Shown here piece after piece: positions 1 to 64,000 of a DNA stretch of 64,000 bases; the stretch's first letter is position 1, and each line of letters opens with the position of its first letter. Source of the DNA: Mycobacterium sp. BK086 (lineage in GTDB: Bacteria > Actinomycetota > Actinomycetes > Mycobacteriales > Mycobacteriaceae); assembly GCA_004362315.1 (NCBI GenBank), contig SNWL01000004.1, positions 930,001-994,000 of the forward strand. The letters are read 5' to 3'. The position numbers and the translations under genes are program-made. Below the pieces are notes generated by a model. It ran no database searches and was not told the origin of the DNA. It saw only the letters and a list, made by a program, of their open reading frames with translations.

Positions 1-388
1 CATCTCGATGTTCCTGGACTTCTACCGGCCGCTCGTCAAGGCGGGCATGGTGTACGTGACGTTGCCGCCGCTGTTCGTGGTCAAAGACGGTCAGCAGCGG
101 ATCTACTGCCAAGACGAATCCGAACGCGATGCCGCCGTGGCCCAGATGAAGGCCACCTCGAAACGCAAGGTGGAGGTGCAGCGCAACAAGGGTCTCGGCG
201 AGATGGACGCCGACGACTTCTGGAACACCGTGCTGGACCCGCAGCGCCGCACCGTGATTCGGGTACACCTCGACGACGGTGATCCGAAGTTGCACCACAC
301 TCTGTTCGGCGGGCCGCCTGAGGGCCGGCGCACGTGGATGGCCGATGTCGCCTCCCGCGTCGACACCGCGGCTCTCGACCTCGACTAA
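1..388 (+). CDS. GyrB-like type II topoisomerase subunit (TopoN-like), 3' end only
   Basis: Only the C-terminal ~128 codons lie in the window; the frame is open from base 2, so the start is off the left edge. The visible part is the end of the GyrB/ParE TOPRIM and C-terminal region, with the conserved NKGLGEM segment followed by DADDFWNTVLDPQRRT. It ends with TAA at 386-388, and the AAGGA ribosome binding site of the next gene overlaps that stop, so the two subunits are translated as a pair. The partner is a shorter-than-GyrA paralogue and the locus lacks recF/dnaN neighbours, so this is not the housekeeping gyrB. M. smegmatis TopoN is the best-known match by layout; this assignment is an inference. 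Confidence 0.8.
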   Translation, partial: ISMFLDFYRPLVKAGMVYVTLPPLFVVKDGQQRIYCQDESERDAAVAQMKATSKRKVEVQRNKGLGEMDADDFWNTVLDPQRRTVIRVHLDDGDPKLHHTLFGGPPEGRRTWMADVASRVDTAALDLD

Positions 389-397
389 GGAATCATT

Positions 398-2542
398 GTG
401 ACCTTGACCTTGGACCATCAGGAGCAGAACCCCGACCTGGTCCTGGAACAGAGCGCCGACGACTACTGGAACCACTACCAGCTGACCTTCGCGCTCTACA
501 GCGTCAGCGACCGCGCGATCCCGTCGGCGTTCGACGGGCTCAAGCCCGGCCAACGGCGGCTGCTCTACCAGATGTATGACTCGCGGCTTCTGCCCGGGAA
601 CAAGCCGCAGAAATCCTCCAAGGTCTGTTCGGCCGTCACCGGCAACCTGCACCCGCACGGCGGCGCGTCGATGTACGGTGCGGCGGCGCTGATGGCTGCC
701 GAGTTCCAGCGCGTGAAAGTCATTGACGGACAAGGTGCTTTCCCGCGCATCCAGGGTGACATCCCGGCCGCGGACCGCTACACCGAGATGCGATTGTCCG
801 CACCCGGCGCGGCGCTGACCGCCGAACTCGCCGACCACGCGGTGCCCATGGTGGCGACCTTCGACGGTGAATGGGTCGAACCGACCGTGCTCCCGGCCCA
901 GTGGCCGGTGCTGTTGTGCAACGGGGCCGTCGGCATCGCCGAAGGCTGGGCCACCAAGGTGCCCGCGCACAATCCCCGCGAGATCATGGCGGCCTGTCGC
1001 GCGCTGCTGAAGACCCCGAACATGACCGACGACCGGTTGGTGAAGATGATCCCCGGCCCCGACTGGGGCAGCGGAGCGACCGTGGTCGGCACCGCCGGGC
1101 TGCGGGAGTACATCACCACCGGCCGCGGTGCGTTCACCGTGCGCGGAACAGTGAGTATCGACGGGAAGAACTGCGTCATCACCGAGCTGCCGCCCGGTGT
1201 CGCGAGTAACACTGTGCAGGAACGGATTCGGGCACTGGTCGAATCCGGTGAGATGTCCGGTGTGGCCGACATGTCCGACCTCACCGACCGCCGCAACGGG
1301 CTGCGCATCGTCGTCACCGCCAAACGCGGCCACAGCGCCGAGGCCATCCGCGATCAGCTCCTCGCGTTGACGCCGCTGGAGTCGACCTTCGCCGCCAGCC
1401 TGGTGGCTCTGGACGAGGACCGGGTGCCACGCTGGTGGTCGGTGCGAGAGCTGATCGCCGCCTTCCTGCACCTGCGCGATTCAGTCGTGTTGCGCCGCAG
1501 CGAATACCGGCTGGAGAAGGTGACCGCGCGGCGCCACCTGGTTGCCGGCCTGATGACGATCCATCTGGACATCGATGCAGCGGTCGCGGTGATCCGCGGA
1601 TCCGACACCGTCGACGATGCGCGTCAAGGCTTGCAGGACCGGTTCGATATCGACGCCGAACAGGCCGATTACGTGCTGGGACTGCAGCTTCGGCGGCTCA
1701 CCAAGCTCGACGTCATTGAGCTGCAGGCCGAGGCGGAGAAACTCGATGCCGAGTTCGCCGCATTGACCGAGCTGGTGACCAATCCCGACGCGCGCCGCAA
1801 AGTGATCGACGAGGAGCTCGTCGAGACCGCGAAACTGTTCAAGGGTCCGGAATTCGACCGGCGGACGGTGCTGGATGCCGAGGGTGTCCCGGTGACGTCA
1901 GGTGCCGACGAGGACGGCCCGCGGGAAAAGAAGGTCAACGCGTCCTGGCGTCTGGACGATCGCGGGGTGTTCTCCGACAGTCACGGCGAGCTGCTCACCT
2001 CGGGTCTCGGGTGGGCGGTGTGGACCGACGGGCGGGTGAAGTTCACCACCGGAAGTGGTCTGCCGTACAAGACTCGTGACATCCCGGTGGCGCCGGACAT
2101 CACCGGATTGCTGAGCTCGGGGGTGCTCCCGCTCGGCTACCACCTGGCGCTGGTCACGCGCCGCGGCAAGATTCTGCGGATCGATCCGGCCGCGGTGAAC
2201 CCGCAGGGCGCTGCCGGCAACGGTGTGGCAGGGGTGAAACTGGCTGGTGACGGCGATGAGGTGATCGCCGCATTGCCGGTATCGTGCGGCAACGGCGAGG
2301 CCATCCTGTCGACGTCGGAAAAAGCTTGGAAGGTAACCGAAGTCGCCGATATCCCGGTCAAGGGTCGGGGCGGCGCCGGAGTCGGCTTCCATCCGTTCGT
2401 GAAGGGCGAGGACGCGCTGCTGTCGGCGGCGATCTCCGCCACCGGCTATGTGCGCGGCAAGAAGGGCGTGCGCGCCGAGAACCGCGCGAAGGCCTCGATC
2501 AAGGGGGCCGGGACGGACGTGACGCCGGCACCGGCGGAGTAG
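398..2542 (+). CDS. GyrA-like type II topoisomerase subunit (TopoM-like)
   Basis: DNA breakage-reunion subunit, 714 residues, shorter than mycobacterial GyrA (~840). The catalytic tyrosine is Y128 in the motif ADRYTEMRL, preceded by GQGAFPRIQGD. The winged-helix and tower domains span roughly residues 20-480. The C-terminal DNA-wrapping domain is short (about 510-700) and carries KGRGGAG at 655-661, reminiscent of but not identical to the GyrA box. The GTG start at 398 follows an AAGGA that overlaps the upstream GyrB-like stop. The pair resembles M. smegmatis TopoNM, reported in the literature as an atypical topoisomerase able to introduce positive supercoils; function here is inferred from family and layout only. 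It could also act mainly as a decatenase. Confidence 0.85.
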   Translation: MTLTLDHQEQNPDLVLEQSADDYWNHYQLTFALYSVSDRAIPSAFDGLKPGQRRLLYQMYDSRLLPGNKPQKSSKVCSAVTGNLHPHGGASMYGAAALMAAEFQRVKVIDGQGAFPRIQGDIPAADRYTEMRLSAPGAALTAELADHAVPMVATFDGEWVEPTVLPAQWPVLLCNGAVGIAEGWATKVPAHNPREIMAACRALLKTPNMTDDRLVKMIPGPDWGSGATVVGTAGLREYITTGRGAFTVRGTVSIDGKNCVITELPPGVASNTVQERIRALVESGEMSGVADMSDLTDRRNGLRIVVTAKRGHSAEAIRDQLLALTPLESTFAASLVALDEDRVPRWWSVRELIAAFLHLRDSVVLRRSEYRLEKVTARRHLVAGLMTIHLDIDAAVAVIRGSDTVDDARQGLQDRFDIDAEQADYVLGLQLRRLTKLDVIELQAEAEKLDAEFAALTELVTNPDARRKVIDEELVETAKLFKGPEFDRRTVLDAEGVPVTSGADEDGPREKKVNASWRLDDRGVFSDSHGELLTSGLGWAVWTDGRVKFTTGSGLPYKTRDIPVAPDITGLLSSGVLPLGYHLALVTRRGKILRIDPAAVNPQGAAGNGVAGVKLAGDGDEVIAALPVSCGNGEAILSTSEKAWKVTEVADIPVKGRGGAGVGFHPFVKGEDALLSAAISATGYVRGKKGVRAENRAKASIKGAGTDVTPAPAE

Positions 2543-2553
2543 CCGGTTGGCGG

Positions 2554-3618
2554 TCAGCCGCGTGGCGTCGTGGTGACGTGAACGTGGTCGAAGTGACCGT
2601 AGCCCGATCCCGCGGGTCCGCCCGGCGTGTAATACGTGCCGCGCCAGATCGCGTCCTGCAAGCCGAACCTGCCCGCGTTGCTCAGAACGAACCCCAGAAT
2701 CGCATCCCCGAGCGCGATGCCTTCGGGGGTCCCGGAGTTGGGGATCATCACATCGATCGCCAAGCCGCGCGGATGCCATGGCTTCGGATCGGGCCGGACT
2801 CCATCGATCTCGGCGATCTGGGGGAACTGCGCACTGATGGCGCGGGCCGCAGTGACGGTATTGGCCTGCAGCCCAGCCTCATTCGCGACTCCGACCGGCA
2901 AAGCCTCCGGGATGTCGACGGGCATCGCGGCGAGAAGAGAGGGGGCTGCGTCGGCGGGCGGTTGCGCCGCCGGCGGGGCTGCCGCGGCGGTATCGACCAT
3001 CGCCTGCTGCTGTGGTGTCAGCGCCGCATAGTGCGCCTCGGCGGCGAGGATCTGCCGCTGCAGGTCGCTCCACTTGGTCTGCAGATCTGAGCGCACCGAT
3101 GCCGCCCGCGCGGCTGCGATACGAGCCTCGGCAGCCGATGCCGCTGAAGCGTCGGCGGCGGCAGCAGCACGATCCCTTGCTGCGTTGAGAGCCTTCATCT
3201 GATCGGCCGTCATACCGGCGATCCCTTTCTGTATGGACAGCCGGTCGATCAGATCTTGGGTGGAGGTTGCGGTCAGCACTGCCACGAACTGGCCGGTACC
3301 TCCACTCATGTACGTCGTCGCGGCGAGGCGATCAACCGCGGCTTGATACGACACGAGCTCCGTGTTCGCGGTGCCGATGGCGACCAGGTCCGCGACATGT
3401 CGCTGCTCGGCCGCGGCCTGCTCGGCCAGTCTTGTGTCGACTTCTCGCTGCGCAGCGGTGACGGCCTCGCGCGTCTGCACCGCCTGACGGGACAGCTCGT
3501 TGAGCTGGGCCAGCGCGTCGGTCGCCGGGTCGGCCCGGACGCTCTGCACCACCGACGCAGCGAGCACCGCGACACCAGCCGCCACACTGACCGCTGCTCG
3601 CCGAGGTGTGGGGCGCAC
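2554..3618 (-). CDS. Secreted coiled-coil protein with C-terminal M15/VanY-like metallopeptidase domain
   Basis: A 354-residue exported protein. Residues 1-29 form a signal peptide (Arg-rich start, hydrophobic core, cleavage near SVRA-DP). Residues ~30-210 are Ala/Gln/Arg-rich heptad-like coiled coil, as in NlpC/RipA-type cell-wall proteins. An Ala-Pro linker follows, then a C-terminal domain with WHPRGLAIDV (H282, D289) and GHFDHVHV (H342, H345, H347), the zinc-ligand pattern of M15 peptidases and related ARB_07466-like domains. The GTG start at 3618 has a GAAGGA ribosome binding site. It is convergent with topoM (11-bp gap). A role in peptidoglycan remodelling is inferred; the exact substrate cannot be read from sequence. 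Confidence 0.7.
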   Translation of the reverse strand: MRPTPRRAAVSVAAGVAVLAASVVQSVRADPATDALAQLNELSRQAVQTREAVTAAQREVDTRLAEQAAAEQRHVADLVAIGTANTELVSYQAAVDRLAATTYMSGGTGQFVAVLTATSTQDLIDRLSIQKGIAGMTADQMKALNAARDRAAAAADASAASAAEARIAAARAASVRSDLQTKWSDLQRQILAAEAHYAALTPQQQAMVDTAAAAPPAAQPPADAAPSLLAAMPVDIPEALPVGVANEAGLQANTVTAARAISAQFPQIAEIDGVRPDPKPWHPRGLAIDVMIPNSGTPEGIALGDAILGFVLSNAGRFGLQDAIWRGTYYTPGGPAGSGYGHFDHVHVTTTPRG

Positions 3619-3669
3619 CGCGATCCTTCGCTGTCGGGGTCTGTTGTGGCCATACAGGCCTTCGACAGG

Positions 3670-4629
3670 CTACGAACTGGCTCCTGGGTTGTCTAGTTGG
3701 CCAGGTCGGTCGCCGATGAACTCCACGCCGGCGTTGATCGCGGGGCGGTGGCGCAGGACTCGGTAGTGGGCCAGTCGGCCGAGTCCTTTGGTCGTCAGAA
3801 GTCGCGCACCCTGCCATGACGCGGCCAGCCGCTCCGTAGCGGCATAGGGGCTGTCCGGGTCGTCGGGGTCGTGGATGAGCAGCAGCGGCGGATAGTTGGC
3901 TCGTCGACCGACGTTCGTCATGTTCGTTTCGTGCAGTTGCATGTCGATGCGCTTTTCCAGCCGACGGTGTAGGCCCGCGCGGATACGGCGGCCGAAGCCA
4001 TGGCGTGCGGCGAACAGGTCGAGGTAGAGCGGAAAATCAGCCATCGGGGCGAAGAACACCAGACGTCCGACCGGAGCGCCGTCGGCCGCCGCCAATGCGG
4101 TCGCGTTCGCGCCCAGCGAGTGAGCGACGACCGCGTGGGCGGGCCCGTGAGTCTCGATCATGGCCGCAATCGCGTCGGCGCACTCGGTGGCTGTGGTGCG
4201 CCCGGGAGCGAGCGCACCTGGATCGGATTCGTTATGGCTGGGCAGGTCGAACGCAATGACCCGATACCCGGCCTCGACCAGCGGTTTGACGAACATGGCC
4301 AGATGCGGACGCTGTCCGCCCCAGCCGTGCACCAGGTATATCGCCGGCCCGTCGCCCCACTCCTCACCGACGACCCGATGACCATCCCAGAACGCTTCTA
4401 CTGGCTTACCCGGGGGCACACCCGGAGGCATGCGCAGTGCAGACTCGAGAATCGGTGGGGTGCACCACAATTCGACAGCCCACCGTGATCCCACCCAAGG
4501 TGCCAACCGTTCGAGGAGCCCAAACCGTTTACGCACCCGGTCCTCGACGGGGGGAAGAATTCCAGAGCCAACGGGATCGAGCGGAGGGATCTCGCCCGTC
4601 TGCCCAGGTTGGGGTGCTTCTTCCGTCAT
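3670..4629 (-). CDS. Alpha/beta hydrolase
   Basis: Serine hydrolase of the alpha/beta fold, 319 residues from the chosen start. The oxyanion strand reads YLVHGWGG, the nucleophile elbow is AHSLGAN, a candidate acid Asp lies in LLIHDPDDPDSPY, and a candidate His lies in GLGRLAHYRVLRH. The ATG at 4629 is preferred because TACGAT, a -10-like hexamer, lies 8 nt upstream (4638-4643 on the minus strand), typical of a leaderless mycobacterial mRNA. An in-frame ATG at 4662 would add 11 residues. It follows the MpaB-like gene on the same strand. The N-terminal ~85 residues are Pro-rich and may be regulatory. The substrate is unknown. Confidence 0.75.
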   Translation of the reverse strand: MTEEAPQPGQTGEIPPLDPVGSGILPPVEDRVRKRFGLLERLAPWVGSRWAVELWCTPPILESALRMPPGVPPGKPVEAFWDGHRVVGEEWGDGPAIYLVHGWGGQRPHLAMFVKPLVEAGYRVIAFDLPSHNESDPGALAPGRTTATECADAIAAMIETHGPAHAVVAHSLGANATALAAADGAPVGRLVFFAPMADFPLYLDLFAARHGFGRRIRAGLHRRLEKRIDMQLHETNMTNVGRRANYPPLLLIHDPDDPDSPYAATERLAASWQGARLLTTKGLGRLAHYRVLRHRPAINAGVEFIGDRPGQLDNPGASS

Positions 4630-4674
4630 GAACTTCGATCGTAGTACGGGCGTGGCCCGCATCTGTCCCGGGGA

Positions 4675-6063
4675 CTAGCCGGTGAAGCCCTCACCTGCGG
4701 TCGAACGGTCATGGTGGCTGAAGGTCAGCGGGATGTGCTTGCCGCGGGCGATCTTGTTCAGCATGGCGATCCGCTCGCGGGCTGCCGCGCCGCTCTTCTT
4801 CCTGCCCTCACGGATCGGGTTCGACCACGGGACTCGGTCGGCCACCATGGCGATGCCGACGTTGAGCCTGGTGAAGGCCGTCAGGTAGCGGATCCGTCGT
4901 TCGAAGTTGTAGCCGAGAGGCTCGAAGAGGGTGCCGGCCACCATCGCCTCGATCTGCTTGTACCCGAAGACGACTCCTGCCGGCGCCAACGCGACGGTCG
5001 CCGTGATCTGGTTGACATGCCGGGCTACGACTTTCTTCACGAGGTCGGGAAGCGCATCCGTCAAGGTCGTCAGATGTACAGGACCGGCGATGGCATCGAC
5101 GAGCTGCGCCCGCCACGGTGACGGGTTACCGCCCCGGGCGAGAACGTAATTCAGCGATTTGATCAGTTCGAGGCCGTTGTTGGAGTGGAGCGCTTCGGGT
5201 GCGCCCCAGAGCCGGCCGGAGAACGACGAGTACTCGGTGAGGTCTTCGAGCTGCTGCGGGGTGAGCTTGCGGCCGAACGCGTGGTCGACGAGGCGGCCGA
5301 GCAGCATGCCGCTGCCGAACCCCAGCAGCGATGTCACGGGGATCGGTTCGCCGAATTTGAGGTAGACGTCGTCACCCCACTTCTGGCGCAATCCCTTACT
5401 GGCCAATGCGTGCATCAACCGCACCCGCACGACGTCCTGGAACGCCTCCGACTGGCGGTCGAAGATGTCCGGGAGCGTGAATTCGGCGAATACCCTTGCG
5501 GTTTCGATGAAGCGGCGCGGACCGTCGTCGGCGAATCGGCCGGTGGCGCCGGTGGCTGCGGAGATGTCTCCGGTCATCGCCGTCTCGTAGAACGCCCATC
5601 CACGAATGATCGTCGTGGCGGAGAACGTGCTCGACATTGCGAGCATCCGGCCTCGTTCGGCGGAGACGAGATCGAACTGGGCGGGCAGGTTGTCCAAATG
5701 CTCGAAGAGGTCGACCAACTCCTGTGGCGGATCGTCGAGCGTATCGATGCCCTTGGTCAGCGCCTGCTCGAACAATGCGCGGCCCTGCTCATAGCCGACG
5801 CGCTCGAAGACGTCGACGGCGCCGTCCATGAGGTCGTCGCGCTGCCAGAAGTAGTCGTCGCGGATGCGGGTGAGGTCGCTGGGTTCGAGTTCTTTTTCGA
5901 TGTCGATCCACTCACCGAAGATGAACTGGCGCATGTCACGCCATTGATCGGCGAAGTGGTCACGACCGGGCGGGATGGGCCGTAGCGGGCGGTCAGGGTG
6001 GTCGCGTCGGTTGAAGTCGACGTCCTCGAGGAGGATCTCCGGGCGCTCGCCAGTCACCGTCAT
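4675..6063 (-). CDS. MpaB/Lcp-like oxygenase family protein (DUF2236)
   Basis: A 462-residue predominantly helical protein of the MpaB/latex-clearing-protein superfamily (DUF2236), whose characterised members are haem-b oxygenases. The family signature VRVRLMHALASKG includes the His expected to be the axial haem ligand. No signal peptide or Tat motif is visible, so it is probably cytoplasmic, unlike secreted Lcp. The ATG at 6063 is preceded 7 nt upstream by TAGCGT (6071-6076), suggesting a leaderless transcript. A longer reading from 6099 would need a TTG start and is less likely. The hydrolase downstream is on the same strand. The substrate cannot be deduced; polyisoprenoid cleavage is only one option for this family. 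Confidence 0.7.
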   Translation of the reverse strand: MTVTGERPEILLEDVDFNRRDHPDRPLRPIPPGRDHFADQWRDMRQFIFGEWIDIEKELEPSDLTRIRDDYFWQRDDLMDGAVDVFERVGYEQGRALFEQALTKGIDTLDDPPQELVDLFEHLDNLPAQFDLVSAERGRMLAMSSTFSATTIIRGWAFYETAMTGDISAATGATGRFADDGPRRFIETARVFAEFTLPDIFDRQSEAFQDVVRVRLMHALASKGLRQKWGDDVYLKFGEPIPVTSLLGFGSGMLLGRLVDHAFGRKLTPQQLEDLTEYSSFSGRLWGAPEALHSNNGLELIKSLNYVLARGGNPSPWRAQLVDAIAGPVHLTTLTDALPDLVKKVVARHVNQITATVALAPAGVVFGYKQIEAMVAGTLFEPLGYNFERRIRYLTAFTRLNVGIAMVADRVPWSNPIREGRKKSGAAARERIAMLNKIARGKHIPLTFSHHDRSTAGEGFTG

Positions 6064-6233
6064 GAAATTGACGCTATCGCGGGCGCGCCCTTCTGGCAAC
6101 GCCCGTTGTCAGTTTGCGCGGATTGGTCCTCCACCAGGTGGTAGTCATAGGCCTGGGTTCGCGCGACGATACTGGGGCCTTCACCACGTTCGTCGTGAAT
6201 CCGTGGTCGGCTGCGAAATCCTGGTTGGGAGAA

Positions 6234-7214
6234 ATGGTGAATGCATCGCGCAGTTCTGAGCTGGTTGACGTCCACGCGCACTTTCTGACCGACGAGTATG
6301 TCGCCGCCGCCATTACGTCGGGGATCGAGCATCCCGACGGCATGCCCCTGTGGCCCTCCTGGAGTATCGACAAGCAACTGGCCGTGATGCACGACAACCG
6401 GATTCGCCACGCAGTCTTATCACTGTCCTCACCGGGGGTGTCTTTCGCAGGCCAAGCGGACGCACCCGCACTGGCGCGACACGTCAACGACTTCGCCGCC
6501 AAGACCGTCGCCGGGCATCCCGAGCGCTTCTCCTTCTTCGCATCCCTCCCGCTACCCGACGTTGACGCTGCGATCGTCGAGGCCGCCCGGGTGATTGATT
6601 CTCATGCGGCGGCCGGGGTCATCCTCATGAGCAATCACAGCGGGCAATACCTCGGCGATGCCGCGCTCGACCCGCTGTGGGAATGTCTGAACCAGCGCCG
6701 TTCGATCGTCTTCGTTCATCCGACGTCGCCACCTGACGCCGATGCCGTCTCGCTCGGCCGGCCGCGTCCGATGATCGAGTTCATGTTCGAAACCACGCGC
6801 ACGATCACCGATTTGATCTTTGCGGGCGTTATCGACCGCTACCCCGACATCAGGTTCTTGATACCCCACTGCGGCGCCGCCCTACCCCTCTTCGCGGCGC
6901 GCATCGAGCAGTTCCGCAGCGTGTGGCCGGCGCCGAACGGCGATCCGCCGGGGCCCTTGAGGACTGAGGACCAGTTGCGCCGCTTCTGGTTCGACCTCGC
7001 CGGGAATCCGATGCCGACGCAAGCGGCGGTATTACGGGACGTGGTTGGCAGTGACCGCATCCTCTACGGGAGCGACTTCTGTTGGACGCCGGAATTCGGG
7101 GTCGGCAAGCAGGTCGCCGCTTTGGACGCGGATCCCAGTACCGATTGGCGTCGCGTGACGTCCGAGAATGCCCGGCGTGCGCTCCCACATGTCGGCGGAC
7201 AACCACAGACCTGA
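6234..7214 (+). CDS. Amidohydrolase-2 family protein (ACMSD/decarboxylase-like)
   Basis: Metal-dependent TIM-barrel enzyme, 326 residues from the selected start. Metal-ligand motifs in order: DVHAHF near the N-terminus, FVHPTSPP in mid-protein, IPHCGAALP, and YGSDFCWTP near the C-terminus. This is the amidohydrolase-2 arrangement of ACMSD, 6-methylsalicylate decarboxylase and related C-C lyases. The ATG at 6234 is chosen because TTGGGAG (6225-6231) gives a ribosome binding site and the motif-containing domain begins 12 residues later; the frame is open back to 6114. It is divergent from the MpaB-like gene. A substrate such as an aromatic or keto acid is inferred from family only. Confidence 0.8.
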   Translation: MVNASRSSELVDVHAHFLTDEYVAAAITSGIEHPDGMPLWPSWSIDKQLAVMHDNRIRHAVLSLSSPGVSFAGQADAPALARHVNDFAAKTVAGHPERFSFFASLPLPDVDAAIVEAARVIDSHAAAGVILMSNHSGQYLGDAALDPLWECLNQRRSIVFVHPTSPPDADAVSLGRPRPMIEFMFETTRTITDLIFAGVIDRYPDIRFLIPHCGAALPLFAARIEQFRSVWPAPNGDPPGPLRTEDQLRRFWFDLAGNPMPTQAAVLRDVVGSDRILYGSDFCWTPEFGVGKQVAALDADPSTDWRRVTSENARRALPHVGGQPQT

Positions 7215-7226
7215 TCTCTCCATGGT

Positions 7227-7709
7227 TCAGGCAGCTGAGTTCGGCCAGTCCGCACGCGGTCCCAAGACGGGCTGACGACGACGGCCATGGCCCCACCCCG
7301 CCTCCCACGGAAAGCGCCCCCGGTCGTCGGCCCATACCAATTGCAGCGCAGCAAATTTCGGTCCGAAGAGGTCGACGGCGAATCTCATGTGGACATCGGG
7401 GTGCTCCACCTCAGCCACCTCCATGACGAACCGATCTTGGAAGTCGATATGCATCGCCGGCGCAAGCTCGACGCCGTCGTCGACGATCATGTGCGCGATC
7501 GAGTTGAGCACTCGACAGGAGACATCGGCAGTCAGGCCGGTCATCAACAGTTCGGGGAGACCCCGACGGTGCAAGCCGACGGTGTACGCCAACGGTCGCT
7601 TGTCGCTCTCCACGTACTGAACCGCCCAGCCGTGGTCCTGAATCGTCGCTCGGAGCTCCTCCAGGTACTCCTCGATGGAGCCGTGCGGATTGTCGCAGTG
7701 CCAGCACAT
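7227..7709 (-). CDS. DUF4262 domain protein
   Basis: A 160-residue protein starting MCWHCDNPHG, with the DUF4262 pattern: short HGW strand, PLAYTVGLHRRGLPELLMTGL, then an ADLFGPKFAALQLVW-like region (here VDLFGPKF). The family is common in actinobacteria and has no established biochemical role. The ATG at 7709 is set by the strong upstream AAGGGGA; the open frame continues to 7898 without another good start. It is convergent with the amidohydrolase: both stop codons lie in a small CCTGA/TCAGG inverted repeat (7210-7214 and 7227-7231). Confidence 0.75.
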   Translation of the reverse strand: MCWHCDNPHGSIEEYLEELRATIQDHGWAVQYVESDKRPLAYTVGLHRRGLPELLMTGLTADVSCRVLNSIAHMIVDDGVELAPAMHIDFQDRFVMEVAEVEHPDVHMRFAVDLFGPKFAALQLVWADDRGRFPWEAGWGHGRRRQPVLGPRADWPNSAA

Positions 7710-7786
7710 CGCGGTCCCCTTCGTCGTGGATGCCCTCAGCATGCGCGCACCCTCCGACAAGTTCGGCGGACCGGTTGGTCGACGAT

Positions 7787-8239
7787 TCAGCCGCCGGACG
7801 AAGCGTGGTCCGACGTCGAATCTCCATAATCCCAAGACACAGTTCGAACGGGTGTCATGCGGATGTAGGCGGCGCCCGGTCTTGCAGCGGCGGGCCAATC
7901 GGACTCTGGCACCCCGCGCGCCCGCGCACCTTCTCTCGCGAGCTCGAGTGCCTCGCCCGGTTCGCGGACGATGCGGGCCCGGCCCTGGAGCATCACGCCG
8001 CGGATGTCTGCCATGGTGGAGCCATCTTCGAGCAAGATACTCACGTTCGGGTTGCGTTCGATGTTGGCGATTTTGCGCGTGCCATCTCGCACACCCAAGA
8101 CGATGTCGCGGCCGAGGCGGAAGTACCCGAGGGGTACGGAGTGCGGGAAGCCATCCTTTTCGATGGTGGTCAGTATCGCCCAGCCCGGGCGGCTATCCAG
8201 ATACGCCTCAACTTCTTCGTCACTGAGTTTGCGTGGCAT
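7787..8239 (-). CDS. Pyridoxamine 5'-phosphate oxidase-fold / F420-binding-type flavoprotein
   Basis: A 150-residue split-beta-barrel protein. Residues 18-45 read WAILTTIEKDGFPHSVPLGYF, the usual first strands of PPOX-class enzymes, followed by IVLGVRDGTRKIANIERNPNVSILLEDG. It probably binds FMN or F420 and may reduce small molecules; the cofactor cannot be decided from sequence. The ATG at 8239 has TAGCCT on the minus strand at 8246-8251, 6 nt upstream, consistent with leaderless translation. It lies 77 bp upstream of the DUF4262 gene on the same strand. Confidence 0.75.
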   Translation of the reverse strand: MPRKLSDEEVEAYLDSRPGWAILTTIEKDGFPHSVPLGYFRLGRDIVLGVRDGTRKIANIERNPNVSILLEDGSTMADIRGVMLQGRARIVREPGEALELAREGARARGVPESDWPAAARPGAAYIRMTPVRTVSWDYGDSTSDHASSGG

Positions 8240-8376
8240 CGATAAAGGCTATGCGCCGGCAGATTCCTCAACTCGACTGCCCACGGGTCCGATGATCCCG
8301 CCGTTTCTTTCTGGTCATGCGAACGGCGCCGCTTGGTTGGCGAACTTGGCATTCTGCGAGGTCTAGCGTGGGCGGA

Positions 8377-8736
8377 ATGAGTTTGTTCAGTCATGCGGAG
8401 TTCCCGGATCCGGGCGACGGCGTTGGTGGTGGTGGGGCTGTTGAGCGAGCTCGGCGTGCCGAGGTAGACGAGTACGGGGTGGATGAACCCGTGGTCGTGG
8501 GACCGGGGTTGCCACCCGACGATGGTTCGTGCGGTCAGTTCGCTGTGCAATTTCACGTGTCTACGTCAATGCTGCTCGGGCTCAAACGTATTGCGGATAT
8601 GCGTGGGGTGAGCGTGCCGGAGGTATGCCGGCAGGTGATCGGCGTGTTTGTTTCCCAGCAGGAGGGTGAGCTGGGCGCATTGCTTGCTGCCGAGGCCGAG
8701 GCGGCTGATTACCGGCCTAGTTTGGGTGAGGCGTAG
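8377..8736 (+). CDS. Small hypothetical protein with RHH-like C-terminal half
   Basis: A 119-residue protein. Residues 1-60 are low-complexity and acidic (Gly/Val/Asp-rich). From ~65 it reads STSMLLGLKRIADMRGVSVP followed by EVCRQVI, the spacing of a ribbon-helix-helix DNA-binding segment (beta strand, helix, turn, helix), then an acidic Ala-rich tail. The ATG at 8377 follows GGCGGA. It faces the intein-like gene and dnaB tail-to-tail, inside a stretch that looks less GC-rich than its surroundings. It could be a small transcription factor or an antitoxin-like protein, but no partner toxin is visible. No specific family was recognised. Confidence 0.5.
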   Translation: MSLFSHAEFPDPGDGVGGGGAVERARRAEVDEYGVDEPVVVGPGLPPDDGSCGQFAVQFHVSTSMLLGLKRIADMRGVSVPEVCRQVIGVFVSQQEGELGALLAAEAEAADYRPSLGEA

Positions 8737-8952
8737 TCGGGCTGGATCGCCCAGCGGCACACTAGATTCCCTCGGGAGCGGATCTTGGGAGACCGTAACC
8801 GCGCTGCACGATGATGCTTTAATATCGCTACCCGCGGTCGCTGCATCTGCGGTCTGGAGAATCGATAATGGCCCCGGAGTACGACGCTTTTCGCGCTTTT
8901 TCGCCCAAGTGAGGCCCATAGGGTTCGCGCAGCCTCATCCGCGCGTCCGACT
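8737..8952. other. Intergenic, AT-richer, between RHH-like gene and intein-like gene
   Basis: A 216-bp gap between two convergent genes. It contains runs such as GATGATGCTTTAATATCG and CGCTTTTCGCGCTTTTTCG that are unlike the high-GC flanks. No clear hairpin terminator, tRNA or att-like repeat is visible. A 14-codon reading frame at 8868-8912, preceded by GGAGAA, is the only ORF with a start signal and is probably fortuitous. Confidence 0.4.
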
Positions 8953-10236
8953 TCAGCCAGAACGCGCGAAGATGCCCTGGACGACGATGCTGTCGGCGCC
9001 GTCGACTGCTAAGTCGTAGACATCTTGGTGTCCGATGCTCGTGATCTCCACGATTTCATCCCAGAACACGTCGCTGGTGGCGAGGTCGTGGAGTTGGCGG
9101 TCTTCGAGGACGATCGCGGTGTTGTGCAGCCGACCACGACTCGGCGCGTGCTTCCACAGCGTCGAGCCGCAGTACTTGGTATTCACAGCGGCGGCGAAGT
9201 CCCGGTGGGTCAGGTGCTTGTCAGCCAACCTGCTCTGGACGCCAGTCCATACCGATTTCGGGATGGTATCCAAATTCGTATTTCGTCGTACACCTTCGAG
9301 CTTGGCGGCTAATACCTCGGCTGCCGCGTCCTTCGCCCCATGTACACCGACATGACGCAAAAATTGCAGCTGATTCTCCGCGCCATAGACGTGCAGGTGC
9401 CATAAATCTCGATAGCCTGCCTTCTGCACACACTTGATCCGCGAGAACACCCCCACGCGAAGCAGCAGTTGCGCAACGTCGTCGATCAGTCGTCGACTGG
9501 TAGAGGCGTAGTACAACCGGCCGATCTTCGATCTCGCGTCCCAGCTGACGTGTCCGTCTGTCGCCCAGAGGTGCCGTAAGAACAGGCCGATCTGGGTGTG
9601 AAATTGCGCGAATATCTCGGTTGGAACAAACTTCTCGTAGCTCCGTTTTCCGAACAGGCCGAGCTCATCCAGCCACGCTGCGATGGGATTGCGCTTGCCG
9701 TGCGTCAAATGAAAAGGAGCAGGCAAGCGGAGCGTGGTCACCCGAGCTGCTGGATAGTCATCACGAATCGCGGTGATGCCGAAGTGCCGCGCGGCCGTAG
9801 CGACCGCTGCCAGGTTCTCCTCATCAATGCTCGCGTAGCGGATAGGTTGCCGCTTGACGCAGGATCCGTCACCGATCATGTGCGCAAGCAGAATTACCTC
9901 TGCGTCGGGCATTCGAGGCCCACCGCGTGGTTCAGGTGCCCGCCGCGCTACAGCGGCCCGATCCCCAATGGCCAACTCCCCCAACGGCAACCAACCGTCC
10001 AACGTCATGAACTGCTGCGCGCTCGTCGACGCGATTTCACGCCCCGACGCGAGTCGCAGGCGGAACACCTCTCTGCGACCGCTCAGCAGCATCTCCGACA
10101 TCGGTTGCGCCACGAGTCGCTTTCGCTGATCGAGAGTCCACACCAACGGGTGCTCACCGCTCTGCAATAGCTCGCCAAACAACACCTGACCGCCGTTGTC
10201 GGCACGTAGAATTCGTGATTCGGCGGCGAAAGGCAC
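8953..10236 (-). CDS. Freestanding DnaB-type intein homologue: Hint fold with LAGLIDADG endonuclease, splicing residues lost
   Basis: A 427-residue protein that reads as a complete mycobacterial large intein. Block A is PFAAESRILRADNG (residues 2-15), block B spans 68-82, LAGLIDADG motif 1 is LLAHMIGDG (116-124, Asp123), motif 2 is LRHLWATDG (220-228, Asp227), block F is HQDVYDLAVDG (403-413) and block G ends GIFARSG. The expected Cys1 is Pro2, the TxxH histidine is Q74, and the penultimate His and terminal Asn are Arg425 and Ser426, so splicing should be abolished while nuclease motifs remain. The GTG start lies 6 nt after the dnaB TAA, so it is probably translated from the dnaB message. Base composition looks less GC-rich than neighbours, suggesting acquisition. 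Identification as intein-derived is secure from motif order; nuclease activity is inferred. Confidence 0.85.
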   Translation of the reverse strand: MPFAAESRILRADNGGQVLFGELLQSGEHPLVWTLDQRKRLVAQPMSEMLLSGRREVFRLRLASGREIASTSAQQFMTLDGWLPLGELAIGDRAAVARRAPEPRGGPRMPDAEVILLAHMIGDGSCVKRQPIRYASIDEENLAAVATAARHFGITAIRDDYPAARVTTLRLPAPFHLTHGKRNPIAAWLDELGLFGKRSYEKFVPTEIFAQFHTQIGLFLRHLWATDGHVSWDARSKIGRLYYASTSRRLIDDVAQLLLRVGVFSRIKCVQKAGYRDLWHLHVYGAENQLQFLRHVGVHGAKDAAAEVLAAKLEGVRRNTNLDTIPKSVWTGVQSRLADKHLTHRDFAAAVNTKYCGSTLWKHAPSRGRLHNTAIVLEDRQLHDLATSDVFWDEIVEITSIGHQDVYDLAVDGADSIVVQGIFARSG

Positions 10237-10242
10237 GGTCGG

Positions 10243-11622
10243 TTACCTGGCCATGTTTGTGAACCGCGACAGATGCAGCTGATGCGCGACGGTGACTGTA
10301 CGGGTCGGTCCTGCACGGTGTTTCGCGACAATCAAGTCGGCTTCACCGCCGCGCGGGTCGTCAGTTTCGAAGGCATCGGGACGGTGCAGCAAAATCACCA
10401 TGTCCGCATCCTGTTCAATACTACCCGATTCACGTAGATCAGCTAACATTGGTTTCTTGTCGGTCCGCTGCTCTGGACCGCGGTTCAGCTGGCTCATCGC
10501 GACTACCGGGACTTCCAGCTCTTTCGCCAAAAGCTTGATCTGCCTTGAGAATTCCGAGACTTCCTGCTGCCGCGACTCGACCTTCTTGCCGGACGTCATC
10601 AGCTGCAGGTAGTCGAGAACGATCAGCCGCAGGCCGGCTTTCTGGTGCAACCGACGGGCTTTCGCGCGGATCTCCATCATCGTCAGGTTCGGCGAATCGT
10701 CGATATACAAAGGTGCTTCACTGATTTCGCTCATGCGCCGCGCCAAACGGGTCCAGTCGTCGTCGGTCATCCGGCCCGATCGCATGTCGGCAAGTTTGAT
10801 CTTCGCCTCGGCCGAGAGCAGTCGCATGACGATCTCGGACTTGCTCATTTCCAGCGAGAACACGATGCTGGGCAGCCGGTTCTTGATCGAGCAGGACCTC
10901 ATAAAATCCAGTCCCAGAGTCGATTTCCCCATACCGGGCCGCGCCGCGACCACGATCATCTGGCCCGGATGCAGCCCGTTGGTCAGCTCGTCGAGTTCGG
11001 TGAAGCCCGTCGGCACACCCTTGGAGATACCGCCCTGCGAGGCGATGGCGTCGATCTCGTCCATCGTCGGCTGCAACAGGTCTTCCAGCGGGAGGAAGTC
11101 CTCGGCGGTCCGCCGCTCGGTGACGTCGTAGATCTCCGCCTGCGCGCGGTCCACGATCTCGTTGACGTCGGCACCCTCGGCGCCGGCATAGCCGTACTGC
11201 ACGACCCGGGTGCCGGCCTCCACGAGGCGCCGCAGGAGCGCTTTCTCGGCCACGATGCCCGCGTAGTACCCGGCGTTGGCGGCCGTCGGCACCGTGGAGA
11301 TCAGGGTGTGCAGATAGGGCGCCCCGCCGATGCGCCGCAGCAGTCCCCGGCGATCCAGCTCGGCCGCCACGGTGACCGCGTCCGCGGGCTCACCGCGCCC
11401 GTAGAGGTCCAGGATCGAGTCGTAGACGTTCTGGTGTGCGGGCCGGTAGAAATCGCCCGGGCGGAGCCGCTCAAGCACGTCGGCGATCGCGTCCTTGGAC
11501 AGCAGCATGCCGCCCAGCACCGACTGCTCGGCGGCAATGTCTTGGGGAGGCTGGCGACCGAAGTCCTCCGACGGAGGAGGACTGTCCATCCCGGGCTGCC
11601 CGAGATCGTCAACGACCGCCAT
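10243..11622 (-). CDS. dnaB: Replicative DNA helicase DnaB (intein-free)
   Basis: Hexameric 5'-3' replicative helicase, 459 residues. The N-terminal DnaB domain starts at ~27 (PPQDIAAEQSVLGGMLL). The RecA-like domain carries Walker A ARPGMGKST at 227-235, then FSLEMSKSEIVMRLL, LIVLDYLQLM (Walker B) and the C-terminal GEADLIVAKHRAGPTRTVTV. Many mycobacterial dnaB genes hold one or two inteins; here the frame runs through the P-loop and the rest uninterrupted. The ATG at 11622 has GGAGG about 13 nt upstream. An intein-like gene begins 6 nt after the stop. DnaA-box-like sequences lie upstream, between dnaB and rplI. Confidence 0.97.
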   Translation of the reverse strand: MAVVDDLGQPGMDSPPPSEDFGRQPPQDIAAEQSVLGGMLLSKDAIADVLERLRPGDFYRPAHQNVYDSILDLYGRGEPADAVTVAAELDRRGLLRRIGGAPYLHTLISTVPTAANAGYYAGIVAEKALLRRLVEAGTRVVQYGYAGAEGADVNEIVDRAQAEIYDVTERRTAEDFLPLEDLLQPTMDEIDAIASQGGISKGVPTGFTELDELTNGLHPGQMIVVAARPGMGKSTLGLDFMRSCSIKNRLPSIVFSLEMSKSEIVMRLLSAEAKIKLADMRSGRMTDDDWTRLARRMSEISEAPLYIDDSPNLTMMEIRAKARRLHQKAGLRLIVLDYLQLMTSGKKVESRQQEVSEFSRQIKLLAKELEVPVVAMSQLNRGPEQRTDKKPMLADLRESGSIEQDADMVILLHRPDAFETDDPRGGEADLIVAKHRAGPTRTVTVAHQLHLSRFTNMAR

Positions 11623-11802
11623 TAGGTAATCCCCACCTCCGCCTAGATCGACCGAACGCATGTTCGATACGTAGTCGGAGGTCTACCCCATACCCCCGAC
11701 AAGTACGCGTCGCGACGATGATGACCGGCACCGCCGACGGCTCACGCTAGACGTTGCTGGAGCCCTCGCAAACCGGGCCTGTTCATCAACCTGTTAGTGG
11801 TT

Positions 11803-11811
11803 TGTGGATAG
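11803..11811 (-). promoter_or_regulatory. DnaA-box-like 9-mer
   Basis: TGTGGATAG on the plus strand, one mismatch to TGTGGATAA. First of four related 9-mers upstream of dnaB. Confidence 0.4.
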
Positions 11812-11846
11812 CTGGGGAAAGTCGTGTTGAGGGGTTGGGGAGAACC

Positions 11847-11855
11847 TGTGGATCA
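11847..11855 (-). promoter_or_regulatory. DnaA-box-like 9-mer
   Basis: TGTGGATCA on the plus strand, one mismatch to TGTGGATAA, same orientation as the box at 11803. Confidence 0.4.
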
Positions 11856-11978
11856 CTGACCAATTTCGGGTTGTTTGCCCAGCTGAGAGCAGGATAGGCC
11901 CTGGTGGGCGTTGTGGATGGCAAGTTGACCGGCGTGTCGGCCCCGGTTGCGATCTCGGGCGTGTTGTGTTGCCGGAGG

Positions 11979-11987
11979 TTATGCACA
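11979..11987 (+). promoter_or_regulatory. DnaA-box-like 9-mer, opposite orientation
   Basis: TTATGCACA on the plus strand, one mismatch to TTATCCACA. A weaker TGTGGATGG at 11912-11920 lies between this and the other two. Confidence 0.35.
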
Positions 11988-12050
11988 AGGTTAACGGCCG
12001 GTTAGATTAGCTGAGCGAGCCTTGGCCGAATGTGTTCGCCAGAAATACAG

Positions 12051-12095
12051 CAATTCCCCGAGAGCGACCGCGAACGGCCGCCACCCGGGGAATTG
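12051..12095 (-). terminator. Hairpin downstream of rplI
   Basis: A perfect 10-bp stem, CAATTCCCCG at 12051-12060 with CGGGGAATTG at 12086-12095, beginning 10 nt after the rplI stop. The 25-nt loop is itself GC-rich. Read on the minus strand it is followed by a modestly T-rich stretch (CTGTATTTCT). It is a plausible end for the rpsF-ssb-rpsR-rplI transcript, separating it from dnaB. Confidence 0.65.
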
Positions 12096-12105
12096 ACGTG
12101 TATGG

Positions 12106-12561
12106 CTAACTTTGTGCGACGACGTCGACGGTCAGATCGACGTTCACCTCGGGGTGCAGATGCACACCGACGGTGTGGGCGCCAGTCGCCTTGATGTGAG
12201 CCTTGGGCAGCTGCACGGTGCGCTTGTCCAAGTTGGGGCCGCCGGCCTTCTTGATCGCCGTGACGATGTCGTTGGCGGTCACCGAGCCGAACAGCTTGCC
12301 CTCCGCGGAGGACTTCACCGGCAGCTGGACGGAGCCCAGGGCTGCGATCGCGGCCTTGATCTCATCGGCGTGCTCGCGGTCGCGAACGGTCTTGGTCTCG
12401 CGGGCACGACGGATCTCGTCGGCCTGCTTCTGCGCACCACGCGAGGCCACGATGGCCAGGCCGCGCGGCAGCAGGTAGTTGCGGCCGTACCCGTCCTTCA
12501 CCTCGACGGTGTCACCGGCAGCGCCGAGGTGGTCGACCTCAGCGGTCAGGATCAGCTTCAT
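12106..12561 (-). CDS. rplI: 50S ribosomal protein L9
   Basis: A 151-residue L9. The N-terminal domain begins [36 protein letters not shown], the standard L9 signature, followed by the long connecting helix (residues ~42-75) and the C-terminal rRNA-binding domain. It is the last gene of the rpsF-ssb-rpsR-rplI operon (17-bp gap after rpsR). A strong hairpin follows the stop codon. Confidence 0.97.
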
Positions 12562-12578
12562 CTCGATACTTCCGTTCT

Positions 12579-12833
12579 TTACCGTGCCGCCGACGTGAAC
12601 GGCAGCAGGGCAACCTCACGCGCGTTCTTGACCGCGATCGCGATGTCGCGCTGATGCTGCACGCAGTTACCGGTCACCCGGCGGGCGCGGATCTTGCCGC
12701 GCTCGCTGATGTAGGTACGCAGCAGCTGGGTGTCCTTGTAGTCGATGTCCTGCCCCTTCTTCGAGCAGAACACGCACTTGCGGGTCTTGACCGGCTTTTC
12801 CGGTGCCGGACGCCGCTTGTTGGTCTTGGCCAT
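12579..12833 (-). CDS. rpsR: 30S ribosomal protein S18 (four-cysteine form)
   Basis: An 84-residue S18. It contains the S18 core [25 protein letters not shown] followed by [22 protein letters not shown]. The N-terminal CVFCSKKG plus the downstream Cys in GNCVQHQ gives a zinc-type (C+) S18. Mycobacteria also carry a C- paralogue used under zinc starvation, so this origin-proximal copy is the zinc-replete form (corresponding to rpsR1). Confidence 0.95.
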
Positions 12834-12895
12834 GGGTCAATCTCTTTCGTTCTTCAGGTGGCGCGCCCGTGGCGCGCAAAGGTTTTCGCTAGGTG

Positions 12896-13414
12896 TCAGA
12901 AAGGCGGTTCGTCGTCGCCGCCGGCGAACGAACCCGACGCCGGGGCACTGCCCCACGGATCGTCATTCCCGGACTCGCTGGCCGCCGCCGGACGGGATCC
13001 CCCGCCGCCGCCACTGCCTCCGCCGAAGCCGCCGCCCCCGCCACCACTGCGCGAGGCCTTGTTGACCTTGGCGGTGGCGTAGCGCAGCGACGGACCGATC
13101 TCGTCGACCTCGAGCTCGACGACGGTGCGCTTCTCACCCTCACGAGTTTCGAAGGACCGCTGCTTGAGCCGGCCCTGAACGATCACCCGCGAGCCGCGGG
13201 TGAGGCTCTCCGCCACGTTCTCGGCCGCCTCACGCCAGATATTGCAGCGCAGGAACAGCGCCTCGCCGTCTTTCCATTCGTTGGTCTGACGGTCGAACGT
13301 GCGCGGTGTGGACGCCACCGTGAAGTTGGCGACGGCTGCACCGGACGGGGTGAACCGAAGTTCGGGGTCGGCGGTCAGATTTCCGACGACGGTGATGGTC
13401 GTGTCACCGGCCAC
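12896..13414 (-). CDS. ssb: Single-stranded DNA-binding protein
   Basis: A 172-residue SSB. The OB fold occupies residues 1-~115, starting [24 protein letters not shown], with [24 protein letters not shown] in the middle. A Gly/Ser-rich linker follows, and the acidic tip ends GGDDEPPF, the canonical partner-binding tail. The GTG start at 13414 is set by AGGAGGA. It lies between rpsF and rpsR as in most bacteria. Confidence 0.97.
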
Positions 13415-13483
13415 AAGGTCCTCCTGGCATAGGCGGATGGATTCACCGCGAGCCTAGTTACTAGCTCCGACGCGCGGCGAGCT

Positions 13484-13492
13484 TTATCCACT
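13484..13492 (+). promoter_or_regulatory. DnaA-box-like 9-mer between rpsF and ssb
   Basis: TTATCCACT, one mismatch to TTATCCACA, in the 84-bp rpsF-ssb gap. A single site, so it may be chance. Confidence 0.3.
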
Positions 13493-13498
13493 GAGTGA

Positions 13499-13789
13499 CT
13501 AGTGCTTGTCGGTCCGCATCACCTTGGTCCGCAGCACCGACTCGTTCAGGTTGAGCTGACGGTCGAGCTCGGACACGGTGGCCGGTTCGGCCTTTACATC
13601 AACGACGGCATAAATGCCCTCGGCGTGCTTGGCGATCTCGTAGGCCAAGCGGCGCCGGCCCCAGATGTCGACCTTGTCGACCGAACCGCCGTCACTGCGG
13701 ATGACGTTCAGGAACGTCTCCAGAGACGGGGCAACGGTGCGCTCGTCGAGAGTGGGGTCAAGGATGACCATGATTTCGTATGGACGCAT
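13499..13789 (-). CDS. rpsF: 30S ribosomal protein S6
   Basis: A 96-residue S6 starting [19 protein letters not shown], with [24 protein letters not shown] in the middle and [14 protein letters not shown] near the end. The ATG at 13789 matches the conserved S6 N-terminus; the in-frame extension to 13825 is not conserved in S6. First gene of the rpsF-ssb-rpsR-rplI cluster. Confidence 0.97.
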
Positions 13790-13900
13790 GGGAACCTCAT
13801 CACCTCCTATGGTCGTAGCGGCCACGGTGAATCCGTGGCAGAAGGGTCGCCTGCGTCGGCAACCTGGACAGGTTACCGGAGCACAGGCTGATCAGCGAAA

Positions 13901-14539
13901 TCAGCTCCGCCGGCCGTAGTACTCCAAGGCCAGCTGCACCGTGGCATCCGACGCTTTGCCCAGCGAGCCGGCGTCGAACGGCGGCCGCGGGTCGTACTCG
14001 ATCATCAGCTGGCTGGCCCGTGCGGCGTCCGGTCCGACCAGCAGTTCGACCAGACGTAACGCCATGTCGATGCCACTGGACACCCCCGCCGCGGTGACGA
14101 TGCGCTCCGGCAGATGCTCGACGACGCGCTCCGGGGTGTAGATCGCCCCGAACGACTCCAGCAGTTCGGTGGCCCGCCAGTGGGTGGCCGCGGTCAGCCC
14201 GGTCAGCAGGCCGGCCGCGCCGAGCATGAGGCTGCCGGTGCACACCGAGGTGGTCAACACCGTGTGCCGATGCACCTCGCGGATCCAGTCGAGCACCGCG
14301 ACGTCCTCGATCAGCGTGCGGGTGCCGATACCGCCGGGGAACACCAGGACGTCGGGCTTGGTGACCTCGTCGAAGGTGGCATCGCAGGTCAGCCCCAGCA
14401 TGCCGTTGTCGCTGCGCACCTCGCCGCGCTGCTGCCCGACGAAGACGACGTCGATCGACGGGATCCGCTGCAGCACCTCGTAGGGGCCGATCGCGTCCAG
14501 CGCGGTATTACGCGGGAACAGTGCTATCGCGACTTGCAT
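13901..14539 (-). CDS. DJ-1/PfpI family protein (isonitrile hydratase-like)
   Basis: A 212-residue class-I glutamine-amidotransferase-fold protein. The nucleophile elbow is TTSVCTGSLMLGAAGLL with the reactive Cys. An upstream Glu lies in LDAIGPYEVL, and an ATHWRA His follows the elbow. This is the isonitrile hydratase/ThiJ-type subgroup. The ATG at 14539 overlaps the end of the GT87-like gene by 32 bp, so the two are co-transcribed with ponA1. Its position matches M. tuberculosis Rv0052. The physiological substrate is unknown; glyoxalase III or stress-chaperone roles are alternatives for this fold. Confidence 0.75.
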   Translation of the reverse strand: MQVAIALFPRNTALDAIGPYEVLQRIPSIDVVFVGQQRGEVRSDNGMLGLTCDATFDEVTKPDVLVFPGGIGTRTLIEDVAVLDWIREVHRHTVLTTSVCTGSLMLGAAGLLTGLTAATHWRATELLESFGAIYTPERVVEHLPERIVTAAGVSSGIDMALRLVELLVGPDAARASQLMIEYDPRPPFDAGSLGKASDATVQLALEYYGRRS

Positions 14540-16166
14540 CCGGTGCCTCTTCTTGCTCTTCGGGCGGATCCACAGCCGTCACACGCGGGCGCAGCCACCG
14601 CGGAAACCGTTGCGGGAGCGCATCTTCGGCGCCGTCGAACACTCCCCCGGCCGGATCGTCGACCCGGCCGTTCCAGCGCACCAGATCCAGCTCGGGCCGG
14701 TAGATCTGGCGGACCACCAACACCATCAGCCCGATCACCGCCAGATCGCGCAGCAGCACCGTCGCGGTGAACCATTGCTCAGGAAGGCCCTTGTTACCTT
14801 CGCCGTACAGGTAGAACATCCGCGGCACCCACACCAGCATGTCAATGGTCATCCACGCCAACAGGATTCGCCGGTGCGGCAGAGCCAACACCGCCAGCGG
14901 CACCAGCCACAGCGAGAACTGCGGGCTCCACACCTTGTTCACCAACAGGAACGCCGCCACCGTCAGGAACGCCAGCTGCGCCACCCGCGGCCGCTGTGGC
15001 GCGGTCAGCCCGATGTAGGCGATGGCCGCACAACACAACAGGAACAACACCGCGACAACGGTGTTGAGGATCACCGGTGGCTCCCAGAACCCGAGGTTCG
15101 AATCGAAGCCACCCCAGTCGGTGAACGACTTCACCACGTTGTACAGCGAATCCATATCGTCACCGCGGCGCGAGTTGAGCCGGAAGAACTCCGACCAGCC
15201 GCGCGGAAACAGCACCATCACAGGCAGATTGACGACGAACCAGGCGCCGACCGCCGCCACCACCGTCTTGGCGGCATCCGGCATCCGGTCACTGCGGATC
15301 GCCAGGACCACCAGCGGCAGCAACAGCAGCGCCGGATACAACTTGGCGGCAACCCCGAGCCCGATCAAGATCCCGGCCAGCACCGGCCTTCGCCGGGCCC
15401 ATGCCAGCAGCCCGCCGATCGCCAAAGCCGTTGCCAGCGCATCGAAATTGGTGAACACCTGGAACACCAGCACCGGTGAGGCCGCGACCAGCGCGGCGTC
15501 CCAGACCCGTCGGCCCGCCAGCCACGACGACGCCCATACCGTCGTCAACCACGCCAGCGCCAGGCCGAATGCCGCGAAGTTGAAGAACATCACCACTTCG
15601 GCGATCACCGGCAGCGAGATCATCTTGGCCACCGCGGTGTAGGTCTTGGCCAACGCCATCGACACGTACTGATACACCCCGGTCAGCACCGGATACTCCA
15701 TGTAGCGCACGGCGGCCTTGCCGTCGTATTGGAACTGCGGCCGGCCGCTGGAGTCCGTCTCGATCCAGCTCGACTTGTACGGAAAACGCCCCTGGCTCAA
15801 CAACTCCGCGCCGTAGAGCGGCACCGTGTCGGAGTAGCACAGCTCGAAATAGGCGCGCTGGTTCTGCCAGTTCGCCACCCGTTGATCGGGCGGCCCCGTC
15901 CCGACCGTTTGTAGACAGGGCGACTTGGTGGACCAGCCCAGGGCCAGTACCACCAGCGCCATCATGAACATCACGCGCAGCGGGGTGAACACCCGCGTCC
16001 GGCCGATCAGGGCGTGCCGACCCACCGGGCCGCCGACCACTTCCGAGAGCGCAGCGCCCAAGGTGTCATTGCGGCTGGGCTTGTCGCGGTCGTCCGCACT
16101 GCGCAGGTCGGCCGCCAGCGGTTGCGGCGACACCGTGGCGCGGCCGTGGCTCTCGCCCTCGATCAC
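14508..16166 (-). CDS. GT87-like polyprenyl-phosphate-dependent glycosyltransferase, membrane (Rv0051 homologue)
   Basis: A 552-residue multi-pass protein with about ten hydrophobic segments from residue ~65 (RVMFMMALVVLALG) to ~500, and cytoplasmic charged tails at both ends. The large loop after TM1 (LQTVGTGPPDQRVANWQNQRAYFELCYSD...) and FNFAAFGLALAWL/FTNFDALATALA fit the GT-C fold GT87 family of mycobacterial mannosyltransferases. The GTG start overlaps the ponA1 stop by 4 bp (GTGA), and the 3' end overlaps the PfpI-like gene. Coupling to ponA1 suggests an envelope role; acceptor and donor are unproved. Confidence 0.75.
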   Translation of the reverse strand: MIEGESHGRATVSPQPLAADLRSADDRDKPSRNDTLGAALSEVVGGPVGRHALIGRTRVFTPLRVMFMMALVVLALGWSTKSPCLQTVGTGPPDQRVANWQNQRAYFELCYSDTVPLYGAELLSQGRFPYKSSWIETDSSGRPQFQYDGKAAVRYMEYPVLTGVYQYVSMALAKTYTAVAKMISLPVIAEVVMFFNFAAFGLALAWLTTVWASSWLAGRRVWDAALVAASPVLVFQVFTNFDALATALAIGGLLAWARRRPVLAGILIGLGVAAKLYPALLLLPLVVLAIRSDRMPDAAKTVVAAVGAWFVVNLPVMVLFPRGWSEFFRLNSRRGDDMDSLYNVVKSFTDWGGFDSNLGFWEPPVILNTVVAVLFLLCCAAIAYIGLTAPQRPRVAQLAFLTVAAFLLVNKVWSPQFSLWLVPLAVLALPHRRILLAWMTIDMLVWVPRMFYLYGEGNKGLPEQWFTATVLLRDLAVIGLMVLVVRQIYRPELDLVRWNGRVDDPAGGVFDGAEDALPQRFPRWLRPRVTAVDPPEEQEEAPDASRDSTVPA

Positions 16167-18658
16167 GGCGGCGGAGGCGGCAGAGGTACGTTCGGGTCAC
16201 CGCCGCCGACCGGCGCGGGCTCCGGCGCCCCGGGCACGCCCGGCGGCACCGGCGCACCCGGCGGACCGGCGGGCACCGTGATGGTGGTCGGCGGGCCGAG
16301 CGGGATCGTGATGCCCGGCGCCACTTCGATACTCGGCTGGATGACCTGTATGGACGGCGGCGGAGGTGGCGGCGGCGGAGCGGCCGGGACACCGGCGTAG
16401 CCGCCGATCTCGGTCGGCTTCGGGAACGTCTCGTTGTCGGTGCCCTTCAGGGCGCCGTCCATCGTCGCCTTCCAGATGTCCGACGGGATACCCGAACCGT
16501 AGACCTGGCCACCGTTCTTGTTCACCAAAGCCTGGGTGCCGTCGGTGGTGCCCACCCACACCGCCGTCGCCAGCGACGGGGTGTAGCCGACCATCCACGC
16601 GTCCCGGTTGGCGTCGGTATCACCGAGCTGATTGGTTCCGGTCTTGGCGGCAGAGGCGCGCCCGCCGGCCAGATTGTGCCCGTTGGACCAGCCCGCGATC
16701 GGCTGCATGGCCGCGGTCACATTGTCGGCCACGGCTTTCGGGATGCGCTGCTCACCATTGTTGTCGGCGGTACTGGCATCGAAGAGCACCTCGCCGCGGG
16801 AGTTGACGACCTTCTGCACGAAGTGCGGCTTGTGGTAGACGCCGGAGTCGGCCAGCGTCGCGTACGCCGACGCCATGTCCAGCACGCGAGTCTGGTACTG
16901 CCCCAGCACAACACCGTTGTTGGGCGGTCCACCCTTGCCGTCCTCGGACAGCGTGTGGTCGACACCCGGGAAGCTCTCCGCGACCCCGGCGCTGTGCGCG
17001 GCGTCGGCGACGTCGCTGGGTCCGTTCTTCAGCTTGAGCATCAGCCGGTAGTACGACGTGTTCAGCGAACGCTTGAGCGCTTCGGCGATATTGCAGACAC
17101 CGCAGCCCTCACCCTCGACGTTGGTGATCGTGATGCCGTTGAGTGTCACCGGCGAGCTGTCGACCTGATAGCCCAGCCCGATGCCCTGCTCCAGGGCCGC
17201 CACCAAGGCGAACACCTTGAACGACGACCCCGTCGGCAACCCGGCCTGGGCGAAGTCGAAGCCCTGGGCGTCCGAGCCACCGTAATAGGCCTTCACCCCA
17301 CCGGTTTTCGGATCCACCGACACGACCGCCGAGCGCATGTCGGGCATCTGCCCGTCGAGATACTTCGTCACCGCGTTCTCGGCCGCCTGCTGCGCCTGCG
17401 GGTCGATCGTGGTGGTGATCTGCAGTCCCTGCGTGTTCAGGGTCTGCTCGTCGATGTTGAACAGGTCGAGAAGTTCCTTGGTGACCTGGCGTTCGATCAG
17501 GCCGTTCGGGCCGGTGGTGACGCTGGCGGCGCGAGCCTGATCCGGCGGCACCGTCGGCGGGAAGACCTGTTGGGCGCGTTCCTCTTTGGACAGCGCACCC
17601 ATCGACACCATGCCGTCGAGCACCCAGTTCCAGCGCCGGGCCGCGCCGTCGGGGTCGACCGCCGGATCCAGCGTCGACGGCCGCTGGATCAGCGCCGCCA
17701 GCAGGGCACCCTCGGCGACGGTCAGCTGTTCGACCGGTTTGTCGAAGTAGGCCTTCGAGGCCGCCGAGATGCCGTACGCACCGCGGCCAAAATAGATGAT
17801 GTTCAGATAGGCCTGCAGCACTTGGTCTTTGGACCACTCGCTCGACATCTTCGTCGAGATGACGAGTTCCTTGGCCTTGCGCACCACGCCGCCGATACCC
17901 GAGCGGGCATCGCCCACCAAAGCGTTCTTCACGTACTGCTGGGTGATCGTCGAGGCGCCCTGCAGGTCGCCCCCGGTGAGATTGTTCTTGAGCGCCCGAG
18001 CGAAGCCCGAGAGCGAAAACCCCGGATTGCTGTAGAAATCCCGGTCTTCGGCGGCCATCACCGAGTTACGCACCGACACCGGAATCTGGTCGATGTTGAC
18101 GTCCACCCGGTTGCCTTCCGGCGGAACAATTTTCGCCAGCTCCGAGCCGTCGCTCGCGAGGATCGTCGACACCTGGCTGGTCCGGAGGTCACCGGGTTGC
18201 GGCACCTTGACGATCATGTAGGCCATACCGAAGGTGATCATCGGCAACACGACCAGCAGCCCGGCCGCGATGTACAGCGAGCGCCGCACCCACTTCCAGC
18301 TGATCTGCTGGGAGAAGCTCGGTGGTTTCGACGGCGGCGGGCCTGCCGGACCCCCGCTGCGCGGCGGTGGCGGCGGGGGTAGCTTCGGCGGCGGTGTGCC
18401 GTCCAAGGCGGCCTTGACGACGTCGATCGGATCGCGCAGTGGCACGGTGTCGTCGCGGATCGGTTGGATGATCGACGTCAACCGGTCATCGGGCGGCACC
18501 TGGCGCCTCGGCGCGGTGCGGGCCGGCCCGGGCGAATCGGCCGCGCCTGCTACCGGGATCTTGGTGGTCGGCGACTCGTGCTGACCGGACGCATCATCGG
18601 ACCCTGAACCCGTGCGGTTGTCAGTGCCAGACCGGTCGTGACGCCCTTCGCTATTCAC
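16163..18658 (-). CDS. ponA1: Bifunctional class A penicillin-binding protein PonA1
   Basis: Peptidoglycan glycosyltransferase/transpeptidase, 831 residues from the GTG at 18658. The N-terminal cytoplasmic tail is Pro-rich, then one TM segment (WKWVRRSLYIAAGLLVVLPMI). The GT51 domain contains AAEDRDFYSNPGF (catalytic Glu) and GASTITQQYVKN. The transpeptidase has TGSSFKVFAL (SxxK), RSLNTSYYRL (SxN) and AAKTGTNQLGD (KTGT). The C-terminal tail after ~760 is a long Pro/Gly-rich segment. The start sits 8 bp inside the upstream DUF5318 gene, and the stop overlaps the GT87-like start, giving one tightly packed operon. Essential-type polar elongation enzyme in mycobacteria. Confidence 0.95.
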   Translation of the reverse strand: MNSEGRHDRSGTDNRTGSGSDDASGQHESPTTKIPVAGAADSPGPARTAPRRQVPPDDRLTSIIQPIRDDTVPLRDPIDVVKAALDGTPPPKLPPPPPPRSGGPAGPPPSKPPSFSQQISWKWVRRSLYIAAGLLVVLPMITFGMAYMIVKVPQPGDLRTSQVSTILASDGSELAKIVPPEGNRVDVNIDQIPVSVRNSVMAAEDRDFYSNPGFSLSGFARALKNNLTGGDLQGASTITQQYVKNALVGDARSGIGGVVRKAKELVISTKMSSEWSKDQVLQAYLNIIYFGRGAYGISAASKAYFDKPVEQLTVAEGALLAALIQRPSTLDPAVDPDGAARRWNWVLDGMVSMGALSKEERAQQVFPPTVPPDQARAASVTTGPNGLIERQVTKELLDLFNIDEQTLNTQGLQITTTIDPQAQQAAENAVTKYLDGQMPDMRSAVVSVDPKTGGVKAYYGGSDAQGFDFAQAGLPTGSSFKVFALVAALEQGIGLGYQVDSSPVTLNGITITNVEGEGCGVCNIAEALKRSLNTSYYRLMLKLKNGPSDVADAAHSAGVAESFPGVDHTLSEDGKGGPPNNGVVLGQYQTRVLDMASAYATLADSGVYHKPHFVQKVVNSRGEVLFDASTADNNGEQRIPKAVADNVTAAMQPIAGWSNGHNLAGGRASAAKTGTNQLGDTDANRDAWMVGYTPSLATAVWVGTTDGTQALVNKNGGQVYGSGIPSDIWKATMDGALKGTDNETFPKPTEIGGYAGVPAAPPPPPPPPSIQVIQPSIEVAPGITIPLGPPTTITVPAGPPGAPVPPGVPGAPEPAPVGGGDPNVPLPPPPP

Positions 18659-19085
18659 TGGCCGTACGCGCGTCGGAACGCGCCGTCTGGGTGCGCCGGC
18701 GTCCACGCGTCCCGTCGGCGGGGCGCGGCGTTCCGAGCACATAGGACTTGACCAGGTGATTCCATTCGCAGGTGCGACATACCTCCACCACGTGTACCGA
18801 GAATTCGTCGAATTTGGTTGCGAGCAACACCAGCTCCTCTGCGGTGCGGGCCGACCCCGACACCGCGCCCAGGTGATCGCCGAATACCCAGGACACCAAC
18901 GTCAGTGGTTCCTTGCGGCAGATCGGGCACATCACCGAGCTGGGTTTGCCGTGAAATTTCGCGGCGCGCAACAGGTAGGGATTGGCATCGCAGACCTCGC
19001 TGACGCCGGTCCGGCCGGAGTACACCTCGGCCAGCAGGGAGCGTCGCCGAAGGGCGTAGTCCACCACCTGTCGCTGCAATCGCAC
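18651..19085 (-). CDS. DUF5318 zinc-ribbon-like protein (Rv0049 homologue)
   Basis: A 144-residue protein with VRLQRQVVDYALRRRSLLAEV at the N-terminus and two CxxC pairs, MCPICRKE and EVCRTCEWNHLVKSY, spaced ~55 residues apart as in a zinc ribbon. The C-terminal ~25 residues are Arg/Thr-rich and basic. The GTG at 19085 is chosen because TACTCT lies 7 nt upstream, giving a leaderless start; a GTG at 19091 is also in frame. It overlaps the ponA1 start by 8 bp. Its consistent location upstream of ponA1 suggests a regulatory or cell-wall role, but no function is established. Confidence 0.8.
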   Translation of the reverse strand: MRLQRQVVDYALRRRSLLAEVYSGRTGVSEVCDANPYLLRAAKFHGKPSSVMCPICRKEPLTLVSWVFGDHLGAVSGSARTAEELVLLATKFDEFSVHVVEVCRTCEWNHLVKSYVLGTPRPADGTRGRRRTQTARSDARTASE

Positions 19086-19197
19086 GATCACCAGAGTACG
19101 TCGGGGATCTCGGCATCGACATGCAACCGCCTGGCGAGTGGCCCGGAATGTGCGCCTGGTCTGCGCTCTTGGCCGGCGAACTCTTACGATCACACCC

Positions 19198-20052
19198 GTG
19201 GCGACTTCCCAAACGGCCAGTACCCGAGCCAAGGACACTGACCGCAACGACACCTGCCAGATCCTGGACACCGCCCTGTCCGAGGGGCAGCTGTCGATGA
19301 GCGAGCACCAGCAGCGGGTGAAGGCCGCGACCAACGCCACAACCCTCGGAGATCTGCGCTCCCTGGTGGGAGATCTGCAGACCGCCAACGCTCCGGTGCA
19401 GCTGCCCACATTGAAGAAGCCACGCTTGCAGTCGGCCGCCGCCGGCGGCAGCTGGGGCATCCGCCTGGCCATCATGGGTGTGCTGGTCGTGCTCGGGATC
19501 GGCATCGGCTGGGGTCTCTACGGCAACACTCCGTCGCCGCTGAACTTCACGTCCGACCCCGGCGCGAAGCCCGACGGCGTCGCTCCCGTCGTGCTGACCC
19601 CGCCGCGCCAGCTGCAGTCACTGGGCGGACTGACCGGATTGCTCGAGCAGATGAAGAAGAAGTTCGGCGACACCACCGGCAACCGGCTGGTGATCTACCC
19701 CGACTACGCATCGCTGACCCGTCCCGACCCCAGCGACGAGCGTCGCGAGCTGAACTACACCTACCGCGGCGGCTGGGGCGACCCGAGCAGTTCGGCGGCC
19801 GGCAATGACGCCAAGGTGGTGGACCTCGGCAAGTTCGACACCAAGGCCGTCGTCGGAATCCTGCGCGGCGCGCCCGAGTCGCTGAACATGAAGCCGGGAG
19901 ACGTCAAGAGCACCTACCTGATCGTCGAACCGAGCCGGGACATCACCGCGCCGGACACGGTCTCGATCTCGATCTACGTCTCCAGTGACTACGGCAGCGG
20001 CTACATCCAGCTCTATCCAGACGGCTCGATCAAGAACATCAACTACCCGTAG
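19198..20052 (+). CDS. DUF1707 membrane protein (Rv0048c homologue)
   Basis: A 284-residue protein. Residues ~10-55 are a DUF1707 domain (DRNDTCQILDTALSEGQLSM followed by SEHQQRVKAATNATTLGDL). A single TM helix follows near residues 88-108 (IRLAIMGVLVVLGIGIGWGLY). The C-terminal ~170 residues are extracytoplasmic and resemble a lipoprotein-like beta domain (NRLVIYPDYASLTRP...). The GTG at 19198 has TACGAT at 19185-19190, 7 nt upstream: a leaderless gene. It is divergent from the DUF5318-ponA1 operon. No enzymatic motif is seen. Confidence 0.75.
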   Translation: MATSQTASTRAKDTDRNDTCQILDTALSEGQLSMSEHQQRVKAATNATTLGDLRSLVGDLQTANAPVQLPTLKKPRLQSAAAGGSWGIRLAIMGVLVVLGIGIGWGLYGNTPSPLNFTSDPGAKPDGVAPVVLTPPRQLQSLGGLTGLLEQMKKKFGDTTGNRLVIYPDYASLTRPDPSDERRELNYTYRGGWGDPSSSAAGNDAKVVDLGKFDTKAVVGILRGAPESLNMKPGDVKSTYLIVEPSRDITAPDTVSISIYVSSDYGSGYIQLYPDGSIKNINYP

Positions 20053-20107
20053 CTCGTTCAACGGCGCGACACTGCCCGGCAATCACCTGGATCGACGCCG
20101 TCCAAGT

Positions 20108-20137
20108 AGCGGTAAATATATCGCTCCGATACTATCG
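20108..20137. promoter_or_regulatory. Candidate PadR operator: two adjacent palindromes
   Basis: AGCGGTAAATATATCGCT (20108-20125) is an imperfect palindrome (14 of 18 positions symmetric). It is followed by a perfect CGATA-C-TATCG palindrome at 20127-20137, and both lie 48-77 bp before the PadR gene start. PadR proteins are usually autoregulated from such sites. The AT-rich core could also hold the -10 (GATACT). No binding evidence is available. Confidence 0.45.
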
Positions 20138-20169
20138 CCGGAGGTGTCGAAGCGCTGTGACGGTCGAGC

Positions 20170-20180
20170 AAAGGAGGTGA
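20170..20180 (+). promoter_or_regulatory. Extended Shine-Dalgarno of the PadR gene
   Basis: AAAGGAGGTGA is complementary over its full length to the 16S rRNA 3' end and sits 4 nt from the GTG at 20185. It fixes the start and contrasts with the many leaderless genes nearby. Confidence 0.7.
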
Positions 20181-20184
20181 CCCG

Positions 20185-20730
20185 GTGCTGGAGCTTGCCA
20201 TCTTGGGTCTTCTCCTCGAGTCCCCCATGCACGGCTACGAACTGCGTAAACGGCTGACGGGTCTGTTGGGCGCCTTCCGGGCGTTCTCTTACGGCTCGCT
20301 GTACCCGGCCCTGCGCCGGATGCAGACCGACGGGTTGATCGTCGAGGACACCGCACCGGCGGGAACAACGGTGTTGCGCCGTGCCCGCCGGGTGTACCAA
20401 CTGACCGACGCCGGACGCCAGCGGTTCGCTGAGCTGGTCGCCGACACCGGTCCGCAGAACTACACCGACGACGGCTTCGGTGTGCACCTTGCGTTCTTCA
20501 ACCGCACACCGGCCGAGGCGCGGATGCGAATCCTGGAAGGCCGGCGCCGCCAGGTCGAGGAACGTCGCGAGGGTCTGCGGGAGGCCATCGCCCGAGCGAG
20601 CAACTCGTTCGACCGCTACACCAAACAACTGCATCAGCTGGGCCTCGAGTCCAGCGAGCGGGAAGTCAAGTGGCTCAACGAGCTCATCGCCGCTGAGCGG
20701 GTGGCCCAGAGTCATCCAGACCAGGCCTGA
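20185..20730 (+). CDS. PadR family transcriptional regulator (Rv0047c homologue)
   Basis: A 181-residue repressor. The N-terminal winged helix reads [20 protein letters not shown] then [19 protein letters not shown], the PadR signature. The C-terminal ~80 residues form the helical dimerisation arm. The GTG start at 20185 is fixed by a near-perfect ribosome binding site. It lies 59 bp upstream of ino1 on the same strand, an association conserved in mycobacteria, so it may influence inositol-phosphate synthesis. Palindromes at 20108-20137 are likely autoregulatory sites. Confidence 0.88.
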
Positions 20731-20789
20731 CGCGGCCATCGAAGTACCTGAACAGCAGCCAGCAGAAGTACCGAGTTAGGAGAACGTCC

Positions 20790-21893
<1,104 letters not shown>

Positions 21894-22814
21894 TTACGTC
21901 GCGAGCAACGCGCGCACGTCATCGCGTGCGATGAACTCCTGGTTCTCACCGAACCCGGTCTGGTTGTCCCAGGTCCATTCGGTGAGAGTCCAGTAGGTCA
22001 GCCGGCCGGGCCAGCCCATCCACCGCAGCGCGGTGCGGACCTGACCGACGGCGTGCAGTTCGCGTCCCAGATCGTCTTGCGCGTCGAACGTCACCCGTAC
22101 CGGCGCGCCGTCGCTGCGCTGCGTCACGCGCCGCTCGCCTTTGACGATTTCACCGACCTTGCCGTCGCGGGCGAGGTAGCCACCGACCGCGATGTCGACA
22201 CCCGGCTCGCCCACATTGATCGCGATTGAGTGCCAATGTGATTCGGGCGAGGCGATGGCCCATAGGTAGTCACCGGATCGGGGCTGCTCGTGGACATGCG
22301 GTCCCCAGGTCCGGTCGCGCATCGCCAGGCAGTCGACGGTCAGCTGCTCACCATTGAGCACGAGGGTGCCCTGCATGTGGCCCGGTTGGTCGAAGTGGGT
22401 GGGAATCGCCGGGTCCCGCACGGTGCCGAACTCGTGCGGCGGCATGAGTCCCGTCCAGTCGAGCTCGAATTCCAGACCGGGCTGGGAGTACGACAACCGG
22501 TAGCGGTGCAGCGGCTCCACGACCTCATGGCGCAACGAGTTGGGCAGGGTGAAGTCGCTGAACTCCAATGGTCCGGTGGGCGGCTGGTGCCAGCGCCAGT
22601 CGTAGAACAGGCAGTCGTAGATCTCTTCGCCGCTGGGATCCCAGAGCGCGGGCCCGCCGCCGGACGTGCCGGTTCGGGCGTCGTGGAAGTAGTAGACGAA
22701 CCCGTTGAGATTGCGTTCGGGGATGTTGAATCCGAACCAGCCGCTTTCGCCCCAGTGCGGGTTGTCGGTCGGCGCGTGGAACACCTCGTCGTGTTCCCCC
22801 AGTGTGTCGGTCAC
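21894..22814 (-). CDS. DUF7064/7065-type lipocalin-like (CrtC/AttH-like) protein
   Basis: A 306-residue protein with repeated Trp-rich beta motifs: ESGWFGFNIPERNLNGFVYY, YDWRWHQPP, DRTWGPHVHEQPRSGDYLWAIAS, and a C-terminal LTEWTWDNQTGFGENQEF. The DRTWG box and double-barrel look match actinobacterial proteins related to hydroxyneurosporene synthase/AttH lipocalins (DUF7064/7065). A role with lipids or terpenoids is plausible but unproved. The GTG start at 22814 faces the alpha/beta hydrolase promoter region. It ends exactly at the ino1 stop. Confidence 0.6.
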   Translation of the reverse strand: MTDTLGEHDEVFHAPTDNPHWGESGWFGFNIPERNLNGFVYYFHDARTGTSGGGPALWDPSGEEIYDCLFYDWRWHQPPTGPLEFSDFTLPNSLRHEVVEPLHRYRLSYSQPGLEFELDWTGLMPPHEFGTVRDPAIPTHFDQPGHMQGTLVLNGEQLTVDCLAMRDRTWGPHVHEQPRSGDYLWAIASPESHWHSIAINVGEPGVDIAVGGYLARDGKVGEIVKGERRVTQRSDGAPVRVTFDAQDDLGRELHAVGQVRTALRWMGWPGRLTYWTLTEWTWDNQTGFGENQEFIARDDVRALLAT

Positions 22815-22922
22815 CTGCCCGAGTGAACCCGACTCACCGAGTTAAATCAACCACTTTATTTATGGCCGGCGTGGGTGGGACAGGCCTGGTCGTTTCGAAT
22901 CGGCGAGTCCTACAGTCGTCAC

Positions 22923-23843
22923 ATGACCGAGATCTCCGATGACCAGCTGATCGGACTCGACGAGTTCGCCCTGCTGTCCGAGAACGCCGCGCAGGCGGGC
23001 GTGAGCACTCCGCTGCCGCCGGTGTCCAGGATCGAATCGGGGCCGATCAGCGCTCTCAAGTGGGGCGCCGAGCCCCCGCAGGTCGTATTCCTGCACGGCG
23101 GCGGGCAGAACGCCCACACCTGGGACACCGTGATCCTCGGTCTTGGCGTTCCCGCCTTGGCGATCGACCTGCCCGGCCACGGGCGCTCGGCCTGGCGCGA
23201 AGACGGCGACTACGGCCCGAAGTTGAACGCCGAAACGGTGCGGGCCGTGCTGCCCGAATGGGCGCCCAATCCGCGACTCGTGGTCGGCATGTCGCTGGGC
23301 GGGCTCACCGCCCTGCGTATCGCGACCGTCGAGCCGGAACTCGTTCCTGAGCTGGTTCTCGTCGACGTCACCCCGTCAGCGCCCGAACGTCATGAACAGA
23401 TGAGCCAGGCGCAGTTGGGCGCGGTCGCCCTGACGCAAGGCGAACGCTCATTCCCGAGTTTCGCAGCGATGCTGGACGTCACCATCGCTGCCTCCCCCAC
23501 ACGAAGCCGAGAATCCTTGCGCCGTGGGGTCTTTCACAACTCGAAGCAATTGGACGACGGCACCTGGACCTGGCGCTACGACTCGTTCCGCAAGGGTGCG
23601 AACCCCGGCGGGGGGCTGCCCGAGTCATTCGCCGGCCTGTGGGACGACGTCCCGTCGATCACCATGCCCACCACGCTGGTCCGCGGGGCCAACTCGTTCT
23701 TCGTCAACGACGAGGACGCCGACGAATTCGCCCGTACCGCACCAGGTTTCCAGCGCGTGATCGTGGTGCCCGACTCCGGCCACTCGGTTCAGGGTGATCA
23801 GCCCCGGGCGCTGGTCCAGATCCTGGGCGACGTGCTCGGCTGA
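22923..23843 (+). CDS. Alpha/beta hydrolase (Rv0045c homologue)
   Basis: A 306-residue serine hydrolase. The oxyanion hole region is VVFLHGGGQNAHTW, the nucleophile is VVGMSLGGLTAL, and the histidine is in PDSGHSVQGDQP. M. tuberculosis Rv0045c, whose position this matches, is an esterase with small-acyl preference in published work. The ATG at 22923 has TACAGT at 22911-22916, 6 nt upstream: a leaderless promoter. It is followed by phoX on the same strand after 62 bp. Confidence 0.88.
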   Translation: MTEISDDQLIGLDEFALLSENAAQAGVSTPLPPVSRIESGPISALKWGAEPPQVVFLHGGGQNAHTWDTVILGLGVPALAIDLPGHGRSAWREDGDYGPKLNAETVRAVLPEWAPNPRLVVGMSLGGLTALRIATVEPELVPELVLVDVTPSAPERHEQMSQAQLGAVALTQGERSFPSFAAMLDVTIAASPTRSRESLRRGVFHNSKQLDDGTWTWRYDSFRKGANPGGGLPESFAGLWDDVPSITMPTTLVRGANSFFVNDEDADEFARTAPGFQRVIVVPDSGHSVQGDQPRALVQILGDVLG

Positions 23844-23905
23844 GTTTGCCTGTTGTTCACCGGTTCATTGCCAGCAGATTCACAGCCGTGCCCTAGTTTC
23901 GCGAC

Positions 23906-25966
23906 ATGGCTCTGGTGCCGCTGAACCTGCTGATCGATCACGACGGGCGCTCCGCGCGGCAACGCGTGACCTGCCGCTACCGCTGCGGCGACGCCTGCGC
24001 GCACCCAGCGCCCAACACCAGCGACAACGAATACTTCGGCGACCTCGTGCGCGAAGCGGTGACGCGGCGTTCAGCCCTCAAGGCCGCCGGTGTCGCGGTG
24101 CTGGCAGTCGGCGCGGGCTCCACGCTGGCGGCATGTGCCGGTGACCCCAAGCCCGCCGCACCGTCCCCGGCGCCGACCGCACCGCCCGCGGGGATGAACT
24201 TCACCGCGGTGGCACCCAACAGCGAAGACGCCGTTGTGATCCCGCAGGGCTACCAGCAGGCCGTGGTGATCAGCTGGGGCGATCCGGTGCTGCCTGGCGC
24301 GCCGGCCTTCGACCTCGCCAAGCAAACTGGCGCCGCACAGCGTCAACAATTCGGCTTCAACAACGACTTCGCCGGCCTGCTGCCGATCGACGGCACCCCG
24401 AACCACTATCTGCTCGTCGTCAACCACGAGTACACCACCGAGCGGTTCATGTTCCCCGGCTACGACGAAAAGAAGCCCACCCGTGAGCAATTCGACACCG
24501 CCGTCGCCGCCCATGGCCTGACCGTCGTCGAGGTCGAGCGCACCGCCGATGGACTCAAACCCGTGCTGGGCCGCTACAACCGCAGGCTCACCGCCGACTC
24601 CCCCTTCACCCTCGTCGGCCCCGCAGCGGGCAGCGAGTTCGTCAAGACCGCCGCCGACGCGGGCGGCCGCACCGTCAGCGGCACCATGAACAACTGCTCG
24701 GGCGGTGTCACCCCTTGGGGCACAGTGCTTTCCGGGGAGGAGAACTTCAACTCCTACTTCGGCTCAGCCGAGGGCGCGCAGCCGCCCACCCCGATCGACG
24801 CCGACCGGTGGAAGCGCTACGGCATCAAAACCAAGCCCAGCGAACGACTGTGGGAAACGTTCGATCCCCGATTCGATCCCACCAAGTCCCCCAACGAGGT
24901 CAACCGGTTCGGCTACGTCGTCGAAGTCAACCCGTGGGATCCCCAATCGACGCCCGTGAAGCACACGGCGATGGGCCGCTTCAAACACGAGGCCGCCAAC
25001 ATCCACGTCACCCCCGACGGCACCGTCGTGGCCTACAGCGGTGACGACGAACGCTTCGACTACATGTACAAATTCGTGTCGGCCAAGAAGATTCAGCCCG
25101 GCCGTGACACCGCCGCGATGGCCGCCAACCTGACGATCCTCGACGAGGGAACGCTATACGTCGCCAAGCTCACCACCGACATCCCGGCCGGCACGATCGA
25201 CGGCTCCGGCACGCTACCCGACGGCGGATTCCGGGGATCGGGCACCTGGCTGCCACTGCTGCGCTCGGGACCGGGCGGGGCGGCGGAGTCGTTGGTCGCC
25301 GGGATGACGCCACAGGAGGTCGCGGTGTTCACCCGGTTCGCCGCCGACAAGGCCGGCGCCACCAAGATGGACCGGCCCGAAGACTTCGAAGCCAACCCGC
25401 GCAGCGGCAAGCTCTACGTCGCGCTGACCAACAACAACGAGCGCGGAGCATCCGGCAAGCCCGCCGCCGATGCGTCCAATCCCCGCAACGACAACAAGAA
25501 CGGGCAGATCCTCGAGATCACCGATGACCACGCCGGCACCACTTTCACCTGGGACCTGTTGCTGGTGTGCGGGGATCCCGCCGCCGCCGACACCTACTTC
25601 GGCGGCTTCGACAAGTCGAAGGTCAGTCCGATCTCCTGCCCGGACAACCTGGCCTTCGACAAGCACGGCAATCTGTGGATCTCCACCGACGGCAATGCCC
25701 TGGGTTCCAACGACGGACTGTTCGCCGTCGCGCTGGACGGTCCGAATCGCGGTGAGACACGGCAGTTTCTGACCGTCCCGATCGGAGCGGAGACCTGCGG
25801 GCCGATCGTGCTCGACGACCTTGTCACCGTCTCGGTGCAGCACCCCGGCGAGCACGACGACAACAGCATCGACGACCCGCTGTCGAACTGGCCTTCGGGT
25901 GGCAACGGGACCGCGAAGCCGTCGATCGTGGCGGTGTGGAAGCCGAACGGGAATATCGGGCTCTGA
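23906..25966 (+). CDS. phoX: PhoX-family alkaline phosphatase, Tat-exported
   Basis: A 686-residue PhoX/DUF839 phosphatase, a Ca/Fe metalloenzyme that releases phosphate from organic esters outside the cytoplasm. The twin-arginine signal is AVTRRSALKAAGVAVLAVGA (RR at 54-55), followed by LAAC at 74-77, so it is probably a Tat-exported lipoprotein. The N-terminal Cys pair region CRYRCGDAC, NHEYTTERFMFPG, NNCSGGVTPWGTVLSGEE and CPDNLAFDKHGNLWISTDG are family motifs. The ATG at 23906 has TAGTTT at 23894-23899, 6 nt upstream. It is not part of the M. tuberculosis block at this site, so it is an insertion relative to it. Confidence 0.85.
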   Translation: MALVPLNLLIDHDGRSARQRVTCRYRCGDACAHPAPNTSDNEYFGDLVREAVTRRSALKAAGVAVLAVGAGSTLAACAGDPKPAAPSPAPTAPPAGMNFTAVAPNSEDAVVIPQGYQQAVVISWGDPVLPGAPAFDLAKQTGAAQRQQFGFNNDFAGLLPIDGTPNHYLLVVNHEYTTERFMFPGYDEKKPTREQFDTAVAAHGLTVVEVERTADGLKPVLGRYNRRLTADSPFTLVGPAAGSEFVKTAADAGGRTVSGTMNNCSGGVTPWGTVLSGEENFNSYFGSAEGAQPPTPIDADRWKRYGIKTKPSERLWETFDPRFDPTKSPNEVNRFGYVVEVNPWDPQSTPVKHTAMGRFKHEAANIHVTPDGTVVAYSGDDERFDYMYKFVSAKKIQPGRDTAAMAANLTILDEGTLYVAKLTTDIPAGTIDGSGTLPDGGFRGSGTWLPLLRSGPGGAAESLVAGMTPQEVAVFTRFAADKAGATKMDRPEDFEANPRSGKLYVALTNNNERGASGKPAADASNPRNDNKNGQILEITDDHAGTTFTWDLLLVCGDPAAADTYFGGFDKSKVSPISCPDNLAFDKHGNLWISTDGNALGSNDGLFAVALDGPNRGETRQFLTVPIGAETCGPIVLDDLVTVSVQHPGEHDDNSIDDPLSNWPSGGNGTAKPSIVAVWKPNGNIGL

Positions 25967-25985
25967 CCAAACGTACGGTTGAGGC

Positions 25986-26771
25986 GTGACCTTTCCGATT
26001 CGCATCGGCGTGCAACTGCAGCCGCAACATTCCACCGACTACAACCAGATGCGCGATGCCGTGCGCCGCTGTGAGGACATCGGCGTCGACGTGGTCTTCA
26101 ACTGGGACCACTTCTTTCCGCTCTACGGCGATCCCGAGGGTGCGCACTACGAGTGCTGGACGATGCTCGGCGCCTGGGCCGAGCAGACTTCTCGGGTCGA
26201 GATCGGCGCCCTGGTCTCATGTAACTCCTACCGCAACCCCGAACTGCTGGCCGATATGGCCCGCACCGTCGACCACATCTCGGGGGGCCGGCTGATCCTG
26301 GGCATCGGCTCGGGCTGGAAGCAGAAGGATTACGACGAGTACGGCTACGACTTCGGCACCGTGGGCAGCCGCCTCAACGACCTCGCCGGAGCGTTGCCGA
26401 GCATCAAGTCCCGCCTCGCCAAGCTGAACCCCGCGCCGACGCGGGAGATCCCGATCCTGATCGGTGGTCAGGGTGAGCGAAAGACCCTGCGCCTGGTCGC
26501 CGAGCACGGCGATATCTGGCACGGGTTCACCAACGCCGAGACCTACCCGGTCAAGGCCGAGGTGCTCGAGCGGCACTGCTTCGACGTGGCCCGCGATCCG
26601 GCCACCGTCGAGCGTTCGTCAGGTGTGGAGGGGCGCGATGCCGACACCATCACCGCCAACGCCGAGGCGCTGGCCGGGCTCGGCGTGACGCTGCTGACCG
26701 TCGGCACCGACGGCCCCGACTTCGACCTCAGCGCGGCGGAGACACTGATCCGCTGGCGCGACAACCGCTGA
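25986..26771 (+). CDS. LLM-class F420-dependent oxidoreductase (Rv0044c homologue)
   Basis: A 261-residue luciferase-like monooxygenase fold protein. It begins [17 protein letters not shown], with [38 protein letters not shown] and [21 protein letters not shown], the F420-type LLM motifs seen throughout mycobacteria. The substrate is unknown. The GTG at 25986 has TACGGT at 25974-25979, 6 nt upstream, so it appears to have its own leaderless promoter despite lying 19 bp after phoX. It is convergent with the P450 with a 1-bp gap. Confidence 0.85.
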
Positions 26772-26772
26772 G

Positions 26773-27936
26773 CTAACAGGGGTCGAATTCGAGCGGCAGC
26801 GACTCCAGGCCGAAGGTACCGGCGGGCCACAGCACGGTGGCCTCGCCGGCCAACCGGTAGTCCGGGATGCGGGCGTGGAATTCCTCGATGGTCAGCCGCA
26901 ATTCGCGCCGCGCCAGGTGCGAGCCCAAGCATCGGTGGATGCCGCCGCCGAAGCCGAGGTGGGTGGCCTTGGCGGTCAAGTCCATCTCGTGGGCATGCGG
27001 GCCTTCGCGATTCGCCGTGAACAGCATCAGCATCACTGACGAGTTGGCCGGGATCATCACGCCCTCGACCTCGACATCGGCGGTCGTGACACGCGGCACC
27101 CCGGGCACCGGGCCTTCCAGGCGCAGCATCTCTTCGACGAACGGTGCGATCAGCGCCTGATCGTCGATCAGCCTGTGGCGCAACGCGGGATCGTTGGCGA
27201 GGGTGAGCAACGAGAAGCCGATCGCGCCGGTGACGGTGTCGAGCCCGGCCAAGATGATCAGGAAGCACAAGCCCAGAATCTCGGCGTCGGTCCAGGCGTC
27301 GTCACCCTCGAGCGACAGGATGCTGCTGAGCATGTCTTCGCCGCGATGGGTGCGTTTGATCTCGAGCTGCTCGGCAAGGAAGCCGAAAAGGCCCATGGCA
27401 CAGTCGATCACGTGCTGCGGCTGGTCCTGCCCGAGCGACGCGATGTCGGCGCCCTTGATGATGCCGGTCACCCATTCCAGGAACTTGGGCAGATGTTCCA
27501 GCGGCAACCCGAACAGGGTCAGGATCGCCTGGGTCGGGAACTTGTAGGACAGGTCCGCGACCACATCGCACCGGCCGAGTGGCGCGAAGGCATCGATGTG
27601 CCCGCGCAACTGTGCCCGCAGATCGGCGTCCATCGCCGCCATACGTTTGGGCCCGAACATCGGATCGAGCACCCGGCGGTAGTCCGCGTGCTTGGGTGGG
27701 TCGATGGCGATCGGGATCATCTTGATGGCGTTCGCGATGCCGTCGAAGGCCTTGGCCGACGAGAACAGCTCGGGATGCTTCTGGGCGTAGCGGACGCCCT
27801 CGTAGCTGGTGATGATCCACATCCGGCCGGCCCGGTAAACCGGCCCGGGCCTGCGCAGATATTCCACGGCCGCGGTACGCCCGTTCAACATCGGGGTGTC
27901 CGCGTAGTACGTCTCGGGCAGTTCCGTCGTCGTCAT
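26773..27936 (-). CDS. Cytochrome P450
   Basis: A 387-residue soluble bacterial P450. The I-helix oxygen-activation motif is LAGLDTVTG (AGLDT 230-234), the K-helix ExxR is E269-R272, and the haem-binding loop is FGGGIHRCLG with Cys336. The ferredoxin/reductase partners are not adjacent and the substrate is unknown. The ATG at 27936 has TACGCT on the minus strand at 27943-27948, 6 nt upstream, inside the large palindrome at 27945-27971. A repressor bound there would block this promoter. It is divergent from the GntR regulator. Confidence 0.93.
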   Translation of the reverse strand: MTTTELPETYYADTPMLNGRTAAVEYLRRPGPVYRAGRMWIITSYEGVRYAQKHPELFSSAKAFDGIANAIKMIPIAIDPPKHADYRRVLDPMFGPKRMAAMDADLRAQLRGHIDAFAPLGRCDVVADLSYKFPTQAILTLFGLPLEHLPKFLEWVTGIIKGADIASLGQDQPQHVIDCAMGLFGFLAEQLEIKRTHRGEDMLSSILSLEGDDAWTDAEILGLCFLIILAGLDTVTGAIGFSLLTLANDPALRHRLIDDQALIAPFVEEMLRLEGPVPGVPRVTTADVEVEGVMIPANSSVMLMLFTANREGPHAHEMDLTAKATHLGFGGGIHRCLGSHLARRELRLTIEEFHARIPDYRLAGEATVLWPAGTFGLESLPLEFDPC

Positions 27937-27944
27937 CTCCGGAG

Positions 27945-27971
27945 CGTAACGAGACTCACAGTCTCGTTACG
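27945..27971. promoter_or_regulatory. Perfect 12-bp-arm palindrome, operator candidate for P450
   Basis: CGTAACGAGACT (27945-27956), a CAC spacer, then AGTCTCGTTACG (27960-27971): perfect dyad symmetry. The left edge overlaps the P450 -10-like hexamer. The length and the inner GAGACT/AGTCTC look like a TetR-type operator rather than a TGGT-ACCA FadR site, so the adjacent GntR regulator is not the obvious ligand. Confidence 0.65.
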
Positions 27972-28049
27972 GGAGATTCGGCGAGATCCGGCCCGGAAAC
28001 CATGGAGTATGACGACCAAGTACGTGTCCGAGACGGCGCGGAGAGAACG

Positions 28050-28715
28050 ATGCCCAAACGCTATGGGGTCAAAGAGAAGGATCTGGTCGTCGCGCATGTC
28101 CTCGACCTCCTGCTCACCGGCCGACTGCGGTCCGGTGATCGAGTGGACCGCAACGAGATCGCCGCGGCGCTCGGCCTGAGCCGGGTGCCCGTACAGGAAG
28201 CCCTGGTTCAGCTCGAACACGACGGGATCCTGGAGACGCGCTATCACCGCGGCGCGTTCGTCCACCGCTTCGACGCCGACGTACTGCGCGAACACCACGA
28301 GGTGCACGGCCTGCTGACCGGCGCCGTGTCCGCGCGTGCCGCGACCAATCCCCGCGGACCCGCTCTCGAGGCGCTCGACCGGGCGATGGTCTTGATGCGC
28401 AATGCGGGCGACCCCCGCGAGTACCTCGACGCCGCCAACCTGTTTCGGGACGTCGTCGTCGACGAATACGCCGGCCCACGCCTGAAAGCGGCGGTCAGCG
28501 CGTCGCGCAGCTTCATGCCGCAGGAGTTCTGGGCCACCCACCCCGACGCGCCGGCCCAACTGATGCCGCTCGCCGAAACCGAATTCGCGGCGATCCGCGG
28601 CGGCCATCCGGGCGCCGCGCGCCAATCCTGCCTGGACCGCACCGACCTGATGGCTGACGTGCTGACTGTCGAGTTGTGCCGCCGCGGGGTGTTCGCCGAC
28701 TTGGATTCCGTTTGA
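28050..28715 (+). CDS. GntR/FadR-family transcriptional regulator (Rv0043c homologue)
   Basis: A regulator of 221 residues from the ATG at 28050, which has GGAGAG upstream; an in-frame ATG at 28002 would add 16 residues. The winged helix reads VVAHVLDLLLTGRLRSGDRV, then NEIAAALGLSRVPVQEAL and LEHDGILETRYHRGAFV. The FCD-type C-terminal helical domain follows (EVHGLLTGAVSARAA...). The His/Asp metal ligands of FCD domains are only partly evident. It is divergent from the P450. Confidence 0.85.
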   Translation: MPKRYGVKEKDLVVAHVLDLLLTGRLRSGDRVDRNEIAAALGLSRVPVQEALVQLEHDGILETRYHRGAFVHRFDADVLREHHEVHGLLTGAVSARAATNPRGPALEALDRAMVLMRNAGDPREYLDAANLFRDVVVDEYAGPRLKAAVSASRSFMPQEFWATHPDAPAQLMPLAETEFAAIRGGHPGAARQSCLDRTDLMADVLTVELCRRGVFADLDSV

Positions 28716-28759
28716 TCGCAAGCCGTGCTCGGGCTGCCGCCCGCAGTACCTTGCTAGTG

Positions 28760-30532
28760 ATGACTTTTCATTCGAGCCGGCTGGCAGCCATGCTCACGGT
28801 GCTGCTGATGATCGTGGGACTGGTGGGTGCAGCGCCCGCGGGTGCTGACCAGTGCGCACCACCGGGTGTGGAGTCGGCCAGCGCCCTGCCGACCAACCTG
28901 GCGGCCGCCGCCAAGGGGCCGAGCGAGGACAAGTACACCACCGCGACCGCCGAGCCACTGAGCGCGATCAACCGTGACGCACTCGGACTGATCACCCCGG
29001 GCACGCTGACCGTGGGCACGCTGTCGGATGCGCCACCGAGCATCTGCATCGACTCCAACGGTCAATTCACCGGATTCGACAACGAACTCCTTCGCGCGAT
29101 CGCCGACAAGCTCGGACTCAAGATCACGTTCGTGGGGACCGAATTCTCCGGACTGCTCGCCCAGGTGGCCTCCCGTCGCTTCGATGTCGGATCGTCGTCG
29201 ATCACCACCACCGATGCGCGCCGAAAGACGGTCGGCTTCACGAACGGCTATGACTTCGGCTACTTCTCACTGGTCGTTCCGTCGGGCTCCCCGATCACCG
29301 GGTTCGGGAAGCTCGGGCCCGGCCAGCGCATCGGCGTCGTGCAGGGCACCGTGCAAGAGGCCTACCTGATCGACACCCTGCACCTGCAGCCGGTGAAGTT
29401 CCCCGATTACAACACCGTCTACGCCAGCTTGAAGACGCGCCAGATCGACGCGTGGGTGGCGCCGTCGCAACAGGCGCTGGGCACCGTGCGCCCGGGTGAT
29501 CCCGCCCAGATCGTCGAAAACACTTTCAGCTTGGACAATTTCGTCGCTTACGCGGTGGCGAATGAGAACAAGCCGTTGATCAATGCGCTCAACGCCGGGC
29601 TCGACGCCGTCATTGCCGACGGCACCTGGTCCAAGCTGTACTCCGACTGGGTACCGCGCGCGTTGCCGCCTGGCTGGAAGCCGGGGTCCAAGGCCGCGCC
29701 GCTGCCGCAGCTCCCCGACTTCGCCGCGATCGCCGCCGCCCATGAGAAACCGGCCGAAGCGGCCGGTGCGCCGAAGTCGGTGCTGACGCAACTGCGCGAG
29801 TCGTTCCTGGATTGGGCCCTCTACAAGAAGGCCATCCCGGACCTGTTGACGACGGGGCTGCCCAACACACTGCTGCTCACGGTCAGTGCCGCCGTGATCG
29901 GTCTGGTGCTCGGCATGGGACTTGCGGTGGCCGGAATCTCGCGTTCCCGCTGGCTGCGGTGGCCGGCCCGGGTCTACACCGACATCTTCCGCGGCCTGCC
30001 GGAAGTGGTGATCATCCTGCTGATCGGTCTCGGCATCGGGCCGGTGGTGGGCCAGCTGACCGGCAATGACCCCTACCCGCTCGGCATCGCGGCGCTCGGG
30101 CTGATGGCCGCGGCCTACATCGGCGAGATCTTCCGCTCCGGCATCCAGAGTGTCGACGCCGGGCAGATGGAGGCCTCCCGCGCCCTGGGGTTCAGCTACA
30201 CCTCCTCGATGCGGTTGGTGATCGTGCCGCAGGGTGTGCGACGCGTGCTGCCCGCCTTGGTGAATCAATTCATCTCGCTGCTGAAAGCCTCGTCGCTGGT
30301 GTACTTCCTGGGCCTGGTGGCCAGCCAGCGTGAGCTCTTCCAGGTGGGCCGGGATCTCAACGCCCAGACCGGAAACCTGTCGCCGTTGGTGGCGGCCGGC
30401 CTGTTCTACCTGCTGCTGACGATTCCGCTGACGCATCTGGTCAACTTCATCGACGCCCGGCTGCGTCGCGGGCGGGTGGTGGCCGACGAGGATCCGCTGG
30501 AACCGACCACCACGAGCCAGGAGATGGTGTGA
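28760..30532 (+). CDS. Amino-acid ABC transporter: fused substrate-binding protein and permease
   Basis: A 590-residue fusion. A signal peptide occupies residues 1-30. A family-3 solute-binding domain spans ~80-300 (LTVGTLSDAPPSICIDSNGQ, FTGFDNELLRAIADKLGL, RRFDVGSSSITTTDARRK). A HisM/GlnP-type permease domain covers ~345-560 (ALGFSYTSSMRLVIVPQGVR is the EAA loop). Fusion of receptor and channel is known in GlnPQ-type importers. The ATG at 28760 has TACCTT at 28747-28752, 7 nt upstream. It is translationally coupled (TGATG) to the ATPase gene. The ligand, probably a polar amino acid such as Gln or Glu, is inferred. Confidence 0.88.
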   Translation: MTFHSSRLAAMLTVLLMIVGLVGAAPAGADQCAPPGVESASALPTNLAAAAKGPSEDKYTTATAEPLSAINRDALGLITPGTLTVGTLSDAPPSICIDSNGQFTGFDNELLRAIADKLGLKITFVGTEFSGLLAQVASRRFDVGSSSITTTDARRKTVGFTNGYDFGYFSLVVPSGSPITGFGKLGPGQRIGVVQGTVQEAYLIDTLHLQPVKFPDYNTVYASLKTRQIDAWVAPSQQALGTVRPGDPAQIVENTFSLDNFVAYAVANENKPLINALNAGLDAVIADGTWSKLYSDWVPRALPPGWKPGSKAAPLPQLPDFAAIAAAHEKPAEAAGAPKSVLTQLRESFLDWALYKKAIPDLLTTGLPNTLLLTVSAAVIGLVLGMGLAVAGISRSRWLRWPARVYTDIFRGLPEVVIILLIGLGIGPVVGQLTGNDPYPLGIAALGLMAAAYIGEIFRSGIQSVDAGQMEASRALGFSYTSSMRLVIVPQGVRRVLPALVNQFISLLKASSLVYFLGLVASQRELFQVGRDLNAQTGNLSPLVAAGLFYLLLTIPLTHLVNFIDARLRRGRVVADEDPLEPTTTSQEMV

Positions 30533-31284
30533 TGGCCATCGGATCTAGACCGGCAATAGAACCGGTTTCGTTGGCGGCCAACGACATTCATCTCACCCTC
30601 GGCGGCAATGCGGTGCTGCGCGGGGTGGACCTTGAGGTGCCCGCCGGCAGTACGTCCGCGGTGATCGGGCCGTCGGGATCGGGCAAGTCGACACTGTTGC
30701 GCACGCTGAATCGGCTCTACGAGCCCGACCGCGGTGACATCCTGCTCGACGGTCAGTCGGTGCTGCGCGACGATCCTGACAAGCTGCGCCAACGCATCGG
30801 GATGGTGTTCCAGCAGTTCAACCTCTTTCCGCATCGCAGTGTGGTGGACAACGTGGCATTGGCCCCGCGCAAGCTCAAAGGACTGGGCGCAGACGAGTCC
30901 CGGGACCTGGCGCTGACTCAGCTCGAGCGGGTGGGCTTGCGGCACAAGGCCGACGTGCGGCCTGCCACCTTGTCCGGCGGGCAGCAGCAGCGCGTTGCAA
31001 TCGCCCGGGCGTTGGCCATGGCACCGCAGGTGATGTTCTTCGACGAGGCCACCTCGGCGCTGGATCCCGAACTGGTCAAGGGGATCTTGGCCCTCATCGC
31101 CGAACTCGGTTCCGACGGCATGACGATGGTGGTTGTGACCCATGAGATGGGCTTCGCCCGCTCGACGGCGGACTCGGTGGTGTTCATGGACCACGGCAAG
31201 GTCGTCGAATCCGGACCGCCCGAGCAGATCTTCACGGCCGCCGAAACCGACCGACTGCAGCGGTTCCTGTCGCAAGTTTTGTAA
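30532..31284 (+). CDS. Amino-acid ABC transporter ATP-binding protein
   Basis: A 250-residue GlnQ-type ATPase. Walker A is GPSGSGKST, the Q-loop is MVFQQFNLFPH, the signature is LSGGQQQR, Walker B is VMFFDEATS, and the switch His lies in VVTHEM. The ATG at 30532 shares one base with the stop of the permease fusion (TGATG); a GTG one codon earlier is also open. It forms a complete importer with the upstream gene. Confidence 0.95.
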   Translation: MAIGSRPAIEPVSLAANDIHLTLGGNAVLRGVDLEVPAGSTSAVIGPSGSGKSTLLRTLNRLYEPDRGDILLDGQSVLRDDPDKLRQRIGMVFQQFNLFPHRSVVDNVALAPRKLKGLGADESRDLALTQLERVGLRHKADVRPATLSGGQQQRVAIARALAMAPQVMFFDEATSALDPELVKGILALIAELGSDGMTMVVVTHEMGFARSTADSVVFMDHGKVVESGPPEQIFTAAETDRLQRFLSQVL

Positions 31285-31347
31285 TTGCATGTGCGAAAAC
31301 GGCGTATCGCGCGGTTGACAGGCACGCACAGGTTAGACTAGCGAACT

Positions 31348-31806
31348 ATGATTGAGGCCGAGTCGCAGGTCGCCGACCTGTCCGGTGACCTGCAGCGGGT
31401 TCTCTCGAAGCTGTTTTCGGTCTTGCGTCGCGCCGATACGAAGTCCAGCACCCAGGGCGCCGACCTCACCCTTGCTCAGCTGTCCATCCTGCTGACCCTG
31501 CTGGATCAGGGGCCCATCCGGATGACCGAGCTGGCGGCCCGTGAGCGGGTACGCACGCCCACCACCACCGTGGCGATCCGTCGCCTGGAAAAGCTGGGGC
31601 TCGTCAAGCGTTCCCGGGACCCTTCGGACCTGCGCGCGGTTCTGGTGGAGGTCACCCCGCAGGGGCTGGTTCAGCATCGCGAAGCGCTGGCCGTGCGGCG
31701 GGCGAATCTCGCGGCGCTGCTGTCGAAGTTGACCGACGAGGAGCGCGAGACCCTGGCCACGGCGCTGCGTCCCCTGGAGCGGTTGGCCGAGCAGGCCGAG
31801 ACGTAA
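31348..31806 (+). CDS. MarR-family transcriptional regulator (Rv0042c homologue)
   Basis: A 152-residue winged-helix regulator. Key segments are LTLAQLSILLTLLDQGPIRM, the recognition region ARERVRTPTTTVAIRRLEKL, and the wing VKRSRDPSDLRAVLVEVTPQG. The ATG at 31348 has TAGACT at 31334-31339, 8 nt upstream, suggesting leaderless expression. Its stop codon directly abuts that of the convergent glycoside hydrolase. The ligand and target are unknown; the ABC operon upstream is a possible target. Confidence 0.88.
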   Translation: MIEAESQVADLSGDLQRVLSKLFSVLRRADTKSSTQGADLTLAQLSILLTLLDQGPIRMTELAARERVRTPTTTVAIRRLEKLGLVKRSRDPSDLRAVLVEVTPQGLVQHREALAVRRANLAALLSKLTDEERETLATALRPLERLAEQAET

Positions 31807-33147
31807 TCACCCCAACCAGTCGAGGACCGCGGCCGCGGTCCAGGACTGCTGCATGCTGCCGAGCGGCTCCCCGGTGAACGGTTCGTAGTACTCGGCGAAC
31901 GTGCCGTCGCTGGCCTGCCGGAGGCCTTCTTGACGCAGCAGCAGCGACCGTTCCGACCAGCCGCGGCGGGCGAACGCCCAGGAGAACAACCACGTCAGCA
32001 CCGGCCACACCGGACCGCGCCAGTACTCACGGGGCCGGAAGTCCTTGGAAACCGGTGAGGTCGAAGGAATCACCGCGTACTTGAGGTCGGGGTGACCGCA
32101 GAACCGGGGACCCTCCAGGATCCGCAGCAGCGCGCGCTCGCGGTCGTGCGGCAACCCGCCGCACAGCAGCGGGGCGAACTGAGCGGCGGTCTCCGTCGCG
32201 ATCCACTTGCCCGACCTGACGTCGAAATCCTTTGCCGCACCGGTCCTTCCGTCCGCCGTCTCGACGACACCGGTGCGGAACCGCTCGGCCCACGAATACA
32301 GGTCGCGCACATCGGCATTCGGCCGCTTGTAGTCCTCGCCGATATTGGCCAGCACATCACATGCCACCGAGAAGATCGCCGAGACGAAGACGTCCTGGAC
32401 AGCGAAGCTCATCACCTTGGGCAGCAGATCGTCGTCGTAGCGAACCGATTTCATCTCCTCGAGCAGCCACAGGTAGCGGTCGTACTCGGTGTCGGAAGGA
32501 CGCTGGCTGGCGTCGGTGTTGATCTTGTTGTCCTCGCGCTGGTACTCCGGCACATTGCCGGGAATCACGTTGGCGTAGGCCGAATCCCATCGCGGCGAGT
32601 TGTCCATTCCGGACTCCCAGCCGTGATACAGCGTGATGCGGCCCTGCTCGTCCTGATCGCGGGCCTCGGCCAGCCAGCGGTGCCAGCGCACCAGATCGGC
32701 CCACCGGCGATCCAGAAACGCCTCGGCGACAGCCCTTGTCGAGCGGCCCCGGGTGCGCGCGCGATCGAGGATGCGCTGCACCGCGATCGCGTGCACCGGC
32801 GGCTGGGTGATTCCCGACGTGTGCCGAGTGCGCGGGGCGTTGGCCGCCAGCGCCGAGGTGGCCCAGCGGGCCGGGCCGGGGAAATACCCATCGACCCCGT
32901 TGGCGAAGACGATGTGCGGGATCATCCCGTTGGCCCACTGCGCCGACAGCAGCGTGTCCAGTTCGACGACAGCGCGCTCGACGCTCAGCGGGGCCAACCC
33001 GACGGCCACGAACGCGGCGTCCCAGCTCCACATGTGCGGGTAGAGCAGCGGCGCCGCGGAGGTCATCACACCCAGGTCGTTGCCGCGCAGCAGGTAGGCC
33101 GCGCGGGCCGCCAGCTGCGTCGGGCCGAAACTCGGGTCGAATGCCAC
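31807..33147 (-). CDS. ggh: Glucosylglycerate hydrolase-like GH63 glycosidase
   Basis: A 446-residue (alpha/alpha)6-barrel glycosidase. The N-terminus reads DPSFGPTQLAARAAYLLRGN, with YPHMWSWDAAF (D43) and FAEYYEPFTGEPLGSMQQSW (E419) matching the catalytic acid/base positions described for M. hassiacum glucosylglycerate hydrolase, which has the same length. It would recycle glucosylglycerate or mannosylglycerate, compatible solutes and precursors of methylglucose lipopolysaccharide, typical of rapidly growing mycobacteria under nitrogen stress and recovery. The GTG start at 33147 has a CAGAAT hexamer 6 nt upstream. It is divergent from the SDR. Confidence 0.82.
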   Translation of the reverse strand: MAFDPSFGPTQLAARAAYLLRGNDLGVMTSAAPLLYPHMWSWDAAFVAVGLAPLSVERAVVELDTLLSAQWANGMIPHIVFANGVDGYFPGPARWATSALAANAPRTRHTSGITQPPVHAIAVQRILDRARTRGRSTRAVAEAFLDRRWADLVRWHRWLAEARDQDEQGRITLYHGWESGMDNSPRWDSAYANVIPGNVPEYQREDNKINTDASQRPSDTEYDRYLWLLEEMKSVRYDDDLLPKVMSFAVQDVFVSAIFSVACDVLANIGEDYKRPNADVRDLYSWAERFRTGVVETADGRTGAAKDFDVRSGKWIATETAAQFAPLLCGGLPHDRERALLRILEGPRFCGHPDLKYAVIPSTSPVSKDFRPREYWRGPVWPVLTWLFSWAFARRGWSERSLLLRQEGLRQASDGTFAEYYEPFTGEPLGSMQQSWTAAAVLDWLG

Positions 33148-33201
33148 GCGTTCATTCTGCGACGCGGAGGCGGGAATCGCAGGTCGGTAGGGTTGGTGTC
33201 T

Positions 33202-33876
33202 ATGCCGACTGCGTTGATCACCGGGGCCGGGGGTGGGATCGGCTCGGCGATCGCCGAGGCGCTGGCACCCACCCACACCCTGCTGTTGGCGGGCCGCCCG
33301 TCCGCCCGCCTCGATGCCGTCGCCGCCCGCCTCGGGGCTCCCACCTGGCCATTGGATCTCGCCGACCCGGACAGCATCGAGGCCGCCGCCGAACCGCTGG
33401 CCGAGCTGGACGTGCTGGTCCACAACGCCGGCGTCTCGCACCCCGGTCGGTTCGACGAGTCCATCCCCGAGCAGTGGCGGGCCTGCTTCGAGGTGAACGT
33501 GACCGGTCCGGTCGCGCTCACCCTCGCGTTGCTCCCGGCGCTGCGCGCGGCCCGCGGGCACGTCGTCTTCATCAACTCCGGGGCGGGGCTCAACGCGTCG
33601 CCCGGCCTGGCCGCCTACTCGGCGAGCAAGTTCGCCCAGCGGGCCTTCGCCGACTCACTGCGCGCCGACGAGCCCAGCCTGCGGGTCACCAGCGTGCACC
33701 CCGGCCGGGTCGCCACCGAGATGCAGGAAGATCTGGTCGCCTACGAGGGCGGCGAGTACGACCCGTCGAAATACCTCAAGGCCTCGACCGTGGCGCAGGT
33801 CGTCGCCGACGTGATCGCCACTCCGCCGGACGCACACACCCATCAGGTGATCGTCCGGCCGCGCGGGCAGAGCTAG
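33202..33876 (+). CDS. Short-chain dehydrogenase/reductase
   Basis: A 224-residue Rossmann-fold SDR. The cofactor motif is TGAGGGIG near the N-terminus, HNAG replaces the common NNAG, and the active site has a Ser in INSGAGL and YSASK. The short length and absence of an extension fit a classical SDR. The ATG at 33202 has TAGGGT at 33188-33193, 8 nt upstream, giving back-to-back leaderless promoters with the GH63 gene. The last four bases overlap the leuS stop on the other strand (CTAG). Confidence 0.9.
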
Positions 33877-36746
33877 ACGACGAGGTTGACCAGCCGGCCC
33901 GGCACCACGATGACCTTCTTCGGGGTGGCACCGGCCAGGAACGCCTGCACCTTCTCGTCGGCCAGCGCGCTCGCTTCCAGCGTCGCCTTGTCGGCGTCGG
34001 CCGCGACCGTGATCTTGCCGCGCACCTTGCCGTTGACCTGCACCGGGTACTCGACGGTGTCGGTCACCAGATACTGCGGGTCGGCCACCGGGAAGGGGCC
34101 GTGCGCCAACGACTTCGGGTGACCAAGCCGTAGCCACAGCTCCTCGGCCAGGTGCGGCGACAGCGGGGCCACCATCAACACCAGCGGCTCCAGCGCCGCG
34201 CGGGCGTTGATGCCTTCCTTGGTCAGGTGGTTGGTGTACTCGATCAGCTTGGCCGCGGCCGTGTTGTTGCGCAGGCCCGCATAGTCCTCCGACACTCCCG
34301 CGATCGTGCGGTGCAGCAACCGCAGGGTGTCGTCGTCCAGCGCTTCGTGCTCGGAAACCCTTGCCTCGCCGGTAGATTCGTCGACGACGAGACGCCATAC
34401 CCGCTGCAGGAACCGATGCGCGCCGACGACGTCCTTGGTCGCCCATGGCCGCGACGCATCCAGCGGGCCCATCGACATCTCGTACACCCGCAGCGTGTCG
34501 GCGCCGTAGCCGTCGCAGATCTCGTCCGGGGATATCGAGTTCTTCAGGCTCTTGCCGATCTTGCCGAACTCCTGGAAGACCTCTATCTCGCCGTCGTCCC
34601 CTGGCAGGAAGAACTTCCCGCCGCGCTCGACGACATCGGCGGCAGGCACGTAGGCGCCACGGGAATCGGTGTAGGCGAACGCCTGGATATAGCCCTGATT
34701 CACCAAGCGGCGGTACGGTTCCCGCGACGAGACATGGCCCAGGTCGTGAAGAACCTTGTGCCAGAACCGGCAGTACAGCAGGTGCAGCACCGCGTGCTCG
34801 ACGCCACCGACGTAGAGATCCACTCCGCCGGGATCGGCCGCGCCATGCTCGGCCGGGCGCGGACCCATCCAGTAGGCCTCGTTCTCCTTGGCGCAGAACT
34901 CTTCTGAGTTGTGCGGATCGGCATAGCGCAGCTCGTACCAGGAGCTGCCCGCCCACTGCGGCATCACGTTGGTGTCGCGGCTGTAGGGCTGCAGGCCATC
35001 ACCCAGATCCAGCTCGACATGCACCCACTCCGTCGCCTTGTTCAACGGCGGCGACGGCTCGCTGTCGGCATCGTCGGGGTCGAACATCACCGGCGCGTAG
35101 TCGGCGACATCGGGCAATTCCACCGGCAGCGCGGATTCGGGCAGTGGGTGCGCGCGCCCGTCGGCGTCGTAGACAATCGGGAACGGCTCGCCCCAGTACC
35201 GCTGCCGCGCGAAAAGCCAGTCGCGAAGCTTGTATTCGACGCGCGCGGCGCCGCGGCCGTCGGCCTCCAGTCGCTGCGTGATCGCGGCCTTGGCGTCGGC
35301 CACATTCAGCCCGTCGAGGTAGCCCGAATTCACTAGGGTGCCGTCACCGGTATAGGCCGCCTCCGAGACATCGCCACCGGAGATCACCTCCAGGATCGGC
35401 AGGCCGAAGGCCGAGGCAAACTCCCAGTCACGTTGGTCGTGACCCGGCACCGCCATGATCGCGCCGGTGCCGTAGCCGGCCAGGACGTAGTCGGCGATGA
35501 AGATCGGAACCTGTTGGCCGTTGGCCGGATTGGTGGCGTAGGCGCCCAGGAACACCCCGGTCTTGGTCTTGTTCTCCTGGCGCTCCAGATCGGACTTCGC
35601 CGCGATCGCTCGCCGGTAGGCGGCCACCGCCTCGGCCGGGTCGGCGGCACCGTAGGTCCAGCGGTCATCCACCGCGCCGGGCCACTGCGCGGCGGCCAGG
35701 GAATCGACCAGCTCGTGCTCGGGGGCCAGCACCAGATAGGTGGCCCCGAACAGAGTGTCGGGCCGGGTGGTGAACACCTCGATATCGGTGCCGTCCACGC
35801 CGAACAGCGCCGACGCCCCGGTGGACCGGCCGATCCAGTTGCGCTGCATGGCCTTGACCTTCTCCGGCCAATCCAGCACCTCGAGATCGTCGAGCAGCCG
35901 ATCGGAGTAGGCGGTGATGCGCATCATCCACTGCCGCAACCGTTTCCGGAACACCGGGAAGTTACCGCGCTCGCTGCGGCCCTCGGAGGTGACCTCCTCG
36001 TTGGCCAGCACGGTGCCCAGGCCCGGGCACCAGTTCACCAGCGAATCGGACAGGTACACCAGCCGGTAGCCGTCGACGACGTCGGCCCGCTCCTGCGCGG
36101 ACAGTGCCGACCAATCCCGGCCGTCATCCAGACTGCGTGCGCCACTGGCGAATTCGGCCACCAGGTCGACGATCGGCCTCGCCTTGTTCTGGTCGGTGTC
36201 GAACCAGGCGTTGTAGATCTGCAGGAAGATCCACTGCGTCCACTTGTAGAAGTCGGTGTCGGTGGTCGAGAAGCTTCGCCGCTGGTCGTGTCCGAGGCCC
36301 AGCCGGCCCAGCTGGCGGCGGAAGTTGACGATATTGGCTTCGGTGCGGATGCGCGGATGCGTGCCGGTCTGGATGGCGTACTGCTCGGCGGGCAGGCCGA
36401 AGGCGTCGAATCCCAACGCGTGCAGCACATTGCGGCCGGTCATCCGGAAGTAGCGGGCGTAGACGTCCGTGGCGATGTAGCCCAGCGGGTGCCCGACATG
36501 CAGGCCCTCACCCGAGGGGTAGGGGAACATGTCCTGGACGAACATCTTGTCATCGGGAAGAGTGGCGCCGTCGGTGGGCGCCAGCGAGCCGACCGGGTTG
36601 GGCACGTTGAAGGTGCCCCACGACTGCCAGTTCTCCTGCCAGTCCCGCTCGATCCGCCCCGCCAGCTCGGCGGTGTAGCGGTACCGCGGCACGTCGCTGT
36701 CGGAGCCGTCGGGGCCCGCAGCTGCGGCGGTCGGCGATTCGGTCAC
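33873..36746 (-). CDS. leuS: Leucyl-tRNA synthetase
   Basis: A 957-residue class I aminoacyl-tRNA synthetase. The HIGH motif is HVGH (83-86, in [16 protein letters not shown]). The CP1 editing domain occupies ~250-480. The KMSKS equivalent reads KIGKS near residue 729, followed by [20 protein letters not shown]. The C-terminal ~70 residues form the tRNA-binding domain ending RLVNLVV. The ATG at 36746 is followed by a poorly conserved 20-residue tail. No T-box or other leader element was seen upstream. Confidence 0.97.
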
Positions 36747-36859
36747 GTCACACAGGGTATAAGGGCGCCGCGCGGCACCGCCCCGGCGATGGGGCTGTGT
36801 GACCCCGGTCGCACCCCAGGCAACGGCCCGATCTCGGTTGGATTGCAGTCCTGTCGAAG

Positions 36860-36881
36860 GTTGGTTCCAGGTCGGTTCCAG
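36860..36881. repeat. Tandem 11-bp direct repeat upstream of the LpqN-like gene
   Basis: GTTGGTTCCAG at 36860-36870 is followed immediately by GTCGGTTCCAG at 36871-36881 (10 of 11 identical), about 90 bp before the start of the exported antigen gene. The spacing equals one helical turn, as for response-regulator binding sites. No regulator can be assigned. Confidence 0.5.
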
Positions 36882-36969
36882 ACCTATCCGGGCGCCCGGG
36901 CCCGTGGATACAGTCGGCGCCTAACGAGGGGTCTCACCTGGCCCGACCGTGTGGAGAAGGACAGCTGCG

Positions 36970-37878
36970 ATGATGACGATTGCCCGTAACTGGCGGGTGC
37001 TAATTGGTGGTGTGGCCGCAGGTACGGCGGCCGTACTCGGGTTCACCGGCCTGACCGGCGCCAGTGCGTCCGCCGACCCGGTCGTTCCGCTGCCGCCGGC
37101 TCCCGTCACCGTCACCCAGACCGTCACCGTCGCTCCCGATGCCGCCGCGGCCAACGCCGTCCCGGCCGCCCAGCCCGCCTCCGCACCGGTCCCCGGCCAG
37201 GTTGCCGCCGTGCCGCAGGCCGCCACGCCCGCGCTCCCGGTCGCCGCCCCGGAGACCCTGGTCCCCGCCGCATCCGGCACGCTCGCCGACTACTTCAAGG
37301 ACAAGGGCGTGAAGATGGAGCCGCAGAAAGCGGCCGGCTTCACCGCGCTCAACCTCGTGCTGCCGATGCCGCGCGGCTGGAGCGTCGTCCCCGACCCGAA
37401 CGTCCCCGACGCCTTCACCGTGCTGGCCGACCGCCTCGGCGGTGACGGGCTGTACACCTCCAACGCCCAACTGAAGGTCTACAAACTGGTCGGCGAATTC
37501 GACCCGAAGGAAGCCATCACGCACGGCTACCTGGACAGCCAGGAGCTCTTCAACTGGCAGGCGACCGACGCCTCGATGGCCGACTTCGGCGGTTTCCCGT
37601 CCTCGATCATCGAAGGCACCTACCGCGAGAACGACATGACGCTGAACACCTCGCGCCGCCACGTCATCGTTCAGTCCGGACCCGACCGCTACTTGGTCTC
37701 GCTGTACGTGACCACCGCCGCCAACCAGGTGGTCGCCACCGCCGACGCGACCGATGCCATCGTCAACGGCTTCAAGGTGACGTCGCCGACCGCGCCGCCC
37801 GCGGCGCCACCGGCGCCCGCGCCCGCCGCGGTTCCCGCCGTCAGCCCGCTGGGCGTGGTGCCCGGTCAGCAGCGCTGA
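36970..37878 (+). CDS. mtc28: Secreted proline-rich LpqN/Mtc28-like antigen (Rv0040c homologue)
   Basis: A 302-residue exported protein. The signal peptide occupies ~1-35 (TM-like LIGGVAAGTAAVLGFTGLTG, cleavage near ASASA-DP). A Pro/Ala/Val-rich segment runs to ~105. The LpqN-type folded domain follows (~105-265, GTLADYFKDKGVKMEPQKA, LVLPMPRGWSVVPDPNVPDA), and a Pro/Ala tail closes it. The ATG at 36970 has GGAGAAGG upstream; an ATG directly after it is also possible. It corresponds to M. tuberculosis Mtc28 (28-kDa proline-rich antigen). Surface or periplasmic function is not defined. Confidence 0.85.
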   Translation: MMTIARNWRVLIGGVAAGTAAVLGFTGLTGASASADPVVPLPPAPVTVTQTVTVAPDAAAANAVPAAQPASAPVPGQVAAVPQAATPALPVAAPETLVPAASGTLADYFKDKGVKMEPQKAAGFTALNLVLPMPRGWSVVPDPNVPDAFTVLADRLGGDGLYTSNAQLKVYKLVGEFDPKEAITHGYLDSQELFNWQATDASMADFGGFPSSIIEGTYRENDMTLNTSRRHVIVQSGPDRYLVSLYVTTAANQVVATADATDAIVNGFKVTSPTAPPAAPPAPAPAAVPAVSPLGVVPGQQR

Positions 37879-37901
37879 ACCGGGGCTCGTATTGTGGCCC
37901 C

Positions 37902-38240
37902 ATGCTCGTCGTCGGCGTGGTGTGCCTCTGTATGGCCGTCCTGATCGGTGGCTCGGGTGTCTGGACGTTGACCCGGCCGCCCGCTGCTGACGTCACCGGA
38001 CAGGTACTTCGCGCGGTCGCGCCGACCCAACTCGCCGCGGCCGTGATGCTGGCCGCGGGTGGGTCGGCCGCCTTGGCGGCACCGCCGCAGACCGCACTGA
38101 CCGTGGTGATCGTCTGCGTGCTCGGCGCGGTGGGAACCGTCGCGGCCGGCTCCTGGCAGGGCGCTCGCTACGCCGCGCGCCGCGAAGCCGAAGCCAGCTG
38201 CGCGGGCAGCTGCGCCAGCTGCACGCTGTCCTGCAAGTAA
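37902..38240 (+). CDS. Small membrane protein with Cys-rich tail (Rv0039c-like)
   Basis: A 112-residue protein with three hydrophobic segments (VVGVVCLCMAVLIGGSGVW; LAAAVMLAAGGSAALAAP; ALTVVIVCVLGAVGTVAAG) and a cytosolic or exposed C-terminus ending CAGSCASCTLSCK, four Cys in twelve residues. The tail could bind a metal or form disulfides. The ATG at 37902 has TATTGT at 37890-37895, 6 nt upstream. It lies between the Mtc28-like and BASS-type genes; no function is known. Confidence 0.7.
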   Translation: MLVVGVVCLCMAVLIGGSGVWTLTRPPAADVTGQVLRAVAPTQLAAAVMLAAGGSAALAAPPQTALTVVIVCVLGAVGTVAAGSWQGARYAARREAEASCAGSCASCTLSCK

Positions 38241-38256
38241 GCCCCGCGACCACACG

Positions 38257-39243
38257 ATGAGGGCTTGGCTCTCACGGCTTCCGGTCGACACCTTCCTGCT
38301 GCTGCTCGTCGCCGTTGTCGCGCTGGCCACGGTGCTGCCCGCCCAAGGCGCGGCCTCCGGCGTTCTCTCGGTGGTCACCAAGATCGTCATCGCCCTGCTG
38401 TTTCTGCTGTACGGCACCCGGTTGTCGCCCCAAGAGGCGTGGCACGGCGTTCGGCAATGGAAACTGCACCTGCTGGTGCTGGCCACCACGTTCGTGGCGT
38501 TCCCACTGCTCGGGCTGGCCGCCCGTGCGCTCGTCCCGTCGATCCTGACCGAGGATCTCTACGCCGGGCTGCTGTTCCTGTGCCTGGTGCCATCGACCGT
38601 GCAGTCCTCGATCGCCTTCACCTCGATGGCGCGCGGGCACGTGTCGGCCGCGATCGTCAGCGCCTCGCTGTCGAATATCGTCGGCGTGCTGCTGACCCCG
38701 CTGCTCGTCCTGGTGCTCATGCCGATCGGCGGGGCGCCCCGCGTCGACGGGTCGGCGGTGCTCGACATCGTCCTGCAACTGTTGGTGCCCTTCGCCGTCG
38801 GGCAGCTGTTGCGACCGTGGCTGGCACCGGTGGTGACCCGGCACGCGGTGCTGACGAAAGTCGTCGACCGCGGGTCGGTGCTGCTGGTCGTCTATGCCGC
38901 GTTCTCCGAGGGGATGGCCGAGCACATCTGGAGCAGTGTGCGGCCGTGGCGGGTGGTGGCCGTCGCGCTGGTCAGCACCGCGCTGCTGGCGATCGTGCTG
39001 GCGCTGACCTGGATCACCGCGCGCGTCGCCCGGCTGGACCGCGGTGACGCGATCGTGCTGCTGTTCTGCGGGTCGAAGAAGAGCCTGGCGTCGGGGCTAC
39101 CGATGGCGCTGGTGCTGTTCCCGCCCGCCACCGTCGGCCTGATCATGTTGCCGCTGATGCTCTTTCATCAGATCCAGCTGTTCGTGTGCGCGGTGATCGC
39201 CAGCCGGCTGGGGCGCAGCGCGCCGCCGGTCAGTTCCGGCTGA
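38257..39243 (+). CDS. Bile acid:sodium symporter (BASS/SBF-like) family transporter
   Basis: A 328-residue protein with about ten TM helices from residue ~10 to ~315. Family motifs include IALLFLLYGTRLSPQEAWHG, LVPSTVQSSIAFTSMARGH and LLFCGSKKSLASGLPMALVLF, typical of the YfeH/SBF-like branch. It is probably a Na+-coupled organic anion carrier; the substrate is unknown. It starts 16 bp after the Cys-tail gene and overlaps the convergent YqgE gene by 14 bp. Confidence 0.85.
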   Translation: MRAWLSRLPVDTFLLLLVAVVALATVLPAQGAASGVLSVVTKIVIALLFLLYGTRLSPQEAWHGVRQWKLHLLVLATTFVAFPLLGLAARALVPSILTEDLYAGLLFLCLVPSTVQSSIAFTSMARGHVSAAIVSASLSNIVGVLLTPLLVLVLMPIGGAPRVDGSAVLDIVLQLLVPFAVGQLLRPWLAPVVTRHAVLTKVVDRGSVLLVVYAAFSEGMAEHIWSSVRPWRVVAVALVSTALLAIVLALTWITARVARLDRGDAIVLLFCGSKKSLASGLPMALVLFPPATVGLIMLPLMLFHQIQLFVCAVIASRLGRSAPPVSSG

Positions 39244-39835
39244 CGTCGATCGGATGCGTGGCGAGCAGAGACAGCGGCAGCGGCTGGCGACGTAACACCC
39301 GCGACCACAGGTCCACTCGCTGCTCAACCAGTACGTCAGAAGGTAACGCGGACAAGACGATCCAGTCGTCGCGCTCGATCTCGCCCTCCAGCTGGCCGAT
39401 GGTCCACCCCGAGTAACCGGCGAAGATCCGCACACCCTCGACGGCAGGGGCGATCAGATCGGGATCGGCGTCGAGGTCCACCATCACCATCCGGCCCGCG
39501 ACATGACGCAGGCCGGGCATGCCCTGGGGGTCGGTGCCGACCCGCAGCGTGCCCAGGCACAGCGCGGCATCGCGCTTGACCGGGCCGCCGATGAACATGG
39601 TCTTGGGCTTGGCCGCGAGCTTCGCCCACTGCGGCAACACGTTGTAGACGGCGGTTTCGCTGGGGCGGTTGAGCACGACACCCAGCGTGCCGCCGTCGTT
39701 GTGCTCGACGACGTAGATCACGCTGCGCCGAAACGTCGGCTCCAGCAGGTCGGTGTTGGCCAGCAGCAGCGTCCCCGGCCGCACCCGGTTCGCCGCGGGT
39801 GCGACGAAGTCTTCGGGGTCTTCCGGCTGCGCCAC
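39230..39835 (-). CDS. YqgE/AlgH family protein (Rv0038 homologue)
   Basis: A 201-residue UPF0301/YqgE protein. Motifs are RVRPGTLLLANTDLLEPTFR, RSVIYVVEHNDGGTLGVVLN, FIGGPVKRDAALCL and YSGWTIGQLEGEIERDDW. The family structure is known but the function is not. The GTG at 39835 is chosen by alignment to the conserved N-terminus (EDPEDFVAPAANRVR). It is divergent from the MFS gene and overlaps the BASS gene tail by 14 bp. Confidence 0.93.
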   Translation of the reverse strand: MAQPEDPEDFVAPAANRVRPGTLLLANTDLLEPTFRRSVIYVVEHNDGGTLGVVLNRPSETAVYNVLPQWAKLAAKPKTMFIGGPVKRDAALCLGTLRVGTDPQGMPGLRHVAGRMVMVDLDADPDLIAPAVEGVRIFAGYSGWTIGQLEGEIERDDWIVLSALPSDVLVEQRVDLWSRVLRRQPLPLSLLATHPIDVSRN

Positions 39836-39906
39836 CCAACCATCATGGCATCACGGAGGTATTGCTGCGGTAACGGGCGCGTGTGGATATTTGTACTGTT
39901 GGTCCG

Positions 39907-41190
39907 ATGGTCGACAGGCGCGCATCCGGTTCGCTATGGCGATCGGTGCGCAGCCTGCCCGAGTTCTGGCGGCTGCTGGAGCTGCGGACCGCCAGTCAGT
40001 TCGGTGACGGGCTGTTTCAGGCCGGCCTCGCCGGCGGGTTGTTGTTCAATCCGGAGCGGGCGGCGAGCCCGTGGGCCGTGGCCGCGTCGTTCGCTGTGCT
40101 GTTCCTGCCGTACTCACTCGTCGGCCCGTTCGCGGGCGCGCTGCTGGACCGCTGGGACCGCCGGGCGGTACTGGTCGCGGCCAACCTCGCGCGGCTGATG
40201 CTGGTGATCGGAGTCGCGGTGCTGCTCGCCGTCGGGGCGACCGACCTGACCGTGCTGTGCGGTGCGCTGATCGTCAACGGCTTCAGCCGGTTCGTCACCT
40301 CCGGGCTGTCGGCCGCACTGCCCCACGTGGTCCCACGGCACCAGGTCGTCACGATGAACTCGGTCGCCACCGCGACCGGGGCCACCGCCACCTTCCTCGG
40401 CGCGAACTTCATGCTGCTGCCCCGGTGGCTGTTCGGCTCCGGCGACACCGGCGCCGCCACGGTCATGCTGCTGGTGGCCGTGCCCGTCGCGATCTCATTC
40501 GTGCTGTCGTTGCGGTTTCCCCGCCACCAGTTGGGGCCCGACGACACCGCGCGCGCCGTCCACGGATCGGTGGTCTACGCGGTGGCCACCGGCTGGCTGT
40601 ACGGCGCTCGCACCGTCCTGACCACATCATCGGTCGCGGCGACGTTGTCGGGTCTGGCCAGCCACCGCATGGTGTTCGGGATCAACACGCTGTTGGTTCT
40701 GGTGATCGTGCGGCACAGCGGCACCCCGGCCGTCGGCAGCCTGGGCACCGCCGTCATCTTCGTCGCGGCCACCGGCTCCGGGGCCTTCCTGGCGAATATC
40801 TTCACTCCGATGTCGATCAAACGGTGGGGTCGCTACACGACCGCCAATGGCGCACTGGTCTTCGCCGCGATCATCCAATTGGCAGGCGCCACACTGCAGT
40901 TGGTGGTGATGATCGTGTGCGGTTTCTTGCTGGGGCTGGCCGGCCAGATGGTCAAGCTCTGCGCCGACGTCGCCATGCAGATCGACGTCGACGACGCCCT
41001 GCGCGGGCATGTCTTCGCCGTCCAGGATTCGGTGTTCTGGGTGTCGTTCATCGTGGCGACCATGCTCGCGGCCGAAGTGATTCCCGCCGATGGCCGTTCA
41101 CCCGGGCTGGCGCTGGCCGGCTCGGCGATCTATCTGGTCGGGCTGGCCGTACACGCGATTGTCGGACGGCGGCGGCAACTCGGGCTCTAG
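39907..41190 (+). CDS. Major facilitator superfamily transporter (Rv0037c homologue)
   Basis: A 427-residue transporter with about twelve TM helices. The loop between TM2 and TM3 carries [14 protein letters not shown], the MFS motif-A equivalent. The short N-terminal amphipathic stretch [21 protein letters not shown] is typical of MFS_3 drug/permease types. No substrate can be assigned. The ATG at 39907 has TACTGT at 39894-39899, 7 nt upstream: leaderless. The stop codon is part of the -10-like hexamer of the next gene. Confidence 0.88.
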
Positions 41191-41199
41191 GTTGAGACC

Positions 41200-41973
41200 A
41201 TGGCTGCCGCAGACCCGATCGTCGACGACCTGCGCGACGAAAGCGATGCCCTCGACAACTTGGTCGCACCGCTGGACCCCACGGGCTGGGCCCAGCTCAC
41301 CCCGGCGCCCGGCTGGACCATCGCCCACCAGATCGCCCATCTGATGTGGACGGACCGGGCCTCGCTGATATCGATCACCGACGAGCCCGCATTCGGTGAG
41401 GTGCTCACCGCGGCGGCGGCCGATCCGCTGGGCTTCGTCGACAAGGCTGCCGACGAGTTAGCGCTCACCCCGCCCGACCAGCTGCTGGCGCAGTGGCGCG
41501 AGACCCGGACGCAGCTGCACACCGCGCTTCGGGCAGTGGCCGAAGGCCGCAAGCTGGTCTGGTTCGGGCCGCCGATGAGTGCGGCGTCCATGGCCACCGC
41601 GCGCTTGATGGAGACCTGGGCGCACGGCCTCGATGTGGCCGACGCCCTCGGTGCGCCGGTGGTGCCGTCGGCACGGCTGAAGTCGATCGCCCACCTCGGT
41701 GTGCGCACCCGCGACTTCGCGTTCACCGTGCACGAGCTGACCCCGCCCGCCGAGCCGTTCCACGTCGACCTCGCCGCCCCCGACGGCAGCCATTGGACGT
41801 GGGGTCCGCAAGACGCCGGCCAGCGGGTCACCGGTTCCGCGCTCGACTTCTGCTTCCTGGTCACCCAGCGCCGACCCCTTGCTGAACTCGACGTTGTCGG
41901 CGAAGGCGCTGACGCCACGAAGTGGCTGGAAATCGCCCAGGCTTTCGCCGGGCCACCGGGTAGGGGCAGATAA
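41200..41973 (+). CDS. TIGR03084-family DinB/MDMPI-like metal-binding protein (Rv0036c homologue)
   Basis: A 257-residue protein. The N-terminal ~150 residues form a DinB/MDMPI four-helix bundle with His ligands in [13 protein letters not shown] and [14 protein letters not shown]. The C-terminal alpha/beta domain ([20 protein letters not shown]) fits TIGR03084. Members of this fold use mycothiol, as in maleylpyruvate isomerase; a mycothiol-dependent role is an inference. The ATG at 41200 has TAGGTT at 41188-41193, 6 nt upstream, and that hexamer overlaps the stop of the MFS gene. Confidence 0.85.
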
Positions 41974-42103
41974 CGCACCACAGGCTGAACGCCTAGATTT
42001 ACTTATCGATTTGCTCTCTGTTTGTTTTCTGCGTCGTTGCGCATGCCCAGCGCATTTTGACGAAGACGGAAAAAGGTTGCCCGGGGCAGTATCATCGCCG
42101 TTC

Positions 42104-42691
42104 ATGCGTATCCGCCTCCCTGCCGCCGTCGCGGCGGGGGTGGTCAGCATCATGGGAGCGGCCGCCTGCGCGACCACCACCCCCACTCCCCAACACACCG
42201 CCGCGGCCTCCCCCACTCCGGCAGCAGCGCCGACGACCAACCCCTACGGCGGCGGCACGATCGACGCGCCCGCCGCGACCGAGCCCGTACTGACCGTCAA
42301 GGGCGGTAGCGCGCCGCTGTCGCTGACCCTGGACAAGCTCAACGCCCTGGGCAACACGACGGTCACCCTCGATGAACCCTTCGTCAAACGGCGGGAAACC
42401 TACAGCGGCGTTCCGCTGGCCGCGGTCCTCGGCAAGGCCGGCATCCCCGACTCGGCCACGATCGACACGATCGGGCTCGACGACTACCACTACATCAGCG
42501 CCGCCAAACCCATGATCGAGTCGGACGCGCTGATCGCGACCGATCGCGACGGCACGCCCATCCCGTATGACCAGGGCGGGCCGATCCGAATCGTCTTCCC
42601 GGACGGAACCCCGTTGTCGTCGGTGCTCGACGCCTGGAATTGGAGCCTGGCCGCGATCATCGTCAAGACGCCGAGCGGGCCCGGCTCATGA
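42104..42691 (+). CDS. Lipoprotein with oxidoreductase molybdopterin-binding (SUOX-like) fold
   Basis: A 195-residue probable lipoprotein. The lipobox is MGAAAC (Cys22), then a Thr/Pro/Ala linker to ~55. The folded domain (~60-195) resembles the small molybdopterin-binding oxidoreductase fold: LTLDKLNALGNTTVTL, YSGVPLAAVLGKAG, DDYHYISAAKPMIESDALIA and PIRIVFPD. The Cys that coordinates Mo in sulfite oxidases is not evident, so it may bind ligand without catalysis. The ATG at 42104 has TATCAT at 42090-42095, 8 nt upstream. Its stop overlaps the start of the GGDEF-EAL gene (ATGA), pointing to a functional pair, perhaps a periplasmic sensor input. Confidence 0.65.
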   Translation: MRIRLPAAVAAGVVSIMGAAACATTTPTPQHTAAASPTPAAAPTTNPYGGGTIDAPAATEPVLTVKGGSAPLSLTLDKLNALGNTTVTLDEPFVKRRETYSGVPLAAVLGKAGIPDSATIDTIGLDDYHYISAAKPMIESDALIATDRDGTPIPYDQGGPIRIVFPDGTPLSSVLDAWNWSLAAIIVKTPSGPGS

Positions 42692-45075
42692 TCAGCGATC
42701 ACTGGCTCACCCCACCGGGCCCACGACTCACGCTCAACCGCGGCCAGCAGGTGGTGGCGGGCGTGCTGGTGCTACTGCTCATCGCGCTGGTCGTGGTCGG
42801 CGTCCAATCCTCGGCTCAGCAGCGCGCTTTCACCAACCACAACGCCCGCAGCGAAGCCGTCAGCACCAACACCTTCTTCACCGTGCGCGACTCACTCACC
42901 TACATCGAGCAAGCGCAGCAATACCTGCTCGGCGTCGTGCCACGGCGTGAGGTTCAGATCTCGCGGGCGCTCCTCGCCCAGCGGCTCGGCGTGATCGCCG
43001 CCAACGGGGTGAGCGCTGCCGAGTCGACCACGCCCGAATACCGTTGGGCCTTAACCTCATTGGACAGTGTGATCGCCGAGGCGCCGCCCGGGGTGCTGCC
43101 GCCCGACGAGCGTGCCGAGTGGGCCGACACCATCCTGCCCCGCGCCGAGGTGCTCTCCGAGGCGACCCATGCGCTGGCTGCCGGCAGCCCGTCCGGCCTG
43201 CACCGCGTCGATCGGCTCGCCGAACAGGGCCTGCTGCGCGGCGGGGTGATCCAGCTGACCATGCTGATCGCCGCTCTGGTGCTCGCCGCGGCGCTGCTGT
43301 GGTGGGTCGCCGCCAACGTGGTGCGCCAGTACCGCTCGGCCCGAAGGGCTTTCGACGACGAGCGGGAGGCGTTGCGCAAAACCGAGGACCGCCTCGACCG
43401 GGTCTCCGCACTCGAACGCGGACAGGCGCGCATTCTCGAACGGATCGCCACCGCGGACCCGGTGCCGTCGGTGCTGCGCCAGATCGTGCAGTTGGCCGCC
43501 GAAGTGTCGGGGGCTCCGGCGGTCCGCATCGCGATGGGTCCGCGCTCGGTGGTCTACCCGATCGGCGCGGACGTGTCGGCGACGCCGGCGTGGACCGGCG
43601 CGGTCAACGACACCGCCGACGCCGCCGGGATGCTCGAGGTGTTCGGCGACCCGCAAGCTCTGGACGACCTGGCCCACACCGCGTTGGTGCGCTGCCGCGA
43701 CCTCATCACCCTGGCGCTCGAGCGCGACGCGTCGGCGCGGCGGCTGTCCTACCAGGCCAGCCACGACGCTCTGACCGGGCTGGCCAACCGCAGCCTGCTG
43801 TTGGCCCGGCTGTCGCAGAGTCTGCTGTTGGCCCGCCGCCGCGGAACCCCACTGGCACTGCTGTTCTGCGACCTGGACCGCTTCAAGATGGTCAACGACT
43901 CCATCGGCCACGCCGGCGGTGACGAGCTGCTGATCGAGGCCGCGCGACGGCTGTCCGGAACGATCCGCGACACCGACACGGTGGCTCGCCTCGGCGGCGA
44001 CGAATTCGTCGTGCTGTGCCCGGAACTGCCCGACCGGGCCCAGGCCATCGCGCTGGCCGAGCGGATCCGCGCCACGCTGAGCGCGCCGTACACGATCGAC
44101 GGCAAGGAGGCGTTCGTCGACGCCAGCATCGGGATCACCTTCGCCGACGAATCCACGGTGTCGGGGGCCGAACTGATGCGCGAAGCCGACGTCGCCATGT
44201 ACCGGGCCAAGCTCACCGACGGCAGCCACATCAACGTCTTCGATTCCCTTCTCGAAGCCGAAGTCGCCCAACGCCTCGACCTCGACTCCGCGCTGCGGCA
44301 CGCGGTGGAACGCGACCAACTGCGGTTGCGCGCCCAGCCGATCGTCATGCTCGACAGCGGTGTCGTGATCGGCTTCGAGATGCTGTTGCAGTGGCACCGG
44401 CCCGGGCTGCCGCTGCTGACCCCCGGTGCGTTCATTCCGCTGGCCGAGGACAACGGCATGATCGTCGAGATCGGCCGCTGGGTGCTACGCGAGACGATCC
44501 GCACCCTGGCCCAGTGGCGGGCCGACGGACTGGCGCTCGATCTGACGATGGCCGTCAACGTGTCGCCCCGCCAGGTCCGGGAGCCCGGCTTCGCCGAGGA
44601 GGTCCTGCACCTGCTCGAAACCGCCGGGCTGCCACCGGAATCGCTGATCATCGAGCTCACCGAACACGCCCTGGTCGACCTGCGGGTCGCTCACCCCACC
44701 CTTGCCCGGTTACGCGATGCCGGGGTGAGCGTCTCCCTCGACGACTTCGGCACCGGCTATTCGTCGTTGACCCAGCTGCGCACGCTACCGGTGGATCAGA
44801 TCAAGCTCGACCGGTCATTCGCGGCCGCCCTCGACGAGGGTGACGCCAAGCAGCGGGCCGTGGTGCAGTCGGTGGTGTCATTGGCCAGCGCGCTGACCCT
44901 CGACCTCGTGGTGGAGGGAATCGAGACGATCGCCGAGCGCGACACCCTGCTGGATCTGGGGGCGCGAACGGGCCAGGGCTTCCTCTATCACCAACCGCTG
45001 CAATGGGATGCCGCGCGTGAGCTCCTGGAGTCGGGTGGGATCTGCACGGTGCCCGCGGAGAGCGCCTACAGCTGA
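42688..45075 (+). CDS. Membrane GGDEF-EAL cyclic-di-GMP protein
   Basis: A 795-residue protein. TM1 lies at ~22-39, followed by a ~145-residue extracytoplasmic helical sensor and TM2 at ~186-209. A coiled-coil and GAF-like region (~215-350) follows. The GGDEF domain has RLGGDEF (GGDEF 436-440) with DLDRFKMVNDSIGH. The EAL domain reads EML at 564-566 but keeps NVSPRQV, DDFGTGYSSL (685-694), K706 and EGIET, so both cyclase and phosphodiesterase activity are possible. It is coupled by ATGA to the upstream lipoprotein. The 3' end overlaps the convergent calcium-repeat gene by 10 bp. The signal sensed is unknown. Confidence 0.92.
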   Translation: MISDHWLTPPGPRLTLNRGQQVVAGVLVLLLIALVVVGVQSSAQQRAFTNHNARSEAVSTNTFFTVRDSLTYIEQAQQYLLGVVPRREVQISRALLAQRLGVIAANGVSAAESTTPEYRWALTSLDSVIAEAPPGVLPPDERAEWADTILPRAEVLSEATHALAAGSPSGLHRVDRLAEQGLLRGGVIQLTMLIAALVLAAALLWWVAANVVRQYRSARRAFDDEREALRKTEDRLDRVSALERGQARILERIATADPVPSVLRQIVQLAAEVSGAPAVRIAMGPRSVVYPIGADVSATPAWTGAVNDTADAAGMLEVFGDPQALDDLAHTALVRCRDLITLALERDASARRLSYQASHDALTGLANRSLLLARLSQSLLLARRRGTPLALLFCDLDRFKMVNDSIGHAGGDELLIEAARRLSGTIRDTDTVARLGGDEFVVLCPELPDRAQAIALAERIRATLSAPYTIDGKEAFVDASIGITFADESTVSGAELMREADVAMYRAKLTDGSHINVFDSLLEAEVAQRLDLDSALRHAVERDQLRLRAQPIVMLDSGVVIGFEMLLQWHRPGLPLLTPGAFIPLAEDNGMIVEIGRWVLRETIRTLAQWRADGLALDLTMAVNVSPRQVREPGFAEEVLHLLETAGLPPESLIIELTEHALVDLRVAHPTLARLRDAGVSVSLDDFGTGYSSLTQLRTLPVDQIKLDRSFAAALDEGDAKQRAVVQSVVSLASALTLDLVVEGIETIAERDTLLDLGARTGQGFLYHQPLQWDAARELLESGGICTVPAESAYS

Positions 45076-45581
45076 CTGGCGTCGTCGGACGCACCGTCAC
45101 CGTCGGTGTCGACCAACGTGAGATCCCAGCGGCCATCGCCGTCGGTGTCGACGTAACCGGTATCGAAACCGCCGTCGGAGCCGGCCCTCAGCACCCGATC
45201 GGCCAACCCGTCCCGATCGACGTCCAGTAGCCGATCAGGCCGGCCATCACCGTCGAAATCGACTGTGCCACTTGCGGTGTGCTCGACACCGTCGAGGCCG
45301 AACCAGCGCAGCGGACCACCCGGGCCCGCCGGAGTCAGTGCCCAGGTGCCGGATCCGTCGTCGGTGTACAGGGTTTGGCTGCTGCCGTCGTCGTCGAGGT
45401 CGAACGCGGCGTGGTCGGCCAGGCCGTCATCGTCCAAATCGGCGAGTGCGTCGTCGTAGAGCCCATCACCGTCGATATCGAGGCGCACCCCGTCGAGCTC
45501 ACCGTCGCCGTCGATATCCACCGCGGGCTGTCCGCTGAACATCGTCGCCGATCCGTCGCCAGATCCCAGGCAGTAATCCAT
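45066..45581 (-). CDS. DxDxDG calcium-repeat protein (Rv3906c-like)
   Basis: A 171-residue acidic protein made largely of DxDxDG-type loops: DIDGDGELDG, DIDGDGLYDDALADLDDDG, DLDDDGSSQT, DFDGDGRPDRLLDVDRDG, DTDGDGRWDLTLVDTDGDG. These resemble EF-hand/thrombospondin-3 calcium loops. The N-terminus, MDYCLGSGDGSATMF, shows no Sec or Tat signal, so its location is unclear. It begins 7 bp after pcnA on the same strand and is probably co-transcribed. Calcium binding is inferred. The position corresponds to M. tuberculosis Rv3906c, which has no established function. Confidence 0.75.
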   Translation of the reverse strand: MDYCLGSGDGSATMFSGQPAVDIDGDGELDGVRLDIDGDGLYDDALADLDDDGLADHAAFDLDDDGSSQTLYTDDGSGTWALTPAGPGGPLRWFGLDGVEHTASGTVDFDGDGRPDRLLDVDRDGLADRVLRAGSDGGFDTGYVDTDGDGRWDLTLVDTDGDGASDDASQL

Positions 45582-45588
45582 ACCCGGC

Positions 45589-47046
45589 TTAGACGCCGGG
45601 ATCGTCCTTCGCGTTCCACCAGGCGAGCAACTCGGCGACGGCCTCGTCGTGGGACAGCGGGCCGCGGTCCAGGCGGAGCTCCTTGAGGAAGTTCCACGCC
45701 TGCCCGACCTGTGGGCCGGCCGGAATGTCGAGCAGCCGCATGATCTCGTTGCCGTCCAGATCCGGGCGCACCCGTGCCAGATCCTCCTTGGCGGCCAGCT
45801 CGGCGATGCGGGTCTCGAGCTGGTCGTAATTGGCCTGAAGCCGGGCCGCGCGCCGCTTGTTGCGGGTGGTGCAATCGGCCCGAACGAGCTTGTGCAGCTT
45901 GGGAAGTAGCGGTCCGGCATCGGCGACGTAGCGCCGCACCGCCGAGTCGGTCCACTTGCCGTCGCCGTACCCGTGGAACCGCAGATGCAGATAGACCAGC
46001 TGCGAGACGTCGTCGACCATCTGCTTGGAGTACTTCAGCGCCCGCATCCGCTTGCGGACCATCTTCGCGCCGACCACCTCGTGGTGGTGAAAGCTCACGC
46101 CGCCGTCGGCCTCGTGGCGGCGCGTCGCCGGCTTGCCGATGTCGTGCAGCAGCGCCGCCCAGCGCAACACCAGATCCGGCTGCTCCTCCAGCTCCATGGC
46201 TTGGCGCAAGACCGTCAGTGAATGCTGATAGACGTCCTTGTGCTGATGGTGTTCGTCGATGGCCATCTGCATGCCGCCGATCTCGGGCAGCACCACATCG
46301 CCCATCCCGGTCTGCACCATGAGGTCGAGCCCGGCGACGGGGTCGGCTCCCAGCAGCAGCTTGTCCAGTTCGACGGCCACCCGCTCGACGGTGATGCGGC
46401 CGAGTTGCGGTGCCATCTCCCCGATCGCCTGCCGCACCCGGTCGGACACGTCGAAGCGCAGCTGCGAGACGAACCGCGCCGCGCGCAACATCCGCAACGG
46501 GTCGTCGCCGAAGGAGATCTCGGGGGCCGACGGGGTGTCGAGGACGCGCTGACGCAACGCGCTGAGGCCGCCGAGCGGGTCGATGAAATCGCCGGGCCCG
46601 TCGGCGGTGATGCGCACCGCCATCGCGTTGACGGTGAAATCGCGGCGCACCAGATCGTCTTCGAGCCGGTCGCCGAATTTCACCTCGGGGTTGCGCGACA
46701 CCTGGTCGTAGCTGTCAGCGCGGAAGGTGGTGATCTCGAGGCGGTCCATGTCCGGACCCAGGCCCTTGCCCACCCCGACGGTGCCGAACTCGATGCCGGT
46801 GTCCCACAGCGCGTCGGCCCACGGCCGGACGATCTTCTGAATGACATCGGGCCGCGCGTCGGTGGTGAAATCCAGGTCCGCGGTCAGCCGGCCCAGAAAA
46901 GCGTCGCGCACACTGCCGCCGACGAGGTAGAGCTCGTGTCCCGCCTCGGCGAACCGCGCGCCGATTCCGCGCAGCACCTCACCGTGTTGGTTGAGCGCGA
47001 CGAGGGCTCGGGCGAGCAGCTCGACGTCGTGGGTGGCTTCGGACAC
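45589..47046 (-). CDS. pcnA: CCA tRNA nucleotidyltransferase
   Basis: Adds or repairs the 3' CCA of tRNAs; 485 residues from the GTG at 47046. The Pol-beta-type head has [25 protein letters not shown] and [10 protein letters not shown]. The RNA-binding middle has [20 protein letters not shown]-terminal HD domain contains [12 protein letters not shown] and FHHHE, so phosphohydrolase activity is likely too. The GTG has TAGGCT on the minus strand at 47055-47060, 8 nt upstream. It is divergent from mutT4, as in M. tuberculosis (Rv3907c). Confidence 0.95.
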
Positions 47047-47188
47047 GTGGCGTGAGCCTAGTCGTCCGACGATGCAGGCGCCCCGGCGCCTGAGGAGGAG
47101 GACGACCATCGGACCCAGCGGCAGATGGGTGAGTCACTACCGGCGAGTGCGGACGGGCGGCCATGCCGTGCCAGCTACTATCGCTTGG

Positions 47189-47992
47189 GTGTCGGACGGC
47201 GAACAGGCCAAACCACGACGGCGCCGGGGTCGGCGCCGCGGCCGTCGCGCGGCTGGTCCGGCAAATCCCACCGCAGCGGACACCGCCACCACTGAATCCT
47301 CCGGCGCCGCAGTGCCCGCGCCCACCCCCAACAACGGCAACGGCCAGCCCCCGCCGGGCAAACCGGGGCGGCCCCGCGCATCACGACGCGCGCCCGCCCG
47401 GCTGCGCACCGTCCACGAGACGTCGGCGGGCGGACTCGTCATCGACGGCATCGACGGCCCACCCGAAGCTCAGGTCGCCGCACTCATCGGCCGCGTCGAC
47501 CGGCGCGGGCGGATGTTGTGGTCACTGCCCAAGGGCCACATCGAACAGGGCGAGACCGCGGAAGAAACCGCCATTCGCGAGGTCGCCGAGGAAACCGGGA
47601 TCCGCGGTCAGGTGCTGGCCGCGCTCGGCAGCATCGACTACTGGTTCGTCACCGAGGGCCGCCGCGTCCACAAGACCGTGCACCACTACCTCATGCAGTT
47701 CTCCGGTGGTGAACTGTGCGACGAAGACGTCGAAGTCACCGAGGTGGCCTGGGTGCCCGTCGGGGAACTTCCCAAGCGGCTGGCCTACGCCGATGAGCGC
47801 AAGCTCGCCGAGATCGCCGGCGAACTGATCCAGCTGCTGCAGTCCGACGGTGTCGCCGCACTGCCCCCGCTGCCGCGCACCAGCCCGCGCCGACGCCCCC
47901 AAACGCATTCACACACCCGCAACCGTCGCTCCGACGACGCCGGGCCGCGTCAATCCGGCCCGCGGACGAACGGCTGCGGACCGGGAACGTGA
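47189..47992 (+). CDS. mutT4: Nudix hydrolase MutT4
   Basis: A 267-residue Nudix protein. The N-terminal 70 residues are Arg/Pro-rich and disordered ([16 protein letters not shown]). The Nudix box is [20 protein letters not shown] followed by TGI. The C-terminal tail is also basic. The GTG at 47189 has TACTAT at 47176-47181, 7 nt upstream. Its stop overlaps the next start (GTGA). It matches Rv3908. Sanitation of oxidised nucleotides is inferred by name; M. tuberculosis MutT4 activity is less defined than that of MutT1. Confidence 0.9.
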
Positions 47993-50325
47993 CCACGCCG
48001 AGGCGGGTCGGCATTCTGCCCCGGATCGTGGTGATCCTCGGTGTACTTGCCTTGCTCGCGATGCCAACGACCGCGCCTGCCGCCGCAGGCGAACCCGGAT
48101 CGACGCCGTTCCTCCAGGTTCGCATCGACAGCGTGTCGCCGGATCTGATCACCACCACCAGTGAGCCGATGGTCACCGTCACCGGCACCGTCACCAACGT
48201 GGGCGACCGACCCGTACGCGACGTCGTCGCCCGTCTGGAACACGCGGGTGCAGTGACCTCCTCGGCCGGCCTGCGCACCAACCTCGACGGCGCCAACGAC
48301 CAGTTCCAGCCGGTCGGCGAATTCACCACCGTCGCTCCCGAGATGCAGCGCGGTCAGGCCGTCGGGTTCACCTTCAGTTACCCGATCCGGTCGCGCACCG
48401 CGCCGTCGCTAGGCATCGACAAGCCCGGGGTGTACCCGCTGCTGGTGAACATCAACGGCACACCGGACTACGGCGACGCGGCCCGGCTCGACGACGCCCG
48501 GTTCCTGCTGCCGGTCCTCGGCGTTCCGCCCGAGGCGGCCGACCCCGCAACCGACACCGTCGCCGACGTCGTGCCCCCCGACACCACCAAGCCCGTCGCG
48601 GTGACGATGTTCTGGCCGCTGGCCGACAAGCCGCGGCTGGCGCCCGGGGTGCCCGGCGGCACCACACCGGTACGGCTGATGAACGACGACCTGGCCGTGT
48701 CCTTGGCCGCAGGAGGCCGGCTGGACACCTTGCTGTCCGCGGTGGAGTTCGCCACCAGCCCGGCCGTGGATCCCGGCGGTGACACCGCCCGCGCGCTCTG
48801 CCTGGCTGTCGACCCCGACCTGTTGGTGACGGTCAACGCGATGACCTCCGGCTACGTCGTGGCCGACGCGCCCGACGGGCTCGGCGCCGCGGCCCATCCG
48901 GGCACCGGGCAGGCCGCCGCGGTGGCCTGGCTGGACAAGCTGCGCGGACTGGCCAAACGGATGTGCGTCGCCCCCACCCCGTATGCGCAGGCCGATCTCG
49001 GCGCTCTGGAACGCGTCGGCGATGCGGGACTCAAGTCCGCGGCGACCGGCGCGGCCGGCGACATCATCGATCAGATCCTGGGCGTGACCTCCGTGCGCGG
49101 CGCCACGATCCTGGGTGACGGTCCGCTGACCCGGCCCGCGGTCGACCTGCTCAGCGGCCAGGGGTCGACGGTCGCGATCGCCGCCGCGGACTGCTCGGCC
49201 CAGGATTCCTCGACCGGGGAACCGATGATCGCCGACGTGACCCCCCGCCGGTTGTCCCCTCAGGTGGTGATGGCGCCGTTCGATCCGGCCGTGGGCGCCG
49301 CGTTGGCCGCCGTCGGGACCGACCCCGATCTCCCTACCTACCTCGACTCGTCGCTGAACGTCCCACTCGACCACGACTCCACGGTCGCCCGGCGCCAGGA
49401 CGCCGTCGCGTCGATGCTCTGGCGGTCGCTGCAGCCGGCGGCGGAACCCCGCACCCAGATCCTGCTGCCGCCGTTGAAGTGGAGCCCGCAGCCCAGCGAC
49501 GCCCAGTCGATGTTGACCGCACTGGCCACCACGATCCATTCGGGGCTGGCCGTCGCCCGGCCGCTGGATGCGGTGATCACCCAGTCGCCGACGCTGGCCG
49601 ACGCCGCCAGCCCCGGCGCCGAGCTCCCGGGCGCCAGCCGTGGCCAGTTCGACGACGACGTCGTCTCGACGATCACCGGCCAGGTCGGCCGGCTGTGGGG
49701 CCTGACCGCCGCGCTGACCACCGATCCGCGGACCGGGCTGACCGGGCCGCAGTACACCGCGCCACTGCGCGAGGACATGCTGCGCGCGCTGAGCCAGACC
49801 GAGCCGGCCGACGAGCGCAACGACCTGGCCCGGCGCCGGCTGGGCGCGGTCGGCACCACGATCAACGACTTGTTCGGCGCGGTCACGATCGTCAACCCCG
49901 GCGGGTCGTACACGCTGGCCACCGAGCACAGCCCGCTGCCGCTGGCGGTGCGCAACGACCTGGCCGTGCCGATCCGGGTGCGCCTACAGGTCGACGCACC
50001 CCCGGGAATGACCGTCACCGATCTCGGCGAGCAGGAAGTGCCGCCCGGCTATCTCCCGCTGCGGGTTCCGATCGAGGTGCACTTCACCCAGCGGGTCGCC
50101 GTCGACGTCGCGCTACGTACCCCCGACGGGCTGCAACTCGGTGAGCCAGTACGCCTTTCGGTGCATTCCAATGCCTACGGCAAGGTGCTGTTCGCGATCA
50201 CGTTGATCGGTGGCACGGTGCTGGCGCTGCTCGTCGGACGCCGGCTCTACCACCGGTTCCGCGGCGAACCCGATCCCGCCGACCTGGATCGCCCCCGGCG
50301 GGCCGCGGCCGAGGGCCGCGAATGA
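47989..50325 (+). CDS. Secreted/membrane DUF6049 protein (Rv3909 homologue)
   Basis: A 778-residue exported protein. The signal anchor is at residues ~8-33 ([18 protein letters not shown]). A large Ala/Asp/Thr-rich extracytoplasmic part follows with Ig-like segments ([39 protein letters not shown]). One C-terminal TM helix at ~735-752 ([17 protein letters not shown]) precedes a short basic tail. It lies between mutT4 (4-bp overlap) and murJ (4-bp overlap) in every mycobacterium I recall, so a role in lipid II export or cell-wall assembly is likely but not demonstrated. Confidence 0.8.
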
Positions 50326-53300
50326 CGCCGCCGCCCCGCCGGCCGGTCGCCTACGTGCGGCCCGGCCCCCGCACCCGCGCGGTACGCGCCGAGCTCTCCG
50401 ACGCCGCGGTGGTATCGCGCTCCTGGGGGATGGCGCTGGCCACCCTGATCAGCCGCATCACCGGGTTCATCCGCATCGTGCTGCTGGCCGCCATCCTCGG
50501 CGCCGCGCTGTCCAGTGCGTTCACCGTCGCCAATCAGCTTCCCAACCTGATCGCCGCGCTGGTGCTGGAGGCCACGTTCACCGCGATTTTCGTGCCCGTG
50601 CTGGCGCGCGCCGAACGCGACGACCCCGACGGTGGCGAGGCCTTCGTCCGCCGGCTCGTCACGCTGGCCACCACACTGCTGCTGGTCGCCACCATCCTGT
50701 CGGTGGCCGCGGCCCCGCTGCTGGTGCGCCTGATGCTCGGCCACGACCCGCAGGTCAACCAGCCGTTGACCACCGCGTTCGCGTATCTGCTTCTGCCGCA
50801 AGTGATCTTCTACGGACTGTCGTCGGTGTTCATGGCGATCCTGAACAACCGCAACGTGTTCGGGCCGCCGGCGTGGGCTCCGGTGGTCAACAACGTCGTC
50901 GCGATCGCCACCCTCGGCCTGTATCTCCTTGTGCCGGGCCCGCTGTCGGTCGATCCCGTCGAGATGGGCAACGCCAAGCTGCTGGTGCTCGGTATCGGCA
51001 CGACGCTGGGCGTGGTGGCCCAGACCATGGTGCTGTGGCTGGCGATCCGCGCCGAGCGGATCAGCCTGCGCCCGCTGTGGGGAATCGACGATCGGCTCAA
51101 GCGGTTCGGCACGATGGCCGGCGCCATGGTGCTCTACGTCTTGATCAGCCAGGTCGGTCTGGTGGTCGTCAACCAGATCGCCAGCACCGCCGCGGCATCG
51201 GGCCCGGCGATCTACAACTACACCTGGCTGGTGCTGATGCTGCCGTTCGGCATCATCGGCGTCACCGTGCTGACCGTGGTGATGCCGAGGCTCAGCCGCA
51301 ACGCCGCCGCCGACAACACCACCGCGGTGCTGGCCGACCTGTCGCTGGCGACCCGACTGACGATGGTGACCCTCATCCCGATCGTGGCGTTGATGACCGT
51401 CGGCGGCCCGGCGATGGGCAGCGCGCTGTTCGCCTACGGCAAGTTCGGCGAAGTCGACGCGAACTACCTCGGCATGGCGATCAGCCTGTCGGCGTTCACG
51501 CTCATTCCCTACGCGCTGGTGCTGCTGCAGCTGCGGGTGTTCTACGCCCGCGAACAACCGTGGACGCCGATCCTGATCATCGTTGCGATCACCGTGGTCA
51601 AGATCGCGGCATCGGTGGTTGCTCCGCATCTGACCAATGACAAGGAGATGGTCGCCGGTTATCTGGGCCTGGCCAACGGCATCGGTTTCCTGGCCGGCGC
51701 CGTCCTGGGCTACCTGCTGCTGAACCGCGCTCTCAAGCCGCCGCGCGGCAAGCTGCTGGACCTCGATGTGGTCCGCACGATCCTGGTCACCACGGCCGCG
51801 TCGCTGCTGGCCGGATTGATCGCCTACGTCATCGACCGGCTGCTGGGCCTGCAGGCGCTCACCGAGCACGCCGGCGGCGTCGGGTCGCTGCTGCGGCTGG
51901 TGGTGCTCAGTCTGATCATGCTGCCGATCCTCGGCGCGGTGATGCTGGCCGCGCGGGTTCCGGACGCGGTCGCCGCCTGGAGCGCGGTCAAACGGCGGAT
52001 CACCCGGACCCCGCCGGTCGTGGTGACTCCCCTTGCTGCGCTCGACCGGGCGCAGGTCCGCACCCCGGTCACGTACCCTGAGCACAGCAATTCGTCCGGA
52101 ATCTCGGACGCGACGCGGAAAGGACCGGAGGTGAACGACCAACCCTCGGGTATGCCTCCCGCCGATTCCACGGGCGACGCGACCACGAAGATTCCGCGCC
52201 AGGCCGCCGACGACTTCCAGCCCGACGTACCTGATGCCGAGGTACAGGTCGGGACGGTGCCGCCGTCGGTGCCGCCGAAACAGCCGAACGCCGACTTCGC
52301 CGGCGATCCCACGCGCGAACCGCTCGCCTTCGATCCGCCACGCGAACCCGCGATGGAACCCACCGCCACGCCCGACGATGACGAGTCCCACCTCATTCCC
52401 GGGGCGAGCATTGCCGGCGGCCGCTACCGCCTGCTGGTCTCCCACGGCGGCCCACCGGGCTTGCAGTTCTGGCAGGCGCTGGACACCGCCCTCGACCGGC
52501 AGGTGGCCCTGACGTTCGTCGACCCCGACCGGACGATGACCGACGCACAGGTCGAGGAAATCCTTTCCCGCACACTCAAACTCAGCCGCGTCGAACGGCC
52601 TGGCATCGCCCGGGTGCTCGACGTCGCCAACACCGGGACCGGCGGTCTGGTGGTTTCCGAATGGATCCGGGGCGGCTCGCTGAAGGAAGTCGCCGACACC
52701 TCGCCGTCGGCCATCGGCGGCGCACGGGCCGTGCAGTCCCTGGCCGCCGCGGCAGATGCCGCCCACGGTCAAGGTGTGGCACTGTCCATCGACCATCCCA
52801 GCCGGGTCCGGGTCAGCATCGAAGGCGATGTCGCGCTGGCATTTCCCGCGACGATGCCCGGCGCCACCCCCGAGGACGACATCCGCGGGATCGGCGCCGC
52901 GCTGTATGCCCTGCTGGTCGATCGCTGGCCGCTGCCGGAGAAGGGCGTGCCCAGTGGTTTGCAGCCCGCCGAGACCGACCCTGCCGGTGAGGCCCTCGAG
53001 CCCCGGGCGATCGACGGTGCCATCCCCTTCCAGATCTCGGCGGCAGCAGCTCGCTCGGTCCAGGTCGGTGGCGGTATCCGTTCAGCCCCAACACTTTTGA
53101 ATCTCTTGCAACAGGCCACCGCGCTGGCCGATCGCACCGACCTGATCGAGCCGGTCGAACCCGTCGGACCGGTACCCTCGCGGCCCGATGCCGCACCCGA
53201 CGCCGAGGCCCAGGCCCGGCGCAAGCGCAATCTGCTGATCGGGGTCGGGGTCGGCGCCGCGATCCTGGTGATCGCCCTGATCGTGTTGGCTTCGGTGCTG

Positions 53301-53840
53301 TCCAGCATCTTCGGTGACGTGGGTGGTGGGCTCAAGGGCGATCAGCTCGGCCTGAACCCCTCGACATCGCAGAGCCAGAGCGAGACCGCCAGCGGCAGCA
53401 CCGTCAAACCCGTCAAGGTGACCGTCTTTTCACCGGGCGGCGGTGCCGACAATCCGGACAAGGCCGACCTCGCTCTATCCAGCGGCCCGGGCTGGCCGAC
53501 CGACACCTACACCGATCCGAATCCGTTCCCCAACTTCAAGAACGGCGTCGGGCTGCTGTTGCAGCTACCGCAGGCGACCACCGTCGGCAGCGTGTCGTTG
53601 ACGGTGCCCAGCACCGGCACCCAGGTGCAGATCCGGGCGGCCTCCTCGGCCAACCCGACCACCCTCGACGACACCACCGTGCTGAGCCAGCCGACTGCAT
53701 TGCAGCCGGGCGCCAACACGATTCAGGTCAACGCCAAGGATCCGACGACCTACCTCGTGGTGTGGATCTCGACGATGGGCACCACCGACGGCAAGAACAA
53801 GACCGAGATCTCCGGGCTGACGGTCAAAGCCGCGTCCTAG
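50322..53840 (+). CDS. murJ: Lipid II flippase MurJ (MviN) with pseudokinase and extracellular domain
   Basis: A 1172-residue mycobacterial MurJ. The transporter domain (~35-555) has about fourteen TM helices starting SWGMALATLISRITGFIR. A cytoplasmic pseudokinase (~700-905) begins GRYRLLVSHGGPPGL; the catalytic loop is DHPSRVRVSIEG without HRD or DFG residues. A TM helix at ~968-990 leads to a ~180-residue extracellular carbohydrate-binding-like domain. In M. tuberculosis the pseudokinase is phosphorylated by PknB and recruits FhaA, restraining peptidoglycan synthesis; the same architecture is seen here. The ATG overlaps the Rv3909-like stop by 4 bp. Confidence 0.95.
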   Translation: MTPPPRRPVAYVRPGPRTRAVRAELSDAAVVSRSWGMALATLISRITGFIRIVLLAAILGAALSSAFTVANQLPNLIAALVLEATFTAIFVPVLARAERDDPDGGEAFVRRLVTLATTLLLVATILSVAAAPLLVRLMLGHDPQVNQPLTTAFAYLLLPQVIFYGLSSVFMAILNNRNVFGPPAWAPVVNNVVAIATLGLYLLVPGPLSVDPVEMGNAKLLVLGIGTTLGVVAQTMVLWLAIRAERISLRPLWGIDDRLKRFGTMAGAMVLYVLISQVGLVVVNQIASTAAASGPAIYNYTWLVLMLPFGIIGVTVLTVVMPRLSRNAAADNTTAVLADLSLATRLTMVTLIPIVALMTVGGPAMGSALFAYGKFGEVDANYLGMAISLSAFTLIPYALVLLQLRVFYAREQPWTPILIIVAITVVKIAASVVAPHLTNDKEMVAGYLGLANGIGFLAGAVLGYLLLNRALKPPRGKLLDLDVVRTILVTTAASLLAGLIAYVIDRLLGLQALTEHAGGVGSLLRLVVLSLIMLPILGAVMLAARVPDAVAAWSAVKRRITRTPPVVVTPLAALDRAQVRTPVTYPEHSNSSGISDATRKGPEVNDQPSGMPPADSTGDATTKIPRQAADDFQPDVPDAEVQVGTVPPSVPPKQPNADFAGDPTREPLAFDPPREPAMEPTATPDDDESHLIPGASIAGGRYRLLVSHGGPPGLQFWQALDTALDRQVALTFVDPDRTMTDAQVEEILSRTLKLSRVERPGIARVLDVANTGTGGLVVSEWIRGGSLKEVADTSPSAIGGARAVQSLAAAADAAHGQGVALSIDHPSRVRVSIEGDVALAFPATMPGATPEDDIRGIGAALYALLVDRWPLPEKGVPSGLQPAETDPAGEALEPRAIDGAIPFQISAAAARSVQVGGGIRSAPTLLNLLQQATALADRTDLIEPVEPVGPVPSRPDAAPDAEAQARRKRNLLIGVGVGAAILVIALIVLASVLSSIFGDVGGGLKGDQLGLNPSTSQSQSETASGSTVKPVKVTVFSPGGGADNPDKADLALSSGPGWPTDTYTDPNPFPNFKNGVGLLLQLPQATTVGSVSLTVPSTGTQVQIRAASSANPTTLDDTTVLSQPTALQPGANTIQVNAKDPTTYLVVWISTMGTTDGKNKTEISGLTVKAAS

Positions 53841-53902
53841 TTCCTAACAGGCTGTGCCTTGGGTGAAGTGCCCGCCCGCGCCGGCGCACATACCGTCCGG
53901 CC

Positions 53903-54439
53903 ATGCTCAGCTCTCTCGGCCCGGTCGTCGTTCGCAGCGACGCCGAACTGCTGGCCGCCCACGTGGCCGGCGACCGCTACGCATTCGAGGAGCTCCTGGG
54001 TCGCCACCAACGCCGGCTGTACAACCTCGCCCGCCGCACCACCCGCAGCCCCGAGGACGCCGCGGATGCGATGCAGGACGCCATGCTGGCCGCGCACCGC
54101 GGTGCTGCCTCATTTCGTCACGACGCCGCCGTCGGCAGCTGGTTGCACCGCATCGTGCTCAATGCATGTCTGGACCGGTTGCGCCGGGCCGTCACGCACC
54201 CGACGATCGCGCTGACCGATGACGGGCCGAGCATGGACCGCACAGCCGAGCTGGACACCGTGCTGGTGGTGCGTCGCGCTTTGATGCGCCTGCCTGCCGA
54301 CCAGCGGGCGGCCGTACTGGCGGTCGATATGCATGGGTATTCGGTTGCCGATGCGGCGGCGCTGCTGGGGGTGGCCGAGGGCACCGTGAAGAGCCGTCGT
54401 GCCCGCGCGCGGGCACGACTGACCGGGCTGCTGGGCTGA
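53903..54439 (+). CDS. sigM: ECF RNA polymerase sigma factor SigM
   Basis: A 178-residue ECF sigma factor. Region 2 runs ~12-80 (LLAAHVAGDRYAFEELLGRH, then SPEDAADAMQDAMLAAHRG). Region 4 runs ~120-176 (ALMRLPADQRAAVLAVDMHG then YSVADAAALLGVAEGTVKSR). The ATG at 53903 has TACCGT at 53891-53896, 6 nt upstream. It is followed by an anti-sigma-like gene that appears truncated. In mycobacteria SigM controls surface lipids and Esx-type genes. Confidence 0.93.
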   Translation: MLSSLGPVVVRSDAELLAAHVAGDRYAFEELLGRHQRRLYNLARRTTRSPEDAADAMQDAMLAAHRGAASFRHDAAVGSWLHRIVLNACLDRLRRAVTHPTIALTDDGPSMDRTAELDTVLVVRRALMRLPADQRAAVLAVDMHGYSVADAAALLGVAEGTVKSRRARARARLTGLLG

Positions 54440-54478
54440 CATGGCCGTGCGCCGGATCCGACCCGGCACACTGGTCGG

Positions 54479-54973
54479 GTGGAGCCAACGCATACCGTCA
54501 CCCCGGCGTCCACCGGCCCGGCCGCCCACGCCCGGCGACCGGCCATCCGCAACGGCCGGTTGATCGCGGCCGGTGCCGGTGTCGTCGCCGTGCTGGCCGC
54601 AGTGGGTCTCGGCACCGCGGCGCTTCTTCAGTCCACCGGTCCCACCGCCAGCACCGTGACCAGTGCCAGCATGATCACCGTCACGCCCAAGATGCCGATC
54701 TCCAGTCGTGAGCTGAACGGACTGATCGCCCGCAGCCCCGACTTCGGTCCGCTGGCCGACCCCAAGCGCCGGGCGGCGTGCCTGAGCGCACTGGGCTACT
54801 CCGGTTCGGTGCAGGTCCTGGGCGCGAAGACCCTGCAGGTCGACGGCCGCCCCGCGATCATCTTGGTGTTGCCGGGCGACCAGCCGGACGTGATCATCGG
54901 GGTGACGGTCTCGGCGAATTGCAGCGCGGTCGACACCGGACTCATCGCCGACACGACCGTGCGCCGCCCATAG
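54479..54973 (+). CDS. RsmA-like anti-sigma-M, lacking the cytoplasmic sigma-binding domain
   Basis: A 164-residue protein from the GTG at 54479. A TM helix is at 28-50 ([20 protein letters not shown]). The extracytoplasmic domain ([40 protein letters not shown]) matches the Rv3912/RsmA C-terminal part. M. tuberculosis Rv3912 is about 254 residues with ~90 cytoplasmic residues before the TM; here only 27 residues precede it. The 39 bp between the sigM stop and this start cannot encode the missing part, and the frame upstream is sigM itself. Either the domain was deleted or SigM control differs here. Confidence 0.75.
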
Positions 54974-55038
54974 TGCACGGCCGGGAACAGCGCGGCCTAC
55001 CCTGTTGTTTGACCAGGTGCCCATAAGGCACCCGACGC

Positions 55039-55070
55039 GCAGGCGATTCGCCTGCAGCCCGGGACCGGGC
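55039..55070 (+). promoter_or_regulatory. Tandem hairpins in the trxB 5' leader
   Basis: GCAGGCGATTCGCCTGC (55039-55055) is a perfect hairpin and is followed directly by GCCCGGGACCGGGC (55057-55070). Both end 12 bp before the trxB ATG, adjacent to its AAAGG ribosome binding site, so folding could affect initiation. No T-run follows, so this is not a plain terminator. Confidence 0.45.
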
Positions 55071-55082
55071 AGAAAGGCTGGT

Positions 55083-56054
55083 ATGAGCGCCAACAACGTT
55101 CATGACGTCATCGTGATCGGATCGGGCCCCGCCGGCTACACCGCGGCGATCTACGCCGCCCGTGCGCAGCTGCAGCCCGTCGTGTTCGAAGGCACCTCCT
55201 TCGGCGGCGCATTGATGACCACCACCGAGGTGGAGAACTTTCCCGGCTTCCGTTCGGGCATCCAAGGTCCGGAGCTGATGGACGAGATGCGCGAGCAGGC
55301 GCTGCGCTTCGGTGCCGACCTGCGGATGGAAGATGTCGAATCCGTCGAGCTGGACGGACCCGTCAAGAAGGTCGTGACCGGCGAAGGCGAGACCTTCCTG
55401 GCCCGGTCGGTCATCCTCGCGATGGGTGCGGCCGCCCGGTATCTGGGCGTGCCCGGCGAGCAGGAACTGCTCGGCCGCGGCGTCAGCGCCTGTGCGACCT
55501 GTGACGGGTTCTTCTTCAAGGACCAGGACATCGCCGTCATCGGCGGCGGCGACTCGGCGATGGAAGAGGCCACGTTCCTCACCCGCTTCGCCCGCAGCGT
55601 CACCCTGGTGCACCGGCGCGACGAGTTCCGGGCCTCCCGGATCATGCTCGAGCGTGCCCGCGAGAACGAGAAGATCACCTTCCTGACCAACACCGCGGTG
55701 GATGCCGTCGAGGGCGACACCACGGTCTCCGGCCTGCGCGTGCACAACGTGCTCACCGGCGAGGAGTCCACCCTGCCGGTGACGGGCGTGTTTGTGGCGA
55801 TCGGCCACGATCCCCGCTCCGAGCTGGTGCGCGGCGCCGTCGACCTCGACCAGGAGGGCTACGTGCTGGTCCGCGACCGGACCACCGCGACCTCGCTGGA
55901 CGGCGTGTTCGCCGCCGGCGATCTGGTCGACCACACCTACCGGCAGGCCATCACCGCCGCGGGGATGGGCTGTTCGGCCGCGATCGATGCCGAGCGCTGG
56001 CTGGCAGATGCCGACGACACTGCACACACCGAGATGATTGGAGCACACCAATGA
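55083..56054 (+). CDS. trxB: Thioredoxin reductase
   Basis: A 323-residue FAD/NADPH disulfide reductase. FAD-binding GSGPAG at 13-18, redox CATC at 137-140 followed by DGFFFKD, NADPH site GGGDSAMEE, and the C-terminal [13 protein letters not shown]. The ATG at 55083 has AGAAAGG upstream; the open frame to 55005 crosses a structured leader and is not conserved. It forms an ATGA overlap with trxA, the standard mycobacterial trxB2-trxC pair, near sigM, and keeps thiol redox balance. Confidence 0.97.
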
Positions 56055-56383
56055 GCGACGGCGGCGCGACCGTAACGGTTTCCGACGACTCCTTCAGCCA
56101 GGACGTCCTTTCCAGCAATACCCCTGTGCTCGTTGACTTTTGGGCCACCTGGTGCGGCCCGTGCCGCATGGTCGCCCCGGTGCTCGAGGAGATCGCCACC
56201 GAGAAGGCCGGTTCGCTGAAGGTCGCCAAGCTCGATGTCGACGCCAACCCGGCGACCGCACGCGACTTCCAGGTGGTCTCGATCCCGACGCTGATCCTGT
56301 TCAAGGACGGCGAGCCGGTGAAGCGGATCGTCGGCGCCAAGGGCAAGGCTGCCCTGCTGCGCGAGATCGCCGACGTCGTCTAG
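56051..56383 (+). CDS. trxA: Thioredoxin
   Basis: A 110-residue thioredoxin. The active site is WCGPC at 34-38 within [16 protein letters not shown], and the cis-Pro lies in [11 protein letters not shown]. It starts inside the trxB stop (4-bp overlap), so it is co-expressed with its reductase. It corresponds to M. tuberculosis TrxC. A hairpin with a T-run follows at 56414-56436. Confidence 0.97.
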
Positions 56384-56413
56384 ATCACCTTCAAGACCGA
56401 GACGATTCCGTTA

Positions 56414-56436
56414 CAGGCGGCTTCGCCTGCCGTTTT
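56414..56436 (+). terminator. Intrinsic terminator after trxA
   Basis: CAGGCG (56414-56419), loop GCTT, CGCCTG (56424-56429), then CCGTTTT. It starts 30 bp after the trxA stop and separates the trx genes from cwlM. Confidence 0.65.
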
Positions 56437-56533
56437 CCGGAATGCGGCAGGCTTCTGAGAGAATGCCTCCTAGCCTGTGTGCAATCGTCAGGGCTTGAAT
56501 AGCCAGCTGACAACGGTGACCGAGGGGCCCTGT

Positions 56534-57781
56534 ATGTCGAGTCTTCGCCACGGTTCTGGGGGCGACGCCTCCTGGAACCGGAGCGGCCGAGATGATGTCT
56601 TGCGCCGCGGTGACCGCAGCGCCGCCGTCGTCGAGATCCGCACGGCGTTGGCGGCACTGGGTCTGGTCGACGGGCTCGACGAGAACCTCACCACCGGACG
56701 GCACGTGGCCGCCGACGTCTTCGACGCCGATCTCGACCACGCGGTGCGCGATTTCCAGCAGCGGCGCGGCCTGCTCGTCGACGGCATCGTCGGCGAAGCG
56801 ACCTACCGCGCCCTCAAGGAAGCCTCCTACCGGCTCGGCGCCCGCACCCTGGTGCACCAGTTCGGCGCCCCGATGTACGGCGACGACGTCGCCACCTTGC
56901 AGTCCAAGCTGCAGGAACTCGGTTTCTACACCGCGCTGGTGGACGGCTACTTCGGGTTGCAGACGCACAACGCGCTGATGTCCTACCAGCGTGAGTACGG
57001 CATGGCCGCCGACGGCATCTGCGGCCCGGAGACGTTGCGCTCCTTGTACTTTCTGGGTTCGCGAGTCACCGGTGGTTCGCTGCACGCCATCCGTGAGGAG
57101 GAGCTGGTCCGCCGCTCGGGACCCAGGCTGTCGGGCAAGCGGATCATCATCGATCCGGGCCGCGGCGGTAACGACCACGGAGTGATCACCAACGGTCCCG
57201 ACGGGCCGATCAGCGAAGCAGACATCCTGTGGGACTTGGCAAGTCGGCTCGAAGGCCGGATGACGGCGATCGGCATGGAGACCTTTATCTCCCGGCCGGC
57301 CAGCCGCAGTCCGCTGGATGCCGAGCGGGCCGCTACCGCCAATACCGTCGGGGCCGACCTGATGATCAGCCTGCGCTGCGAGACCCAGCCCACCCCGTCA
57401 GCCAATGGAGTGGCCTCGTTCTACTTCGGCAGCTCGCACGGCTCGGTCTCGACGATCGGCCGCAACCTCGCCGACTTCATTCAGCGAGAAGTTGTGGCGC
57501 GCACCGGTTTACGTGATTGCCGGACCCACGGTCGGACCTGGGATCTGTTGCGGCTCACCAGAATGCCTACTGTCCAGGTCGACGTCGGCTACATCACCAA
57601 CCCGCGTGACCGCTCGATGCTGGTGACCAACCAGTCCCGCGATTCGATCGCCGAGGGCATCCTGGCCGCCGTCAAGCGGCTCTACCTGTTGGGCAAGAAC
57701 GACCGGCCCACAGGCACTTTCACGTTCGCCGAACTTCTCGCCCACGAGCTGTCGGTCGAGCAGGCCCGGCCCGCCCTCTGA
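56534..57781 (+). CDS. cwlM: Peptidoglycan-synthesis regulator CwlM
   Basis: A 415-residue cytoplasmic protein. Two peptidoglycan-binding-type repeats lie at ~25-95 and ~110-175, followed by an amidase_3 fold at ~203-385. The zinc histidines are Arg: DPGRGG has R210 where amidases have His, and ISLRCET has R281, so hydrolase activity is not expected. In mycobacteria CwlM is phosphorylated by PknB and then activates MurA. The RPTGTFTF segment (T393, T395, T397) corresponds to the reported phosphorylation cluster. The ATG at 56534 fits the conserved N-terminal DVLRRGDRSAAV region. Confidence 0.95.
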   Translation: MSSLRHGSGGDASWNRSGRDDVLRRGDRSAAVVEIRTALAALGLVDGLDENLTTGRHVAADVFDADLDHAVRDFQQRRGLLVDGIVGEATYRALKEASYRLGARTLVHQFGAPMYGDDVATLQSKLQELGFYTALVDGYFGLQTHNALMSYQREYGMAADGICGPETLRSLYFLGSRVTGGSLHAIREEELVRRSGPRLSGKRIIIDPGRGGNDHGVITNGPDGPISEADILWDLASRLEGRMTAIGMETFISRPASRSPLDAERAATANTVGADLMISLRCETQPTPSANGVASFYFGSSHGSVSTIGRNLADFIQREVVARTGLRDCRTHGRTWDLLRLTRMPTVQVDVGYITNPRDRSMLVTNQSRDSIAEGILAAVKRLYLLGKNDRPTGTFTFAELLAHELSVEQARPAL

Positions 57782-57794
57782 TCGCTCTAGACCG

Positions 57795-58523
57795 CTAGCC
57801 GCGAATCTCCGCACCGGCGCCGACCGGCTGCTGCAGTTGGGCACTCGTGAGCAACCGCTCCAGCGCTGCCTCGACTTCGGCCTTCCAGCCCAGCCCCTTG
57901 TCGAGTTCCAGCCGCAGCCGCGGGAAGTACCGGTGCGGCGCGACGACGGTGAAGCCGGCATCGAGCAGAAAATCGGCACCGATCATGCACTGGTCGAACG
58001 AGCAGTCCCCCAACGCTTCGATGGCCGTGCGCAGCTCGGGATCCGCCGCATCGACGAGCAGTTCGTCGGCGTCGGCGGTGCGACCGAACGCCTCCAGTGC
58101 CCGCACGCCGCGGCGGACGAGTTCGGTGACCACCTGACTGATCAACGAGTGCGTCAGCCCGTCGGTCTGCCCGGGCTCGATTCCCATCGACGTCAGCAAG
58201 ACGGCATCGGCGCTCACCGGTCCGCTCGGGAATCGCGCCGCGCGCGGGACCGCACGCGGGGGCGCGTACAAGACGTAGCCCAGGCACGGTTCTTCATCGT
58301 CGGACTCCGAGCCCTCGGCCGGCGCCTTCGTCGCGACCTGACCGCATGACCCCCACTCCAGCATGACCATCGACAGCCATGCTTCCTTCTCGAACTCGGG
58401 GTCGGGGAGATAGTCACCGGCGCTGAGGGTCGCGGGGTCGAGCTCCCAGAACACACACCGGCGGGCATGCTTCGGCAATTGCTCGAACGCCTCGAGTCGC
58501 AGCGGCATGATGCGAACGGACAC
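57795..58523 (-). CDS. GNAT-fold acetyltransferase-like protein (Rv3916c homologue)
   Basis: A 242-residue protein. The visible GNAT-like elements are ARFPSGPVSADAVLLTSMGI, LVRRGVRALEAFGR and MIGADFLLDAGFTVVAPHR, with a C-terminal LRLELDKGLGWKAEVEAALE. The acetyl-CoA loop is not canonical. The GTG at 58523 has GGGGAGG upstream. It is convergent with cwlM (13-bp gap) and is consistently found between cwlM and parB in mycobacteria. Function unknown. Confidence 0.75.
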   Translation of the reverse strand: MSVRIMPLRLEAFEQLPKHARRCVFWELDPATLSAGDYLPDPEFEKEAWLSMVMLEWGSCGQVATKAPAEGSESDDEEPCLGYVLYAPPRAVPRAARFPSGPVSADAVLLTSMGIEPGQTDGLTHSLISQVVTELVRRGVRALEAFGRTADADELLVDAADPELRTAIEALGDCSFDQCMIGADFLLDAGFTVVAPHRYFPRLRLELDKGLGWKAEVEAALERLLTSAQLQQPVGAGAEIRG

Positions 58524-58708
58524 TAGCCTCCCCGGCTTTCACGCGGTGCAAATGCGCGCATGCGCCCCTTCAGAATAGGAGAGCCGATACCGAACGTGCC
58601 AGTAGTGGCCCGGCAACTCTGCCGAAAGTTCCTTTGGGGCGAAAGATGTTGGGGCACTGTACGATTCCTCGATCCACGGGGCAGGCAGCGAACGCTGGCC
58701 GATGCTGG

Positions 58709-58721
58709 CGTCACAGTGACG
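58709..58721. promoter_or_regulatory. 13-bp palindrome upstream of the Rv3916c-like gene
   Basis: CGTCAC-A-GTGACG, perfectly symmetric, in the 228-bp gap between parB and the GNAT-like gene. The GTCACAG half resembles MtrA-type repeats, but one short palindrome is weak evidence. The rest of the gap shows no ORF or terminator. Confidence 0.35.
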
Positions 58722-58751
58722 TAACTACCCGGTATCGCCGTACCTGTTTTT

Positions 58752-59717
58752 TCAGGCTCCGGGCCGGTTCATCATGTCGACAATGCGCTGCAGATCGTCC
58801 ACCGAGCCGAATTCGACGACGATCTTGCCCTTGCGCTTCCCCAGGCTCACCGTCACCCGAGTGTCGAAGGTACTCGACAGCCGCTCGGCGACATCTTGGA
58901 GCCCCGGCATCTGGATCGGCTTGCGACGGGGCGCGGTCGGCGCCTTCGCCTCCGACCGATTGGCCAGAGTCACCGCCTCCTCGGTGGCCCGCACCGACAA
59001 ACCCTCGGCGATGATGCGGGCAGCGAGCTCTTCCTGAGCCTCCGGGCCGGCCTCCAGGGACAGCAGCGCCCGCGCATGCCCGGCCGAGAGCACGCCGGCG
59101 GCGACCCGTCGCTGGACGGCGATCGGCAACCGGAGCAACCGGATCATGTTGGTGATGACCGGACGCGATCGGCCGATACGGGCGGCGAGTTCATCGTGGG
59201 TGACTTCGAACTCTTCGAGCAATTGTTGGTAGGCCGCCGCCTCTTCCAACGGGTTCAGCTGAACGCGGTGGATGTTCTCGAGCAGTGCGTCGCGCAACAG
59301 ATTGTCTTCGGCGGTCTCCCGCACGATCGCCGGAATGGTCGCCAGTCCGGCCTCTTGGGCCGCGCGCCACCGCCGCTCCCCCATTACCAATTGGTAGCGA
59401 CTGGGTGCTCCGGGTGCGGCATCGGGAACCGCGCGCACCACGATCGGTTGCATGAGACCGAACTCGCGGATCGAGTGGACGAGTTCGGCGAGCGCTTCCT
59501 CGTCGAAGACGTGGCGCGGCTGGCGCGGATTGGGCTCGATGGCCGAAGGGTCGATCTCGCGGTAGACCGCCCCGACGCTGTCCACATTCAGTGGGGCCCC
59601 GCCGCCGATCACGACATCGGCCGCCGCCGCGCCCAGGCGCGGACCGCCGTCGGCCGGTCCGGTCGGGATAAGCGAGGCGAGACCACGGCCCAGGCCGCCT
59701 TTGCTCTTCGATGACAT
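58752..59717 (-). CDS. parB: Chromosome partitioning protein ParB
   Basis: A 321-residue ParB CTPase. The N-terminal [13 protein letters not shown] is the ParA-stimulating peptide. The ParB/Srx domain has [33 protein letters not shown] (CTP-binding GERR) and [17 protein letters not shown]. The HTH is [13 protein letters not shown]-like (here [20 protein letters not shown]). A C-terminal dimerisation domain follows. The ATG at 59717 is set by GGAGG. It is 12 bp downstream of parA, with parS sites within 2 kb. Confidence 0.97.
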
Positions 59718-59729
59718 GTGTGCCTCCAC

Positions 59730-61971
<2,242 letters not shown>

Positions 61972-62005
61972 GTGTCTCTCCCTCTTTAGCCGGAGCTATC
62001 TCCGG

Positions 62006-63103
62006 TCAACGCTTACGTTTCTTGGGCCGCGTCCCCGGGCGCGGTGTGCGGTTGGCCGCGCCACCCGCCGCTGGTTTGTCCGATCCCAGTTCGGTGCCCG
62101 TGTCGGTGTCGATCTCAACCGCTTCGGCCGCGTCCTCGGTATCGGCAGATTCAGTGGCAGCACCGTTGGTCGCCGCAACGCCCTTCTTCGGCTTGGTCGG
62201 CTTGGCGCCGGGCGCCGGCGCGTTCGCCGAACGGCGAGCCAGCGCCTCCTCCTTCTTCGCCTCTTCTTCCTTCTCGATCTTGCCGAAGACGTAGTGCTGC
62301 TGACCGAACGTCCAGATGTTGTTGGACACCCAGTAGATGATGATGGCGATCGGCAGGAAGGGTCCGCCGACGACGACGCCGAGCGGGAACACGTACAGCG
62401 CGAGCTTGTTCATCATCGCGGTCTGCGGGTTGGCCGCAGCCTCCGGACTCTGGCGCGCGACCGAGGCCCGGCTGTTGAAGTAGGTGGCGATACCGGCGAG
62501 CAGCATCAGCGGGATGCCGACGGCGATGACCGCCGGTCGGCTGAAGTCGAAGTTCTTGAAGGCCTCCAGGCCCGAGGTCTGGGTCATGCTCGCGCTCAGC
62601 GGAGCTCCGAACAGATTCGCGTCGAGGAAGTGCCCGACGTCGGTGGCACTGAAGAAGTAGTTACCGGTGGCGCGGTTCTCCTCCACCGAAAGGCCGAGTT
62701 GGCCGAAGCCGTGCTGCGTCCGGTTGAACGACCGCAGCACGTGATACAGCCCGAGGAACACCGGGATCTGAGCCAGCATCGGCAGACAGCCCAGGATCGG
62801 GTTGAACCCGTGCTCCCGCTGTAGCTTCTGCATCTCCAGCGCCATCCGCTGGCGGTCCTTGCCGTACTTCTTCTGCAGCGCCTTGATCTGCGGCTGCAAC
62901 TCCTGCATCTGCCGGGTGGTACGGATCTGGCGGACGAACGGCTTGTACAGCAGCGCGCGAAGGGTGAACACCAGGAACATCACCGACAGCGCCCAGGCGA
63001 AGAAGTTGGCCGGCCCGAGGAAAGAGGCGAACAGCTTGTACCAGAGCCACATAATCCCCGACACCGGGTAATAGATGACGTCCAGGCTGAACCAATTAAA
63101 CAT
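62006..63103 (-). CDS. yidC: Membrane protein insertase YidC
   Basis: A 365-residue YidC/Oxa1 insertase of the Gram-positive type (no large periplasmic P1 domain). The conserved core is [20 protein letters not shown] and [20 protein letters not shown], followed by several TM helices. The C-terminal ~100 residues are Lys/Ala-rich and soluble. The ATG at 63103 has AGGAG 5 nt upstream. Its first 8 bp overlap yidD. Confidence 0.95.
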
Positions 63104-63377
63104 GCATGCTCCTGCTGTCGCTGTCGACATCGGCCCCGGGCGCCTGCGGGCACCGCTCGGGTATTGGGTCCCATCCTCCCCGATGCCACGGTCCGCACTT
63201 CCCCAGCCGGATCAGGGTGAGCCAACTCCCCCGGATCAACCCGTATTCGGTCAGCGCGTCCACGGCGTACTGACTACATGTCGGCGTGAACCGGCATGTC
63301 GGCAGGCGCAGTGGCGAGATGGTGTGGCGGTACAGCTCGATGAGGAAGACCAGCGCTCGGACCGGAAGGTGGGTCAC
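63096..63377 (-). CDS. yidD: Membrane protein insertion efficiency factor YidD
   Basis: A 93-residue YidD. Motifs are [20 protein letters not shown] and [20 protein letters not shown], with three conserved Cys ([10 protein letters not shown] and [10 protein letters not shown]). An amphipathic N-terminal helix is present. The GTG start at 63377 overlaps the rnpA stop (GTGA) and the end overlaps yidC by 8 bp. Confidence 0.95.
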
Positions 63378-63730
63378 CGCGCCTTCTCCATCAGATCGTG
63401 GGTGCGACGGATGCCGGTGCGCAGCTGCTGTTCCAACCGAGCCGACATCGCGTGGCGGCTGGTGGGCAGCGCACGGATCACGATGCGCTCGTCTGGCGTG
63501 AGATCCGGGAGGACCGCTCTGGCTACATGCCGCAGCCGGCGGGACACTTGATGCCGCTGGACGGCATTGCCCACGGATTTGGCGACCACCAGACCGATTC
63601 GGGGTCCGCCGTCGGTCTGGGACTCACGTCGTGCGTGCACGACGATGTCCGGCTGCGCCGCTCGCACCCCGTGCTTGATGGTGGCGCCGAACTCCGCAGA
63701 CCGTGTCATCCGGAACTGAGCCGGGAGCAC
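63374..63730 (-). CDS. rnpA: RNase P protein component
   Basis: A 118-residue RnpA. The RNR-type motif is [20 protein letters not shown] and [14 protein letters not shown], close to the canonical KxVGNAVxRNxxKRxxRE. The GTG start at 63730 lies 18 bp after the rpmH stop, the usual order rpmH-rnpA-yidD-yidC. Confidence 0.95.
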
Positions 63731-63748
63731 GCCGCCTGATCTCGTGGA

Positions 63749-63892
63749 TCAGGCAGTCAGTGAACGACGCCCCTTGCGGCGCCGGCCCGTCACGATGGCG
63801 CGCCCGGCACGGGTGCGCATACGCAGACGGAAGCCGTGAACCCGCGCCCGGCGCCGGTTGTTCGGCTGGAAGGTCCGCTTGCCCTTGGCCAC
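63749..63892 (-). CDS. rpmH: 50S ribosomal protein L34
   Basis: A 47-residue L34 not among longer ORFs because of its size. The translation is [12 protein letters not shown] followed by [20 protein letters not shown] and [15 protein letters not shown]. The GTG start at 63892 has GAGGAG upstream. It is the first gene of the leftward rpmH-rnpA-yidD-yidC run; dnaA would be expected just beyond the right edge. Confidence 0.97.
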
Positions 63893-64000
63893 GGCTATAT
63901 CTCCTCGTCGTATGGCAGTCGCTATCCGGTGGACACGCTTACGCGTGTACCCAGACGAACGCCACTGCTCGTTATAAGCTCTGGTCTCGCTCGAAACCGG
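63893..64000 (-). promoter_or_regulatory. rpmH leader/promoter region, edge of oriC
   Basis: A 108-bp region up to the window end. It holds the rpmH ribosome binding site (GAGGAG), a perfect 6-bp-arm hairpin ACACGC-TTAC-GCGTGT at 63933-63948, and TTATAAC on the minus strand near 63972-63978, a possible -10. The dnaA-rpmH intergenic region, which contains oriC in many actinobacteria, starts here. No complete DnaA box is visible in this part. Confidence 0.5.

Follow-up and report, generated by a model that had tools for sequence, protein, structure and literature searches.

A free-standing gene derived from the DnaB H4-site intein behind an uninterrupted mycobacterial dnaB, a candidate homing endonuclease

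The window, the whole 64,000-nucleotide stretch of Mycobacterium sp. BK086 DNA that we analyzed, carries directly behind an uninterrupted dnaB a gene that descends from the DnaB H4-site intein and probably encodes a free-standing homing endonuclease. Through predicted cleavage of dnaB this enzyme would replace the 3' end of its host gene, and the element would be a bacterial counterpart of the yeast WHO elements. The features of the region are as follows.

8775..8952, minus strand, interval of ~180 bases from the free gene to the flank common to relatives
8953..10236, minus strand, free-standing intein-derived LAGLIDADG endonuclease gene, 427 aa, assigned by profile matches
8962..9096, minus strand, C-terminal Hint part, residues 381-425
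9337..9903, minus strand, endonuclease domain, residues 112-300
9553..9585, minus strand, second LAGLIDADG motif, LFLRHLWATDG, with Asp227
9865..9891, minus strand, first LAGLIDADG motif, LLAHMIGDG, with Asp123
9940..10233, minus strand, N-terminal Hint part, residues 2-99, with Pro for Cys at position 1 and Gln for the block-B His
10237..10242, minus strand, six-base spacer separating the GTG start from the dnaB stop codon
10243..11661, minus strand, dnaB, replicative helicase, 472 aa, presumed host gene, without an intein at the P-loop or H4 site
10387..10461, minus strand, dnaB codons 401-425, synonymous recoding round the H4 site, proposed immune target site
10422..10423, minus strand, H4-site junction between codon 413 (Gly, 10425-10423) and codon 414 (Ser, 10422-10420), the seat of related in-frame inteins

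The free gene is present in one copy in the genome, starts with GTG at 10236-10234 and ends with TGA. An earlier note, made without database searches, had described this open reading frame without stating its strand, and its account of the locus holds: the dnaB stop codon TAA is followed by CCGACC and then by the GTG, and the adjacent dnaB is uninterrupted at the P-loop and likewise at the H4 site (RESG^SIEQ), which is named site 'a' in PMC6195587. A whole dnaB adjoins the gene, which lies outside any host gene and not in frame inside dnaB.

PRK07773, the NCBIfam model for intein-containing DnaB, matches the reading frame over model positions 400-823 (E 6e-155) with 518 bits, below a cut-off of 780 bits that is set for the whole protein, of which the frame matches the intein part. 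The Pfam models LAGLIDADG_3 (PF14528; 2.4e-25, two stretches) and Intein_splicing (2.8e-10, 40.7 bits; cut-off 35.8) match as well, so the likeness to inteins is not due to chance; the profile comparison that had been proposed as a check thus bears out the intein assignment, the best matches being inteins and not other proteins. The block order is as the earlier note claimed, but the set of motifs is not full, there being no Cys1, block-B His or terminal Asn. Where DnaB class 1 inteins have Cys1, TxxH, His-Asn and Ser+1 the window has Pro, TSAQ, Arg-Ser and Gly, and the protein ends in GIFARSG, lacking the terminal His-Asn that in-frame copies have. Both LAGLIDADG aspartates (Asp123 and Asp227) are retained. 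Judged by these residues, the protein no longer looks able to splice and is probably a DNA-cutting enzyme.

Free copies arose more than once from the DnaB H4-site intein. When placed in a tree with their in-frame relatives, as the earlier note had suggested, they branch from within the in-frame H4-site DnaB inteins at two or more points (L065_IF was left out); the state changes between in-frame and free five times, at least three of these changes are forced by starred branches, and a single clade of free copies is rejected by the AU test (p-AU 0.0085). Long branches, such as those of two of the free copies, can bias a tree test of this kind. A free intein of Nocardia jejuensis retains Cys1, TGSH and HN and has the N-extein codons DLRKSG in front, supporting its identification as an intermediate of origin. 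In genome G576 dnaB is whole and intein-free, and an intein tail located 8 kb beyond it on the same strand reads directly into dnaB residues 412-472. Escape from an in-frame position, one of the possibilities raised in the earlier note, is well supported by these two cases together with the nesting in the tree.

Among 396 genomes of the genus 117 bear the intein, and 19 of these have a copy outside dnaB, either intact or decayed; such copies are also found in 8 of 31 intein-bearing genomes from other genera of the same family, and none of 33 from other families looks to have one, where copies at loci not retrieved were called in-frame from the length of the open frame alone. Phage records gave eight matches, all at about 30% identity or less, and plasmid records gave five, with one Nocardia farcinica replicon at 63% and the others at 22-30%; viral contigs gave no confirmed match and PHROGs none. 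In Nocardia farcinica L183 a dnaB 3' remnant lies ~1 kb downstream of dnaB with no clear trace of an endonuclease, and this locus was not counted.

Selection kept the endonuclease while the splicing residues went. Cys1, the block-B Thr and His, the terminal His-Asn and Ser+1 are kept in all 40 in-frame copies; in 22 free copies Cys1 is lost in 21, the block-B His in 20 and the terminal Asn in 21, and both catalytic aspartates are present in every one. These 22, which also entered the tree, were chosen to be full-length, so that decayed copies are under-counted among them (G066, in two frames, the fragments G280, G458 and G576, and G719, at a contig end, were left out). The median dN/dS of the endonuclease is 0.06-0.11 in four free groups versus 0.13 in frame, and that of the N-terminal Hint part is 0.22-0.33 versus 0.12 (19 of the 22 free copies, without L033, L065 and L105; 120 sampled in-frame pairs from 36 of the 40 rows, without L038, L048, L049 and L065). 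The two halves of the intein have thus been separated naturally: in frame splicing is kept, and in the free-standing state the endonuclease is kept.

Comparison of relatives shows a recent exchange of a cassette comprising the dnaB 3' end and the endonuclease gene, with its left edge at the insertion site. Genomes G180 and G221, which belong to related species and both have a free gene, differ at 7 of 354 synonymous codons over dnaB 400-472 and intein (INT) residues 2-300, as against 36 of 135 in the upstream dnaB codons 252-399 (p 1e-15). Between G180 and its in-frame relative G114 the pattern is the opposite, with 15 of 135 differing before codon 400 and 28 of 70 from there on (p 3e-6), and the change point is codon 413, the intein insertion junction. 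The near-identical tract of G180 and G221 begins near codon 409, spans the spacer and ends at INT residue 297, and the dnaB end and the gene therefore moved together. Pairs with a free gene give significant change points in 6 of 8 cases, all at 401-413, and those of the three intein-free pairs fall at 356, 370 and 431, although the pairs are few and share genomes. As a possible sign of 3'-end replacement in the window itself there is only an island of divergence: in its clade the INT DNA is 69-79% identical between flanks that are mostly 84-96% identical.

A clear displaced dnaB 3' end is present in three relatives, G066, G366 and G576. In G066 and G366 the copy of the dnaB C-terminal part lies directly behind the free or decayed gene, with scores of 581 and 569 (shuffle maxima 185 and 171), and in the window no dnaB 3' remnant is detectable behind the free gene (score 168; shuffle maximum 198). 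Eleven of 26 loci exceed their own shuffle maximum; in seven the match starts no more than 10 bases from the INT end (G066, G366, G316, G221, G180, G049 and G692) and in four it is elsewhere in the segment (L053, L031, L054 and L063), but the test is lenient, since each locus was shuffled 30 times by mononucleotide and scored against one sixth of the panel, and it places only G066 and G366 beyond doubt. Evidence that the displaced ends come from the recipient is mixed: the fragment in G366 is nearest to its own dnaB (0.927), and the one in G066 matches the G366 dnaB (0.931) more closely than that of G066 itself (0.897).

Round the H4 site the window dnaB is recoded (CCA ATG TTA GCT GAT CTA CGT GAA TCG GGT^AGT ATT ...), and self-immunity through such synonymous recoding is plausible. 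In 16 of 24 free genomes codons 402-412 fall beyond the range that covers 95% of in-frame alleles, and the same is true of 14 of 38 intein-free genomes that lack the free gene. With phylogeny controlled, the association gave no clear outcome, with 2.0 pairs for and 1.4 against when free genomes are compared with intein-free ones (8 pairs) and 4.1 for and 0.8 against when compared with all others (11 pairs, median p 0.25); plain codon tests, such as an AGY codon for Ser412 (9 of 24 free, 4 of 38 intein-free and 0 of 38 in-frame), are therefore not independent evidence. In G180 the N-side codons are canonical, and any resistance would have to lie on the C side. The intein-free alleles were hand-picked, about half for nearness to the window dnaB and the remainder for spread. 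Among such alleles G104 and G080 have Leu415, G172 and G184 have Ile415 with ordinary codons, and G043 and G053 have the recoded patch. The codon counts are without L057 (a cut locus) and L046 and L066 (loci that do not include the N side); L032 and L034 are replaced by L105 and L090, other loci of the same genomes; L002, L003 and L039 are unused, with L040 and L041 covering the first two genomes; and L065 and L060, which have an in-frame and a free or decayed copy, are kept apart.

The free gene could be a functionless relic, an intein expelled from dnaB and now decaying, and in keeping with this the splicing residues are gone, G066, G280, G458 and G576 are frameshifted or truncated, and G054 has an internal stop. 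A relic should decay evenly, whereas here the splicing part decays faster, the full-length copies keep both catalytic aspartates under a low endonuclease dN/dS, and 429-aa frames are open in all five members of the window's clade; we consider this explanation improbable. Slightly less probable again is domestication for the benefit of the cell, the protein either regulating dnaB by binding DNA or serving as a host nuclease. Purifying selection would fit such a role, and the six-base spacing behind dnaB, found in the window, G093 and G004, suggests co-expression; however, the gene is patchy, being absent from G043 and G184 despite the same flank, it has been exchanged horizontally in G180/G221 and lies in an island of divergence in the window's clade, and its position varies, with two of the 22 copies in opposite orientation and three 2.4-4.8 kb off. 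The domesticated regulator proposed in the earlier note is thus without positive support. That the gene directly adjoins its former host gene might also suggest a split or trans-acting intein still processing DnaB, or an assembly error that excised an in-frame intein. Both are refuted as far as sequence allows and have a negligible chance of being right, since the host gene is intact, nearly all free copies have lost Cys1 and nearly all the terminal Asn, and the arrangement recurs in many assemblies; for the same reason the assembly error that the earlier note had allowed for does not account for the locus.

The most credible alternative, if still an unlikely one, is that the exchange and the site patches reflect ordinary dnaB recombination or homing of in-frame inteins, with the free gene as a passenger. 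Change points at codon 406 are found in in-frame pairs too (2 of 6 pairs, p<0.01), which is what ordinary homing would produce. The 14 intein-free genomes have recoded patches but no free gene, and in G101 native sequence flanks a patch at 400-425, with the free gene 4.8 kb off. Against this, the dnaB end and the gene moved as one tract in G180/G221, and the change points of free-gene pairs gather near the insertion site where those of intein-free pairs do not. An enzyme that targets dnaB alleles, as the earlier note had also suggested, is the best functional reading of those on offer, because the endonuclease is conserved, the splicing residues are lost, and the cassette exchange has its edge at the insertion site.

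According to the homing reading, an intein-free dnaB 3' end would have been joined ahead of an in-frame intein (N-INT-C -> N-C*-INT-C'), a step supported by the relatives, which would have made dnaB whole again and left the intein behind it as a separate gene. With no more need to splice, the splicing residues would have been lost while selection retained the endonuclease. The enzyme would then cleave the H4 site of dnaB alleles, repair templated by the donor would copy its dnaB 3' end and the endonuclease gene jointly, and the old 3' end of the recipient would be pushed downstream to decay. The donor's own dnaB would be spared by a site that differs in DNA, with the protein little changed or unchanged. 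It is conceivable, though we would put it at somewhat under an even chance, that the system constitutes a gene drive, with the endonuclease as the poison and silent recoding of the adjoining essential gene as the antidote; the antidote patch could also travel by itself, a possibility suggested by intein-free genomes that carry the same patch, and so shape interspecies exchange of dnaB. A free homing element of this type would explain short mosaic patches in dnaB, and it makes testable how a free homing enzyme coexists with an uninterrupted target.

We found no report of free-standing DnaB inteins in bacteria among those titles and abstract openings that searches of the open-licence PMC literature listed, at most 10-20 for each search. 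The in-frame mycobacterial DnaB H4-site intein (Msm DnaBi2 / Mtu DnaBi, class 1; PMC6195587) is homologous over its whole length and has the same motifs and host gene, but the window copy is outside dnaB and has lost Cys1, the block-B His and the terminal Asn. Arth_1007 of Arthrobacter FB24 (PMC3196547) is likewise a non-splicing intein once annotated as DnaB and without the block-B His; it differs in being class 3-like with short flanking exteins, and is reported as an inactive pseudogene. The free-standing homing endonucleases of T4 and their intronless homing (PMC2988022) provide parallels in the free gene, the co-conversion of flanks and a cleavage site away from the gene, although these are GIY-YIG or HNH enzymes of a phage, whereas here a LAGLIDADG protein with a Hint remnant is encoded in a bacterial chromosome and derives from the intein of the very gene it adjoins. 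Yeast HO is also a free-standing endonuclease of intein descent, but it is domesticated for mating-type switching (PMC7282813) and the window gene has no visible host role.

The closest parallel is with the yeast WHO elements, in which an intein-derived endonuclease gene stands free behind a whole host gene, FBA1; homing is proposed to replace the host-gene 3' end, displaced 3' fragments are present behind, self-immunity stems from allele differences, and the two ends of the host gene differ in history, with allele-specific cleavage reported for Who6 (PMC7282813). The window shares the free-standing intein-derived gene behind an uninterrupted host gene, and its relatives share the replacement of the 3' end (G180/G221) and the displaced fragments (G066, G366 and G576); by this analogy the window gene may work like a WHO element. 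It differs in that the host is dnaB rather than FBA1, the source is a bacterial DnaB H4-site intein, the free form arose more than once, and cleavage is predicted from sequence. The zinc finger that WHO elements have fused to the intein has here only a sub-threshold Pfam match (zf-C2H2_REST, 17.8 bits; cut-off 27), and we therefore do not file the gene as a WHO member. The route proposed in yeast toward WHO and HO nonetheless seems to be repeatable and available to bacteria too, the host here being an essential replication gene, in a life-style so far described for selfish genes of yeast.

As an earlier note had claimed, a free-standing open reading frame lies directly behind an intein-free dnaB, with six bases between the dnaB TAA and its own start. 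Both halves of that description were confirmed: neither the P-loop nor the H4 motif of the window's dnaB carries an intein (sites 'b' and 'a', respectively, in PMC6195587; H4 is the junction at codon 413^414, where related in-frame inteins sit).

8953-10236, minus strand, intein-like open reading frame, 427 aa, GTG start
10243-11661, minus strand, dnaB, 472 aa, TAA stop
8317-8736, plus strand, 139-aa open reading frame, convergent with the endonuclease gene
398-2542, plus strand, 714-aa open reading frame that by eye appears to resemble a type II topoisomerase A subunit

In an HMM comparison of the kind proposed in the note, the 427-aa product matches NCBIfam PRK07773 (intein-containing DnaB) across its intein part (6e-155), as well as Pfam LAGLIDADG_3 and Intein_splicing. 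The gene is present in a single copy in the genome. The DNA of the 139-aa frame is flank common to relatives with and without the endonuclease gene.

The note's designation of the gene as an intein holds by descent, judging from the sequence, but going by its residues the product appears not to be a working intein. All 40 in-frame relatives keep Cys1, the block-B Thr and His, the terminal His-Asn and Ser+1, and the first catalytic Asp is gone in one of the 40 and the second in two. In free copies, those outside the dnaB reading frame, both catalytic Asp residues are invariant (22/22); Cys1 and the terminal Asn have each been lost from 21 of the 22, and the block-B His from 20. Median pairwise dN/dS, for which values are rough because synonymous sites are near saturation, is 0.06-0.11 for the endonuclease in four free groups versus 0.13 in-frame, and 0.22-0.33 versus 0.12 for the N-terminal Hint part. 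Separately, the in-frame endonuclease is decayed in genome G057 and largely deleted in G654 (loci L038 and L065), with splicing residues intact.

The free-standing form is real and recurrent. Matches at E<=1e-40 occur in 117 of the 396 genomes sampled from the genus, and 19 of these 117 hold an intein-like gene outside the dnaB reading frame; all 19 loci were fetched, those of G066, G280 and G054 holding decayed copies. The remaining 98 look in-frame, either by open-frame length or by the fetched locus. The family sample (401 genomes) adds 31 matching genomes from other genera, eight of them with a free copy or fragment (G668, G644, G577, G692, G654, G458, G719, broken off at a contig end, and G576). 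Judged by open-frame length, none of the 33 matching genomes outside the family looks free in the order sample (298 genomes). A named collection yielded two free-standing loci among 80 kept from 373 relatives, Mycobacterium sp. URHB0044 and Nocardia jejuensis, both already within the genome counts (G389 and G668). The orientation of dnaB is shared by 20 of the 22 full free copies, and 19 of the 22 lie at most ~0.53 kb from the dnaB end, the other three being 2.4-4.8 kb behind it. G654 has an in-frame intein besides its free copy; at this locus (L065) the former is diverged and the latter lies behind dnaB in the opposite orientation. Several free-gene relatives (L031, L040, L041, L051 and L052) carry a P-loop-site insert in dnaB, and the window's dnaB has none. 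One contig titled as an Acidobacteria MAG (L113), perhaps a mis-binned mycobacterial contig, carries a relative that shares 67% identity with the window's protein.

Phylogenetic analysis nests the free copies among the in-frame ones and requires five state changes. Starred branches force at least three of these, and the grouping of all free copies in one clade is rejected (p-AU 0.0085). The window's own clade (G000, G093, G004, G322 and G293) has support of 100/100. From its sequence, Nocardia jejuensis seems to stand near the start of the process of escape. Cys1, TGSH and HN are all retained in its free intein, in front of which stands DLRKSG (GAT CTT CGC AAG TCG GGG), near the common DLRESG codons; the same site in its own dnaB reads GAT TTG CGC GAA AGT GGA.

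Upstream of dnaB, the free-gene genomes G180 and G221 and the in-frame genome G114 share mostly 90-99% identity, except along one stretch of ~0.75 kb where every comparison shows the same degree of divergence. G180 tracks G114 up to the insertion junction, with 0 codon differences at 337-396, then differences at 397, 400 and 408 and many from 413 on. It tracks G221 from about codon 409, via the dnaB end and spacer, to residue 297 of the intein-like protein; over this tract dnaB differs at two codons, and the intein-like gene at a few before residue 98. Synonymous differences between G180 and G221 number 7/354 in this cassette of dnaB 3' end and intein-like gene versus 36/135 in dnaB 252-399 (p 1e-15). 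The window's clade has the reverse pattern, also local: the intein-like sequences are 69-79% identical and the flanks mostly 84-96%, and for 7 of the 10 pairs dnaB 401-425 has diverged further than the windows on either side of it. Change-point tests covered the 17 pairs whose codons 252-375 are at least 93.5% identical, genomes being shared between pairs; significant results (p<0.01) were obtained for 6/8 pairs with a free gene (change points 401, 401, 401, 410, 413 and 413), 2/6 in-frame pairs (both 406) and 3/3 intein-free pairs (356, 370 and 431). In G101 a patch at 400-425 differs from its own flanks.

The window's H4 site, whose synonymous recoding may confer self-immunity, reads CCA ATG TTA GCT GAT CTA CGT GAA TCG GGT^AGT ATT GAA CAG, a common form elsewhere being CCG ATG CTG GCC GAC CTT CGC GAG TCG GG^. 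Within the window's species group, the fraction of synonymous codons that differ between the five free genomes and ten ordinary-site intein-free ones is 0.57 in 401-425 and 0.20-0.46 in other dnaB windows, and among the ten themselves it is 0.31 in 401-425; the ten were chosen by their site and three recoded intein-free genomes were kept apart, and both 401-425 contrasts therefore depend on that choice. TTA stands at codon 406 in 7/24 free, 5/38 intein-free and 1/38 in-frame genomes, its share of Leu codons at dnaB 252-391 being 0.3-1.4%, and Ile415 is found in 11/24, 23/38 and 0/38, respectively. Recoding occurs without the gene in 14 of the 38 intein-free genomes and was not seen in 8 of the 24 free ones, and a phylogeny-controlled test gave no support for a link of recoding with the free gene. 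Five gene-less intein-free dnaB alleles (L072, L076, L077, L088 and L091) have a large part of the recoded patch seen in the window, and either lost elements or a patch that spread alone would account for this.

Displaced dnaB 3' ends are clearest in three relatives. In G066 and G366 another dnaB C-terminus follows directly after the free or decayed copy, the order in G366 being an in-frame intein in dnaB, a decayed copy and then the dnaB fragment. In G576 the intein-free dnaB is whole, and further on along the same strand lies a truncated intein running in one frame into dnaB residues 412-472:

L066:3994-4950, same strand as dnaB, truncated intein with in-frame dnaB 3' end, 8 kb behind the whole dnaB

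Candidates in other relatives are weaker, and no displaced dnaB 3' fragment was found behind the endonuclease gene in the window. G043 and G184 have the window's downstream flank and lack the gene. Nocardia farcinica has a dnaB C-terminal remnant (L183:5334-5429) ~1 kb behind its intein-bearing dnaB, and the interval shows no clear trace of an endonuclease.

The gene probably functions as a homing element, with a putative cleavage activity. No earlier report of a free-standing DnaB intein was found in the open-licence literature searched, largely by title and abstract. The intron-independent homing enzymes of T4 belong to other families (PMC2988022). For the yeast WHO elements, free-standing intein-derived endonuclease genes, PMC7282813 proposes a whole host gene with the endonuclease gene behind it and the old 3' end displaced, the 3' end being replaced at each homing and immunity arising via allele difference. 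The window gene differs in having no zinc finger, in deriving from another intein, in its host gene and in the lack of a displaced 3' end in the window, and on these grounds formal membership was set aside. The architecture and the inferred steps of the DnaB-derived gene nevertheless match those proposed for the WHO elements.
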